A DNA stretch of 64,000 bases from Urechis unicinctus. Lineage: Eukaryota; Annelida; Polychaeta; Xenopneusta; Urechidae. The notes below the pieces were generated by a model. The model was not told where the DNA came from, made no database searches, and was given only the letters and a program-made list of their open reading frames with translations. The position numbers and the translations under genes were made by a program. Where the stretch lies: NCBI GenBank assembly GCA_034190875.2, contig CM067348.1:6072482-6136481 (forward strand), in the 5' to 3' direction. Of the stretch, positions 1 to 64,000 are shown one piece after another (the first letter of the stretch is position 1; each line of letters begins with the position of its first letter).

Positions 1-1740
1 AAATAAGACTAGTGTCCTGTTTATACACTACACGACTGTCAAATAGATTGCTCTTAGATTAGAGGGAAAAGTCTGTTAACTCGAGAAGGAAAGACGTGTC
101 ACTTAAAAACCACTGGAGTAACACTAGTCAGTGGTAACTTCAATGCGAGATGAATCGCAGCGCAGAATGCATTATATGCATTGGAGCAGATAATGTAATA
201 ACGGTTACGTTACATCTCACACCATGTTTTATAATGCTTCTGTCCTACATAAATCCCAGTTACAGAATAAAACGTTATAAACGTACGTTAATTTTCGACC
301 TAAGTCGCCACTCAGCGTTTGGCACTGTCAATAGCACCACTAAATGTTACATTTTATTGATTCCTCCGATCTCAGTTCTGTACACAAAGATGAAATTTTC
401 AATTCGCAATATGCATTGTCAAATTGTTTGACTGTGTAAACATCCTATACCAAAATAGTTATATTTGAAACGCATTTATTCGGTTATATGTTACCGATAT
501 CTGGTTGAACTAATATGAACGCACTTAAACGGTGTTTCAGTACCCTTTAGGGGAAAGGCAGAAGGAGTAAAACTGTTCTGTATGCTTCATCAGATTACCT
601 AAGCGACACATGAATAGATATTCGAGACATTTAGATGTGATAAGAGTCGGGATAAGAGTTAGACACTGAGATAAGTGAATATCGTACACTTTGATAGTCG
701 ACTCTCTAGCTTGCATGTTTCACTGTTTGAATGAGTGAGTAAGGTACCTCACTCTTGATGGTTCGCATTTTGGCAGCATGGACATGATAATCAATACTAG
801 TCATCAGCACGGACGCTGTCCAAGGCGACATTTATTTGCCCATGGAATACGCGATCTATTCTTTAAGAAGCATGAATTAATAACAGAACATCGTCAATAC
901 ATGTATATGTCGCGCAAGCGAGTTACATCTTCGCGATTGTTTTTGTCTGCAGATTATGGTGAAATCTGATCGTAATTAATGGTCAGGGGCAAGGTGTTAC
1001 AGAGGTGTTTTCCATGTAACTGCATAGTGTTGTTGCGGCTACAGTGTAGTAGCATGGGAGAATGACACTTGCATGGCAGCAGTCAATATGGCGATAGTTT
1101 ATGTAGTAACTAAGTTAACGCGGAAATTTGCTGGTCTGTTCGATAGTCCCGATGCAACAAGACCCAAACTTTGCTTTATTAATAAGGCTCGATATTAATT
1201 CCAATGAGTATATTCCGTGGGTGTTTAGGGAAACTGGATACCATTTGGTCGATTTTGTCCTAGGGACAAACTGCTTGATTGCTATTAGCTTGTAGTCTTT
1301 TCTTTACACTTAAGATAACTGACAGCAAGACTAGGTATAGGACACCTCCCATTATGAGGAATTTCACTTCGCATGCAAACTGCACAGGATTTTTCAAGGA
1401 ATCTTGCTTGGCATCAAAAAGACTTTTTCCCCCCTTTATTTCACGACTTCCAGCTGAGTTAGTTGTTGTGAGGTATGAACCATCCATGTTTTAAGGTCTT
1501 TTTAAAAACTGAGAAGTTACAATTACATCAACAACATGCTTCTCACTCACTTTCAATCAATACTTTTATTAAAAAGTTCAGACTTAGATCATAGTGCATA
1601 ATGTTCATTTATTCCAAGCTAAAGAACCGATGACAAACAATTTCCCCCAGGATAAACACACCTTAGTTAATGCATGACGAACAGCATAATGACTTAGTAA
1701 CAATGCATGCATAAAACATAATACAGCCGTGAGTCACCAT
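1..1740. other. No supported gene
   Basis: AT-rich sequence with only short open frames. Between 1260 and 1487 both strands are open. The minus-strand frame contains one hydrophobic stretch, but I see no start context, splice sites or family motif that would make it a gene. Confidence 0.5.
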
Positions 1741-1967
1741 TCAAAACCCCATCAGTGGAGAATTTAAATGTTGGGCATAAGCATCAATATGTTTATACCA
1801 TTTACATTGTGAACAATAGATAATACTTTTTGGTTCGTAAAAAACAATTCTTGCACAATTGTGTATATCTGTGATAATAACTGACAGAAGTGTCCCACTG
1901 GGTTCCATGGCTCTACCACTGACCATTATTGTACTGAATTGGTTTATCCTCAGGGCATGGTAAATTT
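1741..1967 (-). CDS. Candidate terminal exon, unidentified protein
   Basis: A minus-strand frame opens directly after a good acceptor (pyrimidine-rich TTTGTTTCTTCAG, AG at 1969-1968) and runs about 75 codons to a stop at 1741. The composition looks coding, with a regular mix of charged and hydrophobic residues and a small cysteine pair (CSQC), not simple repeat. It lies downstream of, and on the same strand as, the KDZ-like exons at 2.5-5.8 kb, so it could be their last exon, entered in phase 1. I do not recognise the family. It may equally be a separate relic. Confidence 0.3.
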
Positions 1968-2526
1968 CTGAAGAAACAAACAATCAGTGCCAGCAATCAA
2001 ATCATTCAGTTGCATGTAATTATTTCCAAAAGATATGGTGTAATACAGTTGCCTGTTAATGAGTACAAGTTTTTATAAATGTTGTGCTCATTACATGTAG
2101 TATATCAAAAATATTAAAACAATACATACATGTACAGTTACTTTCACAAGAATATTTAATTGGACAAAGTATTATTGGTTTGAAATTTCAAGTAATGTAA
2201 CTTCTTAGGAGATCAGACTTCTATGCATCAGACCCATATTCAGAATCTGATGACACGGGAGGTTCTGTCATACCATTGACATATATATCTGTACTTATCC
2301 CAGAATTGCCAACTGCTTGAGCAATAGCCAGGAAGAGCATTCTTTTAATGCAAGTTTATGTCATGGTGGTGCCTCTGTAGGATTGCAAGCTTGCCTGCTG
2401 TTGCCACGAATTCTGTCTCCATGCCTGGAGAAATGTACAGACATATTATTAATGGAAAACAGTGTGGAGTTTTATATAAGGATATTAAATCATGTTTGAA
2501 ATAATTCATACTTGACTGTAATTGGT

Positions 2527-2647
2527 TCATGTCTGCCAGATTTCTGCAGTGAATTTGTAGTTGGTCAAGTAGATGTTGACTTCATTTGCCAGCTGTTTCC
2601 TTTCTTCTTTGAAGCGTTGCAGGCGAAGCCACTGCTCAACCAGAGCT
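2527..2647 (-). pseudogene. C-terminal coiled-coil exon, KDZ-like transposase
   Basis: The minus-strand frame reads ALVEQWLRLQRFKEERKQLA, then about 18 more residues to a TGA at 2529-2527. The heptad-like spacing of leucines and the dense K/E/R content indicate an amphipathic coiled coil. From memory, KDZ/Zisupton-type transposases end in similar helices (L/R/E-rich, ending in a short Y-rich piece). An overlapping +1 frame (reading SGRHEPITV) continues coding-like sequence past the stop, so a frameshift or splice site near 2560-2580 is likely. It sits 100 bases downstream of the exon at 2755-2911 on the same strand. Confidence 0.4.
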
Positions 2648-2754
2648 CGGGTTTTTTAAGAGGTAACAGTTCTGTCACAATTCATTAAGAATCGAATGAG
2701 AATATAATTCAAAATCGTTTTTGCAAGAGCATATCAGATACAAGAACTGCTAAC

Positions 2755-2911
2755 CCTCAGCCATAGCAAAGAGTCTTGACTCTCAGGAACACCCTTGAGA
2801 AGAGGGACATGCAAGATTGTGGCAAGGCAATTGTAACTTGTTAGGAGCTGTGACCATCGTTGGCGTTCTGCAGAGAGTTTTGTCCTATGACCTGTGCGCT
2901 TTTGCTGCTGT
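2755..2911 (-). pseudogene. Basic helical exon, KDZ-like transposase C-terminus
   Basis: The exon is bounded by an acceptor (GTGTACTAG, AG at 2913-2912) and a donor (GTTAGC at 2754-2749). One frame is open throughout and encodes a basic, Q/K/R-rich helix followed by SYNCLATILHVPLLKGVPES. Its position before a coiled-coil exon, and a pattern of a basic helix plus an SYN-type turn, fit the C-terminal part of KDZ transposases as I remember them. The catalytic core expected between the cysteine cluster (3.7-4.1 kb) and this exon is not visible, so the locus is probably internally deleted. Confidence 0.35.
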
Positions 2912-3374
2912 CTAGTACACAGATACAAAAGTAGTTGATCCTTATGGCCACAAAATTTGGAGGTTTAAGTGAAATATGAATAATTACCAGCCTTGCTTTC
3001 AATGAGCATCTTGTGTTTCATAATACTAGTCATCGTCAGCTCAACATCTTGCCTGACACTTGTTTTGGATCTTTTTGTAGGACTTGGCCCTGTCTAACAA
3101 GCTCACTTTCAGAACTTGTGCTGTTCTTCACCATAAGACTGGGAACATAATATGTATAATAAATACAATTTCATTTTAACGATGCTGTTTAAAGGGCACT
3201 ACATACTTATAAATAAGTTCATCAACCAAATATATATCATAAATCTCATACCTTCTTAGCTGTAATGTGAACTTTTCTTGCATTGAAGTGCACAATGCAT
3301 TACGCTTATGTTCAAATCTTCCATATAACATGCTACAATAACATATTGTGACTTTTTCCAATGTGCATTTGCAG

Positions 3375-3439
3375 GGAGATATGATCTTCACTTGCCAAAT
3401 TTCATTTGTGAAAACTGTGGTTACAATGATCCAATGAAA
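3375..3439 (+). pseudogene. Inverted KDZ-like exon with CxxC knuckle
   Basis: This is a 65-base plus-strand exon with clean borders: acceptor TTTGCAG at 3368-3374 and donor GTAAGT at 3440. It encodes RYDLHLPNFICENCGYNDPM. In KDZ-type proteins a segment of the form GRYD..LP..C..CG...DP follows the first cysteine cluster, and here the first cluster lies at 3.67-4.1 kb on the opposite strand. The exon therefore appears inverted relative to its neighbours on both sides (minus-strand exons at 3.67-5.8 kb and at 2.5-2.9 kb). Confidence 0.45.
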
Positions 3440-3670
3440 GTAAGTTTTGTTATAGCATCTTATATAGATAACCTTTTAACATTTGTTATTTTTGTGCTCC
3501 AAAATATAATATTAGTTATTATTCTTTCACAAGACATATATATAAAACCGCACTGTCAGTGTAGGCAGAATAAGCACACTGACTGCAGTATTATGGCAAA
3601 AGTTTCTCAGGTACCCTGTTGCAAAAATATCAATCTATTCAGTATAGTGGAATCGATTTGAATGATTATA

Positions 3671-5820
3671 TCCTGCCTTGGGATTATCTTCTGGCATCTC
3701 AGTAGGAAGTGGGTAGTAGAAATCAAGATGAAACCATTCCCTGTCATGGCATCCTTCACAAAGGTGTTGGGCTTGTCATGGTCCTCACACATAAACATCT
3801 GGCACTGGAGACACCTGAATATGAAAGTTACACATTAGTGCACAAAAGGTCATTCATAGGTAGATATTACAATATAACTTGCGTAACATTACTGTAGTTT
3901 TGATGGATTTGCACACAGGCAACATTCAGGCTCTTGAGCAGATGGTGCCATGTTTGCTAGCAATGAGTCAACTACCAATTGCCTTTGGGTCTCCCAATGA
4001 TTTTGGCTTTCCGGTTTTCGCTTTTGCCAATCGGTCAGCTCACTATCATCATGGTCATCTTGAACTTGGGTCAGATAATTGGCTGTACTTTTTCCAAATG
4101 TCAGAAACTAAATCGTCTCCTTCACACAGTTAACATCTATCGTCAGAAGATAACTCCATATAAATTTACCCTCTATCACTATAACTACTAATTCATGTTT
4201 AATTATTATTGAACATAAAAAATGCAGTAGCAACTCTCCACAAATATCATGATCTTACCGATAGGATTTTCCTGTATAAGGGCCTCTACGGAAGTATGTG
4301 TATCAACTGTTTGTAACACAAGCAAAGGATGCACCTGAATGTGTTCTTAGAGATCAGTAAATTTTGTGAAATTAATTTTTCTGGAATATTTCATAATTAA
4401 CAAAGGTACCATAATTATTTAGTCTGGCTGAAGAAGCTGAGGTTTGCTTGCGCTTCACTCCATGTGGTATTATACCAGAGGTACTCCTCAGTGGAGAGTT
4501 AACAACAAGACGGGAAGATTTTGCCTTAGCTGGGCGAAGTGCTTTGAGTAATTTAGCAGCGGCTTTATCACATATATTTTTGTATCTGCAGAAATTCTAG
4601 CCTTCAAAAGTGCCAAAACAAACATCAAATTCAGTTTATTTAGCTTTCACTCAACTTATGTCTCCTCACCGATTTCATTGTCCTGTCTATAGCTATCGAT
4701 AATGCTATCATTTAACAGCCTGTACAACTGCCACAGGAACCCCCCAAACTACCAACAAACAAAGAGGAGGTGGTTGCTGATTAGGCAAGGCAACTCGCCC
4801 CTGGTGTTTTGATGATCTGATGCCACCTAAGAGGCGACGGTCCGTATGCAGAATCGTGAGCGTTATAAGCAAATTTGCTCCTTCTCGCAACGCAGACAAG
4901 GGACAGTTAAAAAAATATACATTTTCATATCAACAAATGTCTTATCATCAATCTTGCCTGGTGTCCAACAACAGTCATACTTCAAATCAACAGAATCAAC
5001 GAAATCCAACACAATTTTAAAATTGTTGTCCAACATGGCTATCGTGCAATCGAAAACATGAACGAGAATTAACGCAGTTATGTTGCATTATGGGAGTCAA
5101 CCATGTTGTTTTTTTTAACAAAGTTTCATGATGTGCTGTATTTTATAGCCGTGGACGACTCTTATTGACATATTTTTATACTACCGTCGTGCGCGGCTAC
5201 GTATTTTAGTGCTCAAACAGAACAAGTAGACAAAACTGTAGTAATATAAACAGTCCTCCTGTAATTTTGTGATATAATCTTGCATTTTGTCACAAATTGT
5301 TTTGCTTGGAGGGCTTTGGTAAGTTTTTAGTGAGTTCATCGGTCGTTTGGACTTCAGAAGCTCCGTAATTTCACTGGCTGCGCTTCGCCTCTAAAGCTCG
5401 GATGTGAGATCGAAAGTAGTAAATAGAGCGGAGCTGTAAGAGGTTGAGATTCTTTGCCTAGTTGGTGATAAAAGGAACGCTGTACATTTCCATATCATCA
5501 CATCAGATTGTCGATAATATAGGCATGACATAAACGTTTGCGGGAAGCAAAGCCCCCCTTCCCTAGCCGCACACGACGGTAATATAAACAAGACAACCCC
5601 TTCCACTGATCGAAATATATTGCGTAACCTAAGATAGAGAGCGTGTAAATATGAAACAAGTGACTATAACATTAAAGCATGGAACAAATATTACTACAAG
5701 TGCCCTTTGACAAGTTTCATGGTGCTTACACCTGAGTCCATCTTCGGTTAGTGTACATAATTGACGATTTAATAACAATTAAAACATCGAAGCATCCTCA
5801 CCTGACCGTATGTCCGCCAT
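3671..5820 (-). pseudogene. KDZ/Zisupton-like gene, 5' exons with cysteine cluster
   Basis: Six minus-strand exons join in consistent phase: 5820-5802 (MADIRS, donor GTGAGG), 5038-4921 (GTATAT), 4585-4410 (GTACCT), 4306-4259 (GTAAGA), 4107-3893 (GTAATG) and 3814 to about 3671. The product starts acidic, then has a basic nuclear-type stretch (RPAKAKSSRLVV, GVKRKQTSASS). Exons 5 and 6 form the cysteine cluster CCLC ... CLQC...MCEDHD ... CEGCHD, followed by REWFHLDFYYPLPTE. This layout (CxxC, CxxC, C..HD, a second HD, then W/F and P) is that of the CxC domains that precede KDZ DNA-transposase cores. Two single-base shifts break it: one extra C in exon 5 (GGG at 4068-4070 on +) and one missing base in exon 6 (near 3771-3778). 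No catalytic core is visible. A 13-base direct repeat (5839-5851, 5857-5869) lies in the 5' leader. It could be a host gene derived from the transposon, with assembly errors in place of true frameshifts. Confidence 0.5.
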
Positions 5821-5870
5821 CTTGGGCTGATGAAGCTCGGATCCTTCCTTAAAAAGGGATCCTTCCTTAT

Positions 5871-6530
5871 TTCACGCCCCATGCCAAACCGTTCTCCTTA
5901 CACTCTCCTACGTGCGGTAGTTTATGAAAGGCTGTCGGGCATAGGCACAGCGAGGCCTTCTTACACTACCCAATGGGTGCTAATGTAAGGCGAAGTGACC
6001 ACTATCCAATGTTTGAGAGTGTAAGCTCGAGAATGGGTTGTGGTACAAGTATTTGCAAGTAGGATGTGGGAGTTTGGACGTCAAACCTTAGAGATGAACT
6101 ACCCTTGACAATTATCAAGTGATAGCGACTATCGTGTAATGGAACCTGACCTATAGTTGCAACTCAACGTAATTGTTGAGTGCGAGCTCAATATGAGGAT
6201 CAAATATTAGGCGGCATTCGCAATTGGACACCAAGTGAGGACGAGAAAGGTTAGTTTAATACACAAGACGAATCCTAAAAATACCGTCAAGAAATGCCCA
6301 GCTTGTTGTTGTGCTTTTTGATTGGTTATTTTGGACCAGCTTTTGTGGAAGGTTATTTTGTTCAGACCTTCTTTAATATGTCAAAATATAAATTTGACTG
6401 CGAACCTATACGCTGGTGTCACACCACAGTCGGAGGTATCCTCATAACGCGGGTTAGATGTAAGGCGTCTGTAATTGATTGATTAAGAAAAACATTACCT
6501 GGGGACGGGGGGGGTATCATAAAGGAAAAA
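5871..6530. other. No supported gene
   Basis: Unique AT-rich sequence upstream of the MADIRS exon. It probably holds the promoter of that minus-strand gene, but I can point to no TATA or Initiator. It runs into microsatellite at about 6535. Confidence 0.4.
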
Positions 6531-6534
6531 ATGT

Positions 6535-7005
6535 TTATATATATATGCAGACAGATATATAGATAGAAAGAGATATATATAGATATAGAGAGATATATAG
6601 ACACATTTATATATATAGATAGAAAGAGATAGGGGGGATATATATACAGAGAGAGATATATATAGATATATATATATACAGAGATAGAGCGAGATATATA
6701 GAGATGTGTTTATTAGGAGAGAGAGAGAGAGAGATATAGAGACAAATATATATATAAATCTGCATACATAGATATTTAGAGATATATTTAGGGAGAGAGA
6801 GATAAATAGATATAGATATTTATTTAGGGTTTTCATAAATATAGATATATATATTTAGGGATATAGATACATATATTTATATATATACATTATTATTTAT
6901 ATATAAAACATATTTTTTATATATATACACATATATGTATACATATATGTATATATAGATACATATATATATATGTTTATATGTATGGTTTACATATATA
7001 TATAC

Positions 7006-7040
<35 letters not shown>

Positions 7041-7057
7041 GAAGATATATATATATA

Positions 7058-7147
<90 letters not shown>
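6535..7147. repeat. Compound ATAG/AT microsatellite
   Basis: The first 300 bases mix ATAG, GATA and GA units with ATAT. The sequence becomes (AT)n with ATGT variants near 6850-7060 and pure (AT)n from about 7066 to 7147. Long open frames here (poly-IY, poly-SL) are by-products of the repeat. Confidence 0.95.
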
Positions 7148-7149
<2 letters not shown>

Positions 7150-8590
7150 AATCTAGTTCTCGATGTGAACCTTAGAACCAAGGCGCACGCGCGATGCAAG
7201 GGGTGCTACTGTAGCTATCACAGCGGCCACATTAAGCAATCTACATGGGCGACTCGGTGTTGCGATCGTCGGCGTGCATTGAATATTTAACCACTGATTT
7301 TCGTTTTAAAGCAATTTACTGTGTATCTACTGAGTTTCTCTTTCCCACAAGTATATTTATACTGCACTGAGTTTTAGCACGAATGATGACGTGGTATTGT
7401 TGCAGTTTCGGAGCATTGATTCATTCAATCTTGTTTATAGCGGATGTTGTTGCAGTGTGGAGCTGATGCCTCCAAATAATCTGGTGAACAAGATTATTTC
7501 CTCTCTACCACAGACTGATAACTAGTTATTTTTTATAAGCTTTCGCTATGTCAGTTGCAGATTGTTTGTTCTTCGACGTGATAATATTTGATTGCTACCG
7601 CATTTTGCCACATTATGTTTTATGAATTTATAGCTTGCGAGAGTGATTCACAGATGAGTGAATGGGAGTCGTCTTTTTGCAATGTGCCATTAATGCAGAA
7701 CTAATGTAATGCAGCAGATTGAGCAATTTACAAACAAGGGATGGGGGTGATTATATTGCTTAGATTAGGTTTGTTTTGTGTCATTACGCTGGCGATATGT
7801 TAACTATATTTAAGTCGTTGTACCAATTGCCTCAACATGAAAAAATATCTCGACAAAATGTCAAAGGTCAGCGATAATATTACGTTCCAAATATGTCTGA
7901 TACACCATTTAATCGCAAATCGAATAAGCACAATCTAGAGTTCAGTTCGTCCCTATTATGCAGTGAATATGAATATCCGAACATTAAAAAGGAAGCAATC
8001 GGAGCGACACAACATGCTGTTTAGTGTAGGCTCGTCAGCGTATCCTTAAAGACGCAAGACATGATACATGCATGTTAATGGACGTCAAACACATCAAACA
8101 CATTGTTCTGTGGGTTTACTTACGTGCCGTGTCGATGCACGTGCCGTGTCGATACTTTAAAGACATCTTCTTCTCTGATAACAACAATGTTGTGTGTGCA
8201 TTCCATTCCACATCCCTGACTTGAACGGTTCTTGTGAACCTTTTGTCCCTAACGCAAGCCTGACTGGAAGATTTCTATACTCTTAACCTTGTCCTTGTAT
8301 GCTATTGGAAAACTAAAGCCCGCCCGCCTACGCTTCCACCAACAGCTACTGACATTGACACGTAGTAGAAGTCGAGAAACGTTCAGCGCCTGCAGCTAAT
8401 GTCATTTTCTCTCATAGGTTATGTGTATCCCTTGCTAACATATAGGTTCTTAGTCAGACAAATGCTGTGAGAGGGGGGAATAATTAACATTTGTTCCTAA
8501 GCTCTCGCATAATCTCCTGCGGCGACGTTGCAAACAACCGATATGTATCTACACCAAACGCGCCCTTAGATGAACAACAGCTAATTCCAG
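7148..8590. other. No supported gene
   Basis: Unique sequence between two microsatellite blocks. There are no long open frames, no splice-bounded coding segments and no recognisable RNA gene. Confidence 0.5.
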
Positions 8591-8597
8591 CTAAACT

Positions 8598-9067
<470 letters not shown>

Positions 9068-9104
9068 TAGATACAGAGAATATCTACTCTCTCTAGATAC
9101 TCTT

Positions 9105-9272
<168 letters not shown>

Positions 9273-9339
9273 CAGTAGCATATGTTAAAATTGATCACTT
9301 ATTAAAATCAGTAATATAAAACAAGAATACGAAGTAAAT

Positions 9340-9665
9340 AAAGAAATACGAACTTACAGCGCACACAAAAATACATGTAACTCAATACGACACGGGCTCT
9401 TTATTCAACATTCATAAAACATACATCAAAACAAACCAGCGAAATAAAACCAGAATACGAAATAAATAGAGGAATATGAAGTAAAATCGCACAGATGCAT
9501 ACTTAACTCAATACAACCCAGGCTCTTTATTCAACAAAAATAAAACATACATGACATGAATACAAGAATAGAGGATTATGAACTAAAAACTCACACATGC
9601 ATACATATAACTCAATACAATCTGGGCTCTTTATTCAACATTCATAAAACATGTATCAAAGCAAA
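9340..9665. repeat. Three diverged ~104-126 bp tandem repeats
   Basis: A unit containing CTCAATAC...GGGCTCTTTATTCAAC followed by CATAAAACATACATCAAA occurs three times. GGCTCTTTATTCAACA begins at 9395, 9521 and 9625, so spacings are 126 and 104. On the minus strand each unit carries AATAAAGAGCC, a canonical polyadenylation hexamer. The units look like amplified 3' ends or subterminal repeats of an element. No coding content. Confidence 0.8.
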
Positions 9666-9756
9666 CATGATACAAGTCGGACTCTACATTCATGCAATTA
9701 AGCAATTGCATTTTGAAAGATGGAGTAGATAGGCTGAGCACGTGGATACAATCAAA

Positions 9757-9920
9757 GTGCTCCGCGACGTGACACGTGGTGAGTTGTGAGCGGGAAGCGT
9801 CATGAGCACAGAGCACATCGCGACGTGACACTTGGTGAGTTGTGAGCGGTGAGCGTCCTGAGTACAAAGCACATCGCGACGTTACACTTGGTGAGTTGCG
9901 AGCGGCAAGCGTCAAGAATG
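9757..9920. repeat. Three tandem 56-bp repeats upstream of promoter
   Basis: The motif CGCGACGTGACAC.TGGTGAG begins at 9763, 9819 and 9875, exactly 56 bases apart. Each unit continues GTTG.GAGCGG..AGCGTC. The block is GC-richer than its surroundings and ends about 20 bases before a TATA box. GACGTGAC and ACGTGG inside each unit resemble CRE/bZIP-type or E-box-like sites (inference), so the block could be an upstream activating array. Confidence 0.85.
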
Positions 9921-9941
9921 ATGTGACCTGGTATGCTTTCC

Positions 9942-9975
9942 TATATAAGGTACTGATGTCTGCATCTGATCATTC
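9942..9975 (+). promoter_or_regulatory. TATA box plus Initiator core promoter
   Basis: TATATAAGG begins at 9942 and an Initiator-like TCATTC has its A at 9972. The 30-base spacing is textbook for RNA polymerase II TATA promoters. The predicted 5' leader is about 45 bases, ending at the ATG at 10018. The 56-bp triplicate lies immediately upstream. Confidence 0.55.
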
Positions 9976-10017
9976 ACTTATCAGATTTTCTCTGCTCAAG
10001 TGTCACAATCCTCAATC

Positions 10018-10254
10018 ATGAACATCTGCATAATTTGGGCTACTGAAGTCAGAAGAAGGCATCAAGCTCTTGAGTGCGAGAGGTGCAGCCGTTGGCAGCA
10101 CCGAACTTGCAACACAGGAGTGAGCCAGACCAACTGCAGATTAGCTATCAAGGACCAGCCTGGTCTCTCGTGGAAATGTGTCGACTGCAAAATTAACCTC
10201 AAGAGGATGGCCAACCGCACCCGACAGGCCACACGCCCTAAGGATCCTACGGAG
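10018..10254 (+). CDS. First exon, PHD-like zinc finger (FLYWCH/MULE-type element)
   Basis: The exon has 79 codons from ATG to a donor (GGAG|GTACAA), ending in phase 0. It contains a PHD-like finger: C4, C20, C23, H28, C31, C54 and C57, with the core LECERCSRWQHRTCNTGVSQ. From memory, very similar fingers (C..C....ALSCDGC.RW.HRTC.TGI) head FLYWCH/Mutator-like transposon proteins and their host derivatives in invertebrates. The second ligand expected at residue 7 is Trp (TGG) in place of Cys, so the first zinc half-site is damaged. No second exon is visible downstream, and an (AT)n array starts 110 bases later. The preceding TATA/Initiator and short leader support this start. It could be the surviving 5' end of a transposon or an exon of a gene with distant exons. 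Confidence 0.55.
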
Positions 10255-10359
10255 GTACAATATGTTAGATGACTATGTACCAGGAGTAGTGAATGTTAAG
10301 TAATGCTGCGTATAATACTAAGTGTACACAACAAGATAATAAATTCATTAATACTGTTC

Positions 10360-10487
<128 letters not shown>

Positions 10488-10489
10488 GT

Positions 10490-13200
10490 AGTCTGGGTAT
10501 AAGAGGCGATAAAGTCTTTGGCGCACTCAGAAATATTATTCATTATGATTCGTGGTAGACGTGAGCTAGTCGATTTGCTAGAAGCCCCTGTGCTAGAGGG
10601 TATGCGCCGCAATAAAATGATTATCCACAATATTGGATTTCTTCAGTCTATAATTGTATTACAACAAGAGTAACCCAGCACATGACATGACTGAAAAATT
10701 AGTGCAATGCTATAACGTCGACCATTACAAAGCAGCTGAAACAAGACTGACTTTGCGCGTCATTTCCGATTGTTTCTTGTGGAGGTGTTTACCACGGGTG
10801 ATACAGCTCGTATGAGAATAATTATGAGCGACACATGTTTGAACACGAAAGTCAGCACACCTTGTGATTAGCACTAGTGTTTTTTATTGAAATATTAATT
10901 GACCAATGATAATAAACAACAATAACTCTTTAGGCACCTGGTAGCATTTGTGCAAATTACCTTTTTCAATCACACAACATTTTGGATACTTTGAGGAATT
11001 CGGCTGTTTATCGGCGATGAGCATTCGCAAATAAGATGTCTATAACCCGGAGGCGTAGCGCATCACATTTTTCACAAACCATTGTTTCATCTTGACTATA
11101 AATTTAAATGAGTTGATCCATCTCGCATTTAAAACATTATCAAAGCATTAATATTTAGATAAATATATGTATTGAGCAGCAGTGCTATACTAGCCGTTTG
11201 CTTTTATTAAACAAATCGCTTACTGATGATCCATAATCAGTATCATCACCGACATCTGTAAATGTTGATTGGAATAAATAAGTCTTTTTACCAATAATGT
11301 TCATAAAGGATGTTTTTTTATCCTATTACATTGATGTGGTATTTAATCACATCGCTCTGCATGTACCACGGCAAATACCGTCAACATATATGCCTTGTGC
11401 TTTTGTCTGACATCAACACAACACTATATAACAGAGCTGTTGTCACTTGTCTCATCCTATGAGACATTTTGTATACCAATTCTATCAGCTCTGCAAAATG
11501 TGTTGGATTGTAGCAAGATATTATAGAAGTTTTAAATATTAAATGTAATTATGGCAGATCAAGATATTTTATGCCTCCAATACCAATTTCACAATAAAAT
11601 CATGGGTGTAAACCTATTTGGTATTATTGAAGTCATTGTTAAAAGCGACAGCAAATTAAATTTTGCAAATATTCTCAGGTTTTGTAGATTCCTTAAATGA
11701 TAGAACCATTACATGTGTATATTATATTAGTATCCGCATGTTAACCAATTGTGCGGAGAAAGCCAATGGTACGAAATAGGTGACAAAGGGGAAACTCTGA
11801 TGTAGCCTTTCATATGCGATGTTTCATGAATAAAATCGATTAAGTTAAGTTACAAGAATGAAGCCATAGCACATTGTGGCTGTACGCAGTGCGAAGTGGA
11901 AACCTCTAGTGTTCAAAACATTCAAGATACAGTAATATTTGCACCCTATATGCTTCCCATAATATACTATACTCCACTCTAGTTCCTCGCAATTAGATCA
12001 TTATCCTTGATATCGATTATTGCACTTATCTAAGCCTGATCACGTGTTCACATCAAGTCTCTCTAATCCAATGATCATGGATGTCCTCTTCCAATTGTCC
12101 AATACCAGTTCTGGATCCAATTATGATGCTTCGGTGTGTCTATTCAAATGGGTACACGTTCAGTTTTTTATTGATATATTTATCAATCACAACCACTATT
12201 GGAACCGTGGAAATAGTCTAATTTCTGTGAGATATTAAATATGTGTCAGAGCTTTTCATATTACTATGCATTTATATTTTATGAATATCTCATTCTACCC
12301 TATTTAAAGTAAACTGGGATGTATGATGAAACAATTTGTCATAAAATGATCACGTTGCTACATGGAAGGAGCCTACTGCTTCAGATGGAGGAACAAGTAA
12401 CTCCATTTCATCCGTAAATTAGTTGTTGGCTTCTCTTATTATACCAAACTGTTCATGGCTGCGGAAACGGCTGCCTGGGTTATTTAATTCTTCCGCATAT
12501 GCATTTAGCGGTTTGTCCATGGATACAGTACACACGTTTCTACTTTGCAATTTTGGTATAGGTGACGCCCGTTAAACATCAAAGTTTTTACTTGCAGATA
12601 TAAATATATATATACTAGCGCTTATTCGATATATTCATTCGATTCCAGATATACTACAATTTGCAAATTATTTGATCGCATCCGTTAGAGTACAATAGTA
12701 ACTCAGTGATGCCAATTGCATTCAAAGTCATTATGATTGTCTCTTTGGAGCACCCCACATTTTCACTCAACCGATTTCTTAATGAAGTCAAAGCGTATAA
12801 CGTCATATACTAATTATATTATATGGAAGCTTGGGCATCCCAGCAAATGTAAGTTGTGAAATATAAACGTCTTGCAGACAGATTGTGAAATATTTCACCC
12901 TTGCAGTCCTAATGCATAGTAATATTTTACTTGTTGGCGTAAAGTGCAATAAACGTGTGTAAATTGAGTGTATACAGACAGTACTTTTAGCGGGCTGGCG
13001 TAATTTTGGATGGTTGTCTGGGCTTTTCGTATTTGTTTTAAAGCAGACCTGAGTATATTTACAGGTAATGTGCTTCTACAGTGAGTATCACAGCAACGCC
13101 TGATACCCTAGAGTGGCTAGTTTAGAGGTAACATTACTATAATTTTATATACTATGTAGTTCAAAAAGTTATTTATTTTTATGTTAGTCAAAAATTGCCA
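10490..13200. other. No supported gene
   Basis: About 2.7 kb of AT-rich unique sequence with no splice-bounded coding segment or recognised repeat family. The few open frames are short and of low-complexity composition. Confidence 0.5.
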
Positions 13201-13204
13201 AGTT

Positions 13205-13925
13205 ATGTTGTGATGCTAGACGCATCGAAGGCATTAGATAGGGTAAATTATGTTAAATTGTTTAAATTGATGATACGAAGAGGTATGTGTTCTACTAACG
13301 TAATGTTGCCCCTATATATATAATTAAACCAATCGTTATTAGTTAAATGGGGGTTGGATGTGTCTGACGCATTACAATGCAGTAATGGCATTAAGGAGGT
13401 CGGGGTATTATCAGCGATTCTTTCTTGTATTGTTATGGACGAGCTGCTCAAACGTCTTGAACATAGTAATGTTGGTTGTCATGTCCGTCATCAGTTTATG
13501 GGTGCATTGTGATATGCCGACGACTTAACACCCCTTGCTCTCTAAGTCACTGCTGCCGAGCTTATGATTTCAATATGTGAATGTAATTTTCAATAGTGAA
13601 AAACGTGTGTTGCTGTGCTACAATATACCACAATGTAATACTGATCTTGAATTACGGCTGAAAAAAGGCAGTTTACCTGGGAAGTTATATTAGTCATGAA
13701 TATAACGATGCGAATATCGAAAAGGTTGCAGGAGAATTATTTTATCGTACTAACATTTTGATGTCCAGATACGGTTTTTGTCGCACCGACGTCCATACAA
13801 AGCTATTTGATACCATTTGTCAAGTTTCTATGGCAGTCTTTTATGGAAATTGGATTTAATGTCTCTTGCTAAAATAATTGCTGCTTGGCGAAATTGTATT
13901 ATGAGAGTTCTTAAGCCTGCACGAA
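13205..13925 (+). pseudogene. LINE reverse transcriptase fragment, broken
   Basis: Pieces in shifting frames read, in order: LDASKALDRVNYVKLF (RT palm motif, 13210 on), a stop-riddled stretch, then NGIKEVGVLSAILSCIVMDE (corresponding to the usual NGVKQGGVLSP motif), GCHVRHQFMGAL, a TGA, and YADD at about 13513, the RT catalytic box. A later piece (about 13690-13850, GELFYRTNILMSRYGF ... FDTICQVSMAVFYG) and SLAKIIAAWRNCIMRVL match the C-terminal part of LINE ORF2 as I recall it. At least two stops and several frameshifts show it is dead. Its right end coincides with the left edge of the 3.6-kb duplicated segment. Confidence 0.75.
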
Positions 13926-14323
13926 ATCTGTCAGCAGCGCGAAGCCCGTATGTTGACATCTCTAACACTTGCAAAGGCCGATGAGCTTCATACGTTCCTA
14001 TGCATAAATTTAATTGCATTTCATATTTATATTGCCTACCAACTCTTGAACTTTTGTAAAAATTCGATTTGCGAATAAATACTATATACATATACATATT
14101 ACGGTACAAATAACGTAAATGGTAATATTAAATCATGCTACCCTCACGACGTATTTCATGCGAATCGGGCTCATTTGCTCATCGAGTAAATAGATCAAAG
14201 GAAATGTATAATACACATATTTTGTCCCACTACCGCAACGTATTTTGTTTCCTGGACCACACAATATCGACAATACTAATATACGTGTGTACATGTATAC
14301 ACATGTATAAATATGTAAATATG

Positions 14324-14325
<2 letters not shown>

Positions 14326-14379
<54 letters not shown>

Positions 14380-14404
14380 TATATATACAAATATATATAT
14401 ATAC

Positions 14405-14436
<32 letters not shown>

Positions 14437-14475
14437 TTTTATATATGTATACATTTATATATATATACATTTATA
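14326..14475. repeat. (AT)n array in copy 1
   Basis: Mostly (AT)n with ATAC and AAAT interruptions. The matching array in copy 2 (about 17990-18130) is shorter. Confidence 0.95.
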
Positions 14476-16512
14476 CATTTATATGTGCATATTATTATAT
14501 ATAACATATAACCTGACTTTCCCCACACAATATGCTTAGAGTACCATACATGTGGCAACACAACTGCTCTTGAAAATGTAAGATACCATGAGTTTAGTTT
14601 AGGTATCACCCTTGGGTGGTATTTGAAGAGTTCCTCCCTGTTTACTGTGACACTACCAACAACGTTAAAGTTGAGGCCAATACAGAATTGTGAGTAACAC
14701 TGTCCAGTCCTTCACAAAGGCTAAACTAAAGCGGCCTGAGCTCAAGCTGTCGAGCAACATTATCGAAAACTTTAAAAACTTAAAATGCGTTTTGAGGATT
14801 ACTGTGCTCAAGCGGATTACAGGGACTCAGCCAGGAACCGTAACACAGACAAAGCTGGGTATCATGCAATATCTAAGCTACAGCTTGCCGTCCCCGGTCC
14901 TTCTACCCGGATGAGGCTCTCCCGTTGCTTCGGTACACAATCACGCCACAGGTCCCGGATGCGTCCTGACTCAAGCATATCGAACATAATGACAGATACT
15001 GTGGTATATCATTATCACTGTTTTGTTACTTGTTAAAGGTACTTATAATAACAGCATATCATCGACGTGACGGAATGGACGCCGCCATCATACTCCCAAA
15101 CCGGAAGAAGTAATATAGCTGGATGCAAATACAGAAATCTTTATACAGACAAGAATTGCTACAGTCGTAGCTAAACTGTTTAATGTTACCTGATATGTGA
15201 GGAATAGGCAGCCATCAAAAACCAGTTAACTAGGTAATGAGTGTGAATCATTGTTGCAATTCGTACGGGTTGAATGATCGTCGAAATATTGTTTGCTAGT
15301 ACTTTAGAGATATATCTCCCTGAGTATTAATGGACACGGATTAGCCGTACGCAATCATACTAAGCTATTGACACAACACGTGATCTATTCGCAGTTATCC
15401 ATACTTGACAAATGTGTTGGGTAAAATACATCGCCCCAGTTTAATGCTGATGCTAATTATAAGGCACACACCAGTGCAGAGGTGGGATAGCGTTAGCAAG
15501 GTTCTCACGCAGGCGATCAAAGTGTTGGTTGCGTATACACTGTTTTGTTGGCCGTGCGAGAAGATGGCCTGGTATGCAGAGCAATAACCATGTACTCCTG
15601 CAAACTAAACACAAACAAGCTAATGGACGGAAACACGCCTGCAGGTGATGTTTGCGTGTGAGAGAACAAATAGCATTGTGCATAAAACTGACAGCACTGC
15701 ATTCGTCTACGAACGTTTCGACGACAGATTTCAAACCCAGTCTGATGCTTTTATGATGCGTCACGTTTTGTTTCACAAATATCACTATTAAACAAAACAA
15801 ATAACGTTATATGATTATATATCTAGTTGGAGTAAGGTATGGTAATCGAAGAATCTTAAAGTTCGAGGCACATTTTCTATTGATAATATGTTTTTCTTTT
15901 AAGTTATTCTAATGACACTTTTGTTCTGGTGATACAATGAACGCAACCACTCCTTGCTAGTTAAAACCATTCACGAAGAAGAACTAAAGCATACACAATG
16001 TGCCAAGTTTACAATAATCTGCTCGCTCTTTAAATTGATTGATATCTTTTATATGCCTTACATAGCATAATGCCAAGGTGATTTCTTTGTCAAACAGCAT
16101 CAAAAGGGGAGTAAATGCATGACACATTAAATAACTGTGATTTACCAAACTATTTTGTTCCCGTGTACCACTGGGTCATGTCAGAAGCATTAGCTGATGT
16201 AGGTGGCATGTATCATATGTACCGGGCCCTGACATCTCAAAGGTATGCTTTTGTTATCAATTTTAGTTGGTAATTTGCAATTAATTCATGTAAAATAACG
16301 AAATAAACACCTGCTTAATTGATGCCTGTTGTCTATTTTCTGTTGCAAAGTGCCTATATTAATATTTCTGATGTTGATCATGAAATAATTGATCTACCTA
16401 TCAATTGGGACTGTTATATATAAGTTATACCCTGATTATTCTGAAAGGAGGCTAACTGCAGCGATGAGGATGAGGGTGATAAATATTATAGCACTGTTGG
16501 CGTTAATTATAT

Positions 16513-16660
16513 CTTCATATGTGATGATTATGATGATGATTATTCTGACGATGATAATGATGATGATGATGATATCAATGATGATGATGATGATAATGAT
16601 GATGATGATGAGGATGATGATGATGATGATGATGAGGATGAGGATGATGATGATTGGAAT
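16513..16660. repeat. (GAT)n array in copy 1
   Basis: GAT/GAG trinucleotides read as poly-Met, poly-Asp or poly-Ile depending on frame. The equivalent array in copy 2 is at 20166-20310. Its overlapping open frames are repeat artefacts. Confidence 0.95.
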
Positions 16661-17586
16661 GAGGATGATAGAAATGGCCGTCACTGCAGGGAATATCCCC
16701 AAATACTAGCAAATTAAAGTTTATTGCGCCGAATGAAGTTTTTACTGGACCATAACGCCATGAATCGTGCAAAGTATGGGTAAAATAAAAGACCAGCAAA
16801 GAATATAGTGAGTCTATCTTGGTTTTCAGAGCATAACCGCAACCAACACATGTCATCTTTTATGCCGGGTTTGAAGTATATATTGAAGCTGAAGGTTAGT
16901 TATTAATCGATATGTTCATATGTCAGCCTTAAGCATAGATAAGATGAACAACCTGTTAAACAAACCACCCGATGGCTTCATGGATAGATCACAAGGCATT
17001 ATGTGTGCAATTAATCAAATATCTTACTCGGCTTACCGTGTCAGTAATACCGACATGTTGAGTCAAACCAGCTACAATATAATCTAACTGTACAATCTGA
17101 CCTGGGGTACTGTTGAATAAACGTGGAGCAGTTTATTATTCTTAGCCCACACACTGCTATTAAACGTAAAGCTTTCTTCTAAGTAAGGGAAAGGAGGTTT
17201 TCGGTTTCATGTATTTATGTCAATTACATATATGTTTATGTTGCAGGACAAAATAAGCTTTTTATTGCAACTACTACCAGGATGCGTGGTGAAACACCTC
17301 AAAACGGAATCGCACTCAAACAGTAATAGAGTTTGCACAGTGACTGTTTGAGCCCTTCTAGGGCCTGCTAAATTCCTATCAGATTTGTTTTTGGTTCTTT
17401 GACATAGTGTATGACTCGCAGCGAAAAGGCATTTAATTATTCACCATCTGTAGGCTGTTGCTGTAACGGACTAATCTACACCGGAGTATTTAACATGTCG
17501 CACGAGTAAGCAATTTACCTACTCAATGTTTTTTAAGATTGATAAAGTATTTGCTTAAGACAGGGCAACAATATGCGATTTGCAAA

Positions 17587-17988
17587 AAATCTGTCAGCAG
17601 CGCGAAGCCCGTATGTTGACATCTCTAACCCTCGCAAAGGCTGATGAGCTTCATACGTTCCTATGCATAAATTTAATTGCATTTCATATTTATATTGCCT
17701 ACCAACTCTTGAACTTTTGTAAAAATTCGATTTGCGAATAAATACTATATACATATACATATTACGGTACAAATAACGTAAATGGTAATATTTAATCGTG
17801 CTACCCTCACGACATATTTCATGCGAATCGGGCTCATTTGCTCATCGAGTAAATAGATCAAAGGAAATGTATAATACACATATGTTGTCCCACTACCGCA
17901 ACGTATTTTGTTTCCTGGACCACACAATATCGACAATACTAATATACGTGTCTACATGTATACACGTGTATAAATATGTAAACATGTG

Positions 17989-18034
<46 letters not shown>

Positions 18035-21000
18035 TATATATATACAAATATATATATATACATATATATATATAAATATATATATATATATTTTTATATA
18101 TGTATACATTTATATATATATATACATTTATACATTTATATGTGCATATTATTATATATACATATAACCTGACTTTCCATACACAATATGCTTAGAGTAC
18201 CATACATGAGGCAACACAACTGCTCTTGAAAATGTAAGATACCATGAGGTCAGTTTAGGTATCACCCTTGGGTGGTATTTGGGGAGTTCCTCCCTGTTTA
18301 CTGTGACACTACCAACACCGTAAAAGTTGAGGCCAATACAGAATAGTGAGTAACACTGTCCAGTCCTTCACTAAGGCTAAACTAAAGCGGCCTGAGTTCA
18401 AGCTGTCGAGCAACATTATCGAAAGCTTTGAAAACTTAAAATGCGTTTTGAGGATTACTGTGCTCAAGCGGATTACAGGGACTCAGCCAGGAACCGTAAC
18501 ACAGACAAAGCTGGGTATTATGCAATACCTAAGCTACAGCTTGCCGTCCCCGGTCCTCCTACCAGGATGAGGCTCTCCCGTTGCTTCGGTACACAATCAC
18601 CCCACAGGTTCCGGATGCGTCCTGACTCAAGCATATCGAACATAATGACAGATACTGTGGTATATCATTATCACTGTTTTGTTACTTGTTAAAGGTACTT
18701 ATAATAACAGCATATCATCGACGTGACGGAATGGACGCCGCCATCATACTCCCAAACCGGAAGAAGTTATATAGCTGGATGCAAATACAGAAATTTTTAT
18801 ACAGACAGGAATTGCTACAGTCGTAGCTAAACTGTTTAATGTTACCTGATATGTGAGGAATAGGCAGCCATCAAAAACCAGTTAACTAGGTAATGAGTGT
18901 TAATCATTGTTGCAATTCGTACGGGTTGAATGATCGTCGAAATATTGTTTGCTAGTACTTTAGAGATATATCTCCCTGAGTATTAATGGACACGGATTAG
19001 CCGTGCGCAATCATACTAAGCTATTGACACAACACGTGATCTATTCGCAGTTATCCATACTTGACAAAGTTGTTGGGTAAAATACATCGCCCCAGTTTAA
19101 TGCTGATGCTAATTATAAGGCACACACCAGTGCAGAGGTGGGATTGCGTTAGCAAGGTTCTCACGCAGGCGATCAAAGTGCTGGTTGCGTATTCATTGTT
19201 TTGTTGGCCGTGCGAGAAGATGGCCTGGTATGCAGAGCAATAACCATGTACTACCGCAAACTAAAAACAAACAGGCTAATGGACGGAAACACGCCTGCAG
19301 GTGATGTTTGCGTGTGAGAGAACAAATAGCATTGTGCATAAAACTGACAGCACTGCATTCGTCTACGAACGTTTCGACGACAGATTTCAAACCTGATGCT
19401 TTTATGATGCGCCACGTTTTGCTTCACAAATAACACTATTAAACAAAACAAATAACGTTATATGATTATATATCTAGTTGGAGTAAGGTATGGTAATCGA
19501 AGAATCTTAAAGTTCGAGGCACATTTTCTATTGATAATATGTTTTTCTTTTAAGTTATTCTAATGACACTTTTGTTCTGGTGATACAATGAACGCAACCA
19601 CTCCTTGCTAGTTAAAACCATTCACGAAGAAGAACTAAAGCTTACACAATGTGCCAAGTTTACAATAATCTGCTCGCTCTTTTAATTGATTGATATCTTT
19701 TATATGCCTTACATAGCATAATGCCAAGGTGATTTGTTTGTCAAACAGCATCAAAAGGGGTGTAAATGCATGACACATTAAATAACGGTGATTTACCAAA
19801 CAATTTTGTTCCTGTGTACCACTGGGCCATGTCAGAAGCATTAGCTGATGTAGGTGGCATGTATCATATGTACCAGGCCCTGACATCTAAAAGGTATGCT
19901 TTTGTTATCAATTTTAGTTGGTAATTTGCAATTAATTCATGTAAAATAACGAAATAAACACCTGCTTAATTGATGCCTGTTGTCTATTTTCTGTTGCAAA
20001 TTGCCTATATTAATATTTCTGTTGTTGATCATGAAATAATTGATCTACCTATCAATTGGGACTGTTATATATAAGTTATATCCTGGTTATTCTGAAAGGA
20101 GGCTAACTGCAGCGATGAGGATGAGGGTGATAAATATTATAGCACTGTTGGCGATAATTATATCTTCATATGATGATTATGATGATGATAATTCTGACGA
20201 TGATAATGATGATGATGATATCAATGATGATGATGATGATAATGATGATGATAATGAGTATGATGATGATGATGAGGATGAGGATGAGGATGAGGATGAT
20301 GATGATTGGAATGAGGATGATAGTAATGGCCGTCACTGCAAATACTAGAAAATTAAAGTTTATTGCGCCGAATGAAGTTTTTACTGGACCATAACGCCAT
20401 GAATCGTGCAAAGTATGGGTAAAATAAAAGACCAGCAAAGAATATAGTGAGTCTATCTTGGTTTTCAGAGCATAACCACAACCAACACATGTCATCTTTT
20501 ATGCCGGGTTTGAAGTATATATTGAAGCTGAAGGTTAGTTATTAATCGATATGTTCATATTTCAGCCTTAAGCATAGATAAGATGAACAACCTGTTAAAC
20601 AAACCACCCGATGGCTTCATGGATAGATCACTAGCCATTATGTGTGCAATTAATCAAATATCTTACTCGGCTTACCGTGTCAGTAATACCGACATGTTGA
20701 GTCAAACCAGCTACAATATAATCTAACTGCACAATCTGACCTGGGGTACTATTGAATAAACGTGGAGCACTTTATTATTCTTAGCCCACACACTGCTATT
20801 AAACGTAAAGCTTTCTTATAAGTAAGGGAAAGGAGGTTTTCGGTTTCATGTATTTATGTCAATTACATATATGTTTATGTTGCAGGACAAAATAAGCTTT
20901 TTATTGCAACTACTACCAGGATGCGTGGTGAAACACATCAAAACGGAATCGTACTCAAAAAGTAATAGAGTTTGCACAGTGACTGTTTGAGCCCTTCTAG

Positions 21001-21164
21001 GGCCTGCTAAATTCCTATCAGATTTGTTTTTGGTTCTTTGACATAGTGTATGACTCGCAGCAAAAAAGCATTTAATTATTCACCATCTGTAGGCTGTTGC
21101 TGTAACGGACTAAACTACACTGGAGTATTTAACATGTCGCACGAGTAAGCAATTTACCTACTCA
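17587..21164. repeat. 3.6-kb tandem segmental duplication, copy 2
   Basis: Second copy of 13922-17525, separated from copy 1 by 61 bases (17526-17586). It lacks the LINE sequence that precedes copy 1. It contains an (AT)n array at about 17990-18130 and a (GAT)n array at about 20166-20310. The right edge is sharp: after CCTACTCA the copies diverge at once. Confidence 0.9.
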
Positions 21165-24100
21165 CTCCATCAAGGATGTTTCAATCAACTGACTTACTCT
21201 TAAGAGGTAATGTTCGTTATGTAATTAATTGACAGCCATTGCCTTGCAGAGAGCTTGTTAAGGTGGTAAAGAAACCTTCATCATTACAAAAATAAGTATT
21301 TGACATAGATACTGGCTCGTTTGGGACTCATATTAGCTGCTTATTGCACAATACCACATTAATTAAAAGTGACTCAATTGGGACTACGTGTTTTGCGTAC
21401 ACATATCTAGTACCAAATTATATGTCTGCAAAATGATGTTTAACGACCCAAGCCCTATTGTATTGCCAGGCGTTGTTTTATGATAGACAAATCGCATTAA
21501 TTAATGTGGATGATGGTATGTACTTAATTTGTAAAACGTAATTATCGTGAGTCGATACTGTTCGAGCCTCTGACTAGTGCCGGGTATACCTGCACTTTGA
21601 CTGATTTCAAAGGGAATAGTGACCGTCATATAGCGCCTCTCATTGACAAGGCCGCTCATACACGCTTTTGTGGCAATTATACCAGCCATCAGAAAATGTT
21701 TTGCTCTATCCTTAACATTAATGAGATGTGTTTGTCATCCTATTAGAAGAAGGCGGTTAGTTTGCTTTGATGCTGTTTGATTTAGATCTCATCTTGTCTA
21801 GGGGAATCTATAAGAGATTTGAAGTATCTGCTTCAAGATACTTCCCCTTCAACTGCGATTTAGAGTCTCCATTCATACAAAGCCGCCTAAGCCTCTATCC
21901 GCCCTGTTTGTCCGTCATCAACGAGAAGAGCCGAGCGGAGGCTTTAACAGCTTGTTGTTTGTTACATTGTTTGGTTTCCGACGAGTAACCCCACACGGCC
22001 TGTCACATACTTAAGGCTTCCCTTCCCAATTATGCTGGTTTTATTATAGTGAGGAAAGCGCGAACATATCTTGATCATCGCGAACATTCGATGGTTGAGG
22101 TATATTCAGAAATAATTCAACACACTGCTGATAAATCGGAGATGGCTTTTGGGAGCAGGTTCGTATATATGTGCAGTTTCCATCTCTAATCAGAGATCGC
22201 GTCGTCGTAGGTGCATACGCAATAATATTGATAGCCGTTCCGTGGTTTTGTTTTACACATAGATAATTTGTAACGGCAACAATGCTTGACATTCGATATT
22301 TCTCGAGCGGTGGCAATATGCCAAATGTATCGCAATTATGTCGGCATACAGTCGATGATATGTACCTTTAACGATACTTATCTCATACTAGCTCGACTTC
22401 CAATCCAATTTGAGTAGATTATTTTGATGTTTGATACTGTAAGTTATTGAATGTTCTGTCCGATAGTAAGGCAGACGCAAAAACGCCAATCAACAGGGGA
22501 CACATATGTAATCAAGATCCATCGGCCAAGGTGGAGCTTTACAAATGATTAAGGCACATGGTTGAGATGATTGTTGCAATATTAGTAAATGGGTTTTTTT
22601 TATCTTTTCCATATTGTTTCATCGATTTGTTATTTTTGACGAGACGTGTATTTCGTATCAGCTATGGCTCGCGGTAGACGCTACAATACATTCGGAGCCG
22701 AAAAAGGCCGAGTTGGAGGGATAATATCACACAATCGTTGGGTTGCGTATGCGAAGTCACTGGTCCAGCCTTTTCTTTATATCGCATGTTTTTGTAAAAC
22801 ATTGTTTGGAGGCTGTTTTATGGGACCTCTGTATTGATATTTTATTGATGATCATATGTTCCATTGCTAAGGAAAATCGAGACATGTTAGAAGCAGTAAA
22901 ACAAATACTGTAAACGAGGCAACATCGTTGCCGGAAAACGCATCTTTAGTCAACCAACGTTCTTTAAATTGTTTCACAAGACAAGCGGTTAACTAATGCT
23001 CACGCACCAACACTGGCCCCTCCAAATCTGACACGGTCCTCACTCCCATTTCTTGCAGCGTTAACCATCATTCGATGCGAGCGGAGAAGAGAGATTGAAA
23101 TGAAACCCGCATTTCAGCGCGTATCATTGCTTAGATCGACGAGCTGACACGGTTCATAATAGCATCGTCTTGAGATGAAACATATTTGATTCTGACGGGT
23201 AGTACACGTCAAGTGAGCCTAAGATATCCTGGGATGTTTATGACCTAACTTTTTGCCCATAATATTAACTTACATGCACTATGGCGCAAAAATATAACGT
23301 AATGACATAATGTTGACGAAAGCTTAAAGCGCGCACGCAAACTTCGGTACAGGATCCCATAACAGCCGCTGTTGTCCAACCTGATTCGATAAATGGACTT
23401 TACTAAATCACACCTAATTTCCTTCGAGAGCCAGTCCACGCTGAGTATGATATTCAATAATTATCTGTCTAGCGCGGCATATAACTCACGATTAGGCTTT
23501 TGAACGCGTTCAGGGCCTCTGGACGTCTAGTCTGCAATCGATAATGCAACGTAGATATCGAGTTAAGTAATGCACAAGAGTTCATGTGAGAAGGTTTACT
23601 AGGTTGCATGTACGAATTGCGGATTGCATGCGAGGTTTTACCCTTAATTTTTAGGATCTATAAATAAAGAGCGCTTTATTCTTTTAGACTTCTTCTGGAA
23701 TCAGTTTTTCTTTGGTCTACGAAAGCTTGTTAGCTGGAAGTTTCCATTCAGCAACATTTCCATCAAATGCGCATTTTACCCGATCTTCGATCATTATTTG
23801 AGATCCATTCACGATGTCAATTAACGTAAAGCAGCCCTACCTAACTTCTGTGTCTTTCATCAAATGGTATTACCATTCCTATTTGATGCGAAGCTTTAGA
23901 CTGGCGCGAAAGAGGGTTTCATTTGCTCGTTGGGTGTTAAATTGGTGGCTAATAACTCCAAGTGGCCATATTGTCGGATTTCTACGGATTCCAACTTCCT
24001 GTCTTAGACGCGCAGGTCTGGGCTCGCATGTGACCAAACAAATGAATGCCCTTTAGTGTTGTCAATGTGTTACAATTTAGAGTGCTTAGATAATATGTTG

Positions 24101-24842
24101 TCATGATTCTGCAATTTGAAAGTACGAGTTATCGAATATTCTGCCCACATCTGAGAGCAAATCAAATGCTTAATGTGAGTTCGGAACGGTTTTCTCACCG
24201 CCACTTGGTTTAAAAGTGGCGCTCTAATGTAAGTTTAGTAAGATGTATTTAAGCACTATCACATATTAAATGTAGGACTGTGTACATTGAAAGGGAACAC
24301 ATTATGCATCGGTTTGAACCTACAATGTGGAGCATACTTATAGTTCGGTAAATAAGAGAATATTAAGGTCAGGATCGGGGACTATCGTTATCGTTTCGTA
24401 CCAGCATATATTTTAATGAACTATTGCATAAGTCGAAACCAAGGAAAGCGGACGAACATTTGAAATTGCATGCGACATGTAGGGCACATGGAGTTTTCAG
24501 TTCCGGATATCAATCAATATAAAGTGACGGATTGGTTGATGTAGGTGATATATCATCAGTGCTCTGAAGTCTCCCTGAGGTACACAACACATGATGCAAC
24601 TCAAGGTTAAGACGTACACAGGGCCTAAAACCGTATATATGCAATCACGAAACAAGCTAACATTAGTACGGGTATCCAAATTGGCTTACAACAAGTCAAA
24701 GACTGCTTATTGGATGCAGCTCGGACTGAAAGAGTAGGGATTCTCATTAATGCAAATTTAGTACAAATGTTGCGCGTAAATGTTTCTTGCAGGAAACGTT
24801 CGTGGTTGACTATCATGACCAAAGCAATATCATGCGAGATTA
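21165..24842. other. No supported gene
   Basis: About 3.7 kb without a supported gene. Short open frames (21767-21988, 22646-22837, 23814-24056) lack splice or family support. A small hairpin (GCCACTT/AAGTGGC) lies near 24200. Confidence 0.5.
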
Positions 24843-24843
24843 C

Positions 24844-25272
<429 letters not shown>

Positions 25273-25359
25273 CACAAGATTGGAGAAACAGAGAGACTTA
25301 GAGTTGGGATCCACCCACGCCGTAGGACGGTATGCCCAAAGTGGAACGACACCACGATA

Positions 25360-25728
25360 CTATACGATATACTAGCTATACGATACGATAAACTAGCTAT
25401 ACGATACGATATACTAGCCATACGATACGATATACTAGCTATACGACACGATATAATATCTATACGATACGATATACTAGCTATACGATACGATATACTA
25501 GCCATACGATACGATATACTAGCCATACGATACGATAAAAAAGCTTTACAATACGATAAACTAGCAATACGATACTATATACTCGCCATACGATACGATA
25601 TACAAGCTATACAATAGGATATACTTAGGCATACGATACAATATAATAGCTATACGATACCATAGCCATATGATACGATATACTAGCCATACGGTTCTCT
25701 ATTCTAGCCATACGATACGAAACACTAG
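25360..25728. repeat. 21-bp minisatellite, about 18 units
   Basis: The consensus is CTATACGATACGATATACTAG, written here as CTATACGATACG then ATATACTAG. About 18 units are seen, most exactly 21 bases, two shortened to 16 and one lengthened to 22. Because 21 is a multiple of three, the array is open on both strands, reading (IRYDILA)n on + and (ASISYRM)n on -. It starts about 90 bases after the right arm of the inverted repeat at 25236-25272. Units vary and there are no spacers, so this is not CRISPR. Confidence 0.95.
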
Positions 25729-25756
25729 CAATGAACATCGAAAACAAAGATGATCA

Positions 25757-26365
25757 ATGTATTATGTGGTGCATACGCTACGCCATTGCAATCAAGATTA
25801 TGCAGGATGGTTGCACATGCAAAAGGGGAAAGTATTGTTTGTGGCAAAGGATATGAACCTAGGAGCAAATGGAACGGCCTACACCATGTTTTGCAACAGA
25901 CGCACTACCACGGGGAGTCCCCTATTTCTTCCTACACAGGATGCGAATGCCGGGCCCTTCCCACCTGGACGCATTCCAGGCCCTTTGCGAAGAGAAGTAT
26001 ACTACAGTAGTAGGCGAGGTCTACTTCTCTCCGGTGTGGGAACACATAAAGATGCTGGCCCTACCAGGAACTCGGTGGTGATGGGGTTCCCACTACATGT
26101 GTATAACTACCTGTATTTAGCCTTTCATATCCAAAGAGGTTGGGCGGATCTGGAAGATGTGCAGTGCGCCACCTTTGCGTGGGCTAGCTGTGGAGAGGAC
26201 AGCTCGACAGAAGAAGAAAGAAAGGCTGGTTTCCTAGAACGCCTTCCTAGGCCGTGTATATTCAGGGAATTTCTATGTCTTATAAGAGCGTATATTGTAC
26301 GACTTTCCGTAGAGATCTATTTTTCTAAATGGAAATTGTATACTTGTGAAATACTAGTAGAGTAA
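25757..26365 (+). CDS. Hypothetical 202-codon open frame
   Basis: The longest open frame in a locally GC-richer stretch just after the minisatellite. Two other frames on the same strand are also open for 70-86 codons in the first half. One of them (25869-26081, with MRMPGPSHLDAFQALCEEKY) looks more protein-like than the long frame, so the true coding frame may be that one with a frameshift. I recognise no domain. It may be an old element fragment. Confidence 0.25.
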   Translation: MYYVVHTLRHCNQDYAGWLHMQKGKVLFVAKDMNLGANGTAYTMFCNRRTTTGSPLFLPTQDANAGPFPPGRIPGPLRREVYYSSRRGLLLSGVGTHKDAGPTRNSVVMGFPLHVYNYLYLAFHIQRGWADLEDVQCATFAWASCGEDSSTEEERKAGFLERLPRPCIFREFLCLIRAYIVRLSVEIYFSKWKLYTCEILVE

Positions 26366-29300
26366 CTGAACTCATGATCATCCTCTGAGGTCATGACCGC
26401 ATATTTGGTAGTGCATTTAATTGATTTAAACCGTGAAAGGCACACGCTGTTTAATATCAATAATAGATGATGTTTGTGCTTGAGAGAATCAGTGAAGATA
26501 ACTTTTCAAACATTCTCTCCGACAGCACGTGGCTCCGGTCTGGTGAATAATTCATAAGTCAGTGTACTGTGTAAGTGTGACCGCCCTTATCGTAATAAGC
26601 GTCGTCAGCCAGTGTACCCAAGGCACGCCACAATTCAGATACCTTTATTTACAACCTCTGTTTTCGGCACGTTGGGACAAGCAAAATTTACCCTCATTCA
26701 GACCCGCATGTTCGGTGGCCCTTATTCCAAATTAACACTTTACCCTCATACCACTCAAAATTGGCTACCAATGCCTTACATCCATTGCCTTATAAATACC
26801 TGGCTCCGCTCGAACACAAGACATTCAGTATTCGGGCAAAGATACAATCACCGTCGTACGGACCAAGTTGGAAGGCCAACTCCGTACGGCACGTAGCAGT
26901 TTGGAATTCCAGCTCAGCAGTAGGCTCTGGACATAACCAGAGTAACTCCATACCATAGTTTTACAATTTATATTCGGACTTGCGGGATACGGAATCCGTA
27001 CCCCTACATTCAGAAATAAACATCCGTTTTCTAGTTCAATTGACGTCTCGTTTTCATCACTATCATCACTACGACCATAAACAGTGCCGACGTTCACGGT
27101 GAAATAAGCCTCACCGATTTCTGGTGCACAAGGCTAATATCTCTCGATGCGGCGCGCGGTTTTGTCGTGTCTGATAGAGTTGCCATGTCGTGGATTAGTA
27201 TCTGCTAATGCTAGGTGTGGGTTATTCGTTGATACTGGCTGATAACACAACGGCTGATGTTCTATGCTTACTACGGCCCTAAAATCTTATGGTTTAACCA
27301 AAGGCATTGTGATGCTGCCGTATATTGTGCAGTTCGTACGTTCGGCCTATTATGGGTTTTAATGCGCTGGATAATGTTCATCAATTTGTCACAAGTTTAT
27401 CTGCTCTAACTAATGGGTTCTAGTGACGAATGCGCCCGGGTAGCGACCATCGTCCCTGGCATTACAGGTTGGTAGAAACGACTGTAATGCGACATACACA
27501 CAACACCTGCCGAAAGGAGCATTAGTAAATTGATTACAGAGGTAACAAGAATCGCAGCCTGAGGTATATTCGATTTTAACCGGAAAGCACACCGAATATT
27601 GAAAGCCGTGGACTTTTCTGTGTTGGGATATTGTCTAAGTTGCCGAAAATTATTCGACAAACCTAAAGTTTGTAAATGTAAATTGGCGGCCATGATAAAC
27701 AAATTACAATAGCTACAATACATGAAGCTATTACGATATAGACTCCCGCTGACTTCAGGCGTTGGTATGATTGCATCCGTGACGTCATTCATTTCCCCTT
27801 GGAACAAGAAAGGGCATTAAATACATTAACATGCACGCCGCCCCGTAAGACCCAACTATGTTATGAATTTGTGTACCAATTAAATGAGCGCTAATGAACA
27901 CGAATGATAGCGGAGACGTGCCAAGTCTCACGTCAGGTGATATTGAATAGGTTGATTCGCCTCGCATCCCAGTGCATGATTACCATGAGATCATGAATGG
28001 GGTCCCTAATAGCCCCAGACAGCCACTACCTCACCCCTTCCCAACTGACGAATAACCAACACCAACACCATTTCCCCATAAATACCTCCATCGCTTCCGA
28101 ACTAAGCTCTTCAAGGCGCCTGTCGATATTGATGGGTATTGCTTGTCTGGGGAGACTATTAGCACAGCCGTATGATGTTACGAGCTTATGTGAGTCTGAG
28201 TAAACGCTATAGAGTACGACATAGCGTAAATCTGAGTTTGCGCAATCGAATGCATTTAACCCCGCATGAAATTTTGAACTATGCTACTGATATCAGTTTA
28301 CAGCCGCACTGCCGGTTCAACAGGTCGCATGGATTCAGGGTAGAATATACACTAATCAGGTTCGGGATCATTGATGGCCTGATAGAAAAGCATGTCGCGT
28401 TTAATTCCCACGATAAACGTCATCATTTCACTAATAATCGCTTGCTGTTTTTTAACTTTTCACCCTAAGGATTGCATCATCGCTAAGCCATTAATCCTTG
28501 CCCATCGGTTTGCTTGTGAATTTGTTATGCTGCATCGGTAATGTACAACTATTCGTAGCTGTTCTTGTCAGTCGTCATTTTTATCCTCAAGGGTCATAAG
28601 CCGATAAGAGACCAACGCCATGACCATGTATATCCCCATTTGGGTCATTATCTTGGATGGCTTCACAGAGGAACAAACGTTAAGTACAAGAGACGCAATG
28701 TTTTGATTTATTTGTATTATTGTGTCCAGGATGTCAAAGAATATCTGAACAACGTGTACATGTCAATGACTGTGTACATATCCACAACTTGTAGGTACGT
28801 GTTACAGTAAAGATGTCACCATATTCAACCGATACATACTCAACGAATAATGATACACTGCTGTACAACAAAGTAATGACGTCATATAACTGCACTTTTT
28901 TATATTTCTCCGCCCAATAATTACGACGTGATTGACAAATGTGTATGTTGCACAACGGTATGCTTGTAACTCTTCCATAAAAGACAACTATGGTAATAAT
29001 ACACTTACACGAGCTATAATACAGATTCAAGTGATATGTTGCGCTTTTTGTTCACATGCAGTGTACATGAAACATTGGCATAAAGGTATTCAAATTATAT
29101 CCTATATCACTTTATCCGATTGTAAGTCAATGCTGTGTCTTATATGACATTCCCATCGACATGTCTGCATCGTCACCACCGTCCACTGAATCACGACAAA
29201 TCCATAATTAACGTGGTCTGCAGAAACAGGAATTGTATATCTATTCAATATGGATACGGAGGTTGTACCAGTGACACGCCATTTATAAGCGCGTTCGATA

Positions 29301-29680
29301 AAAGATTATCAAACCAACTACAGTCTAATATTTGACCGAGCAAAATCATTACAGAATCTTTGTGGAACTTCCACTTGCTTAGCCACCGCATATAATGGTC
29401 GGTTTGTAATGCCCGTTAATGTTTTCACATTATCTATCATTGATCATACTAATGAATCCATTAACGTTCGGCCTACACTTGAAGCACGAGACTCAAGCGC
29501 AAACAACTCGGCCTACCTTTGATGCCATTAATAAACTTCATACGGAACAGAACGCTACCAGGTGCAATCCAAGTGGCACCTGCACGCCTAGATACCCGAG
29601 CGTCTAATCTTGTTTGCCAGTAAAACCACAAGTGCCGTTCGGGAAGGCTGATTGATGATATGCTCCCCATTATACGAGGC
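26366..29680. other. No supported gene
   Basis: Unique sequence downstream of the GPCR. A minus-strand frame at 27406-27807 (133 codons) has one hydrophobic segment (AILVTSVINLLMLLSAGVV) that could span a membrane, but it shows no family motif and I did not call it a gene. Confidence 0.45.
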
Positions 29681-29682
29681 AT

Positions 29683-29688
29683 TTTATT
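29683..29688 (-). terminator. Polyadenylation signal of GPCR gene
   Basis: AATAAA on the minus strand, about 75 bases after the GPCR stop codon at 29763-29765. Confidence 0.5.
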
Positions 29689-29762
29689 TAAGATACAGTT
29701 CTTCTGTGTCACTCGTTCCACGCATCCATCCATTCAGCGGCAATGAGTTAAAAGAGGGGAGA

Positions 29763-30994
29763 TCACACCACAGTGGTTACTTCCCCAGCCGGATCTGTCG
29801 TCATGCGTCCATTTCCATTCGTCTGCGTCGTCTGCTTAACAACGTTCTGCTTCTTTGGAATGCATTTACAGAGAATGATGACCAGTTGCTCTCTGAATAC
29901 CCTGCCACTGACGGTGTAGAGAAAGAAGTTTATGACGAAACCCACAACATACAATGTACGCGTAATACTGGCAGCCATCCACATGGAGTCTGCGCGAAGG
30001 TCTAGGACAGCTTTGCGATCCAACTTGCCCAGCATAAAATGTACCAGCACTGGCATATAGGTCAAAATATAGGAGGTCGACACTAGAACAAGCATAACTG
30101 TAACTTGTTGGTTTCGATCGGCGCGCGTGACTCGGTGCTTCCACCAACTCGACGACTTCTGCAGAATTAGAAGAAGAATTGAGAGCGATTTGAGTAGACA
30201 CGTGGCGCCTCCGTCGGTCGTTCATGGCTTCAGGCTGATGCATCAATTTCAGAATGATACTGAGGTTGAAGGCGGCGATAAGGAACACCGGAACAATGCG
30301 AAAGATGCTTATTTCTGCGATGTAGAGGTCACTGAAGAGGTGCTCATGGGTGAGTGACATGGTACATGTCATGTCGATGGACACGCTGATAAACATGAGG
30401 TGGTACGGGAGAATGGTAACAGCGATGGCCACCAGTAAACCACAACACGCGTACTTGGACATGCGAGCGTTAGATAATGATTTAAATTTGACCGGTCGAT
30501 ACACTGCAAGAAGGCGTTCTGCCGTGAAGGCCAAGATGAGACAGGACGAATAATTGGCAGAAAAATCCATCAAATACTGAAGCAGTTTGCAGAAAAAGTC
30601 GTACTTATTAAAAAGATCAAGCGCACTGCTGGCAAACGTAAGACATCTCAATGAAGGTAGAACTCTTCGCCATAAATATGGCCACTAGGTAGGTGGAGTC
30701 CGACACAGCTAAAACCAACAGGAATATATTACAGGGCCCATTCCGCATCGCGGCTGACGAGAATACTAGTCCGGATAAAAAATTGCCAACCAGTCCCACG
30801 AAGACCAGTACAAATGTTAAACAGGCACATATTTTCTCGGTGTATCTGACGGCCAGTGACGCTGTTAATAGATCATAACAAACCCCACCGGGGGCAATAG
30901 TTATGGTCAGGTTGTCCAGATCCCCCAAGGAGATGTTCGAATTATTCAAGAAATTGTGGATCCGCTCCCAATTGTATTTGTGGCGCTCGTCCAT
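29763..30994 (-). pseudogene. Class A (rhodopsin-like) GPCR with two frameshifts
   Basis: An intronless seven-helix receptor of about 410 residues, read in three frames. Fragment 1 (30994-30617) has an extracellular N-terminus with three N-glycosylation sequons (N17, N20, N28), TM1 with GN (N71) and TM2 LAVSD (D99). Fragment 2 (about 30650-30100) has the TM3 cysteine (FFCKLLQYL), an ERLLAVYRP motif in place of DRY, TM4, an ECL2 cysteine (MTCTM) and TM5 with VPVFLI. Fragment 3 (about 30120-29763) has DRNQQVTVMLVLVSTSYILT, TM6 with YMP and no CWxP tryptophan, TM7 INFFLY in place of NPxxY, and helix 8 with a cysteine tail (CKC). These variants are usual for invertebrate peptide-receptor-like GPCRs, and the ligand cannot be told. 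Both breaks are +1 shifts, in ECL1 (30617-30650) and ICL3 (30095-30130). The start has a strong Kozak context (CACCATGG). It is either a recent pseudogene or an assembly with two indel errors. Confidence 0.85.
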
Positions 30995-32660
30995 GGTGCT
31001 GAATCACACGTCGGCAAGGGAACTGATGTTCTCAATGTCAAGGTGACTGCAACAGATACACAGGTCAGTTATCATCATCGCATGCTCTGACAATATCCAT
31101 TGTGAACAAACGATAATCTTGATAATGCGGTCGATAAAGACAAGTCATGCGCGGAAAGAACTACAAACAATAGACCGGAAATCGACGTTCGCTAAGATTT
31201 GTGACGAATCCGCTCGGCGGAAATACGTCCGGTAAAAAACGGACATGTACCTTTGTCGCTCTGTGATAGTGCGTATTAACAGCGTTCATCATTACCCTCG
31301 TGATAACGAAGGAAAACCGCCTCCGAACCTGGATGACATTCGTTTATTCAAAGACAAATTGATCGGCATGTTAGAGACTCTAAAAGCATTACACCTGTCT
31401 GGTTACACATGTCGGCTTACACATGTCTGCTTACATCTGTCTGCTTACATCTATGTGGTTCGTGGATGATTAAATAAATAATAAAAACCATCAAGAGAAT
31501 CTGCAAGTCGGGCGCTTAGGTGTATCGTGCTTCCGATAATGGTTAACGGTCAGGAATATTTGAGACTATTTATCACAGAAAATAAGGTTGTCTGTCGAGA
31601 TGCTCAAGCTAGTGGTCTGTGCTGACCAGACGGCCATGAACACCTTGATGTAGGACCCATGATGAGTCTAACGGTCCAGTTTACCTTCGTCGTTGAATTA
31701 ATGGCGACTTGGCTGCCCCATTTTGTGCGCCTAGACATTGGGGAGTGTTGATTTAAGGAAACAATTTCCACTGTGACAAATAGAGACGACAGAGTAATGG
31801 GGTTTCGTTCCAAGTGGTATGTAGCAGTACAGGCCATAAGCTGACGTCGGGGACACTATAGTATATTTAATTTGGTCGAATATCCCGCAGGGTGTGCGTT
31901 ATAATGCACCGTGAGTCGATAAGTCTAATATGGAATCGAAATATTTGTGGCAATAAGTTCAACGAAACTTCCGAAAACAGTAGGATAATACTGGTGTCGT
32001 TCTGCAAAGCTAATGAAAGTCTCGCATGTTTGATAATAATGTTGCTGTGTTTATCGACTGAGCAGAGGTATACCCTCACACTTTGGCACAAACTAACACA
32101 TCTTCAAATAAACGCCTTCAGGGGGCGAGTATTCGTAACACGTCCCTATGCAAACTATATTTACTCAATGCTACGGAGGATATGTTGCACCCCGAGGCCC
32201 TAGGACGATTGAAAGAAGCTGGAAATTACGGAACATTAGAGGAGTAATATAGCGTGATTACCCATGCTCGACGCATTTATAATAAAGGAATGGTCGATGA
32301 AGAATGTTCCGTCAACAAATAAACAGCTTGCGAGCGAAACTGATGTGCGCTGCGTTCGTATTTGCACTGTGTCGTTAAGATGGCAGGGTTATGTAAATAC
32401 GCGATTTTCTGCCAACATATGCATTGTAATTACCGCCAATATTGTGCGCTAGATGTTAAGTTCGTCCTCCCGTTATCTCACAACTCATGAGCGTATAGCC
32501 ATAATTTGAGTACATCAAAGGCAATAATAAGATTCAACGGTAAAACATACCTACCGCGAGCGATTCAGTTGAAATGTGGCGATCATACCATGTCAAACGC
32601 AAAGCAGCCATTCATATTCGTCACCTCCTCGCGTGGAACAACAGAAAAGCGGAGGTTTAC
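30995..32660. other. No supported gene
   Basis: The region upstream of the GPCR start presumably holds its promoter, but no clear TATA is seen. A short tandem repeat lies at 31396-31451. No coding segment is supported. Confidence 0.4.
31396..31451. repeat. 14-bp tandem repeat, four copies
   Basis: Four adjacent units of the form TGTCTGCTTACATC, with small changes in the first two (GG for GC, ACA for ATC). Confidence 0.8.
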
Positions 32661-32846
32661 CTGTTTACTGTCCTTGTTGTACTCTTGTTGGCCACTCAGG
32701 TAATCACATTTGCTAAAGATGAGCCTTAACAGAATGTCCCGGTACGTGCCTAAGTGCTGCTGCAGCGCGCCCACGTTATCGCTCCAACAAGACGCTGCCG
32801 TTCGCAGCCCGCTTAACGACACCCACAGTTGAAGTCTCGGTAGAAC
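32661..32846 (-). CDS. Orphan internal exon of unidentified gene
   Basis: A 186-base exon of exactly 62 codons, phase 0 at both ends, between an acceptor (CTCTTATTAGACAG, AG at 32848-32847) and a donor (CAG|GTAAAC at 32660). The peptide (VLPRLQLWVSLSGLRTAASC ... SDNVGALQQHLGTYRDILLR ... SKCDYLSGQQEYNKDSKQ) is helical and well mixed. The exon is distinctly GC-richer than its surroundings, as real coding sequence would be. It looks like part of a helical-repeat or scaffold protein, but I cannot name the family. No partner exon was found nearby. CCAAT (about 32920) and a GC box (GGGGGCGTGG, about 32960) lie just upstream on this strand, so it could also be close to a gene start. Confidence 0.5.
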
Positions 32847-32849
32847 CTG

Positions 32850-35550
32850 TCTAATAAGAGCCCGCAGTCAGGTTGGCAAGCCGGCCACTGTAGGAACTGT
32901 AGCTTGCCGCTGAGCGTCAGTCGCCCAATAACAGAAGTGACAGCTCATCGGGAAGGTAGGGGGCGTGGTTTATGCCGGACGTGGTCTATGGCTGCAACTG
33001 ATAAAGCCAGGTGGAAGCAGGCATCTTTGGCGTGGACACACTCTGCTTTCATTTCCAAGCAGAATCAGGATTTCTATGAATGTCGACGAATAACACATTT
33101 GACATATGTGAATTCGGGAGCGCGTTGGTCAGCGTAATGCATCGAGTAGGCAATACATATATTCTCCATATGGGAATCAAATGTCGAGCATCTGTACGCG
33201 GGCGAACCGCATTAAATTGCAACTATTCGATAGCGAAGGCCCTTCCTGATGTTTGTCAGCACGGACGTATTTCTCCTCCTACCCCGCCTCATTCATGCAA
33301 TAGGCAATACAGATTACGAACATTTCGAAGGATTGCCTCAGCCGGAAGGGGTTACGGCGCATTTGTGGCTAGTACTTTTCTACCCAGATGCACTGCTACC
33401 TAGCTTACTGCCTTTATGAACTCGTGGTAGTAAATACAGTTTGTAGAAACGTGAAAACGAGCGGTGGCATGACAGGTGTCGGCGCTAATTGTCACTGTAT
33501 CCTGTGTGCAAGCCAACTTACCCGCTAAGAAATGGGACACGCGCTGTTACGAGTCTCCAGGGCGGAGATTGTCAAGGGTGGGTGTAAATGGTCAGGCGAT
33601 GCAATCATAACGTATCTTCCCGCGATTAGTGTCTTGAGCAACTTGACATAATCACATTGCTAATCGGCTTGGCCAGTTGTCGTTGGTAACCGTTAACAGT
33701 ACGTCTTAGCGATTGTCATTGACGTACATTTTCTTTTAAGCTGTGATTCGTTCGCTGTGTAGCCGGATTGAATCTGCCCCTGCTATCGATATATCATTAA
33801 TTAGAGCATGCTTACTGTTCCTCTAATTCTGCCGCCTCACCAAGCAGGGTGGCACTAGAACGCGTATGCTGAATGCAAATATTGCCTGCATTTTAGGAGC
33901 AGTATTATCCGTTCTTTAGAGGGATTGAGCCTTTAGTTTTACCCATTAAACAGTCCTAAAGGGACTGTGTAAGTACAATGATATACGTCACACTCGAGGA
34001 TAAGCCGTCCAATCAGCTGCAGCGTTACATTACCGCCATGGTTAATCACCAGGGTGCCCATAAAAAGCCCTACCAGTCAGTCCACCGATCGACACCGCGT
34101 ACGAGCAGAACAAGACAGACACGATTAGGTCGTATATACACTGAAAAACAGGGAGTTAATTAACAGATTTTACTTATGCAGACAAGCGATGTTAATTATA
34201 TGATGAGACCATTAGACATGGGAATAGGCAAATTTCTACGAAATATTCGGGGCTTACGCAATATTAATGTATTTCCTTCACAGTAAATTCACGATACTCG
34301 TTGACCAAATGTTACGTCGTCCGATCTGAAAGTCATCATTTTGTAAGCAATAATACAATAAGCCAGCCATATGCATCATAAGCCACGGTGGAATGGGTCA
34401 TGTATCCACGGGGACAAATGGCCATGTCAGTGCGGGCTTGACGCTGCCGGTGATATATCGGCAATTGCCATATTCGGTGGCAAGCTTCAGGCTTTCAACG
34501 TCATATTTTTAACCGAATTATAGTAATTAACGCAGAAGCAATCGCCCTGTCATAATATCCGTAATTGACAAAAAGAGAAGAGATAGGTGATCGCTTCTAT
34601 TTCAGTACGTTGACATACTGTGGTAGAGTTAATGACGCGTGTGTAAACATGCCTGGCTGCACATGGGTCAGTCACGTAGGGTCAGCGGCCAAGCTGGTTA
34701 CTGAACAAGGCTGCAACATATATTGTTTAGCGAATTAGCATCGACGCGCGCCGCTAGCGGTGGCTCCATTGGACCCTCACCGAACGCAATTCTTAAGCCA
34801 AAAATTGGCAAGAGACTTTATGCTCCTATATTCCACCGACCACTACAATTGCTCACTTTGCATCTACCCTCCCCTATATTACCTCAACCATCGATGAAAT
34901 ATTCACGCATGTATCCTTGTTAATATTTAGCGGTGGTGATTTTGGCTGACATTGAGGGCTTGCAGAAAAGGAGGGGTTGGGAAGGTCATCGAGGACATGC
35001 ACGATTTATCCATACCTGGTAACAATCTTCAACTGGTTCCTGCATCTATGGCGTTTGTCGGACATCCCAGGCGGGATTAATCGCATCATACTTAAGGCGT
35101 TATCTGCCTGGTTCACCGTAGCCATCTGACATGCAATGTTATCAGACACTTGGAGCGCTCTTATAAACACAGCCAGATGGCCTGAACAATAATATCTGAA
35201 TTGGTGTATGGTCCCTGATGCAAAAACACTGGCCTAGCTTATACAGGTAACCTGCCATTGCACAGAGCACAAAGCCAACCGTAAATTACCAGCAGTACTT
35301 AATTCTATATCACCACGGCTACACCGATTTCTTGCTGGGGTCTATGTTTCTCATCTACACGACAGGTAATGAATGGAAATTGGTTGCATAGACAAACTGA
35401 AAGCTTTTGGTTCAGTATTATGAATTTTCAATTGAAAGAATTCGAAGCGAGCTCTAAATTTTCTCGCGACGCACCGGAAGTCAAACTTAGGAGTTGACAA
35501 TGACAAGTCATTGAAAATGACCTGTCATTGACCCTCAAACCTAAAGCACC
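32850..35550. other. No supported gene
   Basis: Apart from the CCAAT/GC-box-like sites at 32.92-32.97 kb and a small hairpin (ACAGTCC/GGACTGT, about 33950), I see nothing. Confidence 0.45.
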
Positions 35551-35555
35551 TGCCG

Positions 35556-35665
35556 GGATAGCTGTTATGGTGTCAACGACCGCGCTTGCTCCATTAATAA
35601 TAAAAGGTATGGTGTCAACGCCCTTGCTTCCTCCCTTAAAGGGACTGTTCAGCCCCATATTTGGA
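35556..35665. repeat. 44-bp repeat cluster A with flanking inverted motif
   Basis: Two units of the pattern GG.A.GGTGTCAACG followed by CCCTTGCTTGCTCC and TTAATAATAAAA. The right side runs into AAAGGGACTGTTCAGCCCC, whose reverse complement (18 of 21 positions) occurs at about 36190 beside cluster B. Confidence 0.75.
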
Positions 35666-36189
35666 ACGAGGTTGCCTAGCAAGCTGCTTGGCAACCGCAC
35701 CTTGGAAACCAAAAGTTGTAAGTTTTCAGACTTTCAGTCGCTACGAGGCGTTGTGGTCTCAGAAAATAGATCCTTACTTCGGATGTTGCCATTTATGTTG
35801 TCGGACATTACCCTTCCCGTTTCTCGGTCTAATGTGCGCGCAAAGATGCCCACAACTTGAATGAGTGAAGATATGATGAAATCTACATAATGTGACCAAA
35901 GCGGAAGCATACACATCGATAGCGAGGTAAATTCAGAGCGCTTATGATTTACAGCTAACATTCGTGTGGTTCATGGTTTTAGGGAGGCACCGTTGTCGAT
36001 GGAACGACATAACTGAATAAAACAGATTTCCACATAGATCATGAATATTTCCAGTCACAAAATAATGTTAAAAACTTATCAACATAATTTTCCATCATGT
36101 AAACTTTGCGGCACAAATTAGAAGATGGCATTACTTACGTCTGCGTTAACGTAGTAATGTAATTACGAAATGATCCCTGGTTGCCTTTT

Positions 36190-36345
36190 ATGGGGCTGAA
36201 CAATCTCTTTAATATGGGGTACGGTGTCGACGCCCTCGCTTGCTCGTTTTACAATAAAAGGTACGGTGTCAACGCCCTTGCTTGCTCCTTTAATAATAAA
36301 AAGGGATGGTGTTACGCCCTAGTTTGGAGTGGTACATGGCCAAAG
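36190..36345. repeat. 44-bp repeat cluster B
   Basis: About two and a half units of the cluster A repeat (starting near 36216, 36259 and 36303), preceded by ATGGGGCTGAACAATCTCTT, the inverted match to the motif at the right of cluster A. The two clusters are about 600 bases apart. Confidence 0.75.
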
Positions 36346-39300
36346 CTGCCAAATCCACTCTAATTTAAATAAACAACAACAACCCTCGCTTAGTCATTTT
36401 AAGAGCTTGGCTCTGGCGAAATACATATATTTCCCCTGCAGCCAGAATGTTTTCCATTATTTTTAATCGTTGGTTGGCGGTGATATTGATTTATGCGGCA
36501 TGCTGCTCCACGTAGCCAAACGTTTCGCTCAGAATTATATTGACGAGATAGAGATTTATTGGATATTGCTTACATAATCTGCAATCTGGTAGTGGAAGCA
36601 AAGAATTTATAAGTGCGTAAAGAGGGCTCACTTTGAGTGGCTCTGTGGTGATCGCTTCCCTAAATATAATACTCTGTAATCGTAAAGTGGTGCTACCGTT
36701 ACACAAACAGAAGCACATATCAATAATGGGCTGATGTCACTGCAATTGATGGGAGTGGGGAAAACGTCGTTTTGCAGAGCTTTTCCGCTACCAAAATATG
36801 TCGCACAATAGGCTTGAAAATAGCGAAAATAACTAAATTGAACAGAATATTCCACGTGGTTCTAGGAGAAGCGATGACAAGACGTTATGACAAAACGCTT
36901 TGGTTCGCAGGTTGTCTTCACATATTTCCTCGGACAGACGGCATGAGTGAGCGCTGTAGCTATAACCCCTTTGGAGGAAGCATGATCAATAATATTGGGG
37001 TCAGAAGTGTAGCAATCCCGCGTCGGTGCCTATTCCTAGAAGTGTCCAAAGTTCGTCATGGGGGCGGGAACGGCGCTCAATCAGATCAAAACTATATGCA
37101 TGAATTTTATAACTGAACACTTAATTGTCGAATAATAGGAAGGTATAGACTCTTGACGGGTAATTGTTGCTTAAACTTGCTCGATTACCACGGAAGCAGC
37201 AACATGCTACAGAGTCATATCATGCTTTGCTGCTATTGACAATAATGAAACCGCGCAAGTTTGAAGCTGCCCAAACATATAATTAAGACACTGAACAGGT
37301 AGCATAATATGATCGCATTGTCTCAGATGGCACATATGTAACAATGTCGATTCCATATTATCTCTATGCATTGAATGGTTACTAATGCGATATAGGATGA
37401 TAACGAGCGGTTCCAAAGGCATGCTAGTTATGGTTATGATAATCTAATATCACCCTGTGGCCCAACAGGGTGATACGTGCGGGCTTGATAGGTAATTAAT
37501 GTCTAATTGACTATTTTCACATCACTTCTAAATACTTACATGGGGTATAGATCTAGTAGCCTAAAATAAGGATGAATATCGAATATATGAGCATATAATT
37601 ACTACTTTTCACACTGTTGGTGGTATGTACATCTGATTTCTATCCTCTGCCGCCGCCGACCACACTTTCAATCACATCGCTTGACCTACGTGATGTAGAT
37701 ATTGTAACACAAAACATAGTCACACATCTGACATTGAGCGCCTCTCGTCTTGCTGCTGTCAATTGGTGCGGTTTTAGTGTAAGCACTATCCAATTTGAAT
37801 ACTAATTCTTTGCACAAAACGTTCGTTCTAATCAGACCATTATCTTTGAAAATGAAACAATGAGCAACTAAACTAGTGGGCGTCAGAGCTGCACATTATA
37901 CATGAGCTAATTTGTATCCAGAATCACCATCAAAAATCTAGTTACTAAATTTATGTGTGTAACATGAAAAATTAACATCATTTTGCTGCCAGAAACAAAT
38001 CCAGCTTTCATATTGTATGATTAAAGTCAACACCCTTATACATAACGCAATAGACTGGCGCTTTGCCACTTCGCCAGGTTATTGCAGGGCAATATTTGAC
38101 TAAGTAGCATATCGGGATATATGGTGCATATAATACATGTAGCTTTGTACTCGGCGTCACGTTGCACATTGACTCTAACAGACAACGTATTTCCATCAAA
38201 TGAACGTGGTGTTGAAGAGAAAATTACTGTTGCCGGGCCAATCGGAAGCTCTTCGCCCACGCCCATGTTTGGTAAATATGGCCTGTCTGTGCATAATAGG
38301 CTATCGTCAATTAAAGGACGGGCTGTAATTAAGAGACTCATTTGGCTGTGTATTATATCCCGAGTGCCTTTTCGACTATAAAAAGTACCTTTCGTAGTAA
38401 ATAAATTAATAACCGGTTCCACGCCTGTATTATCTGTTAGATTCACGAGGGTCACCGAGGGGTTTACTTAGTATGGTACACAATCGGATTTATTTAACTA
38501 TGAATAAACAACGAAACGCATTGATATCTAACGAGCAATGCGATTTTTATGGCGTAACATTGACAATCAGTCAACAGTCATACAACCGAGCAGGCGGGCG
38601 GAGGGTAGCATTTAACTCTATGTGCAATTATGCAGTTTTTAAAATTCAAGTAGAGAGACGCAGCCAAAACGCAATTGCTTCGATACAATTCATACGTCAG
38701 ATGGGAAAAGTTAACACAGCTTTCAGACCAGCACATAAGTGTCACACTAAGGGTTAAAGCCTTTGTAAACTTATCAAGGAAATGGCCGTTATCTAAGTAT
38801 CTGTTAATGCTTCCTTTCATGAGATTATGCAGAAACAAGCGTCAGCATGGCACGTAAGGTTTCTTACTCTATCCCGTAGTATCAATATCGTGACAAATAT
38901 ATTGTGACTTGACGTCGCTTATAGGAACTAAATGTGTCCATATATGCTTTAACATGTTCATATAAAGCACTTAATTGATTGGTCTTAATCAGACCATGCG
39001 ACCGAACACTATAATGTTGCGAATTCATTGGGACGTATAATGTGTCTGCGATTAACAGTGAAACAATTGAATTTGTTAATTTGACATGTGGTCGTTTCCA
39101 TACGGCGACTATTGTTACAGGTTCAAGCATCTGGTTTGATATACGTAATACTGACACTGCTTTGCCTTATGGGGTATATTTGTGTATCGTAACATGAGTT
39201 ATTATAAGTGCTGTGGCATGGGTATTCAACATGTTTAACTTGGCTATAGGGTTCACAATAGAGCAGCGACATATTCAGTTGGATGAAAACACAGCTTTCA

Positions 39301-42300
39301 CTGGCCTAGTTTTACTAAGCTCTTCTAGGCTGTATATAGAGCTTCTTGTCTTAGAGCCACGGATGATTAGCATGGACGCTCACGCTACTATAACAAACCG
39401 AACTTATATAGTCCTACAATTAACGCCGGATACACAGTCACGTAATACCGATGTTACATCCCAGAAGATTTACTAGTTAATTTCACCGCTTGGCGACCTA
39501 GCGTTTGCTATTGTGGCTTGTTAGCGGGGTAGCAGCGCAAGTGCTTTCTGCGTCTGGCCTTTAATTACAAAATCATTCATGGAAGGGAACGATAGAACGA
39601 ATAATATGTCGTTTAATCGGGCGACGAGAATAATACTTCCTTATATCGCTACTCAGGTTATATCATCTCTGGAGAAGAATTCGGTTATCGTGAAAGCAAT
39701 TTTCGTCGCGAAATAGTAACGAAGATTTTATATAGAGAATTGTAGGGTTGCGTTTTTGCCAAACAAATTCATTCGTACCTAACCAGGATAATCTCGCCTA
39801 TAATGTCACTAGAGAACGCAGCCGAAAATGACCCTACGGTGATTCAGGGTAGATGGCCAACTGTTAAATGCATGCTTACAAAAATGAGCAGTTGATCATG
39901 GCATAACAGCAGCATGTACATCACACTGACAACACGCCGTCTTACAAATTTATTTTCAGAAAATGCAGCATTCGGACAGATGGTTTGTGAAGGCGAACTA
40001 TCAGTTTCTATAAGACCGGCTGTTGAAAATGCTCTCCTGAAGCGCCACTTGCCGCCGCCGGCACGCTCAGGTAGAATGTAGCAAGTTTCGCAAAATCATG
40101 ATGTTTGTCCTTATTTGTTTACTACCACACCTGAGTTTACCGGAGAGCGGAATGGCATTTTTGAGCATGTAGTGATCGACTGCTTATTTACCTGTTGTGA
40201 TTTGCCTCTTTGGTACTTTTACCTATGTAACACGGTAACACTCCCATGATGTCGAAACGACAAATGTTTTTAGTCAATCGTCTCTTGTACTTGTATTGCA
40301 TTTTAGCCGGACCCATGTACAATCGACGGACAATAGTCTGTTGTTGATTACTGATGTTTATTGCAGTAGAACACTATAGGTAGCATAGTGACTAAATCGT
40401 TGATAAACACCGTGAAAACTGTAATAACAACAAATAGGACATTAAGTATACAGTAAACACTACTCAAGCGAGTAAACATAATAGCTGTATGTCATCTTAA
40501 GATATAAGTCTACCATGCTCATCTGAGTTATCCTTTGTGCATTAAATACACACGCACTTGGTTAACATAATGCAGTTAGGACTGTAATATCATGTCCTAG
40601 ACATACAAGTCTTAAGCATAATAATCTTACTATTTACTCGTAATGGTAGTAATAGATAAACTGACATGGATTCACAGATATACGTTTCATAACATACAGA
40701 ACGTACACATGGATATGAATGATAAACTTAAATACTACTCGTATGACAGTATTAATTCTTCTTACATACACAATATCAGGCCTGTAATAACACCAGCAGT
40801 ATAAACGATAAATGAACACCATGAGGGATCACTGATCTCGGACAAGCTTTGGACCTTATATGTGATATACAACACATCCAATCATAAATGAGGTGTCTAC
40901 ATAATCCTGGGCATACATCAATTTCATTAGACATACCTTATTGCGCCATACACACGTCTGGATGATCATATTTCTTGCCTTTCTTGTCAGACATCAGAAA
41001 ACTCTGTTAACATTTTGCCACCAAAACATGCCTCTTCACTTACAGGTCTAACATATCCATACTCAACATGCCAGGCATCCCTAAGTCGAACTAAAATACA
41101 TTCACTGACAGTTGCAACCGTTCAAATACAATTAAATAAAGGATATATAAATAAACTGTTATTAACAGACATATAATCCATCTTTTATATTGTGGCACTT
41201 GCAGGGACTATGTTGTTGGGTGCAGAATCACCTGGTCTGCAGTAAACAACCATCCCAAACGACCCCGACCATAGCCTTTGGGGTTGTCTTGGGTGTTTTA
41301 TTTGTCCCACAGGTGGCAGCAGTTTATGGGCAGGTTTGATCACCTTTACATACATCCTTCATTTTTTGGCACTTCTTCCACGCCAACTTCGTCGTCCATT
41401 ACGGCAGTAGCGGTTGCAGTGTTGGCCGTTGATTCATCCTGTTGAGCTATTCAGGACTTTTCTCCGTGGCGCCTCAGATATGAATGGCATTCCTTTCATT
41501 GTCGGGTTGGGAACTGCTGACAACTTCATTGCCTTCATTTTCTTCGTCCAGTCGCTTTTCAACATACTCACGGAAGAGTTTGCAATGTTACGAATGAATG
41601 ACAGGCTATTGTTCGGAGGTTTGGTAATGTAAGAGAGCAGGTTCATTAACAACCGCGTATGGCGAAGAAATCGTGCAGTGCGTTTCACCGCATATCGCTT
41701 TTGAGTTCTTGTTGAGTTTATCGAGAGGCTCTTACGCCGCAGCCTGAAACTAGAATTCGGCATAAGGATTCAAGTTTCGCCTTGGCTTCTTCAGGCTGTA
41801 CATTAGGACGGTGATTGCGGTTTTTTATTAACAAATTACGGACTTTACAGTATAAAAATGATATAACGGTCTTCTGTCACCGCTTCTGCCAGGCTTCGAT
41901 CCCATATACATCGAGCCGTACATAGAGCGCCGGCAAAGTTTCGGCATTCGTACGTCTCTAATACTGAGTAAAGAGATCATTCATATAACTTGATTACGAA
42001 CGTTTGGGGCGGCACTTGGCTAGCCAGTTATTTCTATCGAATACTCGAATAGTGCATCGTTATACGAATGTTCGAATATGCGAATGTATCCAACGAAAAA
42101 CAATGTGTTAACCAGAATGTATTTGCGGTCGACTGTTAACGAACATTTGCACGGCACCAATCGGTCTGTTTGCCTTAACTTCCCGCCACAACAGGTTCGT
42201 ATGTGGCCATGTTTGAGAATCTTTGCAGATATAGCCATCATCCTACAATTCAAATGAGCCGTCGGGCGTTGACCTACATGGTAATATCAAAGACGCAGTA

Positions 42301-45170
42301 TTGGAGTTAATGATGGCAGAGACAGCGTGTGTACTCCTCTTAGCTCAGCAGTGCTGCACAGGGTCAAATAAACCCCGCCATGACCCACTCTTATCTCCAC
42401 CATCCTTCCTTAATCCATTATTGGACCGATGCTAATTCCAGTGATCACCCACCTCCCTTATACTTATCACAGCTCAAACTATCTGGCAGGGTACGGCTTT
42501 CATGATAGCACTGTTACTCTTTCATCATCCCGGGAATGACCCCTACCGTACATCTACAATGGCGTCTTTCCAATCTTTAAGGAGGAGAAACGGAAAGTAA
42601 ATATATTTCAGCTGTAGCAGTCTGATCTCTAACTAGTGGCGTGACTTTAAAGTTTTGTCTTTAAAGGCCAGTGAAAAAGATTTATTATCAGCCGTCTGGT
42701 TTACCTTGCAATGAACCCGTTGTCCAAATCTAGACACTAACAAATGTGTCCGTTCTCTGCGGCAATCATTAGAGCTAGTTGGATCGTAATAGCAGCATTA
42801 TGGACCAAACAAACTTACCATACTGTTTCCAAATATAGAACGCCGTTGGCAAATTACCAACATGTCGGTCTGGTGTCGACATGTGGCGAACCTGTTCACT
42901 AATCATTCGGACTAGTCGTGCGTTCTTCGGGGCGTGGTAGAATAAGAATGGGTTATGTGCCGTGCCATCGTTGTACCAACAATTGTTATCTGTATCATCC
43001 ACAGTTCTCTGCGTCATTGTAGGTGTTTGTAAGGCACTTTCAGTGTTCGGGTTAATCAGTCGTTTGGGTTCAGGACCTGTCTATCACCCAGGCATAATTT
43101 TTACATGATCAAAACTTGTGTATATGCAATCAGCTCACGCAGATTGTAGGTATAATCAACAAAGTGGATGTAAGCGAGCGTAGTTACGATTGCAGAGAGA
43201 ATACATTAATTTTATATTATGTGCTGTGCTCGAGCAATCGGTTTGCAGTGCAATTAATGTATCCAACATATGGTCACGTACAGCCTTCAAACTCGCTAAA
43301 AGAAGATTACTCGTTGGTTAATGTTGACACTGTCACTGCAACTATTGTAGTACAGAGTACGAGAAATGCAGGCAAAATGTAGATTTATCATGTTTGTGAT
43401 TTCTATACGACTAGTACCCAATATTGATGTGGTACATGACCAGGGTGCTCTACCATACCACAGTAATATCGCCGGCAGCCAACGATTAGTTATAGTGAAT
43501 TTGTCAGAAACAAGTGACGCTTAGAACACTCAGGTTCTTCAGACAGGTGGATATTTTCTGTTACTATGCAACGCATCAGATTAACAGGTATGATATTTAT
43601 AGGCGAGATTGAGCTGCTTATCATTGTACAAATGAACGTTCGGTTGTAACACTAGCGGTCGTTAGAGATAGTATCAGCCGACGTGAATGCTTGATACACC
43701 CCTACCACCCCGCCCCTCGGACATGACCTATTGACCGTTGAGCCACATGTCTTCTTCTACATGGTCACTGGTAAGTGCCGTAAGTATTTTTATAGATGGC
43801 TAGCATGCATGTACTTGCTTTGATCAAAGTATGACAACGTCATTCTTTGATAGAAGTCGTTTATCCCAATACGAGAGATTTTAGGTGTATAGATACCATA
43901 GCGTTTCATAAGGTGGGTCGCAGATTAGTTTTGTAGTGCGTCCTTGTAGTGCGTCCTAAGTGTCTTTTGACACAATTTTATGGCCCTGAGGCATTGAATC
44001 CTATCGATAGCTCGGAGTAAGTTTAGTATGGTTAATTTAGAGGGAGCAGTACTAGGCTTGTGTTCATTGGCCATGTTAAGAAAGGTTCTACGACCTGATC
44101 TTATGGAATAGACCGCAAAAGTGTCTTACACGTTGATTGTTTACAAGCGTTCAATCCAAGGAACGCAGCAAAATGGGCATCGACCGTCATGAAATTCATT
44201 ACCCACTAGTGCTTGTGCTTCTAATTTGACATCAACTCCACAGGTAGTGTATGTTATCTAATGAAGTGGATCCTTACTGTCAGACCAACGTGAACAAATG
44301 TTTCGCACTAGTGTGTTAGAACCTGTGTAATAACAATTAAGTCACTTTATGCATACCACCGTCGATGCTAAAGTAATTACCTGTATGCATGGCAAGTAAG
44401 GTGTTCCATATATTGCCTTGGCATTATTATTGTGACCTGCATATTGCTGCTCTCTATTAATCTATTACTCACAGAGAGATGCCGTCGACTTATAAGGCGT
44501 AAAAATTGACTTACCCATGATATAGCTTTGCATGCGAGTCTGGTCGTCTAATTTGTGCCTGGCTAATTTGTCAAGCGGCTTTACCATACTCATGCGAATG
44601 CTTGTCAAACACTATGTCCTCTGTATCAGGTTGATTTGGTACATATTTACATTGCCAGTCCTTACCCGTCAAAACTAAAGTCTGTGTAGGTACAATTAGA
44701 CTACCTGTAGTTTCAGTGATAATGTAGACAGCATGTACGTCTTTCGTGAGAGCAAATGGTTCGCTTTGGAGGCTCTAATATTTTAGAATTGCGTTTGCAC
44801 ACTGTGCAACAGCGCATGTAGCATACATCACACAGCTCTAACATCAAGGCAGAAATACGCCTACACAAGACCGCTGGAAAAGAAGAAGGAAGACAGCCAA
44901 CCAACCACCGATTTAAAATCCTATGCCACACTTTGGATTTATTCGCTGGAACGTGGTAGCGAGCTGCCGTTTGCTTGTGGCTTGTAGGCTGTTCAACAAG
45001 GCTACATCTCTTCAAGTGGGGCTAAGTTAGTCTCTGTCTAGCTAAGGGGTATGGCCAAAGATAAGCATGGAACTTTTTATGACATTCAGCGTGACAATAT
45101 TATCGGCTGGGCTCAGCACCCGAGCCAAGTAGTAAGATGTGTTTTTAAGTGTGATCTTAGATAATGCACA
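36346..45170. other. Long gene-poor stretch
   Basis: About 8.8 kb without a supported gene. Minus-strand frames at 36491-36855 and 41434-41763 look faintly protein-like, but no motif or splice border supports them. The perfect hairpin at 37448-37475 is listed separately. Confidence 0.4.
37448..37475. repeat. Perfect 11-bp inverted repeat
   Basis: Arms TATCACCCTGT and ACAGGGTGATA enclose a 6-base loop (GGCCCA). No T-run or gene end is next to it, so a bacterial-type terminator role does not apply. It could be a transcript hairpin or a small element terminus. Confidence 0.7.
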
Positions 45171-45176
45171 ATAATT

Positions 45177-45413
45177 TTATAGCATGATAGTTTTGAAGCG
45201 GCTATATTGTAACGCACATAAGAAAAGAAGATCTCTAAAATATTGTATGGCCGAGAAGTTCTCCAAATGTCCCAATGATGTGCCTTGTGGGACACCATAT
45301 GTAACAGGATCATGGTATGGGCACCCCCCTCCCTCTAGTACAACATTAAGGGAACTGTCAATGAGAAAGAAGGTGCTCATGGGGCACTTTATCAAATTCA
45401 TTTGGGAGCTCAT
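45177..45413 (-). pseudogene. Reverse-transcriptase motif fragment
   Basis: The minus-strand frame reads FLIDSSLNVVLEGGG ... HDPVTYGVPQGTSLGHL. The GVPQG.SLG box with a preceding VTY is RT motif 4 of non-LTR elements (usually YGVPQGS.LGPLLF). After it the sequence leaves the expected LLF..YIND pattern, so the copy is cut or shifted. No YADD box follows. It is a small relic of a LINE that may differ from the one at 13.2 kb. Confidence 0.5.
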
Positions 45414-48400
45414 GAAGCCGGCATTCTTTGCTAATGCACTGCTGTTAAACTTCTACAAATTTAGAATGAGCGTGAGCAAACCCAAATAGTAGTGGGTGAT
45501 ATTTCTAATCCGAAAACACAGACGCTATTGGTAAGGCATGCTGTTATTCGCTGCTGGGGCAGAATCATCAGACATTGGCCTGTTCTAAGCGTAATTAATT
45601 GTGGCCATCACAAAGTTTTAAAAAAGCACATGCAATTGATCTTGTTTGTTTCCGTCGATCAAATGTATACACATCAAAACTTTGGATAGTATATTTCATT
45701 TGCGTAGAACGGCGAGCTGTCGGACACAAAGAAAGGTTGATTTTGCATGACAAAAAAATCCTGCTATCAACTCCATGCCCTCGCCTCTCCTGGTTTAATT
45801 ATTGAATATTTTAAGCCTTAGTTACAATATTGAAGAAAACATGCTAACTAGTCAATTAATCATTGCATTGCAAACGAGCGCATAATGCTCTAATACGCAG
45901 GAATAGTGATTGATGTACACTAGTTGAACGTGTCAATTCTGATGCTTAAAGTTTTTTTTTGCTCTCAGATATTTTGCTCCAATAGAAACAAAAACGTTTC
46001 CAAACAAATTAGTCGGGTTGTCCAGCATACCAAATTAGCTTCTAAATTAGTTTTTCTTATGTATGGTTTGCCTAGTTTATTATATGAATTCCCTATCTGG
46101 TTCATATGAGAATGTGAAACGAATGGTAAAACGTAATTGTTGAATGCTTTTAGCATTCCTCGAGGTAGTTAATTTGTTTCGCTTTGCAGATGTCTAGGTT
46201 ATGTATTTTTCAACTGTAGGGGAGACTTTATGACACTGATATTACCCATCACCCGTAGAGTAAAGGTTATTGTAAATCCTCGTTGATCAAGTATTGATCA
46301 TTATTGGGGAACAGAGAATGTAGGGTCGAATTTTTAACTAGATCTGTACAACTGGCATTGTCCGTTTGAATCAATTTGTATATTCATACCAGTGATCGCA
46401 AGTCATATATCATGTAGGATGACATATTGATTAGCGCTTATATACGGGATGATGTTTCTGCTGGCCTCGCCGATGGATGTCACGCTAAACATTATCCGCT
46501 TATTGATGGCTTAATATGCCCTAGCACCAGCTTTAATAAGCTGAGCAAGGGGTCATATATAGGCTTCGTCGCTAACTCAACTCTATTCGAAGGGGGTAGA
46601 CTTAAACCACAAAGTAGTACAGAAAATGCATCAGGGCCAATTTGGACTTTACAATTCAGACGTGGTCATCATCACATCCTCGTTATACATCTATCTCACA
46701 GAATAAAACCGCGTGCTACTAAGCTTGTTGTAGGTATGTCTGAGTGACGTTGCGAACAAAGATATCGCTTGTAAGGACAGACATTGCTTAAAACACAGAA
46801 ATGTAAATAAAAATCATATCAGTTTTGATTTGTTCATGTCAATATTATATAATCCCGTCAGTGAGCAAATACAATATCAAAGAAGAAGTCAATGTTGACC
46901 TGAGCTGAGTATTTCTTCTCACTCTTTTGGACAGGGCGTCATTAAGCGTTTAGAGCAATCGTCACACAAAATATCTGGGTGTTGATTAACTTCATCACGG
47001 ATGTTACCTGTGTATATGTTCATCGCATATGCAGCACATTGTTCTATAAACGCAGTTATTAACCATTATTGTTTGTAAATAGACAGAGGTGTGCACAGTG
47101 TTTGTGTAAGGTTTACAGGTTAATCCATCGATAGGTGAATCTAATTGTTATGCAAGGACCTGCTGAAAATATAGCGAAAACTGATAGATAGGGTCTGGAA
47201 GTGATCGAATTATTTTGAAGTATTTTAAACCTGGAATGTGCATTTGCGGCTTCCATTCCACCATATCTCAACTAGCTAGCCCATTCCAGGCGCTTGAAGG
47301 TTCAGCCGATATATGACGCAACTAATCATTCCTTCAAATTAGTCGCATATATCCACTTGTTACATCTGCCTTAGGATGTCTCGGTTTGCCTTGGATGGCT
47401 AATTGTGCCCCATGATTAGCCGGGTAAGCTACTGGGTGACATCTATTTGATTAATGTCGTGCACCTGTCAAGATGATCACCTTTACGTGCATCCACTTTA
47501 TCTTAATACTGTATCGATATTCGACGGTTATTCTCTAAGCAATGGCCTGCAGCCAAATGTGCATTTAAAATTGACCCATAATGTTTCCACTTTAACTGTT
47601 CAGTGCAGTTCATGGTGAGTCCGTGGATATGTCGGTTCATAGGATTAGGCGTTTGCAAATAAGCAATTGCTTAGACGGCTTATTAATTAACCATGGCGAC
47701 ACTCAAGATACACAATAAAGCAGCGTAATTAGTAACTGGGATTAATCTACTAGCCAATTTGTATTAGGACAAGATCCAGCAATATCCGATGCACGTATAC
47801 ACTACGATACCGATATATTCGGAATTGTTGAGATTATATGTACTTAAGTGGCCTCCTGTGGATTATTAGTGCTGAAAGAGGTTTTAATTTATGGCGCTAT
47901 CGATTCACTACTGGTTACCGTTTTTGTTGAGTTTACACATTGATGAGGTTGTTGCCAGTGACAGTTGTGTTGGGCAAGGGTCACTTACAGAATTTGACAT
48001 GATTTGCCCACTTTTAGCATCCGTTAACTTTTGTGAAATCAGGATTGATCTTGCGATATGTTGTATGTATGGGTAGTTGTGTTATCACGCTGTGCATTAA
48101 ACAGACTGCCAATACCTCGAATGGCGATACCAATTTCCCTCATGATCAATTGGCTGTCACATACAGGAGCATGAATTTCGTGAGCTAGCAACCACAGGTC
48201 ACACGAAAAGAATTATGGATATGCATATATCTTCCCTGGAGATGACCGACCTATGTCTGTGGTCAGCAACTTCCCAATTTGATGAATGGATAAACATAAG
48301 TGAGTTTCATTGGCTTTGTATCGCACATGGCCAATCCTCTACTCAACCGCAAAAATGTCTCATTCCTCTCTCTAATAGTATAGGAAACATCTCTTAGAGT

Positions 48401-51400
48401 GTATCTATCAATGAGTCGTCAGGATTTACTCCTTCCATTGAAATGTCAATTTTCAGTGTTGCTTACCTTAGTTACAAATATTGATTCAATGGGCATTTAA
48501 GTAAATAGTAACTATCTAGGGCCAGGTGCACATGTACTTGTGTTGCTATGTGACTATCTAAGCAGCTTGATATGGTAACAGCGACAAATGTGAATATTAA
48601 GTAGTCCTATTTGTACAAAATTTAATGGGTATAAAAGTGATAAGAATGGAGGGCGATAAGTCTGTTCTTAAAATCCCCCGAACATAAAACATAAAAGCAC
48701 AATACACCTGACAGACATAATTGTGCTACACAGGTGTAAAGGTTTCTAATTGTATTTAACAAACTGCTCATACCACATCTTTACCCCAGAGGGGACAACA
48801 GTGGGAAGGTGTATTAATTGCGCTTCGAACGAATCAAATAACGCGCTTAACTGGAACCCACGCCAAGTGCTTCAGAGATGGAACGCACCAGTCGAGCAAT
48901 GACCACTCCATCCCGCGCCACACGCAATCGGACGCTTATTTTGTAATCGATTTAGCGCACCTAATAGCACAACAATGCTGGCGTATTCTCTGTAGCGCAT
49001 TAACAAATGATCTCATTTTGTCAAACCTGCAAGCAATACAGGATAGTATTCCACGGGGATAGAGTCCGATGACAATTGAACAAGGAGTCTAGTTAATGTT
49101 AAACCTTTTCGAATTGAAATTAAGAGATATAGCACCTACGACGCAAGACATGTACCAAATACCTTTTGATGGGAAAAGTATACCTTGGTTAAGTTGATTT
49201 CAATAACACAGAGGTGCTGCAACAGCAGCAGGCTTATTATTCACGGCTTGCTAGTATTCCATTTTTCCAAGTGTCTCGCTGGAATGGCTCTGAGCAATAT
49301 ACAACTTTCTATTCTACTGATAATAATGAAGCACAATAAGAACATATAACGTAGCTCAGCGTATACTTTTCTAAACCATATTCCGACGTCCATAACCAGG
49401 AATAAATGTTAACGGACGTAGCTTGCAAATGTTCCAAGTTATCCCTCACATACTCGCTTAGTTTGTGCAACGGTGTAATGAAGAACAATGCTCTATGAGC
49501 AAAGATATTTGTTAACGGAAGCTTCTTAGTCAAAGGCACTTATGAAATGCCGGTAAATTTATATTAATCAGCATTTGTGAAGTACCCTCATTCAAAAGAG
49601 CAAAACAAGCTCGAAATTATTTTGTTTGTTGGTTTGCTATGCGGACGCTCTTCTTTTTTTTAATGCGCGACTCTAAAATAAGCGGAAAAAATATTTATGA
49701 CTCAAAGTTGGTAGAGCATCAATCCGAAAAAACGGTACGAATCTTGCAATGACATAATACTAACAGTTTGCTTGCTATTCATGAATCTGTTCAACCTGTG
49801 AAATCGATATCGTTGTACACTGAGAATATTGTATGTTCTTTACAAATACGTATTGTTCACAATGTATCCAAACTCAAATGCACTCAAATATTCATATTCG
49901 AAGTATGAGGTCCTGGCATAAGCTATCATTGTGTTAATAATATACAGAGCCAAGCTAAGGGCAACTCATGACGTAGTTTGGTTAAACCTTATTGGCTGCA
50001 TTAACATTAGATAAGTATTATGTTAAGATACCATTGATGCGCCAACAGCATGACGATAGCTATTGTTACCATATGTTCTGCTATTCTCAGATACTTTGTG
50101 TCGAACGGTTTAATTTATGTAGACAAGAGTAATTGTTGATTGAGGAGTTTCATCACTCAGAGAACTAATACGATCTGCCCAAGTATGGAGGTGAATTTTT
50201 CAACCGTCTGCTTAATGGGCGGTTCAACCAGGTACACTCAACAATCTGGCATCACTTTAACGGGATTTATTACTCCGGTTTAGCATCATGACTAATACAA
50301 CGATATAGGGCACACAGCGACCAATGTGTTTCCAAATATAGTACACCATAAGACAATTACCGCCGTGACAGTCTGCTACCGTTTAGTCTCGTCTAAAATT
50401 GCATGAGACGCTGAACTGGAAGGAACTTGTTATTCCATCAATAGCACCAATTTCGGTTGATGACGACCTATGACAGGACATGACATTGACAAAACGCCAA
50501 TTTAGGCATAGCCTATTCTGTAAGTCGCATACTGACAAAATGGCATGGTAACTGATCCTGCAAGCGCGGGATGTTACCTCATCGGACAGACGTGGGTACC
50601 AATATTTGATTATCCTTCTAATCCTCGATTACATAACGCCCAATGTAGGCATCCGGGATGTGGTATTACAAGAACAGTTATATGCTGGCCATACTGGCGC
50701 CCACTATGGTTATCCGAATTAGCCATCATCACTTTGGAGCAATGTACATGAATTGCCGATTTCGTCACTGCCTTGTAGCGCATATTATATGATATCCTGA
50801 TATGTGTTTGTGAGGCAGTTAAATGGCTGCTTTGGTTCCTAAATGCACCAACACTTAAGCATGACTCAACATAACCTATTTGACCTATGTGGGCATAGTT
50901 CATTGCTGCAAAAACGATACGATCAAAACATAATAAATGCAATCAAAGATTTTATTTCAGCCTCTCTCAATTTGATATCAATTAATTGGTTTTGTCTTCG
51001 TTCCGTTTCAAATCTCAGTCGCCGACCAATATGTCAATTACATCGTCAGACTTTTGTTTCACATTTCAAAATAAGCGTCCTTTGTCTTGCAGCGGCCAAT
51101 TATTTGTTACAAATACTATATGCGTTTTGAGCGTCACCACTATATATATATATATATATATGTTTATTTCGTACTCAAGGTACCTGCATAAACAATAATT
51201 GTGATACATAAATTTAAACTATAGTGCTACATTCAACGGAAAAAGAGATAAAACTGCTACGATACTAAAATATCTTGTATCATCAAATAAATCATTTCAT
51301 CGTCAAATTCATCAATCATAATTTCATTGTTTTTAACGCAAAACAATGTATTTAAGATACAGACCAAAGCATTCTGTTCATCTGTTAACGACACTTTCTT

Positions 51401-51925
51401 GATAATTTGTGTGATATTGAACCCCACCTCATTATGTACATTAATGTTGTATTTGCGTCTAAGGTAAGCAATATTGCGACCCAAAGGTGAAAGGGCATTA
51501 GAACAATCATGTTTGATCACATACTTAACTACTGCATTGTCACTGTGATTCATTTGAACAATCATTTTCAGCGTTTTTATGCATAAGGAAACGCTAATGG
51601 TCAAGTGACATAACTTAGATTCAATCCTGCCAATTATCGTTGAAGGCTCCATAACTGCGCACTGTACTTCGCCTCATTTGTCGATGACTATACACGGTCG
51701 GCCGTCTGCTCGCAAATATCACCCATTGTATTCGCAAAATACCACGGTCTAGACTATTGAATCGTATGTTTAAAAAAAATATCCAAATGCGTGGTAAAAA
51801 TATGTACCGTGGCATGAAGTGCTTACAAAAAGTCAACGGCAGCCAGTTAGCAGTTTATTAATCCAAGCGGTGCCGGTGTTACAGGCCAAGATATACCCCC
51901 TGCCCTGATTACACCCGGGGTTAAA
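45414..51925. other. Long gene-poor stretch
   Basis: Unique AT-rich sequence. There is a short (TA)n of 21 bases at 51141-51161. Frames at 46427-46747 and 51257-51652 are the longest, but neither carries a recognisable domain, splice border or start context. Confidence 0.45.
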
Positions 51926-51927
51926 GT

Positions 51928-51969
51928 GGCCTAGGCCAGAATATACAAGGGTATATTCCGACCTAGGCC
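51928..51969. repeat. 19-bp inverted repeat with 4-base loop
   Basis: Left arm 51928-51946 and right arm 51951-51969 pair at 17 of 19 positions. The arms share the GGCCTAGG and TATAC blocks. Further partial copies of the same motif follow (GGGTATATTCTGACCTAG, to about 51998) before a C10 run, so the region is a cluster of palindromic units. Confidence 0.75.
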
Positions 51970-52576
51970 AGATAATACCCCAGGGTATATTCTGACCTAG
52001 CCCCCCCCCCATCACGCATAATGTTTAAGGACAATTGTTTGATTTAATTTTACGCAATGGCGAAAGAACCCTTTACCCACAATTCAACATTTTAATCGCT
52101 TAAATATAAACTAATCAAATGTAATGAATCATCATCTGAAAAAATTATGATAAATAATATGTAATATCTCTGAATCCTGTACACATATCTAAATACTGAT
52201 AACAACATTGGAGTGCTCCGACACATTCTCAAGGTATAATGCATGATCTGTGAAGCTTTGGAGGCTAACAGTGACGGGATATCATCAGCAATCTGTACAG
52301 ATAATGTTTGAGCTTCGTTTGGATGCCAGTGATCATGTGCTGAACGACATTTCAAGCTCGGCCGGATCCAGTTCATAGAAATGCTTAGGATACTTTTTGC
52401 CAGAGCTGATGTAGAAATTCAAAAACTGGTTGTACAGGTTATCATCCATAATCGACTTTATGAACCAAACTGAATAATATTATCCTTACAGTAGCACAAA
52501 CGAAGGGTGAACGAATCTAAGTGATCCATATTCGCCCTGAGCTGGACACGACGCACGAGCTGTCTTTTAAAATGAA

Positions 52577-52725
52577 CTCAACGTCACGGCACGAACGTCG
52601 CCTCGGCCTTGTGGCAACGTCACGCATCGTGAAAGGTGCGCTCGAAGTGGGAGTTGGCTTCCGCAACGGTCTTAACGTCACAGCACAAATGTCCCATCGG
52701 TCATGTGGCAATGTTACGCAACTGG
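52577..52725. repeat. Two diverged copies of a ~50-base GC-richer unit
   Basis: AACGTCAC.GCAC.AA.GTC begins at 52577 and again at 52671, offset 94, each continuing to GTGGCAA.GT.ACGCA. Both strands stay open across it (about 86 and 150 codons), but no domain is recognised. Confidence 0.6.
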
Positions 52726-52729
52726 AAAT

Positions 52730-55384
52730 AGAATTAATAATTTTGTTTTCAACCATGCTATTCTTTGTTATGATTAAATGAAACTCTTGACATTGAAATA
52801 TAGACTTATTTATTAGTTTGGCTGGGGGTTTTTCCGGCCTGCTACACCGGGTATAATTGCCATGCCAACCTTGACTGTTTTTAATACAATACTGACCACT
52901 TTCACAACAAGCAACGGAAATGAGCTGACATTTATTGATGCCTATCACGGTGGTAACCCTGATTAATGGCTTCACGCTGGTGTTTTGCTGTAAATTGAAA
53001 TGTAGTCATAAAGGTATCAAACTTGATTGGTGGAAAATAGGATTTTGAACGCCGTTAATATAAAAAGGAAGTATGGACACTATTGTAAGCGTTACATGCA
53101 GGAGCTGATCAAAGTGGCTTTATTGCCCATATATTACATTTCAGCAAATGAGATGAAAGGCGCGGCATGTTCTCCAACAGAGTTGAGGGCGCATCATGTA
53201 GCAGAAGTAATCTACTGTTATGAACTTCAAGGGGTCGATCAGGACCACGTGACATACGTTCTTAATCTTAACAATTTTATTAAACAAAGGAATGTAATGC
53301 ACAGTTTGCTAAGACAAAACATACGACTTGCATACGACCAGCTCGCACGCAGTGCGTAGCATTAAATAATAGATACATGTACGCGGCACAATAGCTTGTT
53401 ATGTAACAATATGCTGGCTAATGCTCAATCGAATGGTAACCGGCATGATTTTATGACACTTATGTACATCCAGAAAACGTATCGCATTTGTTAATAGCAA
53501 AACAGCGTTAAATATACATAATGTATGTCACACAATATGGCATTAAACGTCTGTATGAAGTTTTTGTTGCAATACTCGATCGTTCAAAGCGTCTGTCCTG
53601 ACAAGAAGGTAGAGCGAAAATGTATTATTCCCAAAACGCAATCGTTAATAGACAATATATGCAGAGACGGGATGCTAAAATGCGCATTGCGGCATCAGCA
53701 CAGCATATTAAGGCATAATGTACATTACAAGTGTAATTCAATAAGCCGGATCACACTGATTCTACTAAAATTGATAAGCGGGTAATTTTAGTGGATAAGC
53801 GTGTTTGAAGACCCATTCATGAAATTAATGACCGCATATGTTAATATTTCCCTTCTTTAGTACAATTACCCAAGCTCAAGCATCGACCGTTTGCAGAAAG
53901 CACAGGCACTCGAGCGCCCACTCGCAAATCAGATGTCCGAACGCGAGTGCCTGTGGCATAACGAGTCACGTTTGTTTATTTATAAACAATAACAATGTCA
54001 CGCCTTATGCTGTTTTATTATTCAATTATATGTTTCGCTCACACACAGCAAAGTGGCGTCGGCGTACAGGGTGATGCGATTACCATTCCTAGCATATAAT
54101 TCCTGTTAACTGCCTCAAGCTTTCCCTTTAGTTGTCTAATGGTGCCAGTATACGTAACAGAATAACGGTGCGGGACTGCGTCATAGGTTACTCTTTTTTG
54201 TTTGCTGCCTTTCTCGACAACTGTGCTTGCCGGTAAAAAAACCGCCTCCAATTATTCAGGTAAAACATATTCTGAATTCTATAAACAGGCGGAGCTCAGC
54301 AATAGCACAAGAAAATGCGAGAGTTGCGCATGCGTATCTGCTGGTCTAAGATAACTATTCATTGGTATACATTTGCACACAAGTTTGAAGCTTATTAAAA
54401 TGCGCAATTATTGATTCCCAATAACATGAAATAATTGAAAATAAGTCATTTTAGCAACTACACTCATAGTGCGGCTGCAGTTTAGTTGATTAGTACTCAT
54501 CTGCAACCATTCATTACACCTCTCACCCGCTTGTGATTCCAAACAATGCGTGTTGCTACGGATCTATGGTATATGATAAATCAATCTATGAAAAGGGATG
54601 AATGTACTTGTAAGGGTTAATAAATATGCGATAATATACAAGTATATAGAAATATTTTGCAAACGCATTATTTTTGAGCGATTCACAATTATCTAATAGT
54701 TGCGTGCCGAAGGGGTAAGTCACAAATGTTGTGCACAAAACTTTGCCAACGCTGCCAACAGTGTCACAATTAACGAAGAAACTTTGATGAGTTAGTTATT
54801 GTAAGAAGTGTATTTAAAATATACAACATATATATATAAAGTAATGTTTGACCCCCAAAAAATTGCAAGAAAAGTTTTTTTTGTCTTTTTGTGTTCAATT
54901 AGCTGTACTTAAGCGCATTCTAAAAGTTAATCAAATTTGAGCCACCGGAAAGTGGTGAAATTACATAATATCCAATATGGCCGCCATTGAATTATGAATG
55001 TACAGCAAACTTTTTAATGGTTGGTTTTAGACCCCATAAATGTATTACAAACATATATAAATGTGATATCTTAGATTCAAATAAGGTCATGATGAGTTCA
55101 CCTGGATGTCCCTATGACGTAGTATTGCATCATCATGACGTAGTGGGTTGCTGCATAGATCAAGACCGCCAGAACTGGTAGAAAACCAACATTTCGGCTC
55201 TTGATAATCAATCAGATGCACATACACAAGGAACCACAACTTGGAAGGGCTTTTGAACCATCTACGTCATGGTCATACGCCATACGTCACACATCATAAA
55301 TTACCAAAATGTCCCAAATAATTGACATAGTACACACCTGAATTTTCTTATCTAGTTCAAGTGTCTTTCACACAATATAATTGT
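52730..55384. other. No supported gene
   Basis: AT-rich sequence with short open frames (53027-53359, 53525-53785) that lack natural starts or motifs. It ends at the 3' border of the large nuclease gene. Confidence 0.45.
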
Positions 55385-56626
55385 TCAAAACACAGCATGG
55401 TTATTATCATCACAATCTTCTTCCTCGGAACCGTCTATGGTAGTATCACTATTATGCGGATTGTAACATGACTCAGCTTGGCAGGGTCCACAAGCAGAAG
55501 TACATGGAAGACCGTACTTCCTGCAACTGCATCGAGTATTACTACAACCTGTTGTACAGTTACAATGGATAACCTTGAGAGACCTTTCTGGAGCCGCTTT
55601 CTGGTCAGTCATAACAGGTAACAAAATGTTGTCTTCACACTTCCAACCCCAGTCTTTTGGGTCCATATTTTCATCCTTACCCATCCACACCATGATCTGA
55701 TAAAATGAACGTTGAGAGTGGAACTTTGCCGCAGATTCCGTTGGGGGCAATTTCTCGGGCTTCACAAATGATTTAGCAAGCAATGTATTTCTAAGGTTTA
55801 CCAGAGATGTGCCAGCTTTTCCTCCAAACAAAGAAACAAAGACTTTGCATCCTGAATCAACTATTGTTGCCACATCCTGACCAGCTGTAGTAAAGGTCTT
55901 TGCACAAGTTCTTATCTGAGAATCATTTTTCATCACTTTTTGGAAAAGGGATTTCTTGCCAATACCATAAATCCTGGAAGTGCTTTCACAACCTGTAAAA
56001 GCATGTACAAACAGCAGCTGTGAATATATGTCATTTCCCAAGAGTTCCTTCAGACGGACAATATCATATACAAGTTTTGCTTTCTTTTTGTCAGAACGAA
56101 AGTAGAGTTTCTTGCTATCCCTCTCAGTGTAATGCAGAAGCAGAATCAGAAGGTCCGTGTCTTCCCCAATCAAAGTTGTGTCTCGAACTTTTGCAGATGT
56201 TGTTGCTGCCTTCACAATATGAACATCTCCATCTCCATGCGCATTGATGACTTCGCAACCCCTCTGTTTCAGTTTGTCACTGATGAGGAGGATTAGTTTC
56301 TGTTTATTAGAGTCCCTTGATAAGAAATCCTCCATTCTGCCAGAGGAAAAGACGGTATTCATTTCAAAAGACACAAGCGGGTGTGATTTCGTTTGTCGTC
56401 TCTGATGTTCATTGTCCTTGATGCTAGGCTCTTCACTGTATCCGGCAAAAACTACTGTGGCTTGTCCATACTTGGAAAGGGTGAGATTGGCATACTCTTC
56501 GGCAATTTCCCCGTAGGTAATCCTTTTTTTCCATGACAGACGGTGAAGTAAGGAGCCTCCGTCAAGCACAAAATGTTCGGAATCTGCTGGAGCTGGAGGA
56601 TTCATTTGCGTAATCCCGTAGAGCAT
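55385..56626 (-). CDS. FEN1/XPG-like nuclease domain with CXC tail (3' half)
   Basis: A 413-codon open frame. Acidic residues fall in the order of the FEN1/XPG PIN-like fold: D22 in VLDGGSLLHR, D132/D134 in HGDGDVHIVKAA, and E155-D156-T-D158 in LIGEDTDLLILL. A helix-hairpin-helix-like TGCESTSRIYGIGKKSLF follows (210-228), resembling GCDY..GI.GIG.K of FEN1, but with Glu (214) at the usual Asp. Residues 355-387 form a CXC zinc-binding domain (C355-x-C357, C361, C366-x-C368, C375, C379, C382, C387) as in Tesmin/TSO1 and EZH2-type proteins, where it binds DNA. The tail is acidic. Predicted role: a metal-dependent, structure-selective DNA nuclease acting in the nucleus, possibly for mobility of the element. 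The first residues before MNPPAP are in the wrong frame, so the listed start is nominal. Confidence 0.7.
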   Translation of the reverse strand: MLYGITQMNPPAPADSEHFVLDGGSLLHRLSWKKRITYGEIAEEYANLTLSKYGQATVVFAGYSEEPSIKDNEHQRRQTKSHPLVSFEMNTVFSSGRMEDFLSRDSNKQKLILLISDKLKQRGCEVINAHGDGDVHIVKAATTSAKVRDTTLIGEDTDLLILLLHYTERDSKKLYFRSDKKKAKLVYDIVRLKELLGNDIYSQLLFVHAFTGCESTSRIYGIGKKSLFQKVMKNDSQIRTCAKTFTTAGQDVATIVDSGCKVFVSLFGGKAGTSLVNLRNTLLAKSFVKPEKLPPTESAAKFHSQRSFYQIMVWMGKDENMDPKDWGWKCEDNILLPVMTDQKAAPERSLKVIHCNCTTGCSNTRCSCRKYGLPCTSACGPCQAESCYNPHNSDTTIDGSEEEDCDDNNHAVF

Positions 56627-56724
56627 CAGCTAACTGTGGCTTGTCATGTACATTGACATCTGCGTTGGCCACTACACCAGTCACAACATTTCTTAATGAA
56701 GAATCCTCAGCAAATGGATTGCAG

Positions 56725-58416
56725 TCAACTAAATTTTTGCATCAGTTTAGTACTGTCGACATGATCACGTTGCATCCTTGGCACTGTGGCGTCTTTGTGC
56801 TGTTCACTTGAGGTAAATGATTGTTTATAGAACTCTTGCATCGCAAGGTTGTACGCAGATGACACGGATGATGACAGTGTCCAGATGGTCCTTAGTTCCT
56901 CTGTCATGCCACTTCCTCTGGTTAGACCACCGCTACTTTTGAGGGAAAGCATGAGAGTCTGTTCTATAGTTAGATCCGATCCCAATCCTGCCCAGAACTG
57001 GTCTGTCCTCCTAATAACATGTAGGCCGTTTTCAAATTTTGTAACAATGTCTGGATGCTTGTGACCTAGTTCATTCATGCACTGTAGGTAGAAGTATGCA
57101 GACTTAACATAATAGAAATGTCCAGCAGCTGCGAATATCGGAATGCAATCAGACACTGCACTGAGATGCATTCTCCAGTCGCCTGAGCGATCAGCTCTGA
57201 TCAATGCACGGGCTATTTCCAACATCTCCTGATATCCGATCCAAAGTTGACTGGTTTTGGATGAAGCTGCAATGCTAACCTTTGCTGACTGGATTTTCTG
57301 CTCAATGTGCTTGATTTCTTCTAATGATTTTAACGACTCGTAGGACATTTCACCAGACACAATGGAAGAATAAACAGTCTCTATCCTTTTAATCGTAGAG
57401 CGAAATTCTGGGTTATCCTGGATGAGCCCACCTAGAATGATCTGATTGAGACACTTGTCAACCAGGAGATGACCACGCAGTGCCCTCTGCACAGCTTTAC
57501 CGGAACGAATGTGAACAACTGCATTTTCCCCATATTTTTCTTCTAATATTGACCCTAGTCCTGATCCTTGCATGAGTGCGCCAATAGCCCCAAGAAGATT
57601 AATTAGCTTGTGGAAGCTGCCCAGTAGAATTACAATGTCCCTGAGATGACTGTTGATGTGTGCGTTGTGCTGGATTTCAGAGGCCTTCCAATACAATGGC
57701 TGATCAAAGGTAATCACTGCTGGTACATGGTTCTTCCTGGCCAAGTTGTATACGTATTCAAGAGTTGACAAGATGCAAGTTTTGTCACCTGGATACATGT
57801 CAATCATGGGGAGGAAAGTCACAGACGATTTCCCAGGATGTGTAGAGCATTGATGAATCAAATGCATCATCCCCTGCCAACCAGGTGTAGGTTGTTTAAA
57901 TGAAAAGAAAAGTTCCCATAGAATATCAACTGGCTGACTGAGAACCTGCGGGATTTGCAGTTCCTTAAATACAACGGCTCTAGAGACGTGCTTCGCGAAG
58001 CGAGATTCAATAATGCCAATTTTTGCAAATTCAACAACGTGCAGGTTGGTAGTCTTCTGCCGCGGGACAATGCGGTTAACAAACTGCCCTGGTGTCAATG
58101 CAACAACCATCCCCATGCCATGGAATGTCCCTTTCCCATCTATCGTCATAAGGTTATGGTCCACATTATCATCTGCGAATAGTAACATGGTGTCAGGTGA
58201 GTTTATATCTGTTCCAAAAATGTCTGGCGCTACTGCATCAGCGGCATTTCTTTCAAACCTTAGAACTTCAGAATAAGAAGAACAGAAGCCCATCGCTGCG
58301 AGCGAGTCGATCAGAAACTTAGAACAGTATAGGTGATGCATCTGGACTGGAAGTGCAATTTGTAAAGGTGCCACAACAAATCCGTAGTAGTCATGCCGTA
58401 ATGAGTCATGTGTCAC
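56725..58416 (-). CDS. N-terminal half of the same family, function unknown
   Basis: A 563-codon open frame. It can be extended upstream (reading ADFWHVTHDSLRHDYYG) to the acceptor at 58437. Conserved-looking blocks: MHHLYCSKFLIDSL and SYSEVLRFERNAA (24-58), LLFADDNVDHNLMTIDGKGT (78-97), MIDMYPGDKTCILSTLEYV (204-222), VITFDQPLYWKA (235-246), ILLGSFHKLINLLGAIGALM (263-282), and YGENAVVHIRSGKAVQRALR (295-314). An Asp after a hydrophobic strand occurs twice (D82/D83/D86 and D238), which could be two metal ligands of an RNase H-like fold. That is a guess. No zinc finger, signal peptide or membrane segment is seen. The frame ends at a frameshift near 56729, not at a natural C-terminus. Confidence 0.65.
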   Translation of the reverse strand: MTHDSLRHDYYGFVVAPLQIALPVQMHHLYCSKFLIDSLAAMGFCSSYSEVLRFERNAADAVAPDIFGTDINSPDTMLLFADDNVDHNLMTIDGKGTFHGMGMVVALTPGQFVNRIVPRQKTTNLHVVEFAKIGIIESRFAKHVSRAVVFKELQIPQVLSQPVDILWELFFSFKQPTPGWQGMMHLIHQCSTHPGKSSVTFLPMIDMYPGDKTCILSTLEYVYNLARKNHVPAVITFDQPLYWKASEIQHNAHINSHLRDIVILLGSFHKLINLLGAIGALMQGSGLGSILEEKYGENAVVHIRSGKAVQRALRGHLLVDKCLNQIILGGLIQDNPEFRSTIKRIETVYSSIVSGEMSYESLKSLEEIKHIEQKIQSAKVSIAASSKTSQLWIGYQEMLEIARALIRADRSGDWRMHLSAVSDCIPIFAAAGHFYYVKSAYFYLQCMNELGHKHPDIVTKFENGLHVIRRTDQFWAGLGSDLTIEQTLMLSLKSSGGLTRGSGMTEELRTIWTLSSSVSSAYNLAMQEFYKQSFTSSEQHKDATVPRMQRDHVDSTKLMQKFS

Positions 58417-58462
58417 ATGCCAGAAATCTGCTCTGGAAAAGGGCGGATCATTCTATTTTAGG

Positions 58463-58975
58463 AGAGTGAACGAAACGAACTAAGATCGAAAACGCTATCA
58501 GCGACCTCATAAAGGCATTCAGTAACTTTGATAAGACTGACGCCATGCCACGAATACTTATTAATGCCACCTGCCTTGAAACAATTCCCACGTCTCACCC
58601 CAAGGAACTTGATAATATTAAATTGGTAGATAGACTGCTAAAGCTGGAACAAAAGACAGGAAACTCCCGAGATGCTCATGGTTGGGCAAACAAATAAGAA
58701 AATCTGAATTGCATTGCTCAACTGTTGCTCAGCCAAAGACTGCAATGCTGATGTCAATACAGAAGGTCACATCACGAAACCCTAAGTCAGACAGGGGACA
58801 CTCCAATCCGGGAAAACACCATAACACTAACGGTGACAAAAGCCAGAGAAAGATACACAGCCTGACTCTCTCCGATAGCCTCAGTGTCAAATCTGATATC
58901 TCTATCAAACCATGCAATGATCAATCAGGAGACTCAGACGAATTTGATTTTTCCAAGAAAAAAAAGGCAAAATAG
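58463..58975 (+). pseudogene. Possible retroelement ORF1 remnant
   Basis: The plus strand reads KIENAISDLIKAFSNFDKT ... LETIPTSHPKELDNIKLVDR, then LLKLEQK, to a stop near 58695. A shifted frame (58682-58975) continues with a basic, serine-rich stretch ending DSDEFDFSKKKKAK. A short helical domain, a coiled-coil-like LLKLEQK and a basic linker are the layout of ORF1 proteins of some invertebrate non-LTR elements. The LINE ORF2 end lies 500 bases downstream on the same strand, which supports the guess. It shares no sequence with the minus-strand nuclease gene it abuts. Confidence 0.35.
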
Positions 58976-59262
58976 AACACGAGAGGAAAATACACGTAAA
59001 GGGATTAATACTGGATGTAAAAGCACTATGCATGCTGGGAGATTTAGACGTGCACACGAGCCTGGTGGTGATATAGTGTTGACATATCGGGTGGTCCAAT
59101 GCCAAGTTCAAATCATTTACAATTACAGTGCCTGTCACCACGGTTAAGGACCCCTTGCATGATGAGTTATGGCCATAAGGTGTGAATTTCCGAAAAGTCC
59201 TCCCCCCTCGACAGTCATTCCGCGGAGGATTGGATAGATCGTTTTAGCAACACATAGCTGCT

Positions 59263-59404
<142 letters not shown>

Positions 59405-59458
59405 GCATCGGTAGCTGTAAAATATGAATTGTTTAAATCTTATTGCATGTCTGTCTAT

Positions 59459-60190
<732 letters not shown>

Positions 60191-60845
60191 TATGCACTTC
60201 AACACTTTACGTAAGTAAAGCAAAGATTCGCTAAGTCTATTAACTATAGAGTGCAGTCATGAATGCGGACTTACCTGGTACCCCACAAGTGTGAGTGCCT
60301 TATATCAGGCAATATCGTCCGCAGCACCGCCGTTGGTAAATACTTAAATTAAATAAACAGACCAGACGATTGACGCACCGACCAAACAATCTGAATATTG
60401 CTTGACAAATTCAAGGCACTACCAAAGCTAGTCCTCAGTGACTACCGGACTCTCCTTCCACTTGGAAAATTAGCCACGCTTTATTGCATTATTCATGGGC
60501 GAATTATGCGGATTGTTAATGACATATTCCCGGTTAGTTAGTTAGGACCAATGACCGTACGCGATATTTCACAGAAACCCGCAATATCAAATGGCTATAT
60601 TTTAGTTTCAGTGCGTTCGAAGATGCCAACAATTAGTGTTAATGCGACCATCCCGAAGCAAAATAACGGATGTCATTTGTTCACATTGGACATATGATTA
60701 CTGATTGCCAGTATAACTTTACATTGGTATCATTTAATGTGTGTGTGTTTATATTTAAACCAGTACACCTCTGAAACCGAAGTACAAGCAACACTCCCTG
60801 CTAGACAGGTATTATCTGGCCACTCTATCCAACGATATAGTCCCA
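60191..60845. other. No supported gene
   Basis: About 650 bases of unique sequence between two microsatellite blocks. Nothing recognised. Confidence 0.5.
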
Positions 60846-61199
<354 letters not shown>

Positions 61200-61969
61200 G
61201 ACATAGGGACTTCCAACGGTCTTGCTGCTGCCATTTATATACCATACCTGGATATGATAGCTTGCAATTCGTCCCATGAATGACAACATTCATTACGAGG
61301 ATTTTCATATTTGCATACTTTACTTCCAGAATTGCTAATTATCAATGCCAAGAGTGTATGGGTTAGATTGTAAAACAGAATTGATGCCTTTGTCACTGAT
61401 TTTAATGCCGACGCTTGCTCGCCCGCAATTATTATTATTAGTGATATTGTTTGACCCTTTGAAACATTCCTGCAAAGCTCTTGTGCTATTATTCCATGTT
61501 GTTATTATCTTACTGTTTTCGGCGAATGTCAATTAGTTATTTAATAATATTTTGTACTCAAGAGCCCTGTTAATATCTACTACCTGCAGCAATAAATTAA
61601 CAAACGAAACCGATAATGGCCGAATTTCTGGAATGGTATATTCCTCAGTTCATAAAAAGTAGTTGCAAAAAGCATTATTGCAATGTGCTATAAAAAAACC
61701 CAAAGTCTATGACTATGATTATCGATAACATTACTCAATATTGACGTTAAAACATTCATTTTCGCTTCGACCAGCAAAATGCATTTCGATACCCAATGAG
61801 AGTCCTCATGTTTTAATCCGCTACGCGGCGCCATGGAGCAATGCGGTCCCTCGCCCGCTTCCGGTATTATAATACACACAGTGTACCATAGAAGGTTGCG
61901 CATCATCGTTATTTTTGATTGAAACCTTCCGAGTTATATCGTTGGTAACATTGGAGCAAAGTATTACTG
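61200..61969. other. No supported gene
   Basis: Unique sequence up to the SAP-domain start. A possible promoter for the following copy would lie here. The ATG at 61970 follows TATTACTG without a strong Kozak match. Confidence 0.4.
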
Positions 61970-62596
61970 ATGGATAAGTACGGCCGTCTGACCTTACAGC
62001 AATTGAAAATAGAGCTGAAGAAGCGAAATGCGATTATTAGCGGGCAAAGAATTGAACTCCCAGTTTGGCAGGATATGCAAAGGAACTTTCAAAACAGACT
62101 TGGTCCGTATGGCGAAATCGCTGACCCGCGTCAACCAGATTCGGGCCAAAGCAATTGACCACGGTATCCGTAATGAGCCTGTGGCGCTGAGGTATATGCA
62201 GAGTTGACTGGGACCGAAGTCAAATCATGTGGGATTGTAGTGTCCCAAACACACCCCTACCTCGCATTCTCACCAGATGTCTGATGACATGATTGTTGAG
62301 GTCAAGTGTCGCTACAGTACCAGGGACAAACTTGTCACTCCTGTTTCAGTGCCATACCTGGTCAATGAGAACAACAAGTTCCCCCTTAAAGCAAACATGT
62401 CTACTATTACCAAATTCAGGGCCAGTTGTTTTACACAAACAGTCAATTTTGTCATCTTGTGGTGTCTACATCTCAGAGTATGGAGATTGTTCCAGTTACC
62501 TGTGACGATGAGTTTATTACTACTATGATTTCAAAGATGCTATACTTGATTCAGTGTTTTTCACAATTTCTCTTACTGAGTAGTCTTGTGCACTGA
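61970..62596 (+). pseudogene. SAP domain plus YqaJ-like nuclease, broken copy
   Basis: It begins MDKYGRLTLQQLKIELKKRN, a SAP DNA-binding motif (LT...LK.EL..R.A..SG), in frame to residue 62. From about 62105, pieces in changing frames give LTRVNQIRAKAIDHGIRNEP, YAELTGTEVKSCGIVVSQTH, PYLAFSPD, then DDMIVEVKCRYSTRDK and YYYQIQGQL, to a stop at 62594-62596. These are the motifs of YqaJ-type PD-(D/E)xK exonucleases (G..NE, SPD, E-x-K, Y..Q.Q.Q). The D of SPD and the E and K of VEVK are kept. At least three frameshifts (about 62190, 62276, 62405) make it a pseudogene. SAP-SWIM-YqaJ proteins are amplified in invertebrate genomes. The SWIM-containing middle is missing here. There are no introns, and AATAAA follows at 62652-62657. 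Confidence 0.7.
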
Positions 62597-62651
62597 TTTC
62601 TTTTTTCTTTAAGGAATCATTTACCTGCATATTGCGTGTGGTGGAATGTAT

Positions 62652-62657
62652 AATAAA
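62652..62657 (+). terminator. Polyadenylation signal of SAP-YqaJ copy
   Basis: AATAAA 56 bases after the stop of the last YqaJ-like frame, followed by a GT-rich stretch. Confidence 0.4.
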
Positions 62658-62976
62658 CTCTTGGAACTTGAAAAGCACAAAGTGTTTTAATTGAATTATA
62701 AACAATCGACCCATTGGGGTTTTCTTCTTCATCAGTATTCACGTGTAGGGTTATTATAGATTACATTATAAGGCTCATGGTATAAAAAAGACTACTACAT
62801 ATCACCTTTCATTGAGATTCATATAATATCACACCCTGAGTGGGATAGACTTAAAAACATACACAGTCACACTTCACAAAAACTAAACTTCACCTTAGGC
62901 AGTTGTGGGGACGATGCACTGCCGAAAGTTTTATAACATATAACAAACAAAGATTATGTCAGAGGAAATTTGGACC

Positions 62977-63410
62977 TCACAGTGGATCATAGCCACATGG
63001 TTCCACCAAGATTTTGAAGGTTTTTCCCAATCCTATTATCCGCTCAATGTGCACCCTCTTGCTGCAGATCTTCTGGTCCCTCTGCACCACTTTCACTGTC
63101 AGCTGATTCTTCTTACTGAAAACGGTTGGTATATTTACGGTGACATCATAGGGAGCAAATAAGTCCTGCATGACAAAGCCATTACCCAGTCACCCTGGTC
63201 ACACATTTCTGGTAGTTTGCTCCTTTCCATCACCTGCCTGTCACTGGTTGAGCCGCCATAAGAGGGAGACACATAGGACACAATACCTCCTAGTGTAGCA
63301 CCCACCACCACCTTCATTGTGTTACGGTTCTTGTACGTAGAAAATATGGCCTAGAAAACAACATACCTGGGTCTCTTTGATCTCGACTTGGCCAGTTGTC
63401 CATCACTGGT
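62977..63410 (-). pseudogene. PIF/Harbinger (ISL2EU-like) DDE transposase fragment
   Basis: Minus-strand pieces in order: VEIKETQ, then AIFSTYKNRNTMKVVVGATL, GGIVSYVSPSYGGSTSDRQV, MCDQGDWVMA, then in a shifted frame GFVMQDLFAPYDVTVNIPT and SKRVHIERIIGLGKTFKIL. This is the DDE_Tnp_4-type domain: STYK..NT.K..VG, G..SDR, VMADRGF, and the catalytic E in VHIER. The VMADRGF box, which carries the second catalytic Asp, has lost about 8 bases here (VMA directly joins GFV), so the copy cannot be active. A TGA upstream of TTGQVEIKETQ cuts off the N-terminal part. A 16-base GT...AG segment separates the first two pieces. The gene converges on the SAP-YqaJ copy. Confidence 0.75.
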
Positions 63411-63651
63411 CGACTCGTTTCACAGCGTTTCGGAGATGCTTGTTCACTACGCACAGCGCATTGACAGTGACAGCTTTACCCTAAATTTCGTCACCATGAA
63501 ATATCCCATGACCGCGTGACGTAGAGCGAGAAGCAAACTGGAAATGAATCTCTTGTATTGACGTGTAAACCGCGAGGTTAGCGCATAACCTGATAACTTC
63601 CGGTCAAATGGAGAGAGAAACACCTTGTTGACGTGTAGACCATATATCTTA
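63411..63651. other. No supported gene
   Basis: Region upstream of the DDE fragment, where its N-terminal exons would be expected. No THAP or HTH motif is recognised. Confidence 0.35.
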
Positions 63652-63999
63652 TCAACTTCCACTGCGTAGCATGTTCATTCCAAGACGGAACTGCTCCAAT
63701 GTTATAAAGGCATACAAATCCTTGGGACTGCCACCACTTGGGACTACTACAGCGCAGCACCCCCCGTAGCATATTTTCACAGACCCCCAGACACATTCTA
63801 CAGCAACCACCGCATAGGCCTTCTGCAGCGACGACAGCACACCACCCGCCAAAGCGCCCACAGCGCACCACAAAGATGTGTCAACGGTGCGCCCTTTGTC
63901 CTCATCAGACATCACAAGTTTCTCTAGGCTTTGCACGCAATCCATAAGATAATCGTTCTTAAACGCCAGATAGCTCACAATATGTTTTAGTTCCTCCAT
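63652..63999 (-). CDS. Hypothetical protein at window edge
   Basis: A 115-codon frame from an ATG at 63999, next to the window end, so the true start may lie outside. It starts as a helical, charged segment (MEELKHIVSYLAFKNDYLMD), then SLEKLVMSDEDKGRTVDTS, then a Gly/Ala/Val-rich hydrophobic half with several cysteines. A second minus-strand frame overlaps it and is also open. It may be an upstream exon of the Harbinger-type element, since it is on the same strand 250 bases away, but I recognise no domain. Confidence 0.3.
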   Translation of the reverse strand: MEELKHIVSYLAFKNDYLMDCVQSLEKLVMSDEDKGRTVDTSLWCAVGALAGGVLSSLQKAYAVVAVECVWGSVKICYGGCCAVVVPSGGSPKDLYAFITLEQFRLGMNMLRSGS

Positions 64000-64000
64000 A

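Follow-up and report, generated by a model that had tools for sequence, protein, structure and literature searches.

The window, 64,000 nucleotides of Urechis unicinctus DNA, almost certainly holds a copy of a mobile DNA transposon and not a gene. Judged from its anatomy, this copy probably belongs to a cut-and-paste transposon of the Academ type, similar to AcademX. The copy is dead: its 5′ part is gone, its frame is broken, and two FEN1-type acidic residues are altered. Most likely, the family is a new member of the nuclease-bearing Academ transposons already described rather than an unknown system, which places an apparently odd multi-copy gene among the DNA transposons.

Homology to the element extends over 54838-58378 on the minus strand, as delimited by blastn of two full-length copies (L029 and L009) against the window, and represents a truncated copy of a DNA transposon of approximately 6.3-6.4 kb. 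In L029 numbering, the copy has lost about the first 2.57 kb of the element (up to approximately position 2,566) and its final 10 nt. Two ORFs occur here on the minus strand, at 56725-58452 (575 aa) and at 55385-56629 (414 aa). The upper ORF begins with 25 residues that are not part of the element, and the transposase-like remnant with the candidate D, D, and E residues occupies 56725-58377, as seen from the translation and the genome matches. The lower ORF is an open frame of 414 codons that carries the FEN1-like part and the CXC-like tail, and it too has genome matches. At its far end, the window copy retains a remnant of the right inverted end (54838-54980, minus strand), whose terminal ...TTTGACTCGCCTA is incomplete and borders on TA-rich DNA.

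Comparison with other copies reveals that the two ORFs are pieces of one broken coding stretch rather than a single open frame. Relative to L009, the window copy lacks three segments, of 273 nt at the junction 56646/56647, of 27 nt at 56586/56587, and of 18 nt at 55778/55779, and relative to L033 it lacks 275, 26, and 18 nt at the same three junctions (all on the minus strand). A difference of one base in length from both of these copies is found at 56733. This position sits just ahead of the stop of the upper frame. The original prediction had joined both halves in one protein, and both ORFs are indeed present, but because they do not form one open frame in the window, the joined form is reconstructed from other copies. 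No second copy of the element was found in the window, where the remaining tblastn matches have E-values of 0.35 or higher.

As had been predicted, the family is multi-copy. When the genome (1.19 Gb in 926 contigs) was searched, the nuclease half gave at least 101 scored matches, one of them the window copy itself (the best of 1,089 candidates, with 76-100% identity), and thus 100 elsewhere, while the other, N-terminal half gave at least 79 including the window's own (655 candidates, 76 of them scored); these counts are lower bounds, since only the best candidates were scored. Twenty copies were first fetched with the nuclease half as query, and twenty regions of 9.5 kb were oriented and compared. 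Two of three extra stretches cover two copies already sampled, and the third was left unused. With up to three substitutions tolerated, both ends were located in 15 of 22 rows, which correspond to 20 distinct copies, and not in the other seven. The 15 copies with both ends start with TAG (14 copies) or TAT (one copy) and finish with CGCCTA. An exact target duplication of 3 bp accompanies 14 of these 15 copies, L025 being the exception, and a duplication of 4 bp accompanies none. The ends themselves are imperfect inverted repeats, with TAGTCGGGTCAA and TAGGCGAGTCAA as the outermost 12 nt on either side. Local alignment of the inverted ends over 400 nt reaches a score of 141, whereas single-base shuffles of the left end, 300 in number, never exceed 71, and a score of 104 falls inside the first 120 nt.

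Terminal repeats and target duplications are both present at the copy ends, and with about 100 matches the copies are not single-copy orthologs devoid of mobile ends. This agrees with the earlier proposal of a mobile repeated gene whose product pairs a nuclease-like region and a Cys-rich tail. A host gene family, ordinary or domesticated, that does not move would fit the long stop-free frames seen in some copies, but carries a negligible probability in view of the shared ends, the number of scored matches, the stops in many copies, and changes that look neutral; it was rejected on copy number, target duplications, and neutral decay.

The transposon appears to have encoded a long protein, as judged from the full-length copies. 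L029 is full-length at 6,290 nt, without approximately 129 nt that are found in L009. Two more full-length copies, on contigs C2 (6,383 nt) and C11 (6,386 nt), were recognized from paired end matches, in end searches where the best 40 of 544 and the best 40 of 568 candidates were scored. The coding stretch of L029 opens with a methionine codon at element position 1469 and closes with a stop at 5733; one frameshift and one further stop interrupt it. L030 and L009 represent one copy, whose frame is broken at other places than that of L029, and the ancestral coding stretch appears to have been a single frame of some 1,460 codons. The protein features, in order, two Cys-rich stretches (CSLCDKE... 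and CLYCG...HHSC), a linker, a D-D-E region, a second linker, the FEN1-like region, and the CXC-like tail. The N-terminal region of about 600 residues that the original prediction called unclassified is present, but it is best read as a transposase part with a candidate D-D-E triad, and L029 and L030 encode a further 400 or so N-terminal residues that are missing from the window copy.

Three motifs follow one another in the D-D-E region, namely ADNVDHN, TFDQP, and IEQTL. They appear in the window copy, on the minus strand, as FADDNVDHN at 58153-58179 (FAADNVDHN in L029), VITFDQP at 57697-57717, and LTIEQTL at 56953-56973. The candidate D, D, and E residues are kept in 7/8, 9/9, and 21/22 of the copies that cover each site, with a stop in place of the E in the one remaining copy, and they may be the catalytic residues of a transposase. 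No part of the protein exceeds the cut-off of any Pfam or NCBIfam model, and searches of PHROGs, NCBIfam, and the PDB gave nothing above chance. Likewise, no transposase family matched at E ≤ 10 in Pfam, whose coverage of the superfamilies may be partial.

In the lower ORF, five motifs recall the acidic constellation of FEN1. These are, again on the minus strand, VLDGG at 56555-56569 (D in 22/22 copies), VFAGY at 56438-56452 (VFDGY in the other 21/22), HGDGDVH at 56219-56239 (HGDADVH in L029, with both D residues in 22/22), GEDTDLL at 56147-56167 (E, D, and D in 22/22), and TGCESTS...GIGKK at 55952-55996, in which the fifth acidic motif is combined with a hairpin-like motif. Of eight acidic positions followed through 22 copies, all are kept except for two in the window copy, where A replaces D in VFDGY and E replaces D in GCDSTS; the other 21/22 copies keep D at both. 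The order of the acidic motifs, their rough spacing, and the GIGxK motif are like those of the FEN1/XPG/EXO1/GEN1 flap nucleases. Unlike these nucleases, the FEN1-like region is joined to a transposase-like region, and its third acidic motif is D.D, whereas that of archaeal FEN1 is E.E.

An ordered-motif pattern, which was written post hoc after both families had been seen, fits four of four archaeal FEN1s as well as L029, and none of 200,000 shuffles of L029; the window copy does not fit it. The XPG/FEN1 family in Pfam gave no match at E ≤ 10, and hhalign against four FEN1s yielded a probability of 0.6 and a score of 19.5, which are not significant, as 40 column shuffles reach 1.3 and 22.2. 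The best of these alignments lands on the GCDST...GIGKK stretch. A single-sequence fold model of the nuclease half has a mean pLDDT of 31, too low for a fold to be read from it. Because there is no profile match and hhalign stays within the shuffled range, the region is named FEN1-like here and is not filed as a member of the FEN1/XPG family. The motifs thus stand in the FEN1 order, but the window copy does not have "all the acidic clusters" of the FEN1-like fold in the original prediction, and a significant FEN1 match is lacking.

The tail (55457-55564, minus strand) contains nine cysteines, and every one of these is conserved in 18-22 of the 22 copies. CXC zinc domains are found in MSL2 and also in EZH2 and tesmin/TSO1. 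The tail resembles such domains in its nine cysteines with CXC-like spacing, with best matches that are far from significance: against Pfam, MSL2-CXC is obtained at E = 3 with 8.5 bits (cut-off 26.7), and against the PDB, MSL2-CXC has an E-value of 0.94 and carp granulin ranks higher at 0.35. The CXC zinc domain that had been proposed is accordingly upheld in its conserved cysteines but not in its assignment, and since the MSL2-CXC score is below the cut-off of the curated model, the tail is named CXC-like.

The way in which the copies diverge also speaks to their mobility. Over 1,220 nt of the nuclease half, 22 copies, left after rows L011, L035, L036, and L039 had been dropped as duplicate or short, deviate from the column majority by 0.9-2.5%. 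Synonymous changes make up 72 of 257 (0.28), close to the 0.276 expected without selection under the chosen transition weighting, so that the copies decay as if neutral. Two classes of deletion derivatives were recognized. Class 705-3344 comprises five copies with these breakpoints together with L017, which has a larger loss, and class 1448-3609 comprises six copies with these breakpoints together with L013 and L014, which have further losses. On average, two copies of the first class differ by 0.48% (15 pairs) and two of the second by 2.1% (28 pairs), and the corresponding value for three full-length copies is 1.1%. Both classes keep the nuclease half and are without the first two D motifs, and the diagnostic changes of the younger class, 705-3344, are 2 synonymous and 12 non-synonymous. 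This class has spread recently with a frame that bears no sign of constraint, as expected if it moved in trans; the loss of the first two D motifs and the 2:12 ratio of changes both fit such movement. The family thus shows a recent burst that includes deletion derivatives. Short derivatives consisting of the ends only would have escaped detection, because the copies were found with coding queries.

Retention of the nuclease half by both deletion classes could alternatively point to the FEN1-like nuclease as the actual recombinase of a selfish system, with the N-terminal region in an accessory role. Yet such retention is expected from the search, as coding queries were used and the first 20 copies were fetched with the nuclease half. 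The nuclease frame moreover shows no constraint in the younger class, and the D, D, and E residues are conserved in almost every copy that holds their sites. Mobility driven by the nuclease alone is very improbable on this evidence and was rejected on the grounds of search bias and the unconstrained young deletion class.

The nuclease of AcademX is of the XPG type, and AcademX itself was reportedly set out as a lineage of the Academ superfamily by Kapitonov and Jurka in 2010 and by Kojima in 2020. According to one source, AcademX is a lineage of DDD/E transposons with a nuclease and target duplications of 3-4 bp, AcademH has duplications of 9-10 bp, and these lengths are linked to the encoded nuclease or helicase (PMC10045372); another gives the Academ duplication as 3 bp (PMC5199201). 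The present element is like AcademX in its 3-bp duplications, inverted ends, and length of several kb, and probably also in joining a nuclease-like part to a candidate DDD/E transposase, while the nine-cysteine CXC-like tail may be a point of difference. The relation to Academ is one of anatomy and not of sequence. AcademH belongs to the same superfamily by name, but its helicase and its 9-10 bp duplications (PMC10045372) differ from the present element, and membership was rejected on the 3-bp duplications and the lack of a helicase match in Pfam. The original view that the system is "not described by standard transposon classes" is not supported, since an Academ lineage with a nuclease and comparable duplications is already in print. 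A search of one literature collection for Academ with an XPG nuclease or FEN1 fusion found none, and a search of titles and abstracts for CXC or tesmin with transposons found nothing on transposon proteins, neither of which means that such work is unpublished. Two further sources report 100 curated Academ elements in bivalves, where they are abundant and have a mean length of 5,565 bp, with other molluscs poorly represented (PMC10294476), and list Academ-1 in the hard clam (PMC8905726).

Duplications of 3 bp are not exclusive to Academ, as the Zator superfamily has them too (PMC10045372), and the lack of any matching Pfam transposase family, together with a relation to Academ drawn from anatomy, would allow for a DNA transposon of another superfamily, known or unnamed, that acquired its FEN1-like nuclease and CXC-like tail independently. 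This origin is unlikely, however, given that the combination of a nuclease, a DDD/E transposase, and 3-4 bp duplications has already been printed for AcademX (PMC10045372), and that no other transposase family among those that Pfam covers matched at E ≤ 10.

For an Academ-type element, a mechanism can be proposed in which the middle part of the protein, as a DDE transposase, would cut the element ends and join them to the target with a 3-bp stagger. During excision or the processing of gaps, the FEN1-like nuclease may trim flaps or cut the second strand, and the Cys-rich N-terminus and the CXC-like tail may bind DNA, either at the ends or in chromatin. Acting in trans, the protein would allow deletion derivatives with both ends to spread. 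A doubtful variant is that of a two-nuclease protein with DDE and FEN1-like cores and Cys-rich DNA-binding flanks, in which the flap nuclease both cuts the second strand and sets the 3-bp stagger, and which might represent a separate superfamily. If the FEN1-like part does act in transposition, the family could help to examine the influence of a flap nuclease on duplication length in DDE transposons.

Similar sequences are known as "uncharacterized" multi-copy proteins of invertebrates, which the Academ-like reading may explain. No relatives were confirmed in viral and prokaryotic contigs, where 35 loci were picked up by motif; tblastn with the element proteins on these loci gave three rows only (E-values of 0.33-0.42). 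Two of the three rows come from L059, a planctomycete contig whose ORFs look unrelated. In the genome of U. unicinctus itself, the motif HAxTGCDTT has five matches (one identical sequence), one of which lies within a scored copy.

Within the left end of a full-length copy of the Academ-like transposon (L029, whose numbering gives the element positions), a short direct repeat is present, with positions 59-120 and 161-221 matching at 95% identity. In another copy of the transposon, carried on the stretch L030, the cut 5′ end adjoins a 308-aa ORF (L030:7069-7995, plus strand) that contains two zinc-knuckle-like motifs and was judged by eye to be gag-like. This ORF perhaps represents a retroelement insertion or a junction.

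Within the window, an ORF on the plus strand at 59437-59949 looks similar to the C-terminus of proteins encoded by non-LTR retrotransposons; the sole match in a Pfam search of this ORF was TPGS1_C, which fell under the Pfam cut-off. A 150-bp repeat occurs as two mutually inverted copies of 87% identity (17966-18117 and 60048-60197), and a long, imperfect inverted repeat (88%) lies at 24844-25272 in microsatellite-like DNA. The window also features a 3.6-kb direct duplication in an almost head-to-tail arrangement (13918-17525 and 17581-21164; 96.5% identity), within which no ORFs of at least 150 aa were found. Finally, a fragment of a rhodopsin-like GPCR gene is located on the minus strand at 29866-30684 (Pfam 7tm_1, E = 5.1e-11), and is overlapped by a second frame at 29763-30221.
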